Under the pieces are notes generated by a model, which saw only the letters and a list, made by a program, of their open reading frames with translations, made no database searches and was not told the origin of the DNA. 46,400 nucleotides of DNA from an uncultured Hyphomicrobiales bacterium (lineage in GTDB: Bacteria > Pseudomonadota > Alphaproteobacteria > Rhizobiales > Beijerinckiaceae), in contig CAISEY010000156.1 of the NCBI GenBank assembly GCA_903884435.1, positions 1 to 46,400 on the forward strand. Reading direction: 5' to 3'. This document shows positions 1 through 46,400 of this stretch, one piece after another (positions within the stretch are counted from its first letter, which is position 1; each line of letters begins with the position of its first letter). Both the position numbers and the translations under genes were made by a program.

Positions 1-905
<905 letters not shown>

Positions 906-913
906 CGCGCGCG

Positions 914-944
914 GCGGGGCGTTCCCCGAAAGGGAAGGCCCCGC
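914..944. terminator. Hairpin between convergent genes, probable bidirectional terminator
   Basis: Seven-base arms GCGGGGC (914-920) and GCCCCGC (938-944) enclose a second paired segment TTCCC/GGGAA (922-926, 932-936), with one mismatch between and a five-base loop. It lies exactly between the aminotransferase stop (905) and the stop of the minus-strand receptor gene (945). No long T tract follows on either strand, so termination efficiency is an inference. Confidence 0.6.
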
Positions 945-1964
945 TCACCGCAGCGTGTCCTGATAAATTTTCATCCAGCCGCGCTGGCCTACGTCGATCT
1001 GCTCCGGCGTGAAGATTTTCGCGCGGAACGTGACGCCGTCCGGCCGCAACGCCGCCTGTAGCGGCCGCACGTTTGGCGAGACGGGAATGTAGTCGGCGTC
1101 GCGGAAGATCGCCTGGCCCTCTTCCGACATCAGAAAGTCGATCAGCAGTCTGCCCGCCGCCGGGTGCGGCCCCTTGAACAGGCCGAGCACGAGCAGCGAG
1201 CCCATCGCGTCCTCCGTCGGAATCCAGTCGACGGGCGCGCCGCGCCGCGCGGAGAAGGCCGCGTGGTGATTGAGCGTTTGCAGGCCGATCCGGTATTCTC
1301 CGGCGATCACCTGATCCATCACCTGGCGCGTGCTGACCTGAAGCACGGAGACCTTTTGCGCGGCGAGGCGGCGCAGATAGTCGATCCCCTTCGCCTCGCC
1401 AAGTTTCGTCACCACATGGCCGACGAAGCCGCCGATGCCCGTCGTCGACGTGCTGCCGCCGATGGCCATCTGGCCCTTCCATTTTGGCGCGAGCAGGTCG
1501 TCGAGGGTCCGGGGCGCGTCCTCGCGGCGCACGAGGTCGGTGTTGTAGGAATAGGTTTGCAGATAGAGCGACGCGCCGGTCCAGTAGCCATCCCGATCGA
1601 CGTAGTCCGCGGGCAGGGTCCTAGCCGCGTCCGGCAGCCACTTCTCCAGCAGGTTCTCCCGCTTGAACAGCGGCGCGCCGGTGATGCCGTCGAAAATATC
1701 CGCCCGCACCTTGCCGGCCTGGGCCTCGTTGCGCACGCGCAGAACGATGTCCTGGGATTCCGCGCGGATGTACTCAACCTTGATCCCGTATTTTTTCTCG
1801 AAGGCCTCGACGGCGGGCCGCGCCATCTGGTTGACGATCAGAGTCGTGTACCAGGTGACGGCTCCTTCTTTTTTCGCGGCGTCGATCAGGGCCTGGTCGG
1901 CGGCGCGGGCATGGCTCGCGAGCGTCGCGAGACACGCCGCGGCGAACGCGAGTTGTCGCGGCAT
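945..1964 (-). CDS. ABC-type periplasmic solute-binding protein (Fe/2-aminoethylphosphonate-like family)
   Basis: Periplasmic binding protein of 339 residues, last gene of a seven-gene operon. The chosen ATG follows an AGGGGG ribosome site and gives a clean signal peptide (about residues 1-21, ending SHARA). A start 13 codons upstream would put a non-hydrophobic tail before the signal. The mature part begins with AAKKEGAVTWYTT, typical of the family of iron, thiamine or polyamine receptors, followed by YSYNTDLV and APKWKGQMAIG. No permease or ATPase gene lies in this operon, so its membrane partner is elsewhere or is borrowed. The ligand is unknown; the surrounding enzymes suggest an aromatic-derived acid. 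Confidence 0.85.
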   Translation of the reverse strand: MPRQLAFAAACLATLASHARAADQALIDAAKKEGAVTWYTTLIVNQMARPAVEAFEKKYGIKVEYIRAESQDIVLRVRNEAQAGKVRADIFDGITGAPLFKRENLLEKWLPDAARTLPADYVDRDGYWTGASLYLQTYSYNTDLVRREDAPRTLDDLLAPKWKGQMAIGGSTSTTGIGGFVGHVVTKLGEAKGIDYLRRLAAQKVSVLQVSTRQVMDQVIAGEYRIGLQTLNHHAAFSARRGAPVDWIPTEDAMGSLLVLGLFKGPHPAAGRLLIDFLMSEEGQAIFRDADYIPVSPNVRPLQAALRPDGVTFRAKIFTPEQIDVGQRGWMKIYQDTLR

Positions 1965-1999
1965 GAACTGCCCCCTTTTTTCTCCGGCGCCGCTTCCGG

Positions 2000-3136
2000 T
2001 CATTCCCTGATCCGGTATTTTTCGACCTTTTCCATGTCGAGCGTCAGTCCGAGGCCGGGGCCGGTCGGCACGACGACGCCGCCTGGCTCGGGCCAGAGAT
2101 TTTCCTTCACGACATTGTCGCGCAGAGGATTGTCGGCGATGTCGTATTCAAGCAGCACGGGGAAGGGCGTGTTTTCCGTGTGCGGCGTCGTCGGCGAGGA
2201 CGCCAGGAAATGGATGCCCGCCGCGAGGCCGAAGGCGCCGCCCCACACCGCCGGCGCGACGCGCAGATTGTGGAGATGGGCGAGCGTCGCGATCTTGCGC
2301 GCCTCGCCGAGACCGCCGCAACGGCCGATGGCCGGCTGCACGATGTCGACGCCGCGCGCCTCGATCAGTTGCGCGAACTCGTGCAGGCTGGAGAGGCCCT
2401 CGCCGGTCGCGACGGGAATCGGGGAACGGGCGCGCAGTTCCGCGTGTCCGCGCAGATCCTCGTGCGGCAGCGGCTCCTCGACCCATTGCACGTCGTAGGG
2501 CTCGATGAGCTTCATGCTCTGCAGGCACACATCGACGGTGTAATTGCCGTTCACGTCCACCATCAGGCGCATGTCGTCGCCGAGGATTTCGCGGGCGATC
2601 CGCACGCGCTCGAGATCGGATTTCGGGCTCTTGCCGATCTTGATCTTGACGCCGTCGAAACGCGTCTTGTCCACCTTCGACAATTGCGCCTCGAGCGTGT
2701 TCGTCGCGCCGCGCGTCACGTAGCCCGTTGTCGCGTAGCAGGGGATTTTGTCGGCGCGCTTGCCGCCGATCAGATCGTGCACGGAAACGCCGAGCGTCTT
2801 GCCCATGGCGTCGAACACGGCGACGTTGATGCCGCTCAGCGCCGAGGTGAAATGGCCGAGGCCGAAGTGATAGAGCCGGTCGCGGCAATAGGACGCCGCG
2901 AGTTCGAAATCGTAAAGGCTCCGGCCGACGAACATCGACTTGATCTGGCCGAGATAGGCCCTGATCGGCTGCACCGGGCCGAGGCCCTCGCCATAACCGA
3001 CAATGCCCTCGTCTGTGGTGACGCTGATCAGGGCGGAAGAGCGCTTGAAGTTCAGCCCGCGCGAGGTGCCATAGGCCAGGTCCGGCGATATGGCGTATTC
3101 CATGGCGGTGATGTCGATGCTGGCGATCTTTGGCAT
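2000..3136 (-). CDS. Enolase-superfamily protein, mandelate racemase/muconate lactonizing group
   Basis: Protein of 378 residues with an N-terminal capping domain and a C-terminal barrel. Members of this superfamily abstract a proton next to a carboxylate and stabilise the enolate with Mg2+. Visible residues are K164-x-K166 in KIKIGK, metal ligands D194 (DVNGN), E220 or E221 (VEEPL) and E246 (GEG), and D264 in VDIVQPA. In the mandelate racemase subgroup D264 would pair with a His at the end of the next strand; here that position reads APAVWGG, with Ala296 where relatives usually show APHVWG. A cycloisomerase, racemase or dehydratase is possible; the missing His argues against a two-base racemase. 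The start has a GAGGGACGG ribosome site. It sits between the Gfo/Idh oxidoreductase and the receptor gene. Confidence 0.88.
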   Translation of the reverse strand: MPKIASIDITAMEYAISPDLAYGTSRGLNFKRSSALISVTTDEGIVGYGEGLGPVQPIRAYLGQIKSMFVGRSLYDFELAASYCRDRLYHFGLGHFTSALSGINVAVFDAMGKTLGVSVHDLIGGKRADKIPCYATTGYVTRGATNTLEAQLSKVDKTRFDGVKIKIGKSPKSDLERVRIAREILGDDMRLMVDVNGNYTVDVCLQSMKLIEPYDVQWVEEPLPHEDLRGHAELRARSPIPVATGEGLSSLHEFAQLIEARGVDIVQPAIGRCGGLGEARKIATLAHLHNLRVAPAVWGGAFGLAAGIHFLASSPTTPHTENTPFPVLLEYDIADNPLRDNVVKENLWPEPGGVVVPTGPGLGLTLDMEKVEKYRIRE

Positions 3137-3158
3137 TTCCGTCCCTCGATGTCTTGAA

Positions 3159-4391
3159 TCAGGCGCCAGGCGTCGGCAGGTCGGCGTCGTAGTCGGGATG
3201 CATCGGGGTCTGGTGCGCGAGCATGATTTCGCGCCGCTCGCGCGCCGATTGCATCATGGCGAGGCAGACCTCCAGCGTCGCCATGCCCCAGCGCCCGTCG
3301 TGCCAGAGCGGCTTGCCGTGGACGACGGCGTCGTAAAGCTCCTCGAGTTCGGCGCGGCGCTGGACGACGCCGGTCTCGTTGCCGCGGTCGATCTCGACGT
3401 CGCGCTTGCCCTCGTCGCCATGAATGTAGATGCCATATTTCGACTGGCGCAGATCGGCGCGGTCGAGGCTGGCGATGGCGAAGCCCATGTCCTCGGGAAC
3501 CCAGGCCGCCTGGGAGACGCCGGTGAAATATTCCTTCTCCCGGCTGCCGCCGATGCGGATTTGTTGTTTCTCGCCGGTTTCGTCGCGCGTGCCGGCGCGC
3601 AGGGCGGCGCGGATCGCGGCGCGCTGTCCGGCGGTGTAAACCTGCTTGTCCTCGCCCCAGGGCACGAGTTCGGCGCCGGAGAAATAACCATAGCCGTTGT
3701 GGACGATGGTCGCGGGCAATCCGCTCTCGAATTCCATGAAGGCGGCGTAATAGCCAGGGATCGAGCGTTCCTTCATCCACTGGCCGGTTTGCGCGCGCAC
3801 GCTGCGCAACATGCCGCCGCCGAGCAGGCGCACGGTGTCGATCTGGTGCGGGCCCTGGCGATAGGGAATGCCGCCGCCCTGGTTCACGTCGAGTTCGTCG
3901 GGCGTGCGGGGCCGCAGCATCCAGTCGGAGAAGGACCAGATGTTGAGCGCGCGCAACTCGCCATATTTGCCCGAGGCGATGATCTTGCGCATCCCGCGGA
4001 TGGGGCGGATGAAGGCGCGCGTGTGGCCGGCGAGCAGATGCACGCGGTTGCGCTCCGCCGCCTCGACCATGCTGGCGGCTTCCCCGAGCGAGGTCGCCAT
4101 GGGCTTTTCGACGACGACGTGCTTGCCCGCGTTGGCCGCCATGATCGCGTGCGGCGCGTGAAAGCGGTTGGGGCTCGAGATCCACACGGCCTCGACGTTC
4201 GGATCGTCGCAGAGATCCTGCGCGGACAGGTAGGTTTTCGCCTCGGGGTAGCGCCCCTTGAACCGGTCGAGCGTCGTTTGCACGACGTCGGCGCCGGCCA
4301 CGAGTTCGATCGACTCCATCGTGTCCATGGCGGGCAGGATTTCCGCCCCGCCAACGCCGATGCCGATCATGCCGATCCTGAGCTTGCGCAT
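3159..4391 (-). CDS. Gfo/Idh/MocA oxidoreductase, phthalate 4,5-dihydrodiol dehydrogenase-like
   Basis: NAD(P)-dependent dehydrogenase of 410 residues. The nucleotide motif GIGVGG is at residues 10-15 and the EKP motif at 95-97 (VVEKPM). A candidate catalytic His is in GPHQID (about 181-185). The stretch from HTRAFIRPIRGMR through PRTPDELDVNQGGG resembles the Pht4 dihydrodiol dehydrogenases that rearomatise phthalate cis-dihydrodiols, and the length matches that group. This assignment comes from memory of the family and should be read as likely, not proven. The start follows GGGAGGGGG; a longer upstream frame is rejected because its first 54 residues are Arg-rich and precede the Rossmann motif. 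No Rieske dioxygenase that would make a dihydrodiol is in the window. Confidence 0.85.
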   Translation of the reverse strand: MRKLRIGMIGIGVGGAEILPAMDTMESIELVAGADVVQTTLDRFKGRYPEAKTYLSAQDLCDDPNVEAVWISSPNRFHAPHAIMAANAGKHVVVEKPMATSLGEAASMVEAAERNRVHLLAGHTRAFIRPIRGMRKIIASGKYGELRALNIWSFSDWMLRPRTPDELDVNQGGGIPYRQGPHQIDTVRLLGGGMLRSVRAQTGQWMKERSIPGYYAAFMEFESGLPATIVHNGYGYFSGAELVPWGEDKQVYTAGQRAAIRAALRAGTRDETGEKQQIRIGGSREKEYFTGVSQAAWVPEDMGFAIASLDRADLRQSKYGIYIHGDEGKRDVEIDRGNETGVVQRRAELEELYDAVVHGKPLWHDGRWGMATLEVCLAMMQSARERREIMLAHQTPMHPDYDADLPTPGA

Positions 4392-4408
4392 GTCCCCCTC
4401 CCGAAACG

Positions 4409-5158
4409 TCAGGCGCCCGTGAGCGCGCGATAATAGCGCCAGTTCGCGGCTTCCGCGCCGCCGGGGCGCTCGCCGTTCGCGGGCGTGGAATCGAGCCCCT
4501 TGTAGGAGCGGATTTCGTCCTGGTCCTCTCGCGAGATCGGCGCGGGCTCGCAAATCAGCCGGGCCTTGTAGTTGATTTCCGCGAGGTGATTGAGGTGGAT
4601 CGCGTAGAGCGCCGCCTGTTCGACGCTCGGCGCGGCGGTGGTGATCCCGTGGCCGCGCATGAGGCAGACTTTCTTCGCGCCCATGGTTCGCGCGAGTTCC
4701 TCGCCGCGCGCCGGCGTGTTGATGAGAATGCTGCGTTCGTAGGTGGGGATGCCGTCGAGCGCCAGCCGCACGCTGGAGGGATCGAAGGCGCCGTAGAGCG
4801 GCAGCAGCGGCTTGCAGCAGATCGTGAACATCATCGGCGTTGGCGGATGAATGTGGATGACGGAGAAGACCTCCGGCCGCGCCTTGTAAATCTCCGTGTG
4901 GATGAAGATTTCCTGCGGCACGGCGAGGCCGTCGGCGCCCGGTTTGAGGAGCTTGCCGTCGAAGTCCGTCTCGATGATCTGCTCGTCGCTCGTGTAGCGG
5001 ACTCCGGTTTCGCCAGGGCCGCGGGCGCGGATGAGCAGACGATTTTCGCCGGGCACGCGCGCGCTGACGTGGCCCAGCGCCGCGTGGGTGAGTTCGAGGC
5101 GCCCCAGCACGCGGCAGGCCTCCGCGACGCGTCCGGCGAGGTCGGAAAGATCGGTCAT
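4409..5158 (-). CDS. Class II aldolase/adducin-family protein, probable decarboxylase or aldolase
   Basis: Protein of 249 residues with the divalent-metal site of class II aldolases: H102-x-H104 in VIHIHPP and H170 in LMRGHGI, plus the acidic residue E83 in PQEIFIHTEIY. Members cleave sugar phosphates or decarboxylate dihydroxy-aromatic acids; 3,4-dihydroxyphthalate decarboxylase is in this superfamily. With a Pht4-like dehydrogenase next to it, decarboxylation of a dihydroxylated aromatic diacid is the best guess. The ATG at 5158 sits just before the motif THAALGHVSARVPG; the open frame continues further upstream but only as an antisense-like Arg-rich stretch overlapping the CMD gene. Confidence 0.85.
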   Translation of the reverse strand: MTDLSDLAGRVAEACRVLGRLELTHAALGHVSARVPGENRLLIRARGPGETGVRYTSDEQIIETDFDGKLLKPGADGLAVPQEIFIHTEIYKARPEVFSVIHIHPPTPMMFTICCKPLLPLYGAFDPSSVRLALDGIPTYERSILINTPARGEELARTMGAKKVCLMRGHGITTAAPSVEQAALYAIHLNHLAEINYKARLICEPAPISREDQDEIRSYKGLDSTPANGERPGGAEAANWRYYRALTGA

Positions 5159-5178
5159 GGCGTTTTCCCGCGCGCGTT

Positions 5179-5733
5179 TCACAGAGCCGGCAGCGGCGTG
5201 GCGTCCGCCGGCAGCGGATGCCTGTCGATGTTGAGAATGAAGGCCACCGTGCAGTAATGGCCGACGAGATAGATCAGGTCGAGCACGCCGCGCTCGCCGA
5301 AACGGTCCTTCATGCGCGCGTAGGTCGCGTCGTCGACCTCGTTCTTCTTCAGCATTTGCGTCGTGAAGTCGAAGACGATGGCCTGGTCGGCGTCCATGGC
5401 GGGGCGCTCGCCGCGGGCGAGGGCGTCGCACAGCGCCTTGTCGAGGCCCTCCTGCTCGCCGATCCTGCGGTGCGCGTACCATTCATATTGCGCGGTCCAG
5501 TGGCGCGCCGTGATCAGGATCGCCATTTCCTTCAGCGCGTTTGGCAGCGAATTGCGGTAGCGCACGTATTCGCCGATCCGCTCGGAGAGCGAACAGAGTT
5601 CGGGGTTGCGCAGCAGGGCGTTGTAGGGGCCGCGCACGCCCGCGCGCGGTCCGGTGGCGATCCTGTCGTAGAGCGCGGTTTGCTCCGCGGTCATTTTTTC
5701 CCGGGGAATCGCCGGAAAGCGAACGTCGCTCAT
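5179..5733 (-). CDS. Carboxymuconolactone decarboxylase (CMD)-family protein
   Basis: Protein of 184 residues, all-helical AhpD/CMD fold. The core reads EMAILITARHWTAQYEWYAH, with the conserved Glu at the helix start and a conserved His at the end but no CxxC, so it is not an AhpD peroxidase reductase. Cysteine-free members include 4-carboxymuconolactone decarboxylase and many uncharacterised relatives. It sits between an alpha/beta hydrolase and a class II aldolase. In protocatechuate catabolism CMD acts between the muconate cycloisomerase and the enol-lactone hydrolase, and homologues of all three occur in this operon, which fits a role on a lactone intermediate. Confidence 0.85.
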   Translation of the reverse strand: MSDVRFPAIPREKMTAEQTALYDRIATGPRAGVRGPYNALLRNPELCSLSERIGEYVRYRNSLPNALKEMAILITARHWTAQYEWYAHRRIGEQEGLDKALCDALARGERPAMDADQAIVFDFTTQMLKKNEVDDATYARMKDRFGERGVLDLIYLVGHYCTVAFILNIDRHPLPADATPLPAL

Positions 5734-5743
5734 CTGTTTCTCC

Positions 5744-6523
5744 TCACGCCTTCGTGGCGAAACCCTTGTCGATCGCCGCGACGAAGGCGGCGGGATCGTC
5801 GATCATCGGGAAATGACCGCAATCGTCGAGAACGATTTGCGGCGCGTTTGGCAGCGCCGCGGCCATGATGGCTTTCGTCGCGACGGCGGGGCCCTTCGAG
5901 CCATAGATCACGATGGCGGTCGCCGTGAGCGTCTTCAGGTCGGCCTCGACGTCGTGCAGGCGCATGGCCCACATCGCGTTCAGACAATTCTTGGCGCCCG
6001 CCTTGTTGCGATCGATGTTCCAGCGATCGAGAAACTCGGGCGTCACCTTGCCGGGGCGCAGGCGCGGGCCGACGATGTCCATTGTCTGCGGCGTGTTGGT
6101 CCAGGTCTTCTCGGTGCGGGCCCAGCCATCCTGCCAGGTTTTCTCGGTGCGCACGGGATATTCGATGATGAAGACGCGATCCATGCGCGCCGCGTGACGG
6201 GCGCCGAGCGCGATGGCGATGGAGCCGCCGACGGAGGAACCGCCGACGCTCGCCTTCTGGACGCCGAGCGCGTCCATCAGGGCGACGACGGCGTCGGAGA
6301 AGTCATGCGCGGAAAAGAAGCGCGGCGGCGTGTCGGAATCGCCCTGGCCCGGCATGTCCCAGGCGATGACGCGGTATTTTTTCGCGAGATCGTCGATGAC
6401 GAATTCATATTCAAAGGCCGAGGCGCCGTTCGAATGCATGAGAATCAGCGCCGGCCCCGCTCCGGCCTCGAGACAATGGATGCGGCCCATCCGTGTTTCG
6501 ACAAACCTGTCCCTGGCGTGCAT
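5744..6523 (-). CDS. Alpha/beta hydrolase
   Basis: Protein of 259 residues with the alpha/beta hydrolase fold. The oxyanion segment is LILMHSNG; the nucleophile is Ser97 in GGSSVGG; the catalytic His is about 237 in DDCGHFP. The usual acid position after strand 6, normally like G-E-D-D or G-x-x-D, reads IVIYGSKGPAV and shows no Asp or Glu, so the third triad member must come from elsewhere or the enzyme is unusual. Second gene of the operon, 11 bases before the CMD gene and 37 bases after the LLM gene. A role on an enol-lactone or ester of the pathway is inferred from neighbours only. Confidence 0.85.
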   Translation of the reverse strand: MHARDRFVETRMGRIHCLEAGAGPALILMHSNGASAFEYEFVIDDLAKKYRVIAWDMPGQGDSDTPPRFFSAHDFSDAVVALMDALGVQKASVGGSSVGGSIAIALGARHAARMDRVFIIEYPVRTEKTWQDGWARTEKTWTNTPQTMDIVGPRLRPGKVTPEFLDRWNIDRNKAGAKNCLNAMWAMRLHDVEADLKTLTATAIVIYGSKGPAVATKAIMAAALPNAPQIVLDDCGHFPMIDDPAAFVAAIDKGFATKA

Positions 6524-6560
6524 GAAACCTCCCTGGCGTGCGTTGACGCGATGCGTGGAA

Positions 6561-7610
6561 CTATTCGGCCGCGGCCCGCGCCGCGCCGGCGTCGGGATCG
6601 AGGTGGCGGACCCTCGGCGCGACCTCGTCCATGAACAGCTTCATCGAGCGCGCCAGCTTTTCCGGCGTCGCGTAGTCGCGTCCCGCGTGGAAATTCAGCA
6701 CGCCAAAGCCGCCGGACGCCTCGTAGTGATGTTCGATCCGCGCGCGCACGGTGTCGGGCGAGCCGACGAAAATATTCCCGGTGTCGACGAGGTAGTCGAA
6801 GGTGATGTCCTGAAGCGTGCCGCCGGGCGGGATGCGTTCGACCTGATGGTGCGGCGTGTTGGCGACTTCCCAGGCGATGGTCGCCTCGTAGGATTCGCGC
6901 ATGTCGTCGCGCGCCTGTTTGTCGGTCTCCGCGACGTAGATGACGCGCGTCGAGCGGATCATGCCGCGCGAGGGCCTGTGTCCGGCCGCGGCCTGCGCCT
7001 CGACGAGCGTGTCGCCGAATTCGCGCAGCCGCGGCACGGGGATGAAGTCGCCGGTCAGCACGATGAGATTGAGCCGGCCCGCGAGCTTCACCGAACCCAG
7101 CGTGTTGATGCAGGCGATGGCCATGGGCGGGTGCGGTTTTTGCACCGGCGGGCATTGCAGGATCATCTGCTTGCCCTTCCAGTAGGGGCCGTCGTAGTCG
7201 AGGGGGCCGTCGGCGTTGAAGAGCTTGATGATGAGTTCCGCCGAGGCCTCCACCATGGCGCGGGTTTCCCTCGGATCGAGGCCGCGCCATTCCATCTGTC
7301 GCGGATGGAAGCCGTGGCCGATGCCCAGCATGTAGCGGCCATGGGTGATCTGGTCGGTGGCGTTGGCCTCGAGCGCGATTTGCAGGGGATGATAATAGCC
7401 GAGCGGGCGCACGCCGGCGCCAAGTCTTATGCGGCTCGTCAACGCGGCCGCCTTGGAAATGATGAGTTCGGACGGCGTCTGGTGCTCGCTGACCCAGGCT
7501 TCCTGAAAGCCCAGCCCGTCGGCGGTCACGATCTCGAAAATGTCGCGGTCCCAGGCGTCGCCGAGGCTGCGCGCGGGCCGGCGGTTGTTCGAGAAAAGTC
7601 CGAATTCCAT
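6561..7610 (-). CDS. LLM-class flavin-dependent oxidoreductase (luciferase-like monooxygenase)
   Basis: Protein of 349 residues with the bacterial luciferase-like TIM barrel. It begins MEFGLFSNNRRP, followed by AWVSEHQT, RIRLGAGVRPLGYYHPLQIA and the GRYMLGIGHGF segment typical of FMNH2-using monooxygenases. It ends with an Ala-rich tail. It is the first gene of the seven-gene operon, with a candidate promoter about 50 bases upstream. A reduced flavin must be supplied by a separate reductase, which is not encoded in the window. It is a paralogue of the protein at 26557-27615: both start M-(E/D)-FGLFSN and share the AAALT-x-IRLG segment. Oxygenation of the substrate or opening of a ring/ester is plausible but not shown. 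Confidence 0.88.
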   Translation of the reverse strand: MEFGLFSNNRRPARSLGDAWDRDIFEIVTADGLGFQEAWVSEHQTPSELIISKAAALTSRIRLGAGVRPLGYYHPLQIALEANATDQITHGRYMLGIGHGFHPRQMEWRGLDPRETRAMVEASAELIIKLFNADGPLDYDGPYWKGKQMILQCPPVQKPHPPMAIACINTLGSVKLAGRLNLIVLTGDFIPVPRLREFGDTLVEAQAAAGHRPSRGMIRSTRVIYVAETDKQARDDMRESYEATIAWEVANTPHHQVERIPPGGTLQDITFDYLVDTGNIFVGSPDTVRARIEHHYEASGGFGVLNFHAGRDYATPEKLARSMKLFMDEVAPRVRHLDPDAGAARAAAE

Positions 7611-7655
7611 GGCGTGCTCCCCCCCGGCGGCTCGCCGCCCGTCCTCGTGCGCGAT

Positions 7656-7684
7656 ACTCTAGCCGCGGCGCGGCGACGATGCAA
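7656..7684 (-). promoter_or_regulatory. Candidate sigma-70-type promoter of the seven-gene operon
   Basis: On the minus strand TTGCAT (7679-7684), a 17-base spacer and TAGAGT (7656-7661). It lies about 45 bases before the start of the LLM gene and next to the end of the thioesterase gene, where a new transcript would be needed. Confidence 0.5.
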
Positions 7685-7696
7685 AACGCGCGTCGT

Positions 7697-8125
7697 TCAC
7701 GCCGTCGGCTTTTTCGGGACGAGCTGGAAAATGCCGCGGAAAATCGCGACCGTTTCTCCCGCGGGCGTCAGCACCTTCGCGTCGAACGTCTGCGAACGGC
7801 GCGTGCGCGCGACTTCATGCGCCTCGACCGTGAGAATTTCGCCGACCTTGCCGGGGCTGACGTAAGTGATGTGCGCGGATTGCGTGACGCCGCCGTCGCT
7901 CTGGCTGAGGCAGGCGAAGGCGCAGGCGGTGTCGCAAATGCTGAACAGAAAGCCGCCGTGAATATAGCCGCGTCCGTTGACGCTGCTGGCGGGCGGATCG
8001 ACGGCGAGCACGACGCGGCCATTGGCTGCCTCGGCGACTTCGATCGCCAGTTCGCGCAGGAGCGGACTGCGCCGCGCGCGCTCGCGCAGTTGTTCGAGAA
8101 CATCGGGTTTTGTTTCGCTGGTCAT
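7697..8125 (-). CDS. PaaI-family hotdog thioesterase
   Basis: Protein of 142 residues with the single hotdog fold of PaaI/YbgC-like acyl-CoA thioesterases. The active-site helix reads GYIHGGFLFSICDTACAFA: the HGG turn and the Asp that follows are the family marks. The next strand reads THITYVSPGKVGEIL-like sequence, and it ends with the C-terminal strand IFRGIFQLV. It hydrolyses acyl- or aryl-acyl-CoA thioesters in the cytosol, releasing CoA from dead-end adducts. It is the last gene of the racemase-like/TctC operon, 20 bases after the receptor gene; its presence suggests a CoA-linked step in the pathway served by this operon. Confidence 0.88.
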   Translation of the reverse strand: MTSETKPDVLEQLRERARRSPLLRELAIEVAEAANGRVVLAVDPPASSVNGRGYIHGGFLFSICDTACAFACLSQSDGGVTQSAHITYVSPGKVGEILTVEAHEVARTRRSQTFDAKVLTPAGETVAIFRGIFQLVPKKPTA

Positions 8126-8145
8126 CTTGCTTCCGGTCGCGGCTT

Positions 8146-9186
8146 TCAGTTCAGCGCGCCCGTGACGCGCGTGTAACGTTCGATCACGGATTTCGGCGTC
8201 GCGGCGGCCTTGCCGACGAGCGCGTCCATCGCCGCGGCGTCGATGGGCGTGACGTCGAGTTGCAACGCGAGGCCCTCCTTCACGAAATCGGGATCGCGCG
8301 CCATGGCGATGAAGGCCTTGCGCAAGGCGTCGGCGCGCTCCGGCGGCAGACCCGGCGGGGCGGCGAAGGGCAAAGCCATGAAGAAGGGCATTTCGGTGAA
8401 ATCGAGCAATTGCAGCCCTTCCACGTCCTTCACGAATTCGCGCGCGATGGGCGTGTCGGGAAGGTCCGGCAGACGCGTCGTCCGGCCGAAGGCGACGATC
8501 GGACGGAAGACGCCGTCGCGCCAGGCGGCGGCCTGCTGGCCGCGGATCGCGGAAAGGCCAATGATCTGCGCGTCGAGTTCGCCGTTGAACATGGCGAGAA
8601 AAATTTGCGGGGCGCCGGTGTAGCCGCGCACGAGTTCGAGATTGAGCCCCATCAGCTCCTTCGCGACGAGGGGCACGGTGCGGTTGGTCGCGCCGGGGCC
8701 GCTGGTGCCGATTTTGGCCGGCTTGCCGGGCTTTTGCAGGTCCGCCACGCTCGTCGCCGGGAAGGATTTGTGGACGGTGAGCAGATAGGCGTCGAGCCCG
8801 TAGGACGAAAGCGAGCCAAGCCAGGTGAGTTTGGCTGGGTCGAAACGCGCGGCGGGGTCGCCCTGGATCGCCGCTTGCGGCGTGCCGCGCTCCAGCACGG
8901 AGATCACCGAGCCGTCTTTTTCCAGAGTGTTGTAGAGCCGGTTGGCGAGGGTCAGCCCGCCCGCGCCGGGAGCGTTCTCGACCACCGCGCGCGGCGCGCC
9001 CGGCAGAAAGCGCGGCAGATGGCGCGACACGAGCCGCGCCGCCGTGTCGTTGACGCCGCCGGCGCCGCTCGGCACGAAAATCGTGATCGTGCGGCCCTTG
9101 TAGAAGGCCTCGACGGATTGCGCTCGCGCCGTGACCGGCGCGAGACAGAGCGCCAGCGTCGCCGCGAGCGCCCGAAGGCGGCGCAT
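8146..9186 (-). CDS. TctC/Bug-family periplasmic receptor (FYKGR type)
   Basis: Secreted solute-binding protein of 346 residues. The ATG at 9186 gives a signal peptide ending VTARA, after which the mature chain starts QSVEAFYKGRTITIFVP. The ligand-loop glycine-rich motif is PSGAGGVNDTAARL, and the domain continues with NAPGAGGLTLANRLYN and VRGYTGAPQIFLAMFNGELD. Members bind carboxylates in a closed pocket and pass them to TctA/TctB membrane proteins; none is encoded here. It is ten bases downstream of the racemase-like gene and belongs to the same subgroup as the receptors at 15074 and 16138, which also accompany a racemase-like gene. The ligand is unknown. Confidence 0.88.
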   Translation of the reverse strand: MRRLRALAATLALCLAPVTARAQSVEAFYKGRTITIFVPSGAGGVNDTAARLVSRHLPRFLPGAPRAVVENAPGAGGLTLANRLYNTLEKDGSVISVLERGTPQAAIQGDPAARFDPAKLTWLGSLSSYGLDAYLLTVHKSFPATSVADLQKPGKPAKIGTSGPGATNRTVPLVAKELMGLNLELVRGYTGAPQIFLAMFNGELDAQIIGLSAIRGQQAAAWRDGVFRPIVAFGRTTRLPDLPDTPIAREFVKDVEGLQLLDFTEMPFFMALPFAAPPGLPPERADALRKAFIAMARDPDFVKEGLALQLDVTPIDAAAMDALVGKAAATPKSVIERYTRVTGALN

Positions 9187-9196
9187 GGCGCCGGCC

Positions 9197-9928
9197 TCAG
9201 TCAAGCGGCATGTCCGACAGCAATTGTCCGTAGCCCTCGACGGGCTGGCGAACGTTGAGTCGCCGCTGGATTTCCCAGCTGCGCGTGCAGATGGGGTGGA
9301 TGACGGGAACGCCAAGGTCTTCCTCCAGAGCCTCGATGACTTCCATCACGCGCCAGCCGGAGCCGAGCAGATAGAGCGCGTCCGCCTTCTTGTGGCGCAG
9401 GAAGGCTTTCTTGACGTGGGCGTAGACCTCGTAGGGCGAAAGTTGTCCCACGTCCGCGAAGGGCACGTCGAGTCCTTCCATGCCCTTCACGTCGAAGCCG
9501 GCCTGACGAAAATAATCGGCGAACATGTCGTTGATCGGCCCGGTGAAATAGGTGGCGCCGACGAAGCTCTTCACGTCCATCGCCCGCATGGCGCGCACGT
9601 GATTGGAGCCGGACGTGAACATGCCGATTCCGTATTTGTCCTCCCACTTCCTGATCAGCGCGGTCTCGCCTTCGTAGCCGAGCAGCATGAAGGGGGGCGC
9701 GCCCTCGGGATGGATCACGTCGCATTTGGCTTCCGCGAGGCGGGCGACCAGGGGCTCGTAGGGCTCCGCCGCGCGCTTGAACTCGTCGACCGTGCCCTTG
9801 CGGATGTCGAGGAACAGCGGCAGCAGGCACACGCCCTCGGGAAGAATGCGGATCAATTCCTCGATGCCGCCGGGACGCATCGTCGGCTTCACGCATCCCA
9901 CGACGCCGCGCCAGCTTGTATAGGCCAT
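9197..9928 (-). CDS. Asp/Glu racemase-superfamily protein (maleate isomerase/arylmalonate decarboxylase-like), catalytic cysteines absent
   Basis: Protein of 243 residues with the two-lobed pattern of the Asp/Glu/hydantoin racemase superfamily. Enzymes of this fold use one or two cysteines, one per lobe, as acid/base or nucleophile. Here the first-lobe site reads CDVIHPEGAPPFMLLG and the second-lobe site reads ALYLLGSGWRVMEVI; at the usual Cys positions there are Gly/Ala and Ser. The four cysteines present lie outside these loops. The paralogue at 17207-17941 has the same substitutions, so this is a group feature, not a chance mutation. A decarboxylase, isomerase or non-catalytic ligand-binding role are all possible. 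First gene of a three-gene operon, with a GAGGAGG ribosome site. Confidence 0.78.
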   Translation of the reverse strand: MAYTSWRGVVGCVKPTMRPGGIEELIRILPEGVCLLPLFLDIRKGTVDEFKRAAEPYEPLVARLAEAKCDVIHPEGAPPFMLLGYEGETALIRKWEDKYGIGMFTSGSNHVRAMRAMDVKSFVGATYFTGPINDMFADYFRQAGFDVKGMEGLDVPFADVGQLSPYEVYAHVKKAFLRHKKADALYLLGSGWRVMEVIEALEEDLGVPVIHPICTRSWEIQRRLNVRQPVEGYGQLLSDMPLD

Positions 9929-9955
9929 TCGTTCCTCCTCGATTTCGCTGGAGCG

Positions 9956-9984
9956 ACGTTAGGCAAAGGACGCGCGCGCCGCAA
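9956..9984 (-). promoter_or_regulatory. Candidate promoter for the racemase-like/TctC/thioesterase operon
   Basis: Minus strand TTGCGG (9979-9984), 17-base spacer, TAACGT (9956-9961), 28 bases before the start codon at 9928, in the divergent gap 9929-10112. Confidence 0.4.
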
Positions 9985-10028
9985 CTCTCGCCGCGCGTAA
10001 AAATTCAGCCGGAACTCCGGGCGCGGGC

Positions 10029-10056
10029 TCCACAAACGCAAATCCCCCGCTATAGT
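10029..10056 (+). promoter_or_regulatory. Candidate promoter for the dienelactone hydrolase/GST operon
   Basis: TCCACA (10029-10034), 16-base spacer, TATAGT (10051-10056), about 55 bases before the start. The -10 box is good, the -35 box weak. Confidence 0.35.
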
Positions 10057-10112
10057 CCGCGGCGGAGCGGGCGCGGGGACGCGCCGGGCGAGACGAGGGA
10101 GACGTGCCAGTG

Positions 10113-10856
10113 ATGTATCGCGATCTGATCTGCCAGGAAATCAAGTTCAAGGGCCACAACGGCGACGAATGCACCGCCTATTACGCGCGCCCCGCGGGCA
10201 ATGGACCCTTCCCGGGCGTCGCCTTCATCCATCACATTCCCGGCTGGAACGAGATCTGCATCGAGACGGTTCGCCGTTTCGCCCATCATGGCTACGCCTG
10301 CGTCAGCAACAATCTCTATTCGCGCCTCGGGGAGGGCGACGCCGACGACATCGGGGCGCGCGCCCGCGCGGAAGGCGGCGTTTCCGACGAGCAGTTCCTC
10401 GGCGATTTCAGCGGCGCCATCGACTGGTTGCGCGCCCGGCCGGAGTCCAACAAAAAGGTCGGCATCATCGGCTATTGCTCCGGCGGCCGGCAGAGCTATC
10501 TGGCGGGCTGTCGTCTGCCGAACATCCAGGCGGTCGTGGATTGCTGGGGCGGGCGCGTCATGGTGAAAGACCCGGGCGCGCTCAACGCGCGGCAGCCCGT
10601 GGCGCCGATCGACTTCACGAAAGACCTCAAGGCGCCGCTGCTCGGCATCTTCGGCAACGACGACAAGGAGCCGGATCCCGATCAGGTCAACAAGACCGAG
10701 GAAATTCTCAAGAGCCTCGGCAAGACATACGAGTTCCATCGCTACGACGGCGCCGGCCACGCCTTCTTCGACTGGAGCCGCGCGAGCTACCGCGCCGAAC
10801 AGGCTATGGACGCCTGGAAAAAAATTCTCGCCTTCTACGGCAAGCACCTCGCCTGA
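10113..10856 (+). CDS. Dienelactone hydrolase-family enzyme
   Basis: Cytosolic hydrolase of 247 residues (250 if translation starts at the GTG at 10104; the GAGGGAG ribosome site is better spaced for 10113). The triad of dienelactone hydrolases is visible: Cys122 in GYCSGGR, Asp183 or Asp184 in FGNDDKEPD, and His216 in GAGHAFFDW. The use of Cys instead of Ser in G-x-C-x-G-G is the hallmark of this family, which opens dienelactones formed in (chloro)catechol ortho-cleavage but also acts on other esters. First of four co-directional genes, followed by a DUF6295 gene and two GSTs. Confidence 0.88.
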   Translation: MYRDLICQEIKFKGHNGDECTAYYARPAGNGPFPGVAFIHHIPGWNEICIETVRRFAHHGYACVSNNLYSRLGEGDADDIGARARAEGGVSDEQFLGDFSGAIDWLRARPESNKKVGIIGYCSGGRQSYLAGCRLPNIQAVVDCWGGRVMVKDPGALNARQPVAPIDFTKDLKAPLLGIFGNDDKEPDPDQVNKTEEILKSLGKTYEFHRYDGAGHAFFDWSRASYRAEQAMDAWKKILAFYGKHLA

Positions 10857-10876
10857 GGCGGCCGGAGGACGTTTCC

Positions 10877-11176
10877 ATGTGTTCCTACATCACGGAAAAG
10901 GCGAACATCTTCGGCAGCGCCAAGGGGCGTTCGGGCTGGATGGCGGTGGACACGGCGGTGGTCTATTACGACCACCCCACCCATGTTCAGCTCGATCACG
11001 CGCTGAACATCGACATCGTCAATTCGCGCACGCACGAGCGCGTCGCGATTGAACTGTCGGCGGCCTCGGCGCGCGAACTCGTCGCGCGCATCCAGGCGGC
11101 GCTCGACTCGGGCGAGGCGATCCACCTCGGCTCGGGCGAGGCGGACCCGCTCTTCGCGACAGGAGCCCCGGCATGA
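10877..11176 (+). CDS. DUF6295-family protein
   Basis: Small cytosolic protein of 99 residues with no signal peptide or membrane segment. It begins MCSYITEKANIFGSAKG and contains a conserved-looking YYDHPTHVQLDHALNIDIVN segment and ELSAASARELV near the end; this pattern matches DUF6295 as I recall it. No function is known for the family. The start has a GGAGG site eight bases upstream, and its TGA overlaps the next ATG as ATGA, so it is translationally coupled to the GST gene that follows. Cys2 and the three His of the central strand region could bind a metal or a thiol compound, which is a guess. Confidence 0.75.
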   Translation: MCSYITEKANIFGSAKGRSGWMAVDTAVVYYDHPTHVQLDHALNIDIVNSRTHERVAIELSAASARELVARIQAALDSGEAIHLGSGEADPLFATGAPA

Positions 11177-11868
11177 CCATCGAGATGCACGATCTCGCGG
11201 GCGCCAATCCGGACGTCCGCTTCAGCCCGTTTTGCTGGCGCGCGCGCATGGCGCTCGCCCACAAGGGGCTCGACGTGAAGACGATTCCCTGGCGCTTCTC
11301 CGACAAGGAGACGATCGCCTTCTCCGGCCAGGGGCTCGTGCCGGTGATCCGCGACGGCGGCAAGGTCGTTCACGACAGCTGGGCCATCGCCGAATATCTC
11401 GACGAGGCCTATCCGGAGCAGCCCGGATTGATGGACGGGCCGCAGGGCAGGGCGCTGGCGAGTTTCGCGCGGCACTACGCGCAATCGGTCATCAATCCCG
11501 TCGCGCTGAAGGCGGTGTTGCTCGACATTTACAATTGCCTCGACGAGGGCGACAAAAAGTACTTTCGCGACTCCCGCGAAAAGCGGGTGGGCATGACGCT
11601 CGAGGCCTTCACCGCCACGCCGGACGCGGCCTTCGCGGCGATGAAGACGGCGGTCGCCACCCTGCGCGCCGTCGTGCAGGGGCAGCCCTTCATTCACGGC
11701 GACCAGCCGGCTTTCGGCGATTATTGCGTGTTCGGCACGTTCATGTGGGCGCGCAACGTTTCGAAGGTGAAGTTGCTGGCGGAGGACGATCCGGTTCACG
11801 CCTGGCGCGAGCGGATGCTCGATTTGTTCGACGGCCTCGCGCGAAAGTCGCCCGGCGTCGGCGCGTGA
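11173..11868 (+). CDS. Glutathione S-transferase, LigE beta-etherase-like
   Basis: Protein of 231 residues with an N-terminal thioredoxin-like domain (about 1-85) and a helical C-terminal domain. The glutathione-site segment is RFSPFCWRARMALAHKGLD, followed by LVPVIRDGGKVVHDSWAIAEYLDE. The motifs match the LigE-type beta-etherases and related fungal-like GSTs, including GDQPAFGDYCVFGTFMWAR and LDLFDGLAR near the end. LigE enzymes cleave beta-aryl ether bonds of lignin dimers with glutathione; a substrate of that type fits the aromatic-catabolic surroundings but is not proved. Its ATG overlaps the stop of the DUF6295 gene. Confidence 0.85.
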   Translation: MTIEMHDLAGANPDVRFSPFCWRARMALAHKGLDVKTIPWRFSDKETIAFSGQGLVPVIRDGGKVVHDSWAIAEYLDEAYPEQPGLMDGPQGRALASFARHYAQSVINPVALKAVLLDIYNCLDEGDKKYFRDSREKRVGMTLEAFTATPDAAFAAMKTAVATLRAVVQGQPFIHGDQPAFGDYCVFGTFMWARNVSKVKLLAEDDPVHAWRERMLDLFDGLARKSPGVGA

Positions 11869-11889
11869 TCCGAAACACGGGAGGACGAG

Positions 11890-12603
11890 ATGATCGAACT
11901 GCATTACTGGCCGACCTCGAACGGGCAAAAAATTTCGATGGCGCTCGAGGAGATGGGCTTGCCCTATGAAATCCACGCCGTGAACATCGGCAAGGGCGAG
12001 CAGTTCAGGCCGGAGTTCATCGCGATCTCCCCGAACAACCGCATCCCCGCGATCATCGATCGCGATCCGCCGGGCGGCGGCGCGCCGCTTTCGATTTTCG
12101 AATCGGGCGCCATCCTCGTCTATCTCGCGGAGAAGAGCGGCAAGTTCATGCCGAAGGACATTCGCGGACGCAGCGAGGTTCTGCAATGGCTGTTCTGGCA
12201 GGTGGGCGGGCTCGGCCCCATGGCCGGGCAGAAAGGGCACTTCCTGCACAGCGCGCCGGAGCCGATTCCCTACGCCATCGACCGCTACACGAAGGAGACC
12301 GACCGGCTTCTCGGCGTGCTCGACCGCCGGCTCGCCGGGCGCGACTTCATTTGCGGCGATTATTCCATCGCGGACATGGCCAGCTATCCCTGGACGTTCT
12401 CGCAACAAAAGCGCGAACCGGACATCCTCGCGACTTTCGCCAACGTGAAGCGCTGGGTCGAGGCGATCAGGGCGCGGCCGGCGACGGTCGCCGCCTACGC
12501 GAAGGGCGAGCCGCTGACGGCGCAGCCGGTGAGCGAGGGGGAGCGCAAGCGCAATCTCTATGGACAGACGGCCGCCAATGTCGCGGCGCGCCTTGGCGGT
12601 TAA
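11890..12603 (+). CDS. Glutathione S-transferase, YfcG/YghU (Nu)-like
   Basis: Protein of 237 residues. The N-terminal domain reads MIELHYWPTSNGQKISMALEE, with the TSNGQK loop that replaces the usual catalytic Tyr/Ser in Ure2p/YfcG-like enzymes, then SPNNRIPAI and the ESGAILVYLAEK segment that binds the glutathione gamma-glutamyl group. The C-terminal domain has CGDYSIADMASYPW. Such enzymes often act as disulfide-bond reductases with bound GSH. It ends the operon and is preceded by a GGAGG ribosome site. Confidence 0.88.
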   Translation: MIELHYWPTSNGQKISMALEEMGLPYEIHAVNIGKGEQFRPEFIAISPNNRIPAIIDRDPPGGGAPLSIFESGAILVYLAEKSGKFMPKDIRGRSEVLQWLFWQVGGLGPMAGQKGHFLHSAPEPIPYAIDRYTKETDRLLGVLDRRLAGRDFICGDYSIADMASYPWTFSQQKREPDILATFANVKRWVEAIRARPATVAAYAKGEPLTAQPVSEGERKRNLYGQTAANVAARLGG

Positions 12604-12632
12604 CGCCCGATGTAACGCGCGGCTGGCGGCAC

Positions 12633-12661
12633 TTGCCCATCCGCGCGCCATGAACTAGCTT
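12633..12661 (+). promoter_or_regulatory. Candidate promoter of the small membrane-protein operon
   Basis: TTGCCC (12633-12638), 17-base spacer, TAGCTT (12656-12661). It lies 95 bases before the ATG at 12756 in the 152-base gap after the second GST gene; nothing else was found in that gap. Confidence 0.4.
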
Positions 12662-12755
12662 TCGTGCATCGCGGGGAACACGCGGCTGTTCAGATCGCGT
12701 TCCCGCGCCGGACAGGGGACGCGCCAGTCTTGCGCGACGAGGGGAGAGACGCGGC

Positions 12756-13223
12756 ATGACTGAGTATATGCCATATCTGTTTGTCGCTCACGGTCTGTGC
12801 GCCTTCGCGCTGCTGGGCGCCGTCACGCACCAGGTCCTGAGCGTCTGGTGGCCCGTGCGGGGCGGCAACCCGAATTTCATGGCGCGGTTCCGGGCCGTGA
12901 AGGCGGCGAACTACGTCAACGCGATCATCGTCCTCTACATTCTGACGTTTACGTTCGGCTCCATCGTTTACCCCGCCTATCGCATCGGCGCGCGCGTCTA
13001 CATGGAAAATCTCAAGATGAGCGCGGTGGTCGGCTCGTTCGAGATGAAGGAACATCTAGTCACCTTCGGCCTCGGCCTGCTGGCGCCCTACTGGTTCTAC
13101 TGGCGGCAACCCATGCAGCCGGGACACGAACTGACTCGCAAGATGCTGGTTTTGCTGCTCGCCCTGTTCGTCTGGACGGCGTTTCTGACGGGCTATGTTC
13201 TCAACAACATCCGGGGGGTCTGA
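12756..13223 (+). CDS. Small integral membrane protein, four predicted helices, unknown function
   Basis: Protein of 155 residues with hydrophobic stretches at about 7-30, 52-75, 98-115 and 130-150. His residues lie in or near helices (H12 and H25 in the first, one in KEHLVTFG near the third), and a charged loop RIGARVYMENLKMS lies between the second and third. I do not recognise the family. The arrangement of histidines could suit haem b binding, but no diagnostic motif is present. It is one base from the next gene (TGAGATG), and the three genes 12756-14008 form one unit. Confidence 0.75.
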   Translation: MTEYMPYLFVAHGLCAFALLGAVTHQVLSVWWPVRGGNPNFMARFRAVKAANYVNAIIVLYILTFTFGSIVYPAYRIGARVYMENLKMSAVVGSFEMKEHLVTFGLGLLAPYWFYWRQPMQPGHELTRKMLVLLLALFVWTAFLTGYVLNNIRGV

Positions 13224-13224
13224 G

Positions 13225-13572
13225 ATGAATTTCTCTCGCGCGTTTCCCGCCTTTTCCGTCGGTTTCGGCGTCGTCTATCTCGCGTCGATGTATTTTCATC
13301 CGGCGCTGACCCTGTTCACTTACGTGCCGCGCACGGGCCAGTGGATGAAGGGCGCCCAGGGCGCGGCCGAACTCGCCCGCGCGGCGCCGGGCATGTACTG
13401 GTATTCGTGGCTCGCGACGGGCCTCATGGCCGGACTTGCGTGCGGAGCCATCGCGCTCGCGACGCCGGAGAACATTCGCAACAAGGTCTGGTCGGGCTGG
13501 GTCTGGGTCGCGCCTGTGGCGCTGACCGTGATTCTGACGTATATCGAACGCACCTGGTTCGGCTTCAAATAA
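13225..13572 (+). CDS. Small integral membrane protein, unknown function
   Basis: Protein of 115 residues with three hydrophobic stretches, about 5-30, 58-78 and 88-108, and a polar loop PRTGQWMKGAQGAAELARAAPG between the first two. The start at 13225 follows GGGGGGTCTGAG and immediately follows the stop of the preceding gene; an ATG ten codons upstream would lie inside that gene and is less likely. I do not recognise a family. It probably forms a complex with the preceding membrane protein. Confidence 0.72.
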   Translation: MNFSRAFPAFSVGFGVVYLASMYFHPALTLFTYVPRTGQWMKGAQGAAELARAAPGMYWYSWLATGLMAGLACGAIALATPENIRNKVWSGWVWVAPVALTVILTYIERTWFGFK

Positions 13573-13600
13573 GCACGGACGGGGCGGGATGGAGACGCAC

Positions 13601-14008
13601 ATGCGCGACGCACTGTTTCGATTGTCATTCGCCGCTGTTCTGGCGTTCGGGCTCGCCGCGGCGAGCGGCGGGACGGCTTTCGCGGGCGGCGGCTCCTTCG
13701 ACAGCATGGACGACGACGACGCGGACGCCGGTCCCGCCTATGTCGGCGACGTCAAGGACAAGAGCGGCAATCCCATCGCCGACGCCAAGATTTCCGTCAC
13801 GGTGAAGGCGTTCAACTCCAGCCTGATCCTGCGCGCCGACGACCAGGGACATTTCCACGTCAAGGGTTTCGACAAAAGCGTCAATCCCGACGAGGTCGAG
13901 ATCGGTTGCAGCATGGACGGCTACAAGTCCTTCGCGCTGAACCGCGAGCGGGCGGGAACGGAGCCGAATTCGCCGGTCGAGATCGTGTGCCTGCTCGAAA
14001 AGCAGTGA
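13601..14008 (+). CDS. Secreted protein with carboxypeptidase-regulatory-like beta-sandwich
   Basis: Exported protein of 135 residues. The ATG at 13601 has a GGAG site seven bases upstream and starts a signal peptide (RLSFAAVLAFGLAAASGGTAFA). After an acidic linker (DSMDDDDADAG) comes YVGDVKDKSGNPIADAKISVTVK, the typical first strands of a CarboxypepD_reg/CNA-B-like domain of about 85 residues; C-terminal cysteines in EIGCSMDGY and EIVCLLEK may form a disulfide. An ATG four codons upstream is possible. Such domains work as extracytoplasmic binding or scaffold modules; with the two membrane proteins it may be the periplasmic part of one assembly. Confidence 0.75.
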   Translation: MRDALFRLSFAAVLAFGLAAASGGTAFAGGGSFDSMDDDDADAGPAYVGDVKDKSGNPIADAKISVTVKAFNSSLILRADDQGHFHVKGFDKSVNPDEVEIGCSMDGYKSFALNRERAGTEPNSPVEIVCLLEKQ

Positions 14009-14015
14009 GACCGGC

Positions 14016-14029
14016 GGCGCTTCAGCGCC
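14016..14029. terminator. Small hairpin between convergent genes
   Basis: GGCGC, TTCA loop, GCGCC. It spans the 13-base gap between the secreted-protein stop (14008) and the receptor stop (14022) and overlaps the latter. Five base pairs only, so termination is uncertain. Confidence 0.3.
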
Positions 14030-15020
14030 CGAGACCGATTTTCAGATAGCGCGTGTCGACAAGCTGGTCGAGCGAGGGAGCGGCGCCGGCGATGACCCCG
14101 CCATCGCGCATGAACCCGATCACCCGCTCCAGCCCCTCCATGCTGATTTCGCCTTCCATCGGAAGGACATGCCTTTCCGGCTTGAAGAAGAGATCGAGCG
14201 TCGCGAAGGCTGAATCCTCCGACGATCCCCACCAGTCCTTCATCAGCAAAACCAGCCGTCCGTGGTTTTCGGGATCGCGAATGAATTTGAAACTGTCGCG
14301 CATGGCGCGGACGTAACGCACGAGCGTCTCCTGGTGTTGTTCGGCCCAGCCGCGGCGGGCCGCCGTCACGGTGTAGAGAAATTCCGGCACCGCCTCGCTG
14401 GTCGCGCCAAGCAGGCGAAAGCCCTGGCGTTGCGCGTAAAAATCCTGCGGCTGGCCCAGCGGCACGGCCTCGCAATCATCGTTGACGAGACACTGGAAAC
14501 GCGCCGACGTGCCCTCGATGACGCGAATGTTGAGGTCTTCCTTTTTCACTCCGTGTTTTTCGAAGAGCGCGAGCGTGGCAAGCGATACGCTGCCGGTCAT
14601 GTCCGCCATGCCGATCCTGCGACCCTTCAGCTCGGCGATGCTTTTGTACCAGGGCTTGGCCACGAGGCTGTAGACGGGATTGTTGAACTCGGCGGCGATC
14701 GCGACCGTGTCGGCGCCGCGCATGGCCGCGGTGACGAGGAACGAAGTCGCGACATGCGCCACGTCGGCGTTGCCTTCCCGCAACGCGACGAGGCTCGCTT
14801 CCGCGCCCTCCTCGATGGGCACCATCGTGAAAGCGATGTCGTTTTTCGCGAAAAATCCCAGCTTGTCCGCGACCCGCATGGGCAGCGAGAAAATGCTGCG
14901 CCAGGTCGAGGCGGTTTGCGCGTAACGAAGCGGCAGGGGATCGGCCGCGCGCGCGGGCGCGACCGTGGCGACGAGCGCGAGGACAAACGTGAAACGAGCG
15001 AGCATTGCCGGACTTTCCAT
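14022..15020 (-). CDS. NMT1/SsuA-like periplasmic solute-binding protein
   Basis: ABC-type receptor of 332 residues (327 if the ATG at 15005 is used; neither site has a strong ribosome site). The signal peptide ends APARA, and the mature chain starts ADPLPLRYAQTASTW. Family marks are the LGFFAKNDIAFTMVPIEEGAE segment, ALREGNADVAHVATS, LKGRRIGMADMTGSV and the LNIRVIEGTSARF region. NMT1/THI5-like receptors bind sulfonates, nitrate, pyrimidines or aromatic acids. It closes the second racemase-like operon and has no ABC permease beside it; the nearest one is on the other strand at 18968. Confidence 0.85.
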   Translation of the reverse strand: MESPAMLARFTFVLALVATVAPARAADPLPLRYAQTASTWRSIFSLPMRVADKLGFFAKNDIAFTMVPIEEGAEASLVALREGNADVAHVATSFLVTAAMRGADTVAIAAEFNNPVYSLVAKPWYKSIAELKGRRIGMADMTGSVSLATLALFEKHGVKKEDLNIRVIEGTSARFQCLVNDDCEAVPLGQPQDFYAQRQGFRLLGATSEAVPEFLYTVTAARRGWAEQHQETLVRYVRAMRDSFKFIRDPENHGRLVLLMKDWWGSSEDSAFATLDLFFKPERHVLPMEGEISMEGLERVIGFMRDGGVIAGAAPSLDQLVDTRYLKIGLGR

Positions 15021-15073
15021 GTTGTTTCCGTCGGCGCGAGCATACACGCTGGCGCGCGCGGCGCCCATGATCG

Positions 15074-16123
15074 TCAGTCGCCGGCGATCCGCGAATAGCG
15101 CGCGATCACGTCCTTCGGCGTGGCCGCGGCCCTGATCACGAGGGCGCGGACCGCGTCGCCGTCGATGGGCGAGAGTTCGAGGCCGAGCTGTTTCGCGCCC
15201 TCGACGAAGGCCGGATCCTTCATCGTCGCCATGAAGGCGGTTTGCAGCGCCTTCGCGCGGTCGGCGGGAACGCCGGGCGGCGCGACATAGGGCAGGGCGC
15301 TGAAGAAGGGCAATTCCGCGAATTCCACCATCGCCAGCGACTCCGCGTCCTTCGCGAGTTCGCGGCCCGTTGGCGCGTCGGCGAGTTCCGGCAGGCGCGT
15401 CGCGCGCCCGAATTGCACCAGCGCGCGCACGCGCTTTTCCGCCCACATGGCGGGCTGGCCGGCGCGCAGCGCGGACAGACCGATCACCTGGCCGTCGAGC
15501 TCGCCGGTTTGCATGGCGAGGAACATGGGCGCCGCGCCCGTGTAACCGCGCACGACGCGGACGTTGAGGCCAAGCACTTCCTTCGCCAGGGTCGCGAAGG
15601 TGAGATTGGTGGTGCCGGGATTCATGCCTCCGAGCGTCAGCGTCACGCCGGAGGGGCCGAGGTCGGCGACGGTTTTCGCGGGATGCGTCGCGTTGACGGC
15701 CATGATGTAGGCGTCGTCGGCGTAGGAGGAGATCGAGCCGAGCCAGGTGAAGCGCGCCGGATCGTATTTCGCGTTGGGGTCGCCGAGGATGGCGACCTGG
15801 GGCGCGCCGCGGTCGAGAATGGCGATCACCGATCCGTCCTTCTCGGCGGAATTGTACATGCGGTTGGCGCCGACGACGCCGGCCCCGCCGGGAATGTTCT
15901 GCGCGACGATCGCGGGATTGCCGGGAATGTACTTGCCGAGATGCCGGGCGAGGAGGCGGCTGGCGAGATCGTTGACGCCGCCGGGGGCCGCCGGGATCGT
16001 CATGGTGACGGTGCGGCCCTTGTAGAATTGCTCGACGCCCTGCGCGCGCGCCGCGGCGTTTCCGGCGCAGAGGGCCGCCGCGAGGACCAGGCCGCGCGAG
16101 AAGGGCTTCGTTGTCGCGGGCAT
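15074..16123 (-). CDS. TctC/Bug-family periplasmic receptor (FYKGR type), third gene of the second racemase-like operon
   Basis: Protein of 349 residues. The start at 16123 has GGAGG five bases upstream; an ATG at 16141 overlapping the previous stop is less well placed. The signal peptide ends NAAARA and the mature chain starts QGVEQFYKGRTVTMTIP. The pocket motif is PAAPGGVNDLASRLLARH, and the second-lobe motif is VRGYTGAAPMFLAMQTGELDGQ. It is more like its neighbour at 16138 and the receptor at 8146 than the VADFY-type receptors further on. It has no cysteines outside the signal peptide, unlike the other subgroup. Confidence 0.87.
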   Translation of the reverse strand: MPATTKPFSRGLVLAAALCAGNAAARAQGVEQFYKGRTVTMTIPAAPGGVNDLASRLLARHLGKYIPGNPAIVAQNIPGGAGVVGANRMYNSAEKDGSVIAILDRGAPQVAILGDPNAKYDPARFTWLGSISSYADDAYIMAVNATHPAKTVADLGPSGVTLTLGGMNPGTTNLTFATLAKEVLGLNVRVVRGYTGAAPMFLAMQTGELDGQVIGLSALRAGQPAMWAEKRVRALVQFGRATRLPELADAPTGRELAKDAESLAMVEFAELPFFSALPYVAPPGVPADRAKALQTAFMATMKDPAFVEGAKQLGLELSPIDGDAVRALVIRAAATPKDVIARYSRIAGD

Positions 16124-16137
16124 CGGGCCTCCGTCGT

Positions 16138-17190
16138 TCATTCGCGTCCGCGCGAAACGATGTTCACGTAACGCTCGATGACCTCCTTCGGCGTCGCGGC
16201 CATGCGGGCGACGAGGGCGCGCACGCCATCTCCATCGACCGGCGTGATCTCGAACCCGGCCTTGCGCGCGTCCTCGAGAAACAGCGGGTCTTTCACCATG
16301 TCCATGAACGCCTTGCGCAGGGCGGCGGCGCGTTCGGGCGGAACGTCCGGCGGCGCGACGAAGGGCAGCGCCATGAAGAAGGAGATTTCGGCGAATTCCA
16401 TCATCGACAGGGCGGCGGGATCGGACACGAGCTCGCGCGCCGTCGGCACGTCGGGGAATTCCTCGAGCCGCGTGCGGCGGGCGAATTGCAGCAGCGGCCG
16501 CAGTTGTCCGCTGTTCCACAGGGCCGGCTGCGCGCCGCGCGCCGAGCCCATGCCGATGACCTGGCCATCGAGCTCGCCCGATTGCATGGCGAGGAACATC
16601 GGCGCGCCGCCGTTGTAGCCGCGCACGATCTGCACGGGCAGTTTCAGGAGATCGCGCGCGAGAATCGCGAAGGTGAGATTGGTGGAGCCCGGCTTGTCGC
16701 CGCCAAGCCGCACGAGCGCGCCGGGCTTTTTCAGATCGTCGAGCGTTTTCGCGGGATGGCGATCCATCACCAGCATCAGATAGGCGTCGTTTTCGTAGGA
16801 CGAGAGCGACCCGATCCAGGTGAATTTCAGCGGATCGTATTTGGCGTTGGGGTCGCCCTCGTAGGGCAGTTGCGGCGTGCCGCGCTCCATGATGGCGATG
16901 GTCGCGCCGTCGCGGTCCATCGTGTTGTAGAGGCGGTTGGCGACGAGCATGCCGCCGGCGTCGGGGATATTTTGCGCGACGACGGCGGGATTGCCGGGGA
17001 TGAAGCGGCCAAGATGGCGCGAGAGCAGACGCGCGTTGTGGTCGTAATTGCCGCCGGGCGAGGTCGGGATGACGAGATGGATCGTCCGGCCCCTGTAGAA
17101 TTGCTCGACGCTCTGGGCGCGCGCCGCGGCGCCCGCCGCGAGGAGGCAGAGCGCCGCGCCGGCGGCCGTGAAAAAGCGACCGGTCTTCAT
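16138..17190 (-). CDS. TctC/Bug-family periplasmic receptor (FYRGR type), second gene of the second racemase-like operon
   Basis: Protein of 350 residues with a signal peptide ending AAARA and mature start QSVEQFYRGRTIHLVIP. The first pocket loop is PTSPGGNYDHNARLL, with NYDH replacing the VND of its two closest relatives, so its ligand or its orientation may differ. The second-lobe motif is VRGYNGGAPMFLAMQSGELD. It lies 16 bases after the racemase-like gene and runs into the next receptor with no more than a 14-base gap. Paired adjacent receptors suggest uptake of two related acids, or stereoisomers, by one route. Confidence 0.87.
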   Translation of the reverse strand: MKTGRFFTAAGAALCLLAAGAAARAQSVEQFYRGRTIHLVIPTSPGGNYDHNARLLSRHLGRFIPGNPAVVAQNIPDAGGMLVANRLYNTMDRDGATIAIMERGTPQLPYEGDPNAKYDPLKFTWIGSLSSYENDAYLMLVMDRHPAKTLDDLKKPGALVRLGGDKPGSTNLTFAILARDLLKLPVQIVRGYNGGAPMFLAMQSGELDGQVIGMGSARGAQPALWNSGQLRPLLQFARRTRLEEFPDVPTARELVSDPAALSMMEFAEISFFMALPFVAPPDVPPERAAALRKAFMDMVKDPLFLEDARKAGFEITPVDGDGVRALVARMAATPKEVIERYVNIVSRGRE

Positions 17191-17206
17191 CGTGAACTCC
17201 CGCGGG

Positions 17207-17941
17207 TCAGGGAAGGGCCGGCATGGATTCGAGCAGACGCCCGTAACCCTTGCGCGGCTCGTTGACGTGCAGGCGCTTCTGGAATTCCCAGACGCGCGCC
17301 GGCACGGGATGCACCACGGGAACCTCGAGATCGTCCTCGAGCGTCTGGATGATGTGCAGCGTGCGCCAGCCGGAGCCCAGCATGTAAATGGCGTCGGCGC
17401 CGCCAACACGCAGGAAATGCTTCTTGATGTGGGCGTAGACCTGCTCGCCCGAGAGTTCCTGCGCCTTGTTGAAGGGCACGTCGATGCCCTCCATGCACTT
17501 CACCTCGAAGCCGGCGTCGCGAAAATATTGCGCGAAGGTGTTGTTGATCTCGCCGGGGAAATAGCTCGCGCCAACGATGCTCTTCACCCCGAGGGCGCGC
17601 AGGGCGGTGATGTGATTCTGGCCCGCGGTGAAGATCGGAACCTTGTATTTCTCTTCCCAGTCCCTGACGATTTTCGCCTCGCCCGCGAGGCCGTGCACCA
17701 TGAAGGGCGGCGCCCCGTTGGGGTGAATGGCGTCGCAGCCCTGTTCGGCGAGCAGCGCGATCTGCTCCTCGTAGGCGCTCATCATGGTGAGAAATTCATC
17801 GCGCGTGCCGCGGCGGATGTTGGTGAACAGCGGAATGACGCCGATGCCCTCAGGCAACAGGCGGATGAATTCCTCCAGCGCGCCGGGCCGCAGCGTCGGG
17901 TGAATGATGCCGGCTATGCCGCGCCAGGCCGAAAACGCCAT
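17207..17941 (-). CDS. Asp/Glu racemase-superfamily protein, second copy, catalytic cysteines absent
   Basis: Protein of 244 residues, a paralogue of the gene at 9197-9928: both share HP-x-GAPPFM at the first-lobe site and YLLGSGWR or YMLGSGWR at the second-lobe site. In maleate isomerase the corresponding loops carry a Cys each and in arylmalonate decarboxylase the second does; here neither does. The only cysteines are in EQGCDAIHP and VKCMEGID, before or away from the loops. The start has GGAGG seven bases upstream. The open frame continues far upstream across the divergent gap, but that part is the antisense of the ABC genes. It leads an operon with two TctC-like receptors and an NMT1-like receptor. 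Confidence 0.78.
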   Translation of the reverse strand: MAFSAWRGIAGIIHPTLRPGALEEFIRLLPEGIGVIPLFTNIRRGTRDEFLTMMSAYEEQIALLAEQGCDAIHPNGAPPFMVHGLAGEAKIVRDWEEKYKVPIFTAGQNHITALRALGVKSIVGASYFPGEINNTFAQYFRDAGFEVKCMEGIDVPFNKAQELSGEQVYAHIKKHFLRVGGADAIYMLGSGWRTLHIIQTLEDDLEVPVVHPVPARVWEFQKRLHVNEPRKGYGRLLESMPALP

Positions 17942-18025
17942 GAAATTTCCTCCAGCTCGCGCGGCGGGGCCGCTTCCGGAAAAGGTTAGAACAGACGCGC
18001 GCCAAAGACCAGACCGGCGCGGCTC

Positions 18026-18055
18026 TTGCGAGAGGGCGAGCGGCGCCTCTAGTAT
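18026..18055 (+). promoter_or_regulatory. Candidate promoter of the ABC transporter operon
   Basis: TTGCGA (18026-18031), 18-base spacer, TAGTAT (18050-18055), about 43 bases before the GTG at 18098, in the divergent gap 17942-18097. Confidence 0.45.
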
Positions 18056-18097
18056 CGCGCCATCGACAAACTCATCTCGATCAAACGGGACACACGC

Positions 18098-18946
18098 GTG
18101 ACCATGACAGCCACCGCGCCGGCCGCCCTGGCGACAACGAAGAAAATCGGCGCTCCCATCATCGAGGTGAGAGACGCGGGGAAATCCTTCTTCGTCAACC
18201 AGAAGACCCTGACGGTCTTCCGGAATCTGTCCTATTCCATTCGCGAGGGCAGCTTCCTCTCCATCGTCGGCCCCTCCGGGTGCGGAAAGTCCACGCTGCT
18301 GAAACTGATCGCGGGGCTCGACGCGCCGACGTCGGGCGAAATCCGGTTCGAGGGGCGCAAGGTCACGGGGCCGGCGGAAGGCATGATCTATGTCTTCCAG
18401 CAGTACACGAAATCGATTTTCCCGTGGCGAACGGTCATCGAGAACATCGATTTCGGGCTGCAAAGCCACAAGAAGCTGCCGCGCAACCAGGCGCGCGAAC
18501 GCTGCATGGAATACATCAGGCTCGTCGGTCTCGAGGGCTACGAGAATCACTTTCCCTATCAATTGTCCGGCGGGATGCAGCAGCGCGTCGTCATCGCGCG
18601 CGCGCTCATCTGCGAGCCCAGGGTGCTCCTGATGGACGAGCCCTTCAGCGCCGTCGACGCGCTGACGCGGGCGATCCTGCAGGAACTGATCCTGAAAATA
18701 TGGGACACGATTCCCGTGACGATTCTCTTCGTGACGCACGACGTCGAGGAAGCCGTGTTCCTCTCGAGCCACATTTTCTCGCTGACGAAAGCGCCGGCGA
18801 CGATCCACGAGGACGTGGACATCGACCTCGCCTGGCCGCGCGATCCGGTCAAGACTCGCGCCGAGCCGCGCTTCACCGAGATTCGCCAGAAGCTCTTCGC
18901 CTCGATCTTCCTGCAGGAAAAGGGCGACGCGCCCGGAAACCACTGA
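18098..18946 (+). CDS. ABC transporter ATP-binding protein, NitT/TauT type
   Basis: Cytosolic ATPase subunit of 282 residues that powers import with the permease encoded next. Walker A GPSGCGKST is at 58-66, the Q-loop at VFQQYTKS (about 99-106), the signature LSGGMQQR at 156-163, Walker B VLLMDEP at 176-182 and the H-loop in FVTHDVEEA. The sequence between Walker A and the signature has the FPWRTVIENI segment typical of nitrate, taurine and aliphatic-sulfonate importers. The start is GTG (18098) or the ATG two codons on. The matching receptor gene is at the far end of the operon (21232). Confidence 0.93.
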   Translation: MTMTATAPAALATTKKIGAPIIEVRDAGKSFFVNQKTLTVFRNLSYSIREGSFLSIVGPSGCGKSTLLKLIAGLDAPTSGEIRFEGRKVTGPAEGMIYVFQQYTKSIFPWRTVIENIDFGLQSHKKLPRNQARERCMEYIRLVGLEGYENHFPYQLSGGMQQRVVIARALICEPRVLLMDEPFSAVDALTRAILQELILKIWDTIPVTILFVTHDVEEAVFLSSHIFSLTKAPATIHEDVDIDLAWPRDPVKTRAEPRFTEIRQKLFASIFLQEKGDAPGNH

Positions 18947-18967
18947 GCCGCACGGGAACCGCACGAC

Positions 18968-19729
18968 ATGAAAAAGCGCTGGCCTGGTTTTCTGCTGATC
19001 GCGGTCTTGCTGATCCTGTGGGAAATTTCTTCCGCCAACACATGGATCGACCCCATCACGTTCCCGCGGGTCAGCGTGATTTTCGCCTCGTGGGTGAAGA
19101 CCATCTGGACCTCCGGCGAATTGCTGCGCCAGCTCCTGCCGAGTCTGGGACGCATTTTCGCGGGGTTCTTTTTCGCGGTGGTCGTCGCGGTTCCGCTCGG
19201 CCTGCTCATGGGCACGACGCCGATCGTCTACAGGCTGCTCGAGCCCATCACGGAATTCATTCGCCCGATTCCCAGTTCCGCCTATATTCCCGTCGCCATC
19301 CTGTTTCTTGGCATCGGAAACGAGATGAAGATTTTCGTCGTCTTCCTCGCCTGCACCTTTCCGATCCTGCTGAACACCTATGGCGGCGTGCGCGGCATCG
19401 ATCCGGTGCTGATCGACACGGGCCGCACCTTCGGCGTCGGGCGTCTGAAAACGCTCTGGCAGATCATCCTTCCGGCCTCCATGCCGAACATTCTCACGGG
19501 CATGCGCATCAGCCTCGGCATCGCGCTCATCGTCGCCGTGGTGGCGGAAATGATCACCGGCAATAGCGGAATCGGCTATTTCATCCTCGACATGCAGCGC
19601 ATCTTCCGCGTGCCCGAGATGTTCGCGGGCATTTTCACGCTGGGCCTGCTGGGCTTCTTCATCAACTACGTCTTCCTTCGAATCGAAGGACATTTCCTGC
19701 GCTGGAGGGGCACGAGTGTCGAAACCTGA
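18968..19729 (+). CDS. ABC transporter permease, NitT/TauT type
   Basis: Inner-membrane permease of 253 residues, about six hydrophobic helices. The cytoplasmic EAA loop that docks to the ATPase is visible in DTGRTFGVGRLKTLWQIILPASMPNILTGMRISLG. The conserved PIPSSAYIPVAILFLGIG segment lies before it, as in SsuC/TauC. A dimer of this single permease probably forms the channel. Its last codons overlap the start of the next gene (19716), so the SDR is coupled to transport. Confidence 0.92.
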   Translation: MKKRWPGFLLIAVLLILWEISSANTWIDPITFPRVSVIFASWVKTIWTSGELLRQLLPSLGRIFAGFFFAVVVAVPLGLLMGTTPIVYRLLEPITEFIRPIPSSAYIPVAILFLGIGNEMKIFVVFLACTFPILLNTYGGVRGIDPVLIDTGRTFGVGRLKTLWQIILPASMPNILTGMRISLGIALIVAVVAEMITGNSGIGYFILDMQRIFRVPEMFAGIFTLGLLGFFINYVFLRIEGHFLRWRGTSVET

Positions 19730-20450
19730 CCACAAGGGCGCGGTCTGCGTCAGCGGCGCCGCGGGCGGCATCGGCGAGGTTCTCGTCGGGCGCCTGCTCG
19801 GGGAGGGCTACGCGGTTTCCGCCTGGGACATGGCGCCGGGGCCGCTCGCGGCGATCTCGAACGCGAACTTCGTCTTTCACGCGCTCGATACGCGCGACAA
19901 GGCGGCGCTCGCGCGAGCCGTCGCCGACGCGCGATCACGGTTCGGGCGGCTGCACGGGTTTGTGTCCCTCGCGGCCATCTACCGGACGCAGCCCTTCCTC
20001 GACATCGACGAGGAGACCTGGGACGCCCATTTCAGCGTCAACCTGAAGGGAACGCTGCTGGCGGCGCAGGCGGTCCTGCCGACGCTGCGGGCGCAAAAAA
20101 GCGGCAGCGTTGTGCTGTTTTCCTCGCTCATGGCGCGCACGGGCCTCGCCGGCAGCGCCGCCTACGCCGCCACGAAGGGCGGAGTTCTCGGCCTCGCGCG
20201 CGCCATGGCGATCGACGTGGCTCCCGACAACGTGCGGGTCAACACGGTGTCGCCGACCATCGCGGACACGGCGATGCCGCGCGCCAATCTCACGGACGAG
20301 CAGATGCGCGCGCGCGCCGACGCGAGCCCGATGAAGCGTCTCGGCATGCCGCTCGACATGGCGGAAGCCGCGATTTTCCTGCTCGATCCCGAAAATTCCT
20401 ACATGACCGGCGCGGATATTCGCGTCAACGGCGGCTCTACTCTCTTCTAG
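19716..20450 (+). CDS. Short-chain dehydrogenase/reductase (SDR)
   Basis: NAD(P)-dependent oxidoreductase of 244 residues. The dinucleotide motif SGAAGGIG is at 13-20; the catalytic set is Ser136/137 (FSSLMA), Tyr150 and Lys154 (YAATK). The start is GTG inside the permease gene, overlapping by 14 bases. A substrate cannot be read; SDRs act on secondary alcohols, ketones or dihydrodiols. It sits with a second SDR between the permease and the receptor gene of one importer, so the imported compound is the likely precursor of its substrate. Confidence 0.9.
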   Translation: MSKPDHKGAVCVSGAAGGIGEVLVGRLLGEGYAVSAWDMAPGPLAAISNANFVFHALDTRDKAALARAVADARSRFGRLHGFVSLAAIYRTQPFLDIDEETWDAHFSVNLKGTLLAAQAVLPTLRAQKSGSVVLFSSLMARTGLAGSAAYAATKGGVLGLARAMAIDVAPDNVRVNTVSPTIADTAMPRANLTDEQMRARADASPMKRLGMPLDMAEAAIFLLDPENSYMTGADIRVNGGSTLF

Positions 20451-20453
20451 GAC

Positions 20454-21200
20454 ATGCCCATGAACGTCATCGTCACAGGCGGAGCCAGCGGCATCGGCGA
20501 GGGCGCGGCGCGGCGCCTGGCCCGCCGCATGCACGTGGTCATCGCCGACCGCAACCTCGCCGGCGCCCGTGCGCTGGCGGATGAACTCAACGGAGCCGGC
20601 TTGAAGGCGAGCGCCGTCGAAGTCGATGTTTCCAGCAAGGCCTCCGTGCGCGCCATGGTGGACTGGACGCTCGCCAACGTGGGCGACATCGACGCGCTGT
20701 TCGCCAACGCCGGGTTCAATCGCCGCGCCGACGTGGGAGACATCACCGGGGAAGACTGGGACGCGATGATCGCGACCCACGTCAAGGGCGTGTTCCTGTG
20801 CAATCAGGCGGTGATCCCCGGCATGCTCGCGCGCGGCAAGGGCGCCATCGTCAACACGTCCTCGGACTTCGCGGTCATGGGCGTCGCGCGGCTGGGCGCC
20901 TATTGCGCCTGCAAGACCGCGATCTATTCGCTGACGAAATCCATCGCGCAGGAATTCACGCCGCGCGGCATTCGCGTCAACGCCATCGGGCCAGGCCCGA
21001 TCGACACGCCGATTCTGCGCCAGGGCCGTTCGGACGAGGTCTTCGCCGAACATTCGAAGCACTTGCTGCGCGGCGTTCCGCTCGGGCGCCTCGGCACGCC
21101 GGACGAAGTCGCCGTGTCCGTCGATTTTCTGCTGAGCGACCGCGCGTCGTTCATTTCGGGTCAGCTCGTTCATCCCAATGGCGGGCAATTGATGTGGTAG
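20454..21200 (+). CDS. Short-chain dehydrogenase/reductase (SDR), second copy
   Basis: Protein of 248 residues with TGGASGIG at 8-15, NAG at 85-87, Ser137 (NTSSDFA), Tyr150 and Lys154 (YCACK). It starts three bases after the preceding SDR stop. The catalytic residues fall at the same positions as in that gene, but the two differ clearly elsewhere, so this is not a recent duplication. It could act on the same substrate at another position or with opposite stereochemistry. The specific reaction is unknown. Confidence 0.9.
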   Translation: MPMNVIVTGGASGIGEGAARRLARRMHVVIADRNLAGARALADELNGAGLKASAVEVDVSSKASVRAMVDWTLANVGDIDALFANAGFNRRADVGDITGEDWDAMIATHVKGVFLCNQAVIPGMLARGKGAIVNTSSDFAVMGVARLGAYCACKTAIYSLTKSIAQEFTPRGIRVNAIGPGPIDTPILRQGRSDEVFAEHSKHLLRGVPLGRLGTPDEVAVSVDFLLSDRASFISGQLVHPNGGQLMW

Positions 21201-21231
21201 GCGGCGCCGGGCGCGCGACGGAGAGACGGCC

Positions 21232-22188
21232 ATGAAATCCAGAGCCTCGATGATCGCGCTCGTCGCCACGATGGCGTTGACCGGCGGGGTGGCCGAAGCC
21301 GCCGACAGGGTGCGCGCCAGTCTCTTCAAGATCGGCGCCTCCACCAACGCCTGGATCGCGAAGACGCAGGGCTTCTTCGACCGGAACAATCTGGACGTCG
21401 AGTTCATCGAATTCCGCAATGGCAACGAGGCGATCACCGCCAACCGGGGCGGCTCGGTGGACATCATCATGTCCATTCCGGGCACCGTCATGGTGGCCAG
21501 CGAGCGCGGCTTCGATCTCGTCCTGCTCATGCAAAACGAGGTGGCGCGGGCCGCGGGGCCGGACGCGGGCTCGATCCAGGTTCTGGCGGATTCGCCTTTT
21601 CAAAAATTGTCGGACCTCGCGGGCCGGAAGCTCGCGGTCTCCGGCCTGCACAGCCAGATGAGCGTCTCCGTGCAAACCTCCTTCGAGAAGGCGGGCGTCG
21701 ACTGGAGCAAGATGCAGGTGATGGAACTGCCGTTCCCCGCGATGAACGACGCCCTTCGCGCGAAGCAGGTCGACGCCGTGGCGCAGCTCGATCCCTTCAC
21801 GACCCAGCTTCGCACCTCGGGCGGCGGGCGCGTGCTCTCGTGGCTTTACGTGGACGCGGTTCCCGAACAGCCCATTGGCGCGTGGTACGCGACGAAGGCT
21901 TACGTGGACAAGAACCGCGATCTCGTGAACCGCTACGTGAAATCGCTGCGGGAGGCCATCGACTGGCTCGACGCGGACGAGGCGCGCGCCCGGCGCTCCA
22001 TCGCCGAATACACGGGGCTCGATCCGAAGCTCATCGAGACCATGCCCGTCATCAAATGGAGCTGGCGGATCGACATGGACCGCTGGCAGGCGACCGCGGA
22101 CATGATGCGCAAGGCCGGCGAATTGCAAAAGCCTCACAAGGCGGATGAATATATTTCCGACATCGCGCGCCAGTTCGTCGTTAAATAG
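21232..22188 (+). CDS. NMT1/SsuA-like periplasmic solute-binding protein of the ABC importer
   Basis: Receptor of 318 residues with a signal peptide ending GVAEA. The mature chain begins ADRVRASLFKIGASTNAWIAKTQGFFDRNN, the first lobe of the SsuA/TauA/NMT1 family, followed by NRGGSVDIIMSIPGTV and LAGRKLAVSGLHSQ. It is co-oriented with and 31 bases behind the SDR pair, so it is the binding protein for the ATPase and permease encoded at 18098-19729. The ligand is unknown; an aromatic or sulfonated acid is possible. A 12-base-pair hairpin follows its stop. Confidence 0.88.
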   Translation: MKSRASMIALVATMALTGGVAEAADRVRASLFKIGASTNAWIAKTQGFFDRNNLDVEFIEFRNGNEAITANRGGSVDIIMSIPGTVMVASERGFDLVLLMQNEVARAAGPDAGSIQVLADSPFQKLSDLAGRKLAVSGLHSQMSVSVQTSFEKAGVDWSKMQVMELPFPAMNDALRAKQVDAVAQLDPFTTQLRTSGGGRVLSWLYVDAVPEQPIGAWYATKAYVDKNRDLVNRYVKSLREAIDWLDADEARARRSIAEYTGLDPKLIETMPVIKWSWRIDMDRWQATADMMRKAGELQKPHKADEYISDIARQFVVK

Positions 22189-22206
22189 CCGGCGCCCGGG
22201 CGAGAC

Positions 22207-22234
22207 CCTTCTCCCCGCTCGCGCGGGGAGAAGG
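22207..22234. terminator. Perfect 12-bp hairpin, bidirectional terminator and likely dispersed repeat unit
   Basis: Arms CCTTCTCCCCGC (22207-22218) and GCGGGGAGAAGG (22223-22234) with loop TCGC. It lies between the convergent stops at 22188 and 22244. GC-rich inverted repeats of this kind (ctctccccgc...gcggggag) are common in intergenic regions of Hyphomicrobiales as I recall, so it may be a repeat unit as well as a terminator. Confidence 0.75.
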
Positions 22235-22243
22235 TGAAGATTT

Positions 22244-24043
22244 TCAGCGGTGGCGGGTGATCGTGTCGATCAGCGCGGGCTTGCCGCTCTTCACCACCTT
22301 CAGCGCGCGTTGCAACGCCGCCTTCACGTCCTTCGGATCCTCGATCGGGCCCTCGCCGTAAACGCCCATCGAGCGCGCGAGCGCGCCGAAGTCCGGTTCG
22401 GGGCCGTAGAGGTCCATGCCGATGTGGGCCTTCGCCTCGTCGGTGCCGCGCAGCCGCGCCATGCGAATCTGGTGTTCCCAGTCGTTGTAGTAGGCGCGGT
22501 TGTTGTACATGACGATGAGGATGGGGATTTCGTATTTCGCCGCGATCCACAGCGCGCCCGCGTCGAACATCAGGTCGCCGTCGGGTTGCAGATCGACGAC
22601 GAGACGCTTGTGTTTTTTATGCGCCAGCGCGACACCGAGCGACATGCCGATCTGCGTGGACGTGCCAAGCTCGACGCCGGGATGCCGCCAGGGCTTGTCG
22701 AAATCCCACAATTTGCGCACGCCGTTCTTGAGCGTGTTGGCGGTGAGCACCCAGTCCTCGTCCTTGATGACGTCCCAGACCTCGAGGGCGAGACGCTCGG
22801 TGGTCATGGGAGCTACGTCCCAGTCCTTTTTCGCGTCCTTCTGCCATTTCGCCCAGGTCTCGTCGTGGCGCTTGCCGATTTTCGCCTTGCGCGCGGCGAT
22901 TTTCGCCTGGAGCCTGGAGTCGCCGGCGATGCGTTTTTCGAGCATGTCGGTGAGCACGGGCAGGCCGAGCGCGGTGTCGCCGAGCGCGCGCACCGAGCAG
23001 GGCTGCATGCGGCAATAATCCATCGCCCATTTGCTGATGCCGACCTCGGCGAAGCCCATTTCCAGCCATTCCGCGTCGGCGTTGACGATGGGCGAGACGA
23101 CGCGGGTCGTGCTGTTGAGCTCGTGCGTCGCCTTTTCGAAGTCCTTCACGTCGAGGCCGAGCACCACGTCGACGCCCTTCAGCGCGGGCTTGTCGAGGCT
23201 GACGCAGAGCGGATGCCTGTTGGGGAAATTGAGCGCGTTGTTGATGTCCCACACGCCCGCGCCGATGGTTTCGGCGAGCCGCACGATGTTCTCGAACCCG
23301 CCCTCGCGACGGCCCGCGTATTCGGGCAGCAACAGCGGATAGTCGGATTTCAGCAGCCTGTCGGCGATCTGTTCGATGGCGGCGGGGTCCGGCATCATTT
23401 TCGACGGCGTCGCCACGGCGGCGGCCGGGTGCATGCGCGGCTCCTCCGTGATGGGCGCTTCCTGCAACGCGGCGTCGTAACACATGTAGATCGGGCCCTT
23501 CGGCTCGGTCGTCATGATCGAATAGGCGCGCGCGAAGCTCTCGGGCACGCCATGGATCGAGGTCGGCTGGTAATCCCATTTCACGTAGTCGCGCACGGCG
23601 TTGCCCTGCACGAGGGCGGTGTGGGTCCAGTCGATGTGCGGCCGGCGCTTGCCCTCGTCCATCGGGCCGGTCGCGCCCATGATGAAGATCGGAACGCGGT
23701 CGATGAAGGCGTAGTAGATCGCCATGTTGGCGTGCAGCAGCCCCACGAGATTGTGCAGGATCACGGCCATCGGCTTGCCGCAGGCCTTGGCGTAGCCATG
23801 GGCGATCTCGACCGCGATTTCCTCGTGGTTGCACAGCATCATCTGCGGATCGTTGCAGCCGTAGTTGATGAGCGAATCGTGCAGGCCGCGGAAGCTCGCG
23901 CCGGGGTTGAGCGTGATGTATTCGAAATCGTAGCGCTGGATGAGATCGACGATCACGTCCGATTGCCAGCCGCGCAACTTGTCGTTGGTGCGGTTGCTCT
24001 TCTTGCCTTTCGCCGTCGTTGTTTTCCGTGCCGCCTTCGCCAT
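22244..24043 (-). CDS. Thiamine-diphosphate-dependent enzyme, acetolactate synthase/benzoylformate decarboxylase-like
   Basis: Protein of 599 residues with the three-domain plan of ThDP decarboxylases and ligases. The catalytic Glu is in CNHEEIAVEIAHGYAK (about 74-75). The ThDP/Mg motif runs from DGD at 488 to NN at 514-515. The central domain reads SDYPLLLPEYAG and GVDVVLGLDV. Such enzymes decarboxylate 2-oxo acids or ligate aldehydes. A basic N-terminal tail of about 22 residues (Lys, Arg and Thr rich) precedes the first domain. The downstream partner of an acyl-CoA-dehydrogenase-fold gene, 38 bases apart; a 2-oxo acid intermediate is inferred. The start follows GGGAGGG. Confidence 0.88.
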   Translation of the reverse strand: MAKAARKTTTAKGKKSNRTNDKLRGWQSDVIVDLIQRYDFEYITLNPGASFRGLHDSLINYGCNDPQMMLCNHEEIAVEIAHGYAKACGKPMAVILHNLVGLLHANMAIYYAFIDRVPIFIMGATGPMDEGKRRPHIDWTHTALVQGNAVRDYVKWDYQPTSIHGVPESFARAYSIMTTEPKGPIYMCYDAALQEAPITEEPRMHPAAAVATPSKMMPDPAAIEQIADRLLKSDYPLLLPEYAGRREGGFENIVRLAETIGAGVWDINNALNFPNRHPLCVSLDKPALKGVDVVLGLDVKDFEKATHELNSTTRVVSPIVNADAEWLEMGFAEVGISKWAMDYCRMQPCSVRALGDTALGLPVLTDMLEKRIAGDSRLQAKIAARKAKIGKRHDETWAKWQKDAKKDWDVAPMTTERLALEVWDVIKDEDWVLTANTLKNGVRKLWDFDKPWRHPGVELGTSTQIGMSLGVALAHKKHKRLVVDLQPDGDLMFDAGALWIAAKYEIPILIVMYNNRAYYNDWEHQIRMARLRGTDEAKAHIGMDLYGPEPDFGALARSMGVYGEGPIEDPKDVKAALQRALKVVKSGKPALIDTITRHR

Positions 24044-24081
24044 TCGTCCCTCCCGGTGAATTCATTCGCGCCCGCGCGCGG

Positions 24082-25278
24082 TCACAGTCTGTTGCGCGGC
24101 TCCGAGCCGAACAGGGCCTCGCCCGCGGATTCGAAGTTCGACATCTGCGCCTGGCCGTGCGCCATCAGCGTGTGAATGTCGCGAAAGCGGCGCTCGAACG
24201 GGCTGCCGTCGAAAATCGCGTTGGTGCCCGCCGCCGTGAAAGCGAAATCGACGATCTCGCAACACTCCTTCATCGAGCCGGTGATGGCGAGGCGCAGATC
24301 GGCGCGATTGGCGAGCGACAGGCTTTCGCCGGCGACGAGCGAGGCCCAGACCTCGCGGAAGGTTTCGCGCAGGAAGGCCCGCGCGGCGCGCCATCTGGCC
24401 CGCGCCCTCGCCACCTCGACGCGCACAGCCGCGTTTTGCGACAGGGTCGCCGTCGCGCCGGCGAAGGGTCCGCCGCCCTTTTTCTGTTCCGCGAGCTTCA
24501 TGTATTCGACGAGGCAGGCGTCGGCGAGACCGATCGCGACGCCCGAGAAAGCGATGCCGTAAAGCGTCAGCATGGGAATGGAATAGAAGGGATGCGGCTC
24601 GCGGCGATCGGCCTGCGAATCCCGCCAGGTCGTGTATTTTTCGGGGATGAAAAGATCGGTGACGGTGTAGTCGTTGCTGCGCGTGCCGCGCAGGCCGAGC
24701 GTGCGCCAGGCGTCGATGACATTCGCCTTTTCGCGGGGGAACAGCATGGTGCGGAACACCGGCTGGCCCTTCGCGTCGAGCCGGGGCTTGTCGCCGTCAT
24801 GGACGATCGAATGGCCGCCGAACCATTTCGAGTGATGGCCGCCGCTGCCGAAGCGCCACTTGCCGGTGACGCGATAACCCCCTTCGACGACGACCGCCTT
24901 CGCGAGGCCCGCGGGCGGCCCCCAGCAGACGACGCCGTTGGTGGACAGAAACACTTCCTCGAGCACGTCGGGCGGCAGGTAGCCGGTCGCGTGGGTGCTG
25001 GTCAGCGCCTGCGCCATGCACCAGCCCGTCGAGCCGTCGCCGGCGGAGACCGTCGCGACCACGTCGTTGAGCGCGACGAAATCGGCTTCCTCGCCGCCCA
25101 TGTGTTTGGGCATCAGCAGACGCACGAGTCCCGAGGCTTCGAAAGCGCCGAGGACAGCCGGAGTCAGTTCGCGGTCCCGTTCGATCGCGGCGGCTTCGTC
25201 CGCCGCGATGGCCGCGAGCTTGCGCGCGCGGGAGAGGATGTCTTCGCTCGTCGAAAGTCCCGTGCTGTCGTGCGCCAT
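24082..25278 (-). CDS. Acyl-CoA dehydrogenase-fold flavoprotein (probable group D monooxygenase)
   Basis: Protein of 398 residues with the acyl-CoA dehydrogenase architecture: N-terminal helical domain (LMPKHMGGEEADFVAL), middle beta domain (GGYRVTGKWRFGSGGHHSKW) and a C-terminal helical bundle ending near MAHGQAQMSNFESAG. The SAGDGSTGWCMAQ segment and the lack of a clear catalytic Glu in the usual C-terminal place suit the HpaB/HsaA/DszC type that uses reduced flavin to hydroxylate or oxygenate an aromatic substrate, more than a true acyl-CoA dehydrogenase. A separate flavin reductase is not encoded here. It leads a two-gene operon with the ThDP enzyme, behind a good promoter. Confidence 0.83.
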   Translation of the reverse strand: MAHDSTGLSTSEDILSRARKLAAIAADEAAAIERDRELTPAVLGAFEASGLVRLLMPKHMGGEEADFVALNDVVATVSAGDGSTGWCMAQALTSTHATGYLPPDVLEEVFLSTNGVVCWGPPAGLAKAVVVEGGYRVTGKWRFGSGGHHSKWFGGHSIVHDGDKPRLDAKGQPVFRTMLFPREKANVIDAWRTLGLRGTRSNDYTVTDLFIPEKYTTWRDSQADRREPHPFYSIPMLTLYGIAFSGVAIGLADACLVEYMKLAEQKKGGGPFAGATATLSQNAAVRVEVARARARWRAARAFLRETFREVWASLVAGESLSLANRADLRLAITGSMKECCEIVDFAFTAAGTNAIFDGSPFERRFRDIHTLMAHGQAQMSNFESAGEALFGSEPRNRL

Positions 25279-25320
25279 GCCGGCCTGCCCCCCCGCGAGG
25301 GCTCGCGCCCGTCGCGAAAC

Positions 25321-25349
25321 ACTCTAGCGAGGGCGCGCGCGCGGCTCAA
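25321..25349 (-). promoter_or_regulatory. Candidate promoter of the monooxygenase/ThDP operon
   Basis: Minus strand TTGAGC (25344-25349), 17-base spacer, TAGAGT (25321-25326), about 43 bases before the start at 25278. The -10 box equals that of the seven-gene operon (7656). Confidence 0.5.
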
Positions 25350-25359
25350 CCGCGTCCGC

Positions 25360-26382
25360 CTATTTCAGCATGGCGGCGATCCGCTTCGCGGTTTCCGGGG
25401 TGGTGTTCCCGTAGACTTCGCTCACGAGGTCCTGAAGTTTCGCGCCGGCGACCGGCGTGATCTCGAGGCCGACTTTCCCGGCCTCGGCGAGAAATTCCTT
25501 GTCCTGCATGGTCTCTTCGAACGCCTTGCGCAGGGCCTCGACGCGCTCCTTCGGCACGCCGGGAGGGGCCGCGTAGGGCCGGCCCATGACCTGCCGGGCG
25601 AAGATCGTTTTCAGGATCAGCCGCTGCTCGTCCGTCTTCGCGAGATCCATGACCAGCGGCACGTCGGGCAAATCGGGGTGTTTGGCGAGCGAGAGTTGCA
25701 CGAGGACGCTGACGGTCTTGTCGCGCACCCAATTCATCTGGGTCGACTTGACGCTCGACCACGACCAGCCGCAGCGCCCCTTCACCTCGCCGCGCTCCAT
25801 GGCGAGGTTCACGTCGTTGCCGCCGGGGTAGCCGACGATCAGCTTCATCTTCGTGCCGAGAACGCCGTTCAGGATTTTCGGAAACTGGTCAGTGTCGGCG
25901 CTGCCGCCCGTGCCGCCGACGATCAGCTCCTTCGTCATCGCCTCCTCGATGGAGGTTATGCCGCTGGTGCGCCAGGCGACGCAGACGCTCACTTCGTCGT
26001 TGGCGCTGCCGATCCAGTTGAATTTCGTGGGATCGAAGGCCGCGCCCTGCACGCCGAGCAGGGGATCGAAGGCGGCGCCGCGGCTGAACGTGCCAAAGGC
26101 CAGTCCGTCCTTCGGCGCCACCTGGTAAAGCCAGTTGGCGAGGCGCAGGCTGCCCGCGCCATCCATGTTGCGCGGCACGACCGTCGGATTGCCGGGAATG
26201 TGCTTGCCGATGAAACGCGAGATCAGCCGGGCGTAGACATCGTAGGCGCCGCCGACGCTGTAGCCGACGTAGAGATCGACGTTCTTGCCCTTGTAGAAAT
26301 CGGCCACCGCGTTTTGCGCCCGCGCGGCGCCGGCTGGCGCGAGCAGGGCGAGAAGCGCCGCGGCGTGGAAAAACTTGCGCAT
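25360..26382 (-). CDS. TctC/Bug-family periplasmic receptor (VADFYKGK type)
   Basis: Protein of 340 residues. The start at 26382 gives a signal peptide ending AGAARA; the mature chain begins QNAVADFYKGKNVDLYVG. The pocket loop is YSVGGAYDVYARLISRF. Two cysteines are placed as in the receptors at 29559 and 30609, one in VCVAWR and one in VKGRCGW, and may form a periplasmic disulfide. It is transcribed alone, divergent from the LLM gene at 26557, and its stop lies just upstream of the monooxygenase promoter. The ligand is unknown. Confidence 0.88.
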   Translation of the reverse strand: MRKFFHAAALLALLAPAGAARAQNAVADFYKGKNVDLYVGYSVGGAYDVYARLISRFIGKHIPGNPTVVPRNMDGAGSLRLANWLYQVAPKDGLAFGTFSRGAAFDPLLGVQGAAFDPTKFNWIGSANDEVSVCVAWRTSGITSIEEAMTKELIVGGTGGSADTDQFPKILNGVLGTKMKLIVGYPGGNDVNLAMERGEVKGRCGWSWSSVKSTQMNWVRDKTVSVLVQLSLAKHPDLPDVPLVMDLAKTDEQRLILKTIFARQVMGRPYAAPPGVPKERVEALRKAFEETMQDKEFLAEAGKVGLEITPVAGAKLQDLVSEVYGNTTPETAKRIAAMLK

Positions 26383-26452
26383 GAAAATCCCGTCGGGTTT
26401 GCCGCGCGGCGGCGAAGGCGGCGCCGCGCGATGCGTCACGATAGACAGCGCC

Positions 26453-26481
26453 GGGATAGTGGAGGGGCGCGCCGCCGGCAA
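26453..26481 (-). promoter_or_regulatory. Candidate promoter of the 25360 receptor gene
   Basis: Minus strand TTGCCG (26476-26481), 17-base spacer, TATCCC (26453-26458), about 70 bases before the start at 26382. Confidence 0.3.
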
Positions 26482-26503
26482 GCGCGACCCGGCGTCGCGG
26501 CGT

Positions 26504-26533
26504 TTGACGGCCTCTCCCGGACGGCGCTACATT
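26504..26533 (+). promoter_or_regulatory. Candidate promoter of the second LLM gene
   Basis: TTGACG (26504-26509), 18-base spacer, TACATT (26528-26533). It would give a leader of roughly 17 bases before the ATG at 26557, with the GGGAGAGGG ribosome site inside it. The best -35 box in the window. Confidence 0.5.
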
Positions 26534-26556
26534 TTCGCCGCGGGAGAGGGAACACC

Positions 26557-27615
26557 ATGGATTTCGGGCTTTTTTCGAACGGGCAGCGCTACAACGAGAT
26601 CGCGCGGGACACCTACCGGGAAGACATGGACGAGGTAATCCTCGCCGACGAACTCGGGATGAAGGAAGCCTGGATCAGCGAACACGGCACCTTCGTCAGC
26701 TTTCACGCGCCGGACCAGATGCCGAGCGCCGATCTTTTCATCTGCAAGGCCGCGGCCCTGACGAAGACTATCCGGCTCGGGCCGGGCATTCGCCCGCTGC
26801 CGTTTTTCCACCCGATGCAGGTGGCGACGGACTGCGCGGTCTGCGACCATCTGACGGACGGTCGCTACATGGCGGGCTTCGGGCTGGGCCTGGGCGGCGC
26901 CGCCACGGAACCGCGCGGCAAACTGCCGGGGCCGCCGCGGGAAATGGCTTACGAGGCCATCGATCTCATCCTGAAGGCCTGGACCTCGCCGGAACCCTTC
27001 GACTGGAACGGGAAGTTCTGGCAGGGCAAGCAGTGGAAGATCATTCCCAAACCCTTCACGAAGCCGCGCATGGACGTGGGAATGGCCTGTTCGAAGAGCG
27101 ACAGCACGCTCGAAATCACGGCCGCCAGGGGGTTTCTGCCGCTGTTCAGCTGGCACCAGAAGTCCGCCGATCTCGCGAAGATGATCCGCACCTATCTCGA
27201 CGCGCCCGCTGGCGACGTGAAGCCCTCGCGCCGGCGGTTGCGCATGTCGCGCTTCGTCTATGTCGCGGAGACCGTCGAACAGGCCCGGCGCGACCTGCGC
27301 GACTGCGACGTGGGCTCGGCGAAGTTCAACCGGCTCAACGAATTCATTCCGCCGGGCGGGACGAAGGACGACCTCACCATGGAGCGCCTCATGGACGAGG
27401 GGCTGTTCTTCTGCGGCGATCCCGACAGCGTGACGCGGCAAATTCGCCAGTTTTACGACGAACTCGGCGGCTTCGGCACGCTGTTGCTGGTCTGCGGCAA
27501 GGACTGGGGCACGTGGGAACAGCGCCAGCGTTCGTGGAGAATGTTCATGCGCGACGTGGCGCCGCGCCTCGCCGATCTCGACGGGGCGAGCCCGGCGGGA
27601 CCGGCGAAGTCCTGA
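26557..27615 (+). CDS. LLM-class flavin-dependent oxidoreductase, second copy
   Basis: Protein of 352 residues of the luciferase-like barrel family. It starts MDFGLFSNGQRYNEIARD, followed by EAWISEHGTF, TIRLGPGIRPLPFFHPMQVA and GRYMAGFGLGLGG. The C-terminal part has EFIPPGGT, FFCGDPDSVTRQI and GGFGTLLLVCG, as in alkanal or aromatic monooxygenases that draw FMNH2 from a reductase. It is a single gene divergent from a TctC-like receptor and convergent with NadC. An upstream continuation of the frame across the receptor gene is antisense and not part of the protein. Confidence 0.88.
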   Translation: MDFGLFSNGQRYNEIARDTYREDMDEVILADELGMKEAWISEHGTFVSFHAPDQMPSADLFICKAAALTKTIRLGPGIRPLPFFHPMQVATDCAVCDHLTDGRYMAGFGLGLGGAATEPRGKLPGPPREMAYEAIDLILKAWTSPEPFDWNGKFWQGKQWKIIPKPFTKPRMDVGMACSKSDSTLEITAARGFLPLFSWHQKSADLAKMIRTYLDAPAGDVKPSRRRLRMSRFVYVAETVEQARRDLRDCDVGSAKFNRLNEFIPPGGTKDDLTMERLMDEGLFFCGDPDSVTRQIRQFYDELGGFGTLLLVCGKDWGTWEQRQRSWRMFMRDVAPRLADLDGASPAGPAKS

Positions 27616-27624
27616 ATCCGGGCC

Positions 27625-28482
27625 TCAGGCGATCTCGATGTCGAGGCCGACGTCGAGGATCGGCGCCGAATGGGTCAGCGCCCCCGACGACAGGAGATCG
27701 ACGCCGGTTTCCGCGATGGCCTTCACCGACTCGAGATTGATGCCGCCAGAGGCCTCGAACTTGACGCGGCCGGCGGACATTTTCACGGCTTCGCGCATCT
27801 GCTCGACGTTCATGTTGTCGAGCAGGCAGAAGTCGGCGCCTTCTTCCAGCACCTCGCGCAACTGGTCGAGCGTGTCGACCTCGATCTCCACCTTGACGAG
27901 GTGGCCGGCGGCGGCCTTCGCCGCGCGCAGGGCCTGTTTGATCCCGCCGCAAACCGCGATGTGATTGTCCTTGATGAGGAAGGCGTCGTCGAGGCCGAAC
28001 CGGTGGTTCATCGCGCCGCCGGCGCGCACGGCGTATTTCTCGAGGGCGCGCAGGCCCGGCGTCGTCTTGCGCGTGCAGCAGATTTTCGCGTTCGTGTGGG
28101 CGACGAGCGCGACATATTTCGCGGTCAGCGTGGCGATGCCGGACATGCGGCACACGTAGTTCAGCGCCACGCGCTCGGCGGTGAGAATGGCGCGCGCGTC
28201 GCCGGTGACGCGCGCGACAGGCGTGCGCTTGCCATCGACATGGGCGCCGTCCGCCGCCAGCGCCTCGAATTTCAGCGAGGGGTCGATCAGCCGGAAGGCG
28301 GCCTCCGCGACGGGGACGCCGCAGACGACGCCGGGCTTGCGCACGGCCATGACGGCGGTCGCCTGACGGCCGGCGGGGATCGTCGCCAGCGTCGTGATGT
28401 CGCCGGCGCGGCCAAGGTCTTCGTCGAGCGCGGCGCGCACGGCGTTTTCGAGATAGATCGGGTTGAAGAAAGACATGGCCAT
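27625..28482 (-). CDS. nadC: Nicotinate-nucleotide pyrophosphorylase (carboxylating), quinolinate phosphoribosyltransferase
   Basis: Enzyme of 285 residues that converts quinolinate and PRPP to nicotinate mononucleotide with loss of CO2. The N-terminal domain has DEDLGRAGDITT; the barrel has TAERVALNYVCRMSGIATLT, the phosphate loop CTRKTTPGLRALEKYAV, then NHRFGLDDAFLIKDNHI, KVEIEVDT, LLDNM and FEASGGINLESV, all typical of NadC. No nadA or nadB is nearby. It is the last gene of an operon with a Pht5-like decarboxylase and TctC-like receptors, so it may be a second copy working on imported pyridine dicarboxylates. The start has GGGAGG five bases upstream. Confidence 0.92.
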   Translation of the reverse strand: MAMSFFNPIYLENAVRAALDEDLGRAGDITTLATIPAGRQATAVMAVRKPGVVCGVPVAEAAFRLIDPSLKFEALAADGAHVDGKRTPVARVTGDARAILTAERVALNYVCRMSGIATLTAKYVALVAHTNAKICCTRKTTPGLRALEKYAVRAGGAMNHRFGLDDAFLIKDNHIAVCGGIKQALRAAKAAAGHLVKVEIEVDTLDQLREVLEEGADFCLLDNMNVEQMREAVKMSAGRVKFEASGGINLESVKAIAETGVDLLSSGALTHSAPILDVGLDIEIA

Positions 28483-28499
28483 TCGGGCCTCCCCTGTTG

Positions 28500-29483
28500 T
28501 CAGACGCGATGGGTGCCGCGCTTGCGGCCCTGGGACATTTCGAGAAACAGCTCTTCCAGCGGAATCTTTCGCTTCAGCATTCCGTTGCCGTGGGAATAGC
28601 CGATGAGCGTTTCGAGGTTGTTGCGGTTCTTCGGCGTCAGCCCGTATTCCCACGGGTCCTTGCCGAGCAGTTTGTCCTGTTCCTCCATCGCGTGACGCCA
28701 CCAGGCGAGCGGGGCGACGCGCGGGTTGAACATGCGTTTGACGCCGATTTCCTTGGCCTTTTCGAAGGCCTTGTAAAGTTCGATCGGCGCCCAGGGATAT
28801 TTCTCGACGATCTCGCGCTTGATGCCGGTGACGTGCATGATCGGGAAGATTTGCGTCTTCCGGTAAAACGCCACTTCCTCGGCCTTGTAGTCGTCGAACA
28901 GGCGCGCGATGGCGGGGTGGCCCTCGACATAGGGCTCGATCAGGTCCGTGTGCAGCACGGCGTCGAGTTCGCCGGAGATCAGCATTTTCTCGAGCGAGGC
29001 GTCCTCGGGCAGCGTCGTCAGCCTGAGGTCCGGCGGCGGCGCGAAGGCCACGTCCTCGTCGAGTTCCGCGTACCAGTCGATGGACTTGTGCGGCACGCCG
29101 TATTCATGTTCGAGAATGCCGCGCATCCAGAGGATCGCGCTGGCCTGGAAGGACTTGCAGCCGACCTTGCGGCCAATCAGGTCCTTTGGCGAGCGGATGC
29201 CCTTGCTTGTGTTGACGAAGACGAATTCGTGCCGGAAGCGGCGATGCAGGAAGACCGGAATGCCGTCGTTGGGCCAGCCGGCGTCGCGCGCGAGGAGGTA
29301 GGAGGACGCCGAGACTTCCGCGACATCGAACTCTCGGTTGCGCAGGAAGCGCCAGTGCCGCGTGGTGGAATCGATGTCGGTGAGCACGGTGAGGTTGATC
29401 CCGTCCGGCTTGACGGAGCCGTCCTTGAGCGCGCGCGTGATCTCGTAGTCGCCGCAGGCGAGGGTGAGCTGGATGTCGGCCAT
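28500..29483 (-). CDS. 4,5-dihydroxyphthalate decarboxylase (Pht5)-like protein
   Basis: Protein of 327 residues, no signal peptide: it starts MADIQLTLACGDYEITRAL. The sequence has the two-lobed plan of periplasmic binding proteins (FVNTSKGIRSPKDLIGRKVGCKSFQASA) but is cytosolic, as in Pht5 of phthalate catabolism, which removes a carboxylate from 4,5-dihydroxyphthalate. A receptor annotation in databases is possible because of the fold. The later motifs AELDEDVAF, EPYVEGHPAI and FPIMHVTGIKREIVEKYPW fit that group. It sits 17 bases before nadC. The substrate could be a phthalate or its pyridine analogue; I cannot tell which. Confidence 0.82.
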   Translation of the reverse strand: MADIQLTLACGDYEITRALKDGSVKPDGINLTVLTDIDSTTRHWRFLRNREFDVAEVSASSYLLARDAGWPNDGIPVFLHRRFRHEFVFVNTSKGIRSPKDLIGRKVGCKSFQASAILWMRGILEHEYGVPHKSIDWYAELDEDVAFAPPPDLRLTTLPEDASLEKMLISGELDAVLHTDLIEPYVEGHPAIARLFDDYKAEEVAFYRKTQIFPIMHVTGIKREIVEKYPWAPIELYKAFEKAKEIGVKRMFNPRVAPLAWWRHAMEEQDKLLGKDPWEYGLTPKNRNNLETLIGYSHGNGMLKRKIPLEELFLEMSQGRKRGTHRV

Positions 29484-29558
29484 TGACGGGTCCCGGTCCG
29501 GATTCGGATACGGTCTTGATACATCGGCGTGGCGCAAAAACAAATCGCGCCAGCCCGC

Positions 29559-30593
29559 TCATTCCTGAAGCAGCGAGATCGCCCGTCGCAGGAGTTCGGG
29601 CGGCGCGGAATAGGCGCGGCGCAACAGCGCGGTCACGTCCTCGCCCGAGGTGAATTGCACCTCGACGCCGGCTTTCTCCGCGTCGCGCAGGAAGTCCGGA
29701 TCCTTCAGGGTTCTGGCGAAGGCCTCGCGCAGCGCGGCGACGCGATCGGCGGGCACGTCCTGAGGCGCGAAGAAGGGGCGGCCCATGTCCTGCGGCGCGA
29801 GCAGCAATTCCAGCAATCGCCGGTCCTCCGGCGTTCGCGCCATGTCCTGCGCCAGCGGCACGTCGGGAAGATCGGGATGCTTGCCCAGCGCCATCTGGAA
29901 CAGCAGGTTGATCTTTTTCTCCTTCAGCCATTCCGCCTTGCGCAGCTTCAGATAGGTCCAGCCGATGCCGCAAAAACCCTGCACCTCGCCGCGCTCCATG
30001 GCGAGGAGAATTTCGATGCTGCCGGGATAACCGGTCACGAGGCGGAATTTCGTGCCGACGACCTTGTTGAGCATTTTCGGCATCGAGACCTCGAGCGAAT
30101 CCGAGCCGGTGCCGCCGCCGACGAATTCATGGGTTAGCAGATCGTTCATGGTCTTCAGCGGCGTGTCGCGCCAGGAAATACACGTCGAGTTTTCGATGTT
30201 GGCGTTGCCGACCCAGTTGAACTTCAAAGAGTCGAATTGGGCCTGTTTGTTGCCGAGCAGCGGCTCGAAGGCGGCGTTGCGGCTGCTGATGGCGAATTCG
30301 GTTCCGTCGCGGGGCGATTTTTGCGCGACGTAATTCGCCACGACGAGGCCGCCGGCGCCGGGCATGTGCTGGGCCACGAAGGCCGGATTGCCCGGCAGGT
30401 GGCGCCCCATGTAGCGCGCGAGAATCTCGGCGTAAAAGCTGGAACTGCCGCCAGGGCCAAAGCCGATGAGAACGCGCACGGTCTTGCCGCGGTAGAAGTC
30501 GGCGACCGCCGATTGCGCCCGCGCGACGTCCGCCGCGCCGAACAGGACAAAAGCCGCCGCGACGAGCCTTCGCGACCATGACCACGCCAGCAT
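29559..30593 (-). CDS. TctC/Bug-family periplasmic receptor (VADFYRGK type), tandem copy 2
   Basis: Protein of 344 residues with a signal peptide ending ADVARA; mature start QSAVADFYRGKTVRVLIGF. Motifs are FGPGGSSSFYAEILARYM, MPGAGGLVVANYV and CISWRDTP. It is a tandem copy of the gene at 30609, 15 bases away: the C-terminal portions are almost the same, with the run ALREAFARTLKDPDFL present in both. They differ in the pocket loop (SSSFYAE against SSTIYAD) and in the middle part, so ligand range may have split. Cysteines in ENSTCISW and VQGFCGIGW match the subgroup. Confidence 0.88.
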   Translation of the reverse strand: MLAWSWSRRLVAAAFVLFGAADVARAQSAVADFYRGKTVRVLIGFGPGGSSSFYAEILARYMGRHLPGNPAFVAQHMPGAGGLVVANYVAQKSPRDGTEFAISSRNAAFEPLLGNKQAQFDSLKFNWVGNANIENSTCISWRDTPLKTMNDLLTHEFVGGGTGSDSLEVSMPKMLNKVVGTKFRLVTGYPGSIEILLAMERGEVQGFCGIGWTYLKLRKAEWLKEKKINLLFQMALGKHPDLPDVPLAQDMARTPEDRRLLELLLAPQDMGRPFFAPQDVPADRVAALREAFARTLKDPDFLRDAEKAGVEVQFTSGEDVTALLRRAYSAPPELLRRAISLLQE

Positions 30594-30608
30594 GGCTTCC
30601 TCCGTTGG

Positions 30609-31631
30609 TTATTGCTGCATCAGTTCGACCGCGCGGCGCACGACCTCCGGCGGAGCGGCGTAGGCGCGCGCCAGCAGATCGCGCACGGCCTCGCCCGAGG
30701 TGTATCGCACCTCGACGCCGGCCTTTTCCGCGTCGCGCAGGAAGTCCGGATCTTTCAGCGTTCTGGCGAAGGCTTCGCGCAGGGCGGCGACGCGGTCGGC
30801 GGGAACCCCGGGCGGCGCGAAGAAAGGGCGGCCCATTTCCTGCGGCGCGAGCAGAAGCTCGAGAACCTGGCGGTCTTCGGGCGTTCTCGCGAGGTCGGCG
30901 ACGAGCGGAACGTCGGGAAGCTCGGGGTGCTTTTCGAGCGCGAGCTGGAAGAGAATGTTGATCTTCTTTTCGGCGAGCCAGTCCGCCTTGCGCAATTTCA
31001 GGTAGGACCAGCCAATGCTGCAAAACCCCTGCAACTCGCCGCGCTCCATGGCGAGCATGATGTCTACGCTGGACGTGTAGCCGGTGACGAGGCGGAATTT
31101 CGTTCCCGCCAGCCTGTTCAGCGCCTTCGGTATGGCTATGGCGAGGGAATCGGAGCCGGTGCCGCCGGCGACGAGTTCGTGTTCCAGCAGGTCCGCGGCC
31201 TTTTTCACGGGCGAGTCGCGCCAGGAAATACACGTCGAGCTTTCGACGTTGGCGTTGCCGATCCAGTTGAGCTCCAGCGGATCGAAGGTCGCGTTTCTGT
31301 TGCCAAGCAGCGGCTCGAAGGCTCCGGTGCGCGCGGTGATGGCGAATTCCGTGCCGTCGCGCGGCGCGCGCCGGGCGACGTGGTTCGCCACGACGAGGCC
31401 GCCGGCGCCGGGCATGAGCTGGACGACGAAGGCTGGGTTGCCTGGCGTGTGCCGGCCCATGTAGCGCGCGAGAATGTCGGCGTAGATCGTCGAACTGCCG
31501 CCGGGGCCGAAGCCGACGAGCACGCGCACGGTCTTGCCGCGGTAAAAATCCGCGACCGGGGTCTGGGCGAGGACGGGCCGGGCCATCGCCGTCACGAAAA
31601 GCAGCGCGCCCGCGGCGAGTCTCGCGAACAT
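30609..31631 (-). CDS. TctC/Bug-family periplasmic receptor (VADFYRGK type), tandem copy 1
   Basis: Protein of 340 residues with a signal peptide ending RPVLA and mature start QTPVADFYRGKTVRVLVGF. The start is preceded by GGGGGAG. Key segments are FGPGGSSTIYADILARYM, LNWIGNANVESSTCISW, VTGYTSSVDIMLAMERGEL and LQGFCSIGW. It follows the bicupin gene after a 114-base gap holding a 12-base-pair hairpin (31659-31687), so its expression may be set apart from the bicupin and EutA-like genes. The relation to copy 2 points to recent duplication. Confidence 0.88.
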   Translation of the reverse strand: MFARLAAGALLFVTAMARPVLAQTPVADFYRGKTVRVLVGFGPGGSSTIYADILARYMGRHTPGNPAFVVQLMPGAGGLVVANHVARRAPRDGTEFAITARTGAFEPLLGNRNATFDPLELNWIGNANVESSTCISWRDSPVKKAADLLEHELVAGGTGSDSLAIAIPKALNRLAGTKFRLVTGYTSSVDIMLAMERGELQGFCSIGWSYLKLRKADWLAEKKINILFQLALEKHPELPDVPLVADLARTPEDRQVLELLLAPQEMGRPFFAPPGVPADRVAALREAFARTLKDPDFLRDAEKAGVEVRYTSGEAVRDLLARAYAAPPEVVRRAVELMQQ

Positions 31632-31658
31632 GTCTCCCCCGGTTTGTTCGTGACTTTG

Positions 31659-31687
31659 TCCGGTCCGCGATCTCGTCGCGGACCGGA
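31659..31687 (-). terminator. Perfect 12-bp inverted repeat between bicupin and receptor genes
   Basis: Arms TCCGGTCCGCGA (31659-31670) and TCGCGGACCGGA (31676-31687), loop TCTCG. It lies 59 bases past the bicupin stop and 28 bases before the receptor start on the minus strand. With no T tract it could be a partial terminator, an mRNA stability stem or an operator. Confidence 0.55.
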
Positions 31688-31745
31688 GCATTGATCGACC
31701 GCCGCGCTTACAGCCCGCGTGGCGAGACGGAAGCGACCCGCGGCT

Positions 31746-32861
31746 TCAGGCTTTCTTCGTGAAGAACTTGTCCATCTTCTGATCGACGCCGGTCTTCTTC
31801 GTGGCCTCGATCCAGATCTGCTGGATGCGCGGATCCTGATCGTCGTATTCGACCTGGTCGCCGCCTTCCTTGATGGAGGTGGAAACCGCGCCTTTTTCGC
31901 CGGGCTTGAGGCCAATGAGCGAACGGCGGTTGGCCGTCGTGAGCGGATAGCGCAGGCCGCCGACGCCGGTGGCGAGATAGCGCGCCGGCTCGCGGCTCGT
32001 GTTGAAGTGCTGGTGGAACTGCTGGTCCGCCGGCGGGAAGACGACGCCATGCCCCCAGTCGATGCGAAGGAAATCCTTTTCCTTGTCGAACCACAGGAGC
32101 GAATAGCCGGTGCCGGTCACGCACATGACGTGGAAGCCGGGTCCGTGGCGGTGGCCCTTCTTGTAGGTGCCGACCGGCATTTCCGAGATATGCGCGTGCA
32201 TGGTGCCGTCGGCGAGCACGAACATGATGTTGGTGCCGCCGGCGCCGCGGTCGCCCCAGGTCTTCAGCTCGATGGCCGCGAGATCGGGAACGAAATTCGT
32301 CTCCCACATGTGGTTGCCCGGGCGCACCGTGATGAGGTCGCCCTCGCCGTTGTAGTAGGCGGTCTTGCCCGAACGCTCCATGAAGGCGACGTCCGTGTCG
32401 AAGATGAACTTCTCGTTGTGGAAGAGGTTCATCACCATCGGAAAATCGGTGGTGGTGACGAGCAGCGCGCGCTCGCGGCCGCTGGAGTTGAAGTGGCGGT
32501 GCTTCGCGTTGAGCGGAATCGCGAACAGCGCCTTCGGGCCCCATTCAAAGCTGCGCTTGCTGCCGTCGGGGAACTCGAGCTGCGTCGAGCCCGAGCCTTC
32601 CAGCACGTAGTAGACGTCTTCATACAGATGTTTCTGTGGGGTCGTCGAGCCGCCCGGCGGCACGTCGATCAGGAACATGTTGCTGAAGTCGCCGCGGCCC
32701 TTCAGGTGCACGGCGGCGCCCTTGACGCCATAGCGCGGCCACATCCTCGTTTCGACCTTGAAGAGATCGATGCCGTAATCCTCCGTGACCGGAAGGCCTT
32801 CCTTCGCGACCCAGTCGAGATAGGGATCTATCCCGTACCGGGCGGTGATCTGTTCGTTCAT
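31746..32861 (-). CDS. Bicupin protein (often labelled ethanolamine ammonia-lyase-activating), function unknown
   Basis: Protein of 371 residues with two cupin barrels. The first has HLYEDVYYVLEG (H78, E81) and PLNAKHRHFN (H121, H123). The second has KKGHRHGPGFH (H237, H239, H244) and FHQHFN (H283, H285), so each barrel shows plausible metal ligands; the second has the full set. Ring-cleaving gentisate-type dioxygenases are bicupins, so an oxygenase is possible, but the DLVAA-type family core is not visible. As I recall, databases name relatives ethanolamine ammonia-lyase-activating because they sit next to EutA-like genes, as here (gap 36 bases). No ethanolamine ammonia-lyase gene is in the window. 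Confidence 0.8.
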   Translation of the reverse strand: MNEQITARYGIDPYLDWVAKEGLPVTEDYGIDLFKVETRMWPRYGVKGAAVHLKGRGDFSNMFLIDVPPGGSTTPQKHLYEDVYYVLEGSGSTQLEFPDGSKRSFEWGPKALFAIPLNAKHRHFNSSGRERALLVTTTDFPMVMNLFHNEKFIFDTDVAFMERSGKTAYYNGEGDLITVRPGNHMWETNFVPDLAAIELKTWGDRGAGGTNIMFVLADGTMHAHISEMPVGTYKKGHRHGPGFHVMCVTGTGYSLLWFDKEKDFLRIDWGHGVVFPPADQQFHQHFNTSREPARYLATGVGGLRYPLTTANRRSLIGLKPGEKGAVSTSIKEGGDQVEYDDQDPRIQQIWIEATKKTGVDQKMDKFFTKKA

Positions 32862-32897
32862 GACTGCCTCTTTGGAATGGATTGATGGAATCGGGCT

Positions 32898-34403
32898 TCA
32901 GGAGAAGAGAAGCGACTTGATGACGACGGGCACGACGCCCGGCGGGGTGATGAGTTCGCCGACATCGACGAAATCGAGTTCCTGCAACTGCACGCCGTCG
33001 ATGGAGACGAGTTCGCCCGGCAGGTCGAATTCGCGCTTGAGAAGATTGCCCATGGTCTTGCCGACGTCGCCGTCGATCATCAGCAGCAGCGGCGCGTGGC
33101 GCTTTCCGCCGGGCGCGCAGGCCTCGAGAATTCCCTTCGCGCAGGCTGCGAGGCGCGAATATTCCGGATCGCCCGCCCAGGAGAAAGACACCGCCATGCG
33201 GCCGCCGGGCTCGATGTCGAGCTGTTCGAATTTCTGCGTGATCGCCTTCGCGATGGCGCCGGAATCAATTTCGCCAGAGAGGTCGAGGCCGATTGGCACG
33301 ACGGGCACGTTGTGGACGGGCAGCACGTCGGGCGACGACAGATAGATCGTCTTGCCGCTCACCTGAACCGTGAATTGCGAGGCGCCGATGACTGTGGCGC
33401 GGATGCGGCTGCCGGGATCGACGACGGGCAGCTTGCTGCGCGCCTTGAGACCGTTGCGGACCTCCATGGCCAGCATGCGCGCGATGTCGCCGAATTCCTT
33501 CGATTCCGTCTCGAAAATATATTCGGAGACGCCGCCGGAGAAGGTCAGCGCGTCCGGCGCGAACGACCGGTCGAGCGGCTCGGTCAGTTCGAGTTCGCGG
33601 CCGAGCGCGTCGGTCGCGCCGCCCATGATCTGGTCGACCGCGAGCACGGCGAGGCGGGAGGCGATCTTCTGGCGCACGGCGGGATCGGCGAGGGTTTTCG
33701 CGTCGGTCTCGAGGCCGAGTTCCCGGGCGACGAGCCAGGCCGACTGGTCGACGCGCGTGTAGGCGCCCTTGTCGTCCGTGGCGACGAGGCGCCCGCCGAC
33801 GGCGAAGGCGGCGACGGACTTGATGACGCCCTTCACGATGAGGGCGAGCTTCGTGGTGCCGCCGCCGATGTCGACGTGGAGCACGGTGTTCTGGCGGTCG
33901 CGCGACAGGGCGACGGCGCCCGAACCATGCGCCGCGAGCGTGCACTCGAGCTTGTGTCCCGCCGTGGCGCAGACGAACTTGCCGGCCTGGTCGGCGAAGA
34001 GTTCGTCGATGGCGCGCGCGTTCTTGCGCTTGATCGCCTCGCCGGTGAGGATGACCGCGCCGGAATCGATGTCCGAACGCTTGACGCCCGCTTCCTTGTA
34101 GGAATCGTGAATGAAATGATCGAGCGCGTGGGCGTCGATGGTGCCGTCGGCGACGAAGGGCGTCAGCATGATCGGCGAGCGCCAGATCACCTCGCGTTTC
34201 GTCACGAGAAAGCGGCTCGACAGGCCCTGCGACTGACGCTGGAGCGTCACTTTCGCGAAGAGCAGATGCGACGTGGACGACCCGATGTCGATGCCGATCG
34301 TGTTGAGTTCGACCGATTCCTGCGACCAGATAAACCTGGCCATCGCCTCCTTGTCGGCCTCCGTCAGGGCGGCGTGTTCATGGTCGAAATCGATGTCGTG
34401 CAT
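32898..34403 (-). CDS. EutA-like reactivating ATPase (ASKHA fold)
   Basis: Protein of 501 residues, close to the EutA length with a longer N-terminus. Phosphate-1 loop GIDIGSSTSHLLF (about 37-49), TGEAIKRKNA (120-129), phosphate-2 loop VDIGGGTTKLAL (177-188) and the adenosine motif FSGGVSEYIF (288-297) are intact. EutA exchanges damaged cobalamin for fresh coenzyme in ethanolamine ammonia-lyase. Here neither EutB/EutC nor any other B12 enzyme is found, so its client is unknown. The start ATG at 34403 follows AGGGGAAGAC; an upstream ATG at 34421 is less well placed. It leads the six-gene stretch down to nadC and has a clear promoter. Confidence 0.86.
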   Translation of the reverse strand: MHDIDFDHEHAALTEADKEAMARFIWSQESVELNTIGIDIGSSTSHLLFAKVTLQRQSQGLSSRFLVTKREVIWRSPIMLTPFVADGTIDAHALDHFIHDSYKEAGVKRSDIDSGAVILTGEAIKRKNARAIDELFADQAGKFVCATAGHKLECTLAAHGSGAVALSRDRQNTVLHVDIGGGTTKLALIVKGVIKSVAAFAVGGRLVATDDKGAYTRVDQSAWLVARELGLETDAKTLADPAVRQKIASRLAVLAVDQIMGGATDALGRELELTEPLDRSFAPDALTFSGGVSEYIFETESKEFGDIARMLAMEVRNGLKARSKLPVVDPGSRIRATVIGASQFTVQVSGKTIYLSSPDVLPVHNVPVVPIGLDLSGEIDSGAIAKAITQKFEQLDIEPGGRMAVSFSWAGDPEYSRLAACAKGILEACAPGGKRHAPLLLMIDGDVGKTMGNLLKREFDLPGELVSIDGVQLQELDFVDVGELITPPGVVPVVIKSLLFS

Positions 34404-34454
34404 GTCTTCCCCTGGCGCCAAGCGCGCCTCCTTTTGATTAGCTCTCTAAGACGT

Positions 34455-34483
34455 TCTCTAGCGAGGCGGCGGGCGGTTGTCCA
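34455..34483 (-). promoter_or_regulatory. Candidate promoter of the EutA-like/bicupin operon
   Basis: Minus strand TGGACA (34478-34483), 17-base spacer, TAGAGA (34455-34460), about 52 bases before the start at 34403. A second -10-like TTAGAG lies further on. The class II aldolase stop is just upstream. Confidence 0.5.
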
Positions 34484-34503
34484 CCCGCGCCCCGCGGGCG
34501 GCT

Positions 34504-35250
34504 TCAGATGTCCCAGTCCCGCGCGACGACGCCCTTCGTCTTGGCGCCCTCGATGTAATAGCGCCAAAGCTTGTTCACGTGGCGGCCGCGTTTGAAGTAG
34601 AGCTCGAAGGAGGCCATGTCGGCGTCCGTCAGGGGCGCGACCTTGCCGATGGCGGCGGCGTTGTACATGGCCATGGCGTTCTCGACGAAGTGGATGGAAT
34701 CGTTGAGCACGGCCTCGACGCTTTCGGCGGTGATGACCTGACCGTGGGCGCGGATTTGAAGCGCGTGATGATCGCCGAGCGTCCTGACGACGGCCTGGCC
34801 CAGGTCCGCGTTGGCGACGTGGGCGGGATCGGCGTGGACGGGGAGTCCGCTCGTCCAGCGCACCGCGTGGTTCTTGACGACGCGCAGGGGAACGCCCTCC
34901 ACCAGCGTGAAGGAATTGGTCTGGTCGTGGTGGAAGTGCGCGACGGAGTTGACGTCCTTGCGCGAGCGCAGGATTTCGCCGTGCAGGGAGACTTCCGCCG
35001 GGGCCTTTTCGCCGGCCGGTCCCTCGAGAATGTTGCCGTCGTAGTCGCACACGAGCAGATGCTCGGGGCGCAGGCCATTGCGCGGCTGGTCGATGGTCTG
35101 GATCAGGAAGGCGTCGCGGCCAGGCAGGCGCGCGCTGACGTGGCCGCTGTAGTTCATGATCTTCTCGTCGACGAGAATCGCCGTGCAGGCGGCGACTTTC
35201 ATGCGCAATTGCAATTCGCTGTTGTGAGACTGGGGCGACGGCTGGTTCAT
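34504..35250 (-). CDS. Class II aldolase/adducin-family protein, second copy
   Basis: Protein of 248 residues with metal ligands in VAHFHHD (H-x-H) and IRAHGQ, and the acidic residue in APAEVSLHGEI. The N-terminal half has NYSGHVSARLPGRDAF and IQTIDQPRNGLRPEHLL. It is not a close copy of the gene at 4409: the metal site is FHHD rather than IHPP and the C-terminal part (YFKRGRHVNKLWRYYIEG) differs. An aldolase, epimerase or decarboxylase acting on a hydroxylated acid is possible. It is read toward the EutA-like gene but that has its own promoter in the 100-base gap. Confidence 0.85.
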   Translation of the reverse strand: MNQPSPQSHNSELQLRMKVAACTAILVDEKIMNYSGHVSARLPGRDAFLIQTIDQPRNGLRPEHLLVCDYDGNILEGPAGEKAPAEVSLHGEILRSRKDVNSVAHFHHDQTNSFTLVEGVPLRVVKNHAVRWTSGLPVHADPAHVANADLGQAVVRTLGDHHALQIRAHGQVITAESVEAVLNDSIHFVENAMAMYNAAAIGKVAPLTDADMASFELYFKRGRHVNKLWRYYIEGAKTKGVVARDWDI

Positions 35251-35298
35251 GAATTCCTCCCGGAAATGGACTGGCGGGAGCCTCCCGCGATCGGCGCG

Positions 35299-35327
35299 AC
35301 CATTGCGATTTCGCCCGGGTTTGTCCA
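35299..35327 (-). promoter_or_regulatory. Possible promoter of the second class II aldolase gene
   Basis: Minus strand TGGACA (35322-35327), 17-base spacer, AATGGT (35299-35304). The -35 box matches that of the EutA operon but the -10 box is poor. A GCGGGAG/CTCCCGC stem follows in the leader. Confidence 0.28.
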
Positions 35328-35349
35328 GTCCGCCCGCGCGGCGAACCTC

Positions 35350-35379
35350 TTGCCAGCGTTCGCTCGCGGGGCCTAAGGT
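35350..35379 (+). promoter_or_regulatory. Candidate promoter of the DUF6644 gene pair
   Basis: TTGCCA (35350-35355), 18-base spacer, TAAGGT (35374-35379), about 90 bases before the ATG at 35470, in the divergent gap 35251-35469. Confidence 0.38.
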
Positions 35380-35469
35380 GCGTCAACGACAAGTTCCGGC
35401 CCCGAGCCGCGGACCGAAAACATCAGGCCCGTCTTCGCGCGCGGCGGATGGCGCGGGGGAGGGTGATCG

Positions 35470-35946
35470 ATGCTCAAGCCATTCTGGATCTGGCTCGACC
35501 ATTTTTGCGAAAACCTCGAGGCGACGCCGCTCAGCCAGGCCATCCAGACGATTGTCTGGGTCATTCCCACCGTGCAGATCATTCACATCGTGGGCATCGC
35601 CGCCGTGATGGGCTCCGCCTTCATGCTCAACGCGCGGGTCGCCGGGCTCGTCGATCGGGACGAGGACGCGGGGAGCGTGGCGCGGCGCTTTTTGCCGGTC
35701 ATCTGGTGGACCCTTCCGGTTCTGCTCGCGACCGGGGCGGTGATGATCATCGGCGAACCCGGACGCGCCCTCAAGAATCCGGTGTTTCACGCGAAGGTCG
35801 CGTTGATCCTCGTCGCCATGGCGCATCTGTGGTTTTGCCAGCGGCGTCTGCTGGCGGGGACCGCGAACGCAGCGGCCGTCGTGCTCCCTTCCATCGTCCT
35901 GTGGCTCGGCATCGTCTTTTGCGGTCGCTGGATCGCCTATTTCTGA
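35470..35946 (+). CDS. DUF6644-like membrane protein
   Basis: Protein of 158 residues with four hydrophobic segments. The first reads VQIIHIVGIAAVMGSAF with a His in the membrane part; the third reads FHAKVALILVAMAHLWF with another His. The following gene has a related layout. DUF6644 proteins have no known function. GAGGGTGATCG ahead of the start gives the ribosome site. The gene pair precedes an MFS transporter gene that starts 110 bases later, so shared function is possible but not shown. Confidence 0.72.
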   Translation: MLKPFWIWLDHFCENLEATPLSQAIQTIVWVIPTVQIIHIVGIAAVMGSAFMLNARVAGLVDRDEDAGSVARRFLPVIWWTLPVLLATGAVMIIGEPGRALKNPVFHAKVALILVAMAHLWFCQRRLLAGTANAAAVVLPSIVLWLGIVFCGRWIAYF

Positions 35947-35985
35947 CCGCGCTCTTCCCTCCACCCGTTCGCGAGGACCCGAAAC

Positions 35986-36480
35986 ATGTGGCTCGACGCC
36001 CTGCTGCAATCCCTGCAGGACACTTCCTTCGCGACGGAAATCCGCGAAAACGAAAATCTGTTTCCCTGGATCGAGTCGTTTCACGTCCTCGCGATCACGC
36101 TCGTCGTCGGCACGATTTCCATCGTCGATTTGAGGCTGATCGGCGTCGCCTCGATGGATCGCGCCGCCGGCGCTCTCGTGCGGAGCGTGGTGAAGATCAC
36201 CTGGGGCGCTTTCGCGGTCGCCGCGCTCACGGGCGGGTTGCTCTTCTCGGCGAACGCATCGACCTACGGCCACAACTTTTTCTTCCGCGGCAAGCTCGTT
36301 CTGCTGGCGCTCGCGGGACTCAACATGGCTTTTTTTCACCTCTTTTCAGCGGCGGATCTCGACACGTGGGGCGCGGGCGCGACGCCGCCGTTTCGCGCGC
36401 GGCTCGCCGGGGCGTTGTCGCTGACGCTCTGGATTTGCGTCATCGGCTTCGGGCGATGGGTTGGCTTTACCTTGAAGTAG
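35986..36480 (+). CDS. DUF6644-family membrane protein
   Basis: Protein of 164 residues, four hydrophobic segments. The first reads FPWIESFHVLAITLVVGTISIVDLRLIG, a pattern I recall from DUF6644. The third ends LAGLNMAFFHLFSA. Histidines in these two helices align with those of the preceding protein, which suggests a bound cofactor such as haem b shared in the family. It starts 39 bases after the first. Its role is unknown; related membrane proteins sit near energy or redox genes, but that is inference. Confidence 0.75.
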   Translation: MWLDALLQSLQDTSFATEIRENENLFPWIESFHVLAITLVVGTISIVDLRLIGVASMDRAAGALVRSVVKITWGAFAVAALTGGLLFSANASTYGHNFFFRGKLVLLALAGLNMAFFHLFSAADLDTWGAGATPPFRARLAGALSLTLWICVIGFGRWVGFTLK

Positions 36481-36590
36481 CGGCGTCGCCGGCCCGGAGC
36501 GCCGTCTCCGCGAAGGCCGGGCGGAGCCTTTCGCGCCCCGATGGCGACGCCGCGCTTGCGGAGGCGCGCGGCAGGCTGCAAAAGCTCTGC

Positions 36591-37799
36591 ATGGCGTCTC
36601 GTCCTCCGTTTTTCGAACCGCTCCGGCAGGAGCGCCGGCTGCTGCCGCTTCTCGTGATGATCTGTTTCATCATGAGCGGCAGCGGCATCGTTTCGCCGAT
36701 CCTGTCGATCTACGCGCAAACCTTCGGCGTCGCCGCGACGCTGGTCGGCACGCTCGTCACCATGTTCGGGGTCGGGCGGCTCGTCGCCAATTTTCCCGCC
36801 GGCATCCTTTCGCAGCGCGTCGGCCGCAGGCCGCTGCTGATCGTCGGCCCGCTGATCGTGGCCGCCGCCTCGCTCGGCGCGGCGCTCGCCACGGGGTTCG
36901 TCTGGCTCGTCGTCTGGCGGTTCTTCCAGGGGCTTGGCTCGGGCATTTACATCACCGCGTCCATGGCCGCGATGGCCGACATTTCACCGCCCGGCCGGCG
37001 CGCGGGCAACATGGCGCTCTACCAGACCGCGCTGCAAATCGGGGCGACCATCGGACCGGGCATCGGCGGATACGTCGCGCAATGGTTCGGCTACGCGGCG
37101 CCATTCTGGGTTTACATGTGCGTCGGACTCGTCGCCGCGGCGACGGCGATCTTTTCCTTCGACGACACGCTCAACGTGGCCGAGGCGCGCAAGCCGCTGC
37201 CCTCGTCGGTGCGCCGCGTCGGGATGATGACGGAAGCCTTCACCGTCGTCTGCGTTCTCACGCTGGCGATTTTCTTCACGCGCGTCGTGACCCTGTTCCA
37301 GCTCATCCCGCTGCTGGGCGCGGAAACCTTCGGCCTCGACGTGGGCACGATCGGCCTCGCGCTGACGGTCTGCGCCTTCACCAATCTGTTCGGCTTGCCG
37401 GTGACGACGCCGCTGATCGAGAAATTCGGCGCGCGCGCCGTCGTCATCGGCACGTCGCTGGCGACGGCGATCTCGATGGCCATGCTCTGGTTCGATTCCA
37501 GCGTGATCTGGTTCTGGTCGTCCGTCGCCATCATGGGCGTCGCCATGGGAATCAGCTATCCCGCGATCTCCTCTTACGTGATTGGCTGCCTGCCGCGCGA
37601 GCGTTACGGACCGGGCATGGGGATGCAACGCACCTTTGGCGACGTGGGCTTCGTGTTCGGCCCCGTCATCGCCGGCGCCCTCGACGATGTCGCCGGTCCC
37701 GGCCACACGGCCGTGATTGTCCTCAATGTCGGATTTCTCGTCGCCTGCACGCTGCTGTTCGCGGTCGGCAGCCGGGGGAAGCTGGCGTTCGGCGACTGA
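36591..37799 (+). CDS. MFS transporter
   Basis: Integral membrane transporter of 402 residues, about 12 helices in two halves. The loop between helices 2 and 3 reads GVGRLVANFPAGILSQRVGRRPLL, the DHA/antiporter family signature region. Helices 4-5 have GSGIYITASMAAMADISPPGRRAG and MALYQTALQIGATIGPGIGGY, as in drug-proton antiporters. It may export or import an organic acid. The start has no strong ribosome site and may be set at another codon nearby. Its stop is three bases from the stop of a gene on the opposite strand. Confidence 0.87.
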   Translation: MASRPPFFEPLRQERRLLPLLVMICFIMSGSGIVSPILSIYAQTFGVAATLVGTLVTMFGVGRLVANFPAGILSQRVGRRPLLIVGPLIVAAASLGAALATGFVWLVVWRFFQGLGSGIYITASMAAMADISPPGRRAGNMALYQTALQIGATIGPGIGGYVAQWFGYAAPFWVYMCVGLVAAATAIFSFDDTLNVAEARKPLPSSVRRVGMMTEAFTVVCVLTLAIFFTRVVTLFQLIPLLGAETFGLDVGTIGLALTVCAFTNLFGLPVTTPLIEKFGARAVVIGTSLATAISMAMLWFDSSVIWFWSSVAIMGVAMGISYPAISSYVIGCLPRERYGPGMGMQRTFGDVGFVFGPVIAGALDDVAGPGHTAVIVLNVGFLVACTLLFAVGSRGKLAFGD

Positions 37800-37802
37800 G
37801 CC

Positions 37803-38660
37803 TCACCGCTTCGGCGTCCGGCTGGCCACGAGCCCGGTCATCCAGCGGAATCCGTCGGCGACCCACTTGCCATCGACGTAATGGTCCTCTGGATGCAGGC
37901 ACAGCACCGCTTCCTCGTGGCTGGAGCAGCTTTTCGCCGACCAGGTCCGGCACGTCATGGTTCCCGTCGTTTCCGTGCGGTCCGGCTCCTCCGGGCAGCC
38001 GTTTCGCGCCCGCAGGCGGCGGAAGCTCTCGAGCACGTCGCCCTGTTTGTAGAGGCCGCCGCGCAGCGAGCGGCCCTTCATGGGCACGGTGCCGTCCGCG
38101 AGGCCATGGACATGGCGCAGCGACACCGGGCCGGACGGGCACGTTTCCGGCATGGGCTCCCAATAGGCGCCGGCGACCGGGGCGAAAGCCGTGAAGCGCG
38201 CGCCCATCTGGCAGGCGAGATACCAGGTCATCGAGCCGCCAACGGAAAAGCCGCTGGCAAGAACCTTGCTTTTGTCGACGGGAAAGCGCCTCTCGACATC
38301 GTCGAGCACGGCGGACACATAGGCGAAATCGTCGCGCGGCGCCGACGCCTTGCCCGGAAAGGACCAGTTCTTGTTCGCGCCGTCGGCGGCCACCAGAAGC
38401 GCGCCGCTCTCCGCCGCCGCCGTGATGTCGTCGCGGCTCATCGTGTCGGCGGCCGTGGAAAAGGCGCCGTGAAAAAACACGATCACGGGCAGGGGGCTCC
38501 CGCCGTCCCAACCCTTCGGGGCGCGAACGAGATAGGAGCCGTTGGCGACCTCGCAGGGGGACACGTCGTCGCAGGCGAGCGCCGGCGCGCAAGGCGTCAT
38601 GGCGAGGAACGCGGCGACACATCGTGCGTTTGTCACAAACTGGTGTCTGGCGCGTGACAT
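37803..38660 (-). CDS. Secreted esterase, PHB-depolymerase/LpqC family
   Basis: Protein of 285 residues with a signal-like N-terminus ending APALAC. The catalytic Ser139 is in GFSVGG (137-142), Asp189 in HGLADGTVP and His260 in HPEDHYVDG; the oxyanion region is VFFHGAF. Such enzymes split polyhydroxyalkanoate oligomers, feruloyl or acetyl esters outside the cytoplasm. Many cysteines (CPEEP, TCRTW, SCSSHE, CLHPE) suggest disulfides in the export environment. It is monocistronic. The closest function, feruloyl esterase or PHB depolymerase, cannot be settled by reading. Confidence 0.85.
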   Translation of the reverse strand: MSRARHQFVTNARCVAAFLAMTPCAPALACDDVSPCEVANGSYLVRAPKGWDGGSPLPVIVFFHGAFSTAADTMSRDDITAAAESGALLVAADGANKNWSFPGKASAPRDDFAYVSAVLDDVERRFPVDKSKVLASGFSVGGSMTWYLACQMGARFTAFAPVAGAYWEPMPETCPSGPVSLRHVHGLADGTVPMKGRSLRGGLYKQGDVLESFRRLRARNGCPEEPDRTETTGTMTCRTWSAKSCSSHEEAVLCLHPEDHYVDGKWVADGFRWMTGLVASRTPKR

Positions 38661-38832
38661 GGAATTGATTCATCCGCGGGAGCGAGCGATGGCAGTTTAC
38701 ACGCCCGGGCCGGACGTCGGGGGGATTGTTTCGCCGCCCTCACAGAAAAGTGTTCGGTGGTGAAAATAATTTCAGCGCGTCGCGACGCTGTTCATCCTAC
38801 ATTCAGAATTGTCTCAAACCGGGTCATTCGGC

Positions 38833-40180
38833 ATGGCGAGCTCCCTTCAACCCCGTCTTTCCACCGGAAGCACGGAAGCCGCCGCCGCCGTCGAACGGGC
38901 GGTCGCCCTGTTCGCCGCTCACAAGCCGGGCGTGGCCGACGCCGTCCTCGACGCGCTCGACGCGGATCCGGTTTGTCTTGCCGCCCTCGCGCTCGATGGT
39001 TTCATCCAGATCCTGCTGGCCCGGCGCGAGACCCGCGAGGCGGCGCGCGTCCGGCACGCTGAAATTCTCCGGGCCCTCGAACGTGTTTCGCCCACCGGTT
39101 CCGAACGCGCGCAAATCGAGGCGCTGGGCCAGGCAATCGACGACAGCCTGCTCGGGGCGGCGGCGCGACTCGAGCTCCGGCTTGAAACAGACCCCCGTGA
39201 TTTTCTTTGCCTGAAGCTGGCGCACGCCCTGCGCTTTCTCGCGGGCGACGAGCGCGGCATGCTCGCCGCGACGGCTCGCGTTCTGCCCGCCTGGTCCGCC
39301 GAAACGCCCGGATTTGGCTATGTTCTGGGCTGCCACGCCTTCGGATTGGGCGAGGCGGGCCAGCTCGCGGAGGCGGAGGCCGCCGGTCGCCAGGCGCTGG
39401 AACACGCGCCCGACGACGCTTGGGGCCTGCACGCCGTCGCGCATGTTCACGAGACGCGCGGATTGATCCAGACCGGCGTCAAATGGCTCGAGGAGACGCG
39501 CCCGGTCTGGCGGAATTGCAATAATTTCGGGTGGCACATGGCCTGGCATCTGGCGCTGCTGCACGTCGAGCGCGGCGCCGCCGCCGAAGCGCTGGCGATT
39601 TACGACGCCGACGTGCGCCCGTCCTCCACCGAGGATTTCCGCGACATCGCCAACGCCACGTCGATGCTCTGGCGGCTCCGCCCAGCAGGGCGTCGACGTC
39701 GCCTCGCGCTGGGACGAGTTGCACGCCGTCGCGCGACGGCGGCTCGACGACACGACTCTGGTGTTCGCCAGTCTGCATCACCTTCTGACGTGTCTGGCCT
39801 GCGACGACGCCGGGGGAGCCGCGCGAATCGCCCTCGCGCTGGAACGTCTGGAGGAGACGGGACGCGGCGATCAGGCGGAGGTCGCCGCGACGGTCGGCGC
39901 GCCGCTGGCGCGGGCCCTGTGTTCGCGCGACGCGGCCGCCATCGCCCGCCTCGACATGGCGAGCCTCGCGCGGAACCTCCCGCGCATCGGAGGCAGCAAC
40001 GCTCAACGCGACGTGTTTCTGCGCACGCTGGCGCTCATCGCGGCGCGGGGCGCCGACGGAGCTGCGCTTGGCCTCGTGCTCGGAGCGCGGCACGGCCAGC
40101 GCGCGCCGGACTGGATCGCGCGAACGACAACCTCCATACAGGCCGCTCGCGCGGTCGCCCCGCGAATGCACGTCGCCTGA
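38833..40180 (+). pseudogene. TPR protein (TTC38-like) interrupted by a one-base frameshift
   Basis: Two parts of one gene. Codons from 38833 give helical repeats such as GDERGMLAATARVLPAW and DAWGLHAVAHVHETRG, typical of the TTC38-like tetratricopeptide family, up to NATSMLWRL near 39678. There the frame becomes Arg-rich nonsense. One base on, the next frame reads QQGVDVASRWDEL and RLDDTTLVFASLHHLL, the natural continuation, ending at 40180. One extra base close to 39679 (in ctccgccc) explains it. It may be a sequencing error, a true pseudogene or a rare shift. TTC38-like proteins have no firmly known role in bacteria. Confidence 0.8.
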
Positions 40181-40196
40181 CCCCCGGCCCGGACCC

Positions 40197-41423
40197 ATGA
40201 CGCAGCCAGCAACAGTTTCATCCGCCAGACCGCCGGCCGGCGCGAAATCGCGCGATCCGCGCCTCGATTTCTTTCGCGGCCTTGGCATGTTCATCATCCT
40301 GATCGCGCATATTCCCTGGAACACCTGGGCGGACTGGATTCCCGCGCGGTTCGGCTTCAGCGACGCGGCCGATCTTTTCGTGTTTTGCTCCGGCATGGCG
40401 TCGGCGCTGGCGTTTGGCGGCGTGTTCACGCATTTTGGCTGGTTCAACGGCGCGGCGCGCATCGTTCATCGCGTGTGGCAAGTCTACTGGGCGCACGTCG
40501 GCTGCTTTCTCGTCACGATCGCGATGTATGTGACGGTGGATTCCTGGCTTGGCGAAAACCGCTACATCGACGCGGATTCTCCGCTGAACTACCTGTTCAC
40601 CGATCCCAGGCACGCGCTGACCGAATTTTTGACGCTGCGGTGGGCTCCGAACTATTTCGACATTCTGCCGATGTATATCGCGATCCTCGCGATGATCCCC
40701 GCGGTGATGGCGCTGGCGCGCGTTCACCCCGCGCTCGTCGCGCTGTTTGTCGCGGGCCTGTGGTCCGGCGCGAATTTTCTCGGCTGGACGATCACCGGCG
40801 ACCGCGTTGGCAACTGGGGATGGTTCTTCAATCCCTTCGCCTGGCAAGTGGTGTTCTTCACCGGCTTCGCCTTCGCGCGGGGCTGGCTGCCGGCGCCGCC
40901 GCGCGACAGGCGCGTGCTCTGGGCGGCGATCGTTTTTTGCCTGATCTGCGCGCCTTTCTCCTGCCAGTACGGGTTTGCCTGTTACGCCGGCTGGGGCTAC
41001 GCGCCCTCGCTGGGCGAAACGCACGACTGGCTGCAACCCGCCATCGACAAGACCTATTATGGCCCCCTGCGCTATCTGCATTTCCTCGCGACGGCCTATA
41101 TCGCCTACGTCGCGGCTGGCGTGCGGGGGGCCAACCTGACCGGCCCCGTCGTCGATCTGATGCGGCGGGTAGGCCAGCAGACGCTCGCGGTGTTTCTCGT
41201 GGGCATTGTCGCGGCGCAGGCGCTCGGCATGATTCTCGACGCGACCGGGCGGACGTTCTGGACGACCGCGGCCGCCAATCTCGCGGGCTGCGGCCTGCTC
41301 GTCGCCACGGCGGCAGCGGTCGCGTGGATCAAGTCGCCGCCGTGGCGCAAGAAGGCGCCCGTCAAGGCCGCGCCGGTCGCGATTCCGGCGGAGTTCGTCC
41401 CCGAAACGCCGCGGACGGCCTGA
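40197..41423 (+). CDS. opgC: OpgC-family membrane acyltransferase
   Basis: Protein of 408 residues with about ten hydrophobic helices. The start reads RDPRLDFFRGLGMFIILIAHIPWNTWADWIP and then RFGFSDAADLFVFCSG, the highly conserved OpgC beginning. OpgC adds succinyl groups to periplasmic osmoregulated glucans. The ATG at 40197 directly precedes this region; the longer open frame upstream overlaps the TPR gene and is not used. The C-terminal KSPPWRKKAPVKAAPVA tail is cytoplasmic-type. No opgG or opgH is near. Confidence 0.9.
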   Translation: MTQPATVSSARPPAGAKSRDPRLDFFRGLGMFIILIAHIPWNTWADWIPARFGFSDAADLFVFCSGMASALAFGGVFTHFGWFNGAARIVHRVWQVYWAHVGCFLVTIAMYVTVDSWLGENRYIDADSPLNYLFTDPRHALTEFLTLRWAPNYFDILPMYIAILAMIPAVMALARVHPALVALFVAGLWSGANFLGWTITGDRVGNWGWFFNPFAWQVVFFTGFAFARGWLPAPPRDRRVLWAAIVFCLICAPFSCQYGFACYAGWGYAPSLGETHDWLQPAIDKTYYGPLRYLHFLATAYIAYVAAGVRGANLTGPVVDLMRRVGQQTLAVFLVGIVAAQALGMILDATGRTFWTTAAANLAGCGLLVATAAAVAWIKSPPWRKKAPVKAAPVAIPAEFVPETPRTA

Positions 41424-41426
41424 CGC

Positions 41427-42059
41427 CTAAGTTCCGAACAACGCGCCGGTCAGTTTCTTGACGCGCGTCGACAAACGGTGCCGGCCCTGTTCCCGCTCGA
41501 CCACGTCCTGGCTCGTCACCCAGTTCATCTGAATGGCGCGGCGCGGGCCTTCGTGGGAGTGGTGCCCGTGCCACGACGTTTCCGAGCGGCGAAACGCGAG
41601 AAGCGTGCCGCCGTTTGGCGGGACTTCCGCGACGTAATCCTCGAGATCGGTCCCCGAGCGCAGGATGCGCAGGCGTCCGCCGTCGGATTCCCACCCTTCG
41701 TTCATGTAGAGCAGCACGGTGATGATCTTCGTCTTCGTGTCGGTGTGGATCGACCCGTCCTTGCTCCGCACGTGGCCGCGCACCGTGAACATCGTCGGAC
41801 GTTCCGCGAGATCGACGCCGAATTTCGTTTCGATGGCGTCGCGAAAGCGCGGGCCGTCGAGCTCCTTCATCATCGCGTCGAAATGGCCGCGCATGTCGAG
41901 TTCCGACGGTGGATGCGAGCCCGGACCCGGCGTTTCCGGGAAATCCCTCGAAACCTCGCCAAACCGCTCCGGCAGGATGAAATTCTCGACCATGAGGAAA
42001 TCGTAGGGGTCGCGCCGCAGGGGCGAGCGGTCGAGCGCGTCGTAATCGAGATAGGTCAT
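41427..42059 (-). CDS. 2-oxoglutarate/Fe(II)-dependent oxygenase
   Basis: Protein of 210 residues of the prolyl-hydroxylase-like 2OG-Fe(II) superfamily. Iron ligands are H105 and D107 in GSIHTDTK and His164 in SWHGHHSH; Arg173 or Arg174 in GPRRAIQMNW binds 2-oxoglutarate. The start at 42059 follows GGATGGAG. It hydroxylates an unknown substrate, perhaps a glycan or peptide. It is convergent with opgC, three bases apart. A polysaccharide-linked function is suggested by context only. Confidence 0.85.
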   Translation of the reverse strand: MTYLDYDALDRSPLRRDPYDFLMVENFILPERFGEVSRDFPETPGPGSHPPSELDMRGHFDAMMKELDGPRFRDAIETKFGVDLAERPTMFTVRGHVRSKDGSIHTDTKTKIITVLLYMNEGWESDGGRLRILRSGTDLEDYVAEVPPNGGTLLAFRRSETSWHGHHSHEGPRRAIQMNWVTSQDVVEREQGRHRLSTRVKKLTGALFGT

Positions 42060-42258
42060 GGCTCCATCCAGCCTGTCGCCGGCCCGTGCGCGGCCCGGCG
42101 AACATGGTCTTCCCGCCACGGGAATGCAATGGAACTCATCGCCGCACGAAAAGCCGGGGTCAAGCTGATCGAACGCACATTTCGCTTGCTCCGGCGCGGC
42201 GTCGTGGCAAACTCAAACCCGCGCGGCGCCCATTTCGGGGGCTGGCGGTTCGTTGCGC

Positions 42259-43056
42259 ATGCGTGTTTCGCGTCGTTTTTCGTGTCTGTGTCTGCTTGCG
42301 TTCGCCGGCTCTCCCGACGCGCGCGCGGGCGCCTTCATGCAGGGCGAGGGCGAGGGCCAGCTCATCTCGACATCGCGGTTCACGAGTTCGCTCCAGGCGT
42401 TCGACGCGAGGGGAAAGCTGGTTCCCGTCGATGAATACCGTAAATACGAGCTTGGATATTACATCGAATATGGCGCGGCGGACTGGATCACGCTGATCCT
42501 GCAACCGACGTTGTCGCGAATCCACAAGGAGGGCCCGCCAACCGGGGTTTTCAATGGAATCGGCTCCGTCGAGGCGGGCGCGCGCGTGCTTTTGACGCGG
42601 CGGGACGACGTGGTTTTTTCCGCGCAGGCGATCGCCCGCGTTCCCGGCTCGCGCGACCGGACAAATCCCGCCCTCGTCGGGGAAACCGACCTCCAGTTCG
42701 ACGGAAGGTTGCTCGCCGGGACTTCGTTCGAATTCGCGGGCAAGCCGTTTTTCGCCGACGCGCAGTTGGGTTACCGGACGCGCGGCGGCGGTCCGCCGAA
42801 CGAAATCCGCGTCGATCTGACGTTGGGCGCGCGCCCCTTCGCGCCGCTGTCGCTGATGCTCCAGTCATTCAATATCGTCGCGCCCGGCCGCGGCGGGGCG
42901 GGATTTCGGTCGGGGCGCCAGCACAAGTTGCAGGCGAGCGCCGCGTGGGATTTTTCCAAAGCCTGGACGATCCAGTCAGGCGTGTTCACGACCGTCGCGT
43001 CGCGCAATTTCCGGAGCGAGCGGGGACTTGTCACCGCCGTCTGGTATCGCTTCTGA
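42259..43056 (+). CDS. Hypothetical outer-membrane beta-barrel-like protein
   Basis: Exported protein of 265 residues. The start at ATG 42259 gives a signal peptide (RVSRRFSCLCLLAFAGSPDARA). The mature chain has alternating beta-type segments (GYYIEYGAADWITLILQP, FSAQAIARVPG, LSLMLQSFNIVAPG) and ends VWYRF with the terminal Phe typical of outer-membrane barrels. I do not recognise a named family. It stands just before the fds operon; no functional link is evident. Confidence 0.7.
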   Translation: MRVSRRFSCLCLLAFAGSPDARAGAFMQGEGEGQLISTSRFTSSLQAFDARGKLVPVDEYRKYELGYYIEYGAADWITLILQPTLSRIHKEGPPTGVFNGIGSVEAGARVLLTRRDDVVFSAQAIARVPGSRDRTNPALVGETDLQFDGRLLAGTSFEFAGKPFFADAQLGYRTRGGGPPNEIRVDLTLGARPFAPLSLMLQSFNIVAPGRGGAGFRSGRQHKLQASAAWDFSKAWTIQSGVFTTVASRNFRSERGLVTAVWYRF

Positions 43057-43078
43057 TCGCGTGATTTTCGCTAACGCC

Positions 43079-43107
43079 TCGCAAGCGCGCCGCGAAAGGT
43101 TTACAAT
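43079..43107 (+). promoter_or_regulatory. Candidate promoter of fdsGBA
   Basis: TCGCAA (43079-43084), 17-base spacer, TACAAT (43102-43107), 48 bases before the ATG at 43155. The -10 box is good, the -35 box poor, which would fit an activated promoter. Confidence 0.4.
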
Positions 43108-43154
43108 GCCGCGAGTATTGTTCCGGGCCGCGGATGTTCGGCGGCGTCGATTGA

Positions 43155-43646
43155 ATGGCCATGAACGCACATCACGATCTTTTCGACGAGGCGCGGGCGC
43201 GCGACATCATCGCCGGACTCGCGGGGCTCGAGGGCGCGGCCCTGCCGATGCTTCACGCGTTGCAGGAGGCGTTCGGCTATGTCGACCGGCGCGCGATCCC
43301 GCTGATCGCCGACGTTCTGAACATTTCGAAGGCGGAGGCGCACGGCGTCGTTTCATTCTATCACGATTTCCGCGACGCGCCGCCGGGCCGGCACGTTCTG
43401 AAACTCTGCCGCGCCGAGGCCTGTCAGGCGAGGGGCGTCGAGGCGCTCGCCCAACGTCTCGAGGCGAAACATGGCTGCGTCGCGGGCGAAACGGGCCTGA
43501 CGGGCGCGCTGACGGTCGAGAACGTCTATTGCCTCGGCAATTGCGCCCTGGCCCCGGCGGCCCTGTTCGACGGCGAGCCGGTGGGCAGGCTCGACGCGGC
43601 GCGCGTCGACGCGATTGTCGCGACATGCGGGAGCGCGCCGAAATGA
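43155..43646 (+). CDS. fdsG: NAD-dependent formate dehydrogenase gamma subunit
   Basis: NuoE-like thioredoxin-fold subunit of 163 residues holding one [2Fe-2S] cluster: Cys85 and Cys90 (LCRAEAC), Cys126 and Cys130 (YCLGNC). It passes electrons between the beta subunit and the iron-sulfur chain. The N-terminal part has EEAFGYVD-like and SKAEAHGVVSFYHDFR segments. Its TGA overlaps the fdsB ATG as ATGA. The complex oxidises formate to CO2 and makes NADH in the cytosol. Confidence 0.93.
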   Translation: MAMNAHHDLFDEARARDIIAGLAGLEGAALPMLHALQEAFGYVDRRAIPLIADVLNISKAEAHGVVSFYHDFRDAPPGRHVLKLCRAEACQARGVEALAQRLEAKHGCVAGETGLTGALTVENVYCLGNCALAPAALFDGEPVGRLDAARVDAIVATCGSAPK

Positions 43647-45199
43647 CGACACGCGTTTTCATCCCCGCGGATTCGAGCGCGCTGTCGGTTGGCGCGGAGG
43701 CCGTCGCCCGGGCCATCGCGGAGCGCGCGGCGGGGCTCGATGTCGAGATCGTGCGCAACGGGTCGCGCGGCGCGGCCTGGCTCGAGCCGCTGGTCGAGGT
43801 CGAAACGCCGGCGGGCCGGCTTGCTTACGGGCCCGTCGGCGCCGCCGACGTGGAGTCGCTGTTCGAGGCGGGATTTCTCGAGGGCGGCGCGCATCGTCTT
43901 TCGCTCGGGCCGGTGGACGAAATCGACTGGCTGAAGCGCCAGCAACGGCTTGTTTTCGCGCGGTGCGGCGTCACCGATCCATTTTCGCTCGACGATTATC
44001 GCGCGCATGGCGGCCTCTCCGGGCTGGAGCGGGCGCTCGCCATGACGCCGGAGGCGATCGTCGAGGAGGTCGCGGCCTCCGGTCTGCGCGGCCGCGGCGG
44101 CGCGGGATTTCCCGCGGGCGTGAAATGGCGCACCGTGTCGCGGGCGCCCGGCGCGCGAAAATACGTCGTCTGCAACGCCGACGAGGGAGACAGCGGAGCC
44201 TTCGCCGACCGCTTGCTGATGGAGGGCGATCCCTTCGTCGTGATCGAGGGCATGACCATCGCGGCGCTGGCGAGCGGCGCGACGAAGGGCTTCATTTATA
44301 TCCGGTCCGAATATCCGCACGCTTTCCGCGCGATGACGCGCGCCATCGAGATCGCGCGCGCCGCTGGCTGGCTCGGCGCGCGGATCCTCGGCTCGAAACA
44401 TTCGTTCGACATGGAGGCGCGTCTTGGCGCCGGCGCGTATATTTGCGGCGAGGAAACCTCGCTCATCGAGAGTCTCGAGGGCCGCCGCGGCCAGGTGCGG
44501 GTCAGGCCGCCGCTGCCCGCGCTCGCCGGCCTGTTCGGGATGCCGACGATCGTCAACAACGTGCTCACGCTCGCGAGCGCGCCGTGGATCATGGCGAACG
44601 GGGCCAGGGCCTTCGCGGAATTCGGCGTCGACCGGTCCCGCGGCACACAGCCATTCCAGCTTGGCGGCAACGTGAAGCGCGGCGGCCTCGTGGAGCTCGC
44701 CATGGGCGCGACGATCCGCGAACTCGTCGAGGGATTCGGCGGGGGGACCGCGAGCGGGCGGCCCTTGCGCGCGGTGCAGGTTGGCGGGCCGCTCGGCGCT
44801 TATTTCCCCGAGGCGTTGCTCGACACGAAGCTCGACTACGAGGCGATGATCGCGGCGAAGGGAATGCTCGGACACGGGGGAATCGTGGCGTTCGACGATG
44901 GCGTCGATCTCTCGAAACAGGCGCGTTTCGCCATGCAATTCTGCGCCATCGAGAGTTGCGGCAAATGCACGCCGTGCCGGATTGGCTCGACGCGCGGCGT
45001 CGAGACCATCGACAGGATCGTCGCGGGCGTCGAGCGCGACAAAAACCTCGCCCTGCTCCACGATCTCTGCGAACTGATGACCGATGGATCCCTGTGCGCG
45101 CTTGGCGGGCTGACGCCGATTCCCGTCCTCAGCGCGCTGACGCATTTTCCGACAGACTTCGAGCGCGTCGCGCGCGAAACCGAACAGGCCTTCCCATGA
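43643..45199 (+). CDS. fdsB: NAD-dependent formate dehydrogenase beta subunit
   Basis: NuoF-like flavoprotein of 518 residues. An N-terminal domain of about 110 residues resembles the fused thioredoxin-like segment of FdsB; GRGGAGFPAG (150-159) binds NADH/FMN; NADEGDSGAF (178-187) is the FMN loop; ICGEETSLIESLEGRRG follows. A [4Fe-4S] site is at Cys439, Cys442, Cys445 (CGKCTPC) and Cys485. It reduces NAD+ with electrons from formate. The start overlaps fdsG and the stop overlaps fdsA, so all three are translationally coupled. Confidence 0.94.
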   Translation: MTTRVFIPADSSALSVGAEAVARAIAERAAGLDVEIVRNGSRGAAWLEPLVEVETPAGRLAYGPVGAADVESLFEAGFLEGGAHRLSLGPVDEIDWLKRQQRLVFARCGVTDPFSLDDYRAHGGLSGLERALAMTPEAIVEEVAASGLRGRGGAGFPAGVKWRTVSRAPGARKYVVCNADEGDSGAFADRLLMEGDPFVVIEGMTIAALASGATKGFIYIRSEYPHAFRAMTRAIEIARAAGWLGARILGSKHSFDMEARLGAGAYICGEETSLIESLEGRRGQVRVRPPLPALAGLFGMPTIVNNVLTLASAPWIMANGARAFAEFGVDRSRGTQPFQLGGNVKRGGLVELAMGATIRELVEGFGGGTASGRPLRAVQVGGPLGAYFPEALLDTKLDYEAMIAAKGMLGHGGIVAFDDGVDLSKQARFAMQFCAIESCGKCTPCRIGSTRGVETIDRIVAGVERDKNLALLHDLCELMTDGSLCALGGLTPIPVLSALTHFPTDFERVARETEQAFP

Positions 45200-46400
45200 C
45201 GCTCATCCGGGAAATCGACACGGGCACGCCAGTGCGCGCCAGCCGCGAAACCGTCACGCTCGTCATCGACGGCGCGAGCGTGACGGTTCCCGCCGGAACC
45301 TCCGTCATGGCCGCGGCGGCGACCATGGGGACGAAAATTCCGAAGCTGTGCGCCACCGACATGCTGGAAGCCTTCGGCTCCTGCCGTCTTTGCCTCGTCG
45401 AGATCGAGGGGCGCCGCGGCACGCCGGCCTCCTGCGCGACGCCCGCCGAAAACGGCATGGTCGTGCACACGCAAAACGCCCGGCTGGCGAAGCTGCGCAA
45501 GGGCGTGATGGAGCTTTACATCTCCGATCATCCGCTCGATTGCCTCACCTGCGCCGCCAACGGCGATTGCGAGTTGCAGGACATGGCCGGAGCGGTCGGC
45601 CTGCGCGAGGTGCGTTACGGCGACGCGGGCGCGAACCATCTCGCCGCGGGCAAGGACGAGAGCAATCCCTATTTCACCTTCGACGAATCGAAATGCATCG
45701 TCTGTTCGCGCTGCGTGCGCGCCTGCGACGAGGTGCAGGGCACGTTCGCGCTGACGATTCAGGGGCGTGGCTTCGCCTCGAAAGTATCGCCCGGCGGCGT
45801 CGATTTTCTCGCCTCCGAATGCGTCTCCTGCGGCGCCTGCGTGCAGGCCTGTCCGACGGCGACGCTGACGGAAAAGACCATCGTGGAAATGGGCCAGCCC
45901 GAGCATTCACAGGTCACGACCTGCGCCTATTGTGGCGTTGGCTGTTCCTTCCGGGCGGAGATGCAGGGCGAGCGCGTCGTGCGCATGGTTCCCTTCAAGG
46001 GCGGCAAGGCGAACGAGGGCCATTCCTGCGTCAAGGGCCGTTTCGCCTGGGGCTACGCGACGGCGAAGGACCGGATCACGAAGCCGATGATCCGCGCGAA
46101 AATCACCGATCCCTGGCGCGAGGTTTCCTGGGACGAGGCCTTCGCCCACGCCGCGGGCGAGTTCAGACGCATCCAGCGCGAACATGGCCGCGAGGCCATC
46201 GGCGCGATCACCTCCTCGCGCTGCACGAACGAGGAAGTTTTCATTCTGCAAAAGCTCGTGCGCATGGGCTTCGGCAACAACAACGTCGACACCTGCGCGC
46301 GCGTGTGCCATTCGCCGACGGGCTACGGTCTCAAGACGGCGTTCGGCACCTCGGCGGGCACGCAGGATTTCAAGTCCGTCGAACAGGCCGACGTGATCCT
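45196..46400 (+). CDS. fdsA: NAD-dependent formate dehydrogenase alpha subunit (3' part missing)
   Basis: Catalytic subunit with Mo-bis-MGD, first 401 codons visible, open to the window end. N-terminal [2Fe-2S] cysteines C52, C63, C66, C80; His112 with C116, C119, C125 for a [4Fe-4S]; ferredoxin-type sets CIVCSRCVRAC (from 167) and CVSCGACVQAC (from 209); Mo-domain cluster C243, C246, C250 and C278. The molybdenum ligand is Cys371 in CARVCHSPTG, with the adjacent catalytic His372. This is the classical FdsA order, and the metal is Mo or W. fdsC and fdsD are expected beyond the window. Confidence 0.94.
   Translation, partial: MTLIREIDTGTPVRASRETVTLVIDGASVTVPAGTSVMAAAATMGTKIPKLCATDMLEAFGSCRLCLVEIEGRRGTPASCATPAENGMVVHTQNARLAKLRKGVMELYISDHPLDCLTCAANGDCELQDMAGAVGLREVRYGDAGANHLAAGKDESNPYFTFDESKCIVCSRCVRACDEVQGTFALTIQGRGFASKVSPGGVDFLASECVSCGACVQACPTATLTEKTIVEMGQPEHSQVTTCAYCGVGCSFRAEMQGERVVRMVPFKGGKANEGHSCVKGRFAWGYATAKDRITKPMIRAKITDPWREVSWDEAFAHAAGEFRRIQREHGREAIGAITSSRCTNEEVFILQKLVRMGFGNNNVDTCARVCHSPTGYGLKTAFGTSAGTQDFKSVEQADVI

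Follow-up and report, generated by a model that had tools for sequence, protein, structure and literature searches.

A EutA-like ATPase encoded beside a bicupin: a candidate maintenance factor for a cupin metalloenzyme

The reactivases of cobalamin lyases, EutA and the diol-dehydratase reactivase among them, act on B12 enzymes. EutA exchanges adenosylcobalamin for damaged cobalamin (PMC9426561). Which protein, then, is served by a EutA-like ATPase whose gene adjoins a bicupin gene, in a stretch of DNA (the window, 46,400 nucleotides from an uncultured Hyphomicrobiales bacterium) where queries with EutB and EutC found nothing? An earlier note on this DNA had proposed that the ATPase serves another client, such as the bicupin, or a lyase encoded elsewhere; a eutBC locus in the source genome, or homologues of the pair usually lying beside eutBC, were named there as observations that would tell against a new system. 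No description of the EutA-cupin pair was found in the open literature searched, most subscription journals lying outside it, and what emerges here is a EutA-family ATPase with a different client, probably a metalloenzyme.

Re-translation of the window placed the gene pair where the earlier note had put it (Table 1), and an alternative TTG start 18 bases further out would carry the EutA-like reading frame to 34421. The bicupin gene lies downstream of the EutA-like gene on the same strand, within a minus-strand run of aldolase-type, EutA-like, bicupin and two TctC-type genes with successive gaps of 100, 36, 54 and 15 bp. The aldolase-type gene occupies the same place in three other loci (L023, L024 and L025). 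Judged by eye, the NMT1-like protein resembles the protein that follows the bicupin in L022-L025 (cluster 20). Since the QRPTase gene scores as a genuine NadC, it is probably a housekeeping gene, and it was rejected as a clue to the cofactor. An Rfam scan of positions 27000-36600 gave no match, for example to a cobalamin riboswitch.

Table 1. Genes and motifs of the EutA-like/bicupin locus, in window coordinates; motif entries refer to the translated protein.
Feature	Position	Strand	Match or conservation
NadC (QRPTase) gene, after the NMT1-like gene	27625..28482		NadC model, 327.5 vs 198.4
NMT1-like protein	28500..29543	-	PF09084, 18.7 bits, under the cut-off of 20.5
Second TctC-type solute-binding protein	29559..30593	-	PF03401, 30 bits
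TctC-type solute-binding protein, 54 bp after the bicupin	30609..31691	-	PF03401, 35.4 bits
Bicupin, proposed client metalloenzyme, 371 aa	31746..32861	-	Cupin_2 in barrel 1
H283-Q-H285, third proposed ligand and second His, barrel 2	32007..32015	-	100%, 99% and 100% of 109 bicupins
H244, usual cupin Glu position of barrel 2	32130..32132	-	His in 82% of 109
H237-x-H239, proposed metal ligands of barrel 2	32145..32153	-	99% and 99% of 109
H78-x-x-E81 of barrel 1, incomplete or second site	32619..32630	-	H78 93%, E81 100% of 109
EutA-like ASKHA ATPase, 501 aa from ATG	32898..34403	-	PF06277, 381.7 bits (profile positions 2-474 of 475, cut-off 27)
Adenosine motif FSGGVSEYIF	33513..33542	-	G290, G291, V292 and E294 invariant in 64 EutA-like proteins
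Phosphate-2 motif DIGGGTTK, including diagnostic K185	33849..33872	-
Phosphate-1 motif DIGSSTSH	34266..34289	-	D39, G41 and S42 invariant in 64 EutA-like proteins
N-terminal MHDIDFDHEH, candidate metal-binding segment	34374..34403	-	clade I; predicted disordered
Class II aldolase/adducin-type protein, first gene of the run	34504..35250	-	PF00596, 86.7 bits

The ATPase shares PF06277 over its full length and the ASKHA motifs with EutA, the reactivating factor of ethanolamine ammonia-lyase, and its best-scoring named relatives are EutA reactivases. The motifs reported earlier as intact do translate at the expected places, phosphate-1, phosphate-2 and adenosine alike, and are conserved in 64 relatives. 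An AlphaFold2 model (mean pLDDT 84.3; residues 1-11 below 50) matched ASKHA proteins in Foldseek. Among the best of these matches were the activator of 2-hydroxyglutaryl-CoA dehydratase (component A; 1hux) and EutJ (3h1q), which have the ASKHA fold in common with it, but TM-scores were only 0.27-0.32 by query length and the EutA-like protein bears no sign of an iron-sulphur role. It missed the cut-offs of the NCBIfam EutA equivalog models (316.6 vs 598, 270.1 vs 769, 229.6 vs 799 and 202.4 vs 952) and is 28-35% identical to the EutA of 21 plasmid records. In a quick tree built from 103 EutA-like and 11 canonical sequences the two groups separated with an SH-aLRT of 98%, a split to be read with caution as the canonical branches are long. 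Positions K185, S42, A158 and S342 of the EutA-like protein are N, T, G and G in all ten canonical proteins compared (10 of the 11, the divergent L106 being left out of the count); K185 is present in 100% of the 103 EutA-like proteins, and L106 also has N there.

The EutA-like group comprises three clades (I-III) and extends to Actinomycetota, Myxococcota and Chloroflexota, four phyla overall as stated in the sequence records. Unlike EutA, its members are extended at the N-terminus by an additional segment, which bears a His motif in clades I and II. H2, H8 and H10 of this motif are at least 90% conserved among the 64 proteins. In clade I the N-terminus is mostly MHD followed by DFDHEH or a variant, and in clade II it is rich in His and Asp, one member having a His-rich C-terminus as well. 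Neither type occurs in clade III, and the His motif is also absent from five canonical EutA proteins; as clade III manages without it, it is not essential to the whole group.

Canonical EutA keeps close company with its lyase. All 11 canonical genes checked lie beside EutB, and on six plasmid records (three haloarchaea, Cetobacterium, E. coli and Acetoanaerobium) both EutB and EutC adjoin. EutA-like genes, by contrast, have no adjoining EutBC and mostly no EutB in the genome. The EutB profile (PF06751) found no match in the whole source genome (5.3 Mb), which bears out the earlier observation on the window and goes against a eutBC locus in that genome, although this absence alone would be weak evidence because the genome is a draft (461 contigs, 93.5% complete, 6.9% contaminated). 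Nor do homologues of the pair usually lie beside eutBC: no EutB- or EutC-like reading frame was found in 95 EutA-like loci spanning 1.63 Mb, while the same queries recovered EutB in 11 of 11 canonical loci and EutC in the 6 of 6 with long enough flanks. Among 50 genomes that carry EutA-like genes, taken from the best 80 of 518 relatives and mostly MAGs with no completeness given, EutB was missing in 44 and present in six. The large subunit of diol dehydratase had a match in one of 25 such genomes and none in 24, with no positive among the control genomes. EutA matches occurred in 312 of 398 genomes of the phylum (at most three candidates scored per genome), many of them short; counting only those above 200 bits left six genomes, of which five have EutB within 160 bp (at most four candidates scored per genome) and the sixth is the source genome. 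EutB or another B12 lyase was hence rejected as the client, and the suggestion of a lyase elsewhere found no support.

The bicupin offers a different kind of client. As the earlier note had it, a full metal site sits in the second barrel (Table 1), with H237, H239, H283 and H285 at 99-100% across 109 relatives; barrel 1 has no HxH in most sequences. Structure comparison placed the fold with gentisate and salicylate 1,2-dioxygenases (GDO and SDO), several families being close in Z and a family's absence from the match list carrying no weight. Sequence identity to these is 10-15%, and whereas the complete site of GDO and SDO lies in the N-terminal barrel, that of the bicupin lies in the C-terminal one. 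Homogentisate 1,2-dioxygenase is likewise a bicupin with its active site in the C-terminal cupin, but that site is a 2-His-1-carboxylate one, where the present bicupin has His at those positions in most sequences (enzyme descriptions from PMC4019311). Oxalate decarboxylase and MncA differ from the bicupin, which carries its full His set in barrel 2 only and is 13-15% identical to them. The model of 5-aminosalicylate 1,2-dioxygenase, NF049978, was matched by 40 of 44 bicupin relatives at E <= 0.001 (best 2.5e-08), and the window protein scored 25.6 bits against a cut-off of 650. Naming the enzyme from sequence alone was rejected, the PDB matches being only weak (3bu7 and auxin-binding protein) and the match to 5-aminosalicylate dioxygenase weak as well, and the profile and family libraries searched assign no function to this large family. 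Fold, ligands and neighbours point towards a putative aromatic oxygenase, whose metal would presumably be iron or manganese.

The survey of EutA-like/bicupin pairs proposed in the earlier note shows how constant the association is. Of 518 relatives confirmed in GTDB genomes, the loci of the best 80 were taken with their flanks; paralogues of the source genome, genes from an order survey and two rhizobial plasmids brought the set to 103 EutA-like genes for profile searches. A first pass found the bicupin as next neighbour of 74 of 86 genes, three being at an edge and nine without it. In the full set a bicupin lies within 442 bp of 90 of the 103, far more than the roughly 1% of genes that chance would place next to a bicupin (some 20 copies among an assumed 5000 or so genes). 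Of the 90 pairs, 84 have both genes on one strand, with the bicupin downstream in 43 and upstream in 41; the median gap is 34.5 bp, and 72 of the 90 gaps are of 100 bp or less. As for the 13 remaining genes, two loci hold a bicupin fragment cut by the contig end (L047, L007), one an antisense frame resembling a bicupin when read by eye (L058), and in four the EutA-like gene itself is at the contig end (L069, L086, L097, L008). A bicupin lies 2.9 kb off in L006 and 6.5 kb off in L054, and four loci (L090, L091, L094, L098) hold none.

Counted within five genes in the best 80 of 518, three bicupin clusters occur in 46, 25 and 6 loci and the next cluster, a Rieske oxygenase, in 15, where one locus may count twice and the EutA cluster itself was called in 79 of 80. 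Whereas the bicupin is constant, the pathway neighbours change from locus to locus (Rieske, UbiD, TPP enzyme, aldolase, ABC or TctC transport); these cluster names were mostly read by eye, some checked by Pfam or NCBIfam and none curated. Two pairs stand in tandem in four rhizobial loci. A fusion of the two proteins was sought as proof of partnership, and no reading frame matched both profiles.

Presence and absence of the two families agree as well. In a sample of 337 genomes from the order, chosen on taxonomic grounds and independently of the pair, the bicupin occurred in seven (at most five candidates scored per genome) and EutA-type proteins in eight (at most four), namely the same seven, from seven different families, and one more (G187), whose EutA is canonical, 31% identical and beside EutB. 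In the 398 phylum genomes the bicupin occurred in the source genome only (again at most five candidates per genome). All 50 genomes with EutA-like genes, taken from the best 80 of 518 loci, hold bicupins, with 1 to 31 matches each. Part of this co-occurrence stems from neighbouring genes being transferred together, and in the order survey it draws on seven positive genomes. Their lineages are also matched: all 8 pairs of ATPase clade III have a bicupin of group 1, and 4 of the 5 of clade II have one of group 4, the exception being L043, where the bicupin assigned also adjoins another EutA-like gene. The distance matrices of the two proteins gave a correlation of r 0.74, with 2000 permutations reaching 0.23 at most; within clade I the correlation was 0.55 and the permutation maximum 0.13. 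Neither value is corrected for the species tree. In bicupins paired with clade III, H244 is replaced by I or V, so that in 8 of 8 such pairs (86 of 90 pairs compared) an ATPase without the His motif meets a bicupin without H244. This covariation is suggestive and probably reflects a single event.

Taken on linkage, co-occurrence and matched clades, the EutA-like protein and the bicupin are very probably functional partners. Because the ATPase stands beside the bicupin here and in most related loci, it is suggested to maintain that metal enzyme; that it repairs or metallates the bicupin is given about an even chance. On this reading one gene of the pair would encode a metalloenzyme and the other a factor dedicated to its upkeep and driven by ATP. 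The bicupin would be a GDO/SDO-like mononuclear metal enzyme with a 3-His, often 4-His, site in the C-terminal barrel. The EutA-like protein would bind it, presumably in direct physical contact, when the metal centre stands empty or has become oxidised or blocked; by binding and hydrolysing ATP, the ASKHA core would then open the site for metal replacement, much as EutA exchanges damaged cobalamin. The metal may be delivered or taken up by the His/Asp motif at the N-terminus. The most economical reading would be a reactivase lineage that gave up a cobalamin lyase for a cupin metalloenzyme as its client, retaining ATP-driven client opening while its cargo became a metal ion. The full proposal is put forward tentatively, at somewhat below an even chance: this branch of EutA would be an ATP-dependent reactivase that acts on the metal centre of cupin oxygenases and, in two of its three clades, handles the metal with a His-rich arm. 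Of the two clients offered earlier, the bicupin thus stands as the best candidate and an ammonia lyase is probably not the client, with 90 of 103 genes linked to the one and no EutB or EutC in 95 loci.

The His motifs, the genes for NicO, TerC and CobW proteins hint weakly at a metal role, the transporters being found in few loci. The gene directly behind the EutA-like one in L090 encodes a nickel/cobalt transporter of the NicO type, and single cupins also follow; cluster assignment puts NicO in that place in L091 and L094 too. A TerC gene stands two genes beyond the EutA-like one in L067 and, judged by its cluster, in L064.

Other roles for the ATPase have to be set against metal-centre maintenance. 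A classical role for it, reactivating a coenzyme-B12 lyase whose gene lies elsewhere, is highly improbable: its PF06277 membership and the few genomes holding EutB or diol dehydratase would fit, but the source genome and most others with EutA-like genes lack EutB, the loci lack EutB and EutC, the NCBIfam cut-offs are missed, the tree sets the group apart and no Rfam match lies near the operon. A shared regulon with joint transfer, and no direct contact between the two proteins, would yield both linkage and co-occurrence and could accommodate the gene order that differs between groups. The pair nevertheless persists in four phyla, in three clades and in same-strand as well as divergent arrangements, and its clades match even within single genomes, which makes this reading very unlikely.

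An assembly or folding chaperone, aiding formation of the bicupin oligomer with neither metal exchange nor repair, would explain linkage, co-occurrence and clade matching equally well, and ASKHA proteins do include chaperones. It is judged unlikely, as the best-scoring named relatives are EutA reactivases and the His motifs and metal transporters hint, if weakly, at metal. Similarly unlikely is a catabolic ASKHA kinase or substrate-activating ATPase working on the substrate or product of the bicupin. Kinases are found among other ASKHA members, some of them in the Foldseek matches, and a HyuA-like cluster occurs in several loci; a pathway enzyme would, however, sit poorly with pathway neighbours that vary while the bicupin stays, with about 20 bicupins to four EutA-like proteins in one genome, and with reactivases as the best-scoring named relatives.

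If metal-centre maintenance is the true reading, ATP-driven cofactor repair would extend from B12 enzymes to mononuclear metal oxygenases, and we know of no other ASKHA ATPase that repairs a mononuclear non-haem metalloenzyme. Inactivation of mononuclear metal oxygenases is a practical problem in biocatalysis. The bicupin family that the reactivase would serve can run to 20-31 copies in certain environmental bacteria, and this large family would gain a testable role. It is further suggested that the name 'ethanolamine ammonia-lyase reactivating factor EutA' is wrong for the EutA-like branch, as given for example to a plasmid gene of Phyllobacterium zundukense.

The source genome encodes about 20 bicupins, some cut by contig ends, and four full-length EutA-like proteins; since most of the bicupins have no adjoining EutA-like gene, the ATPase would act in trans or serve only some of them. 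A candidate fifth EutA (L005) was rejected, matching with 30 bits over 72 positions; its reading frame and the next one were read by eye as FtsA and FtsZ. A CobW-type GTPase is encoded about 7 kb from one of the bicupins of this genome.

The bicupins form a large, uncharacterised family, which is expanded in the draft genome of the source bacterium, where about 20 copies were found (on the contigs of loci L190-L204), and another genome, G438, gave 31 bicupin matches. Genes for TctC-type binding proteins often adjoin those of the bicupins.

Pairing with the EutA-like ATPase may be repeated within one locus. Four rhizobial loci (L059, L066, L070 and L073) each carry two bicupin/EutA-like pairs in tandem, the clade differing between the pairs. 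In the source genome, the EutA-like genes of clades II and III probably also share one locus, since the ends of their contigs, C105 and C46, have in common an exact overlap of 62 bases that lies within a bicupin gene. The C-terminal tail of the EutA-like paralogue on C105 is very rich in histidine. Two single-domain cupin genes follow a bicupin/EutA-like pair in Pseudonocardia. A TPP-dependent enzyme encoded in the window resembles the one that Phyllobacterium and Rhizobium carry within their bicupin/EutA-like operons.

Table. Coordinates of features at bicupin and EutA-like loci
Feature	Locus	Position	Remark
Two single-domain cupin genes	L076	12115-13327	Downstream of the pair
TPP-dependent enzyme	Window	22244-24043	NF006203, 250 bits, below the cut-off of 456
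Overlapping contig end	L006 (C105)	1-200
Overlapping contig end	L007 (C46)	1-200
His-rich tail	L006	6233-6320
CobW-type metallochaperone-like GTPase	L198 (source genome)	8146-9141	Adjoins a Rieske-like gene; bicupin about 7 kb away

Four further loci contain an EutA-like gene and no bicupin, and a NicO-type transporter cluster is present in all of them, the NicO-type gene directly following the EutA-like gene in L090, L091 and L094 and lying about 8 kb off in L098.

Most ethanolamine lyases in the sample of 398 genomes drawn from the phylum seem to lack a EutA. EutB scored above the cut-off in 79 genomes, only five of which held EutA at more than 200 bits; the scoring of EutA covered no more than three candidates in each genome.
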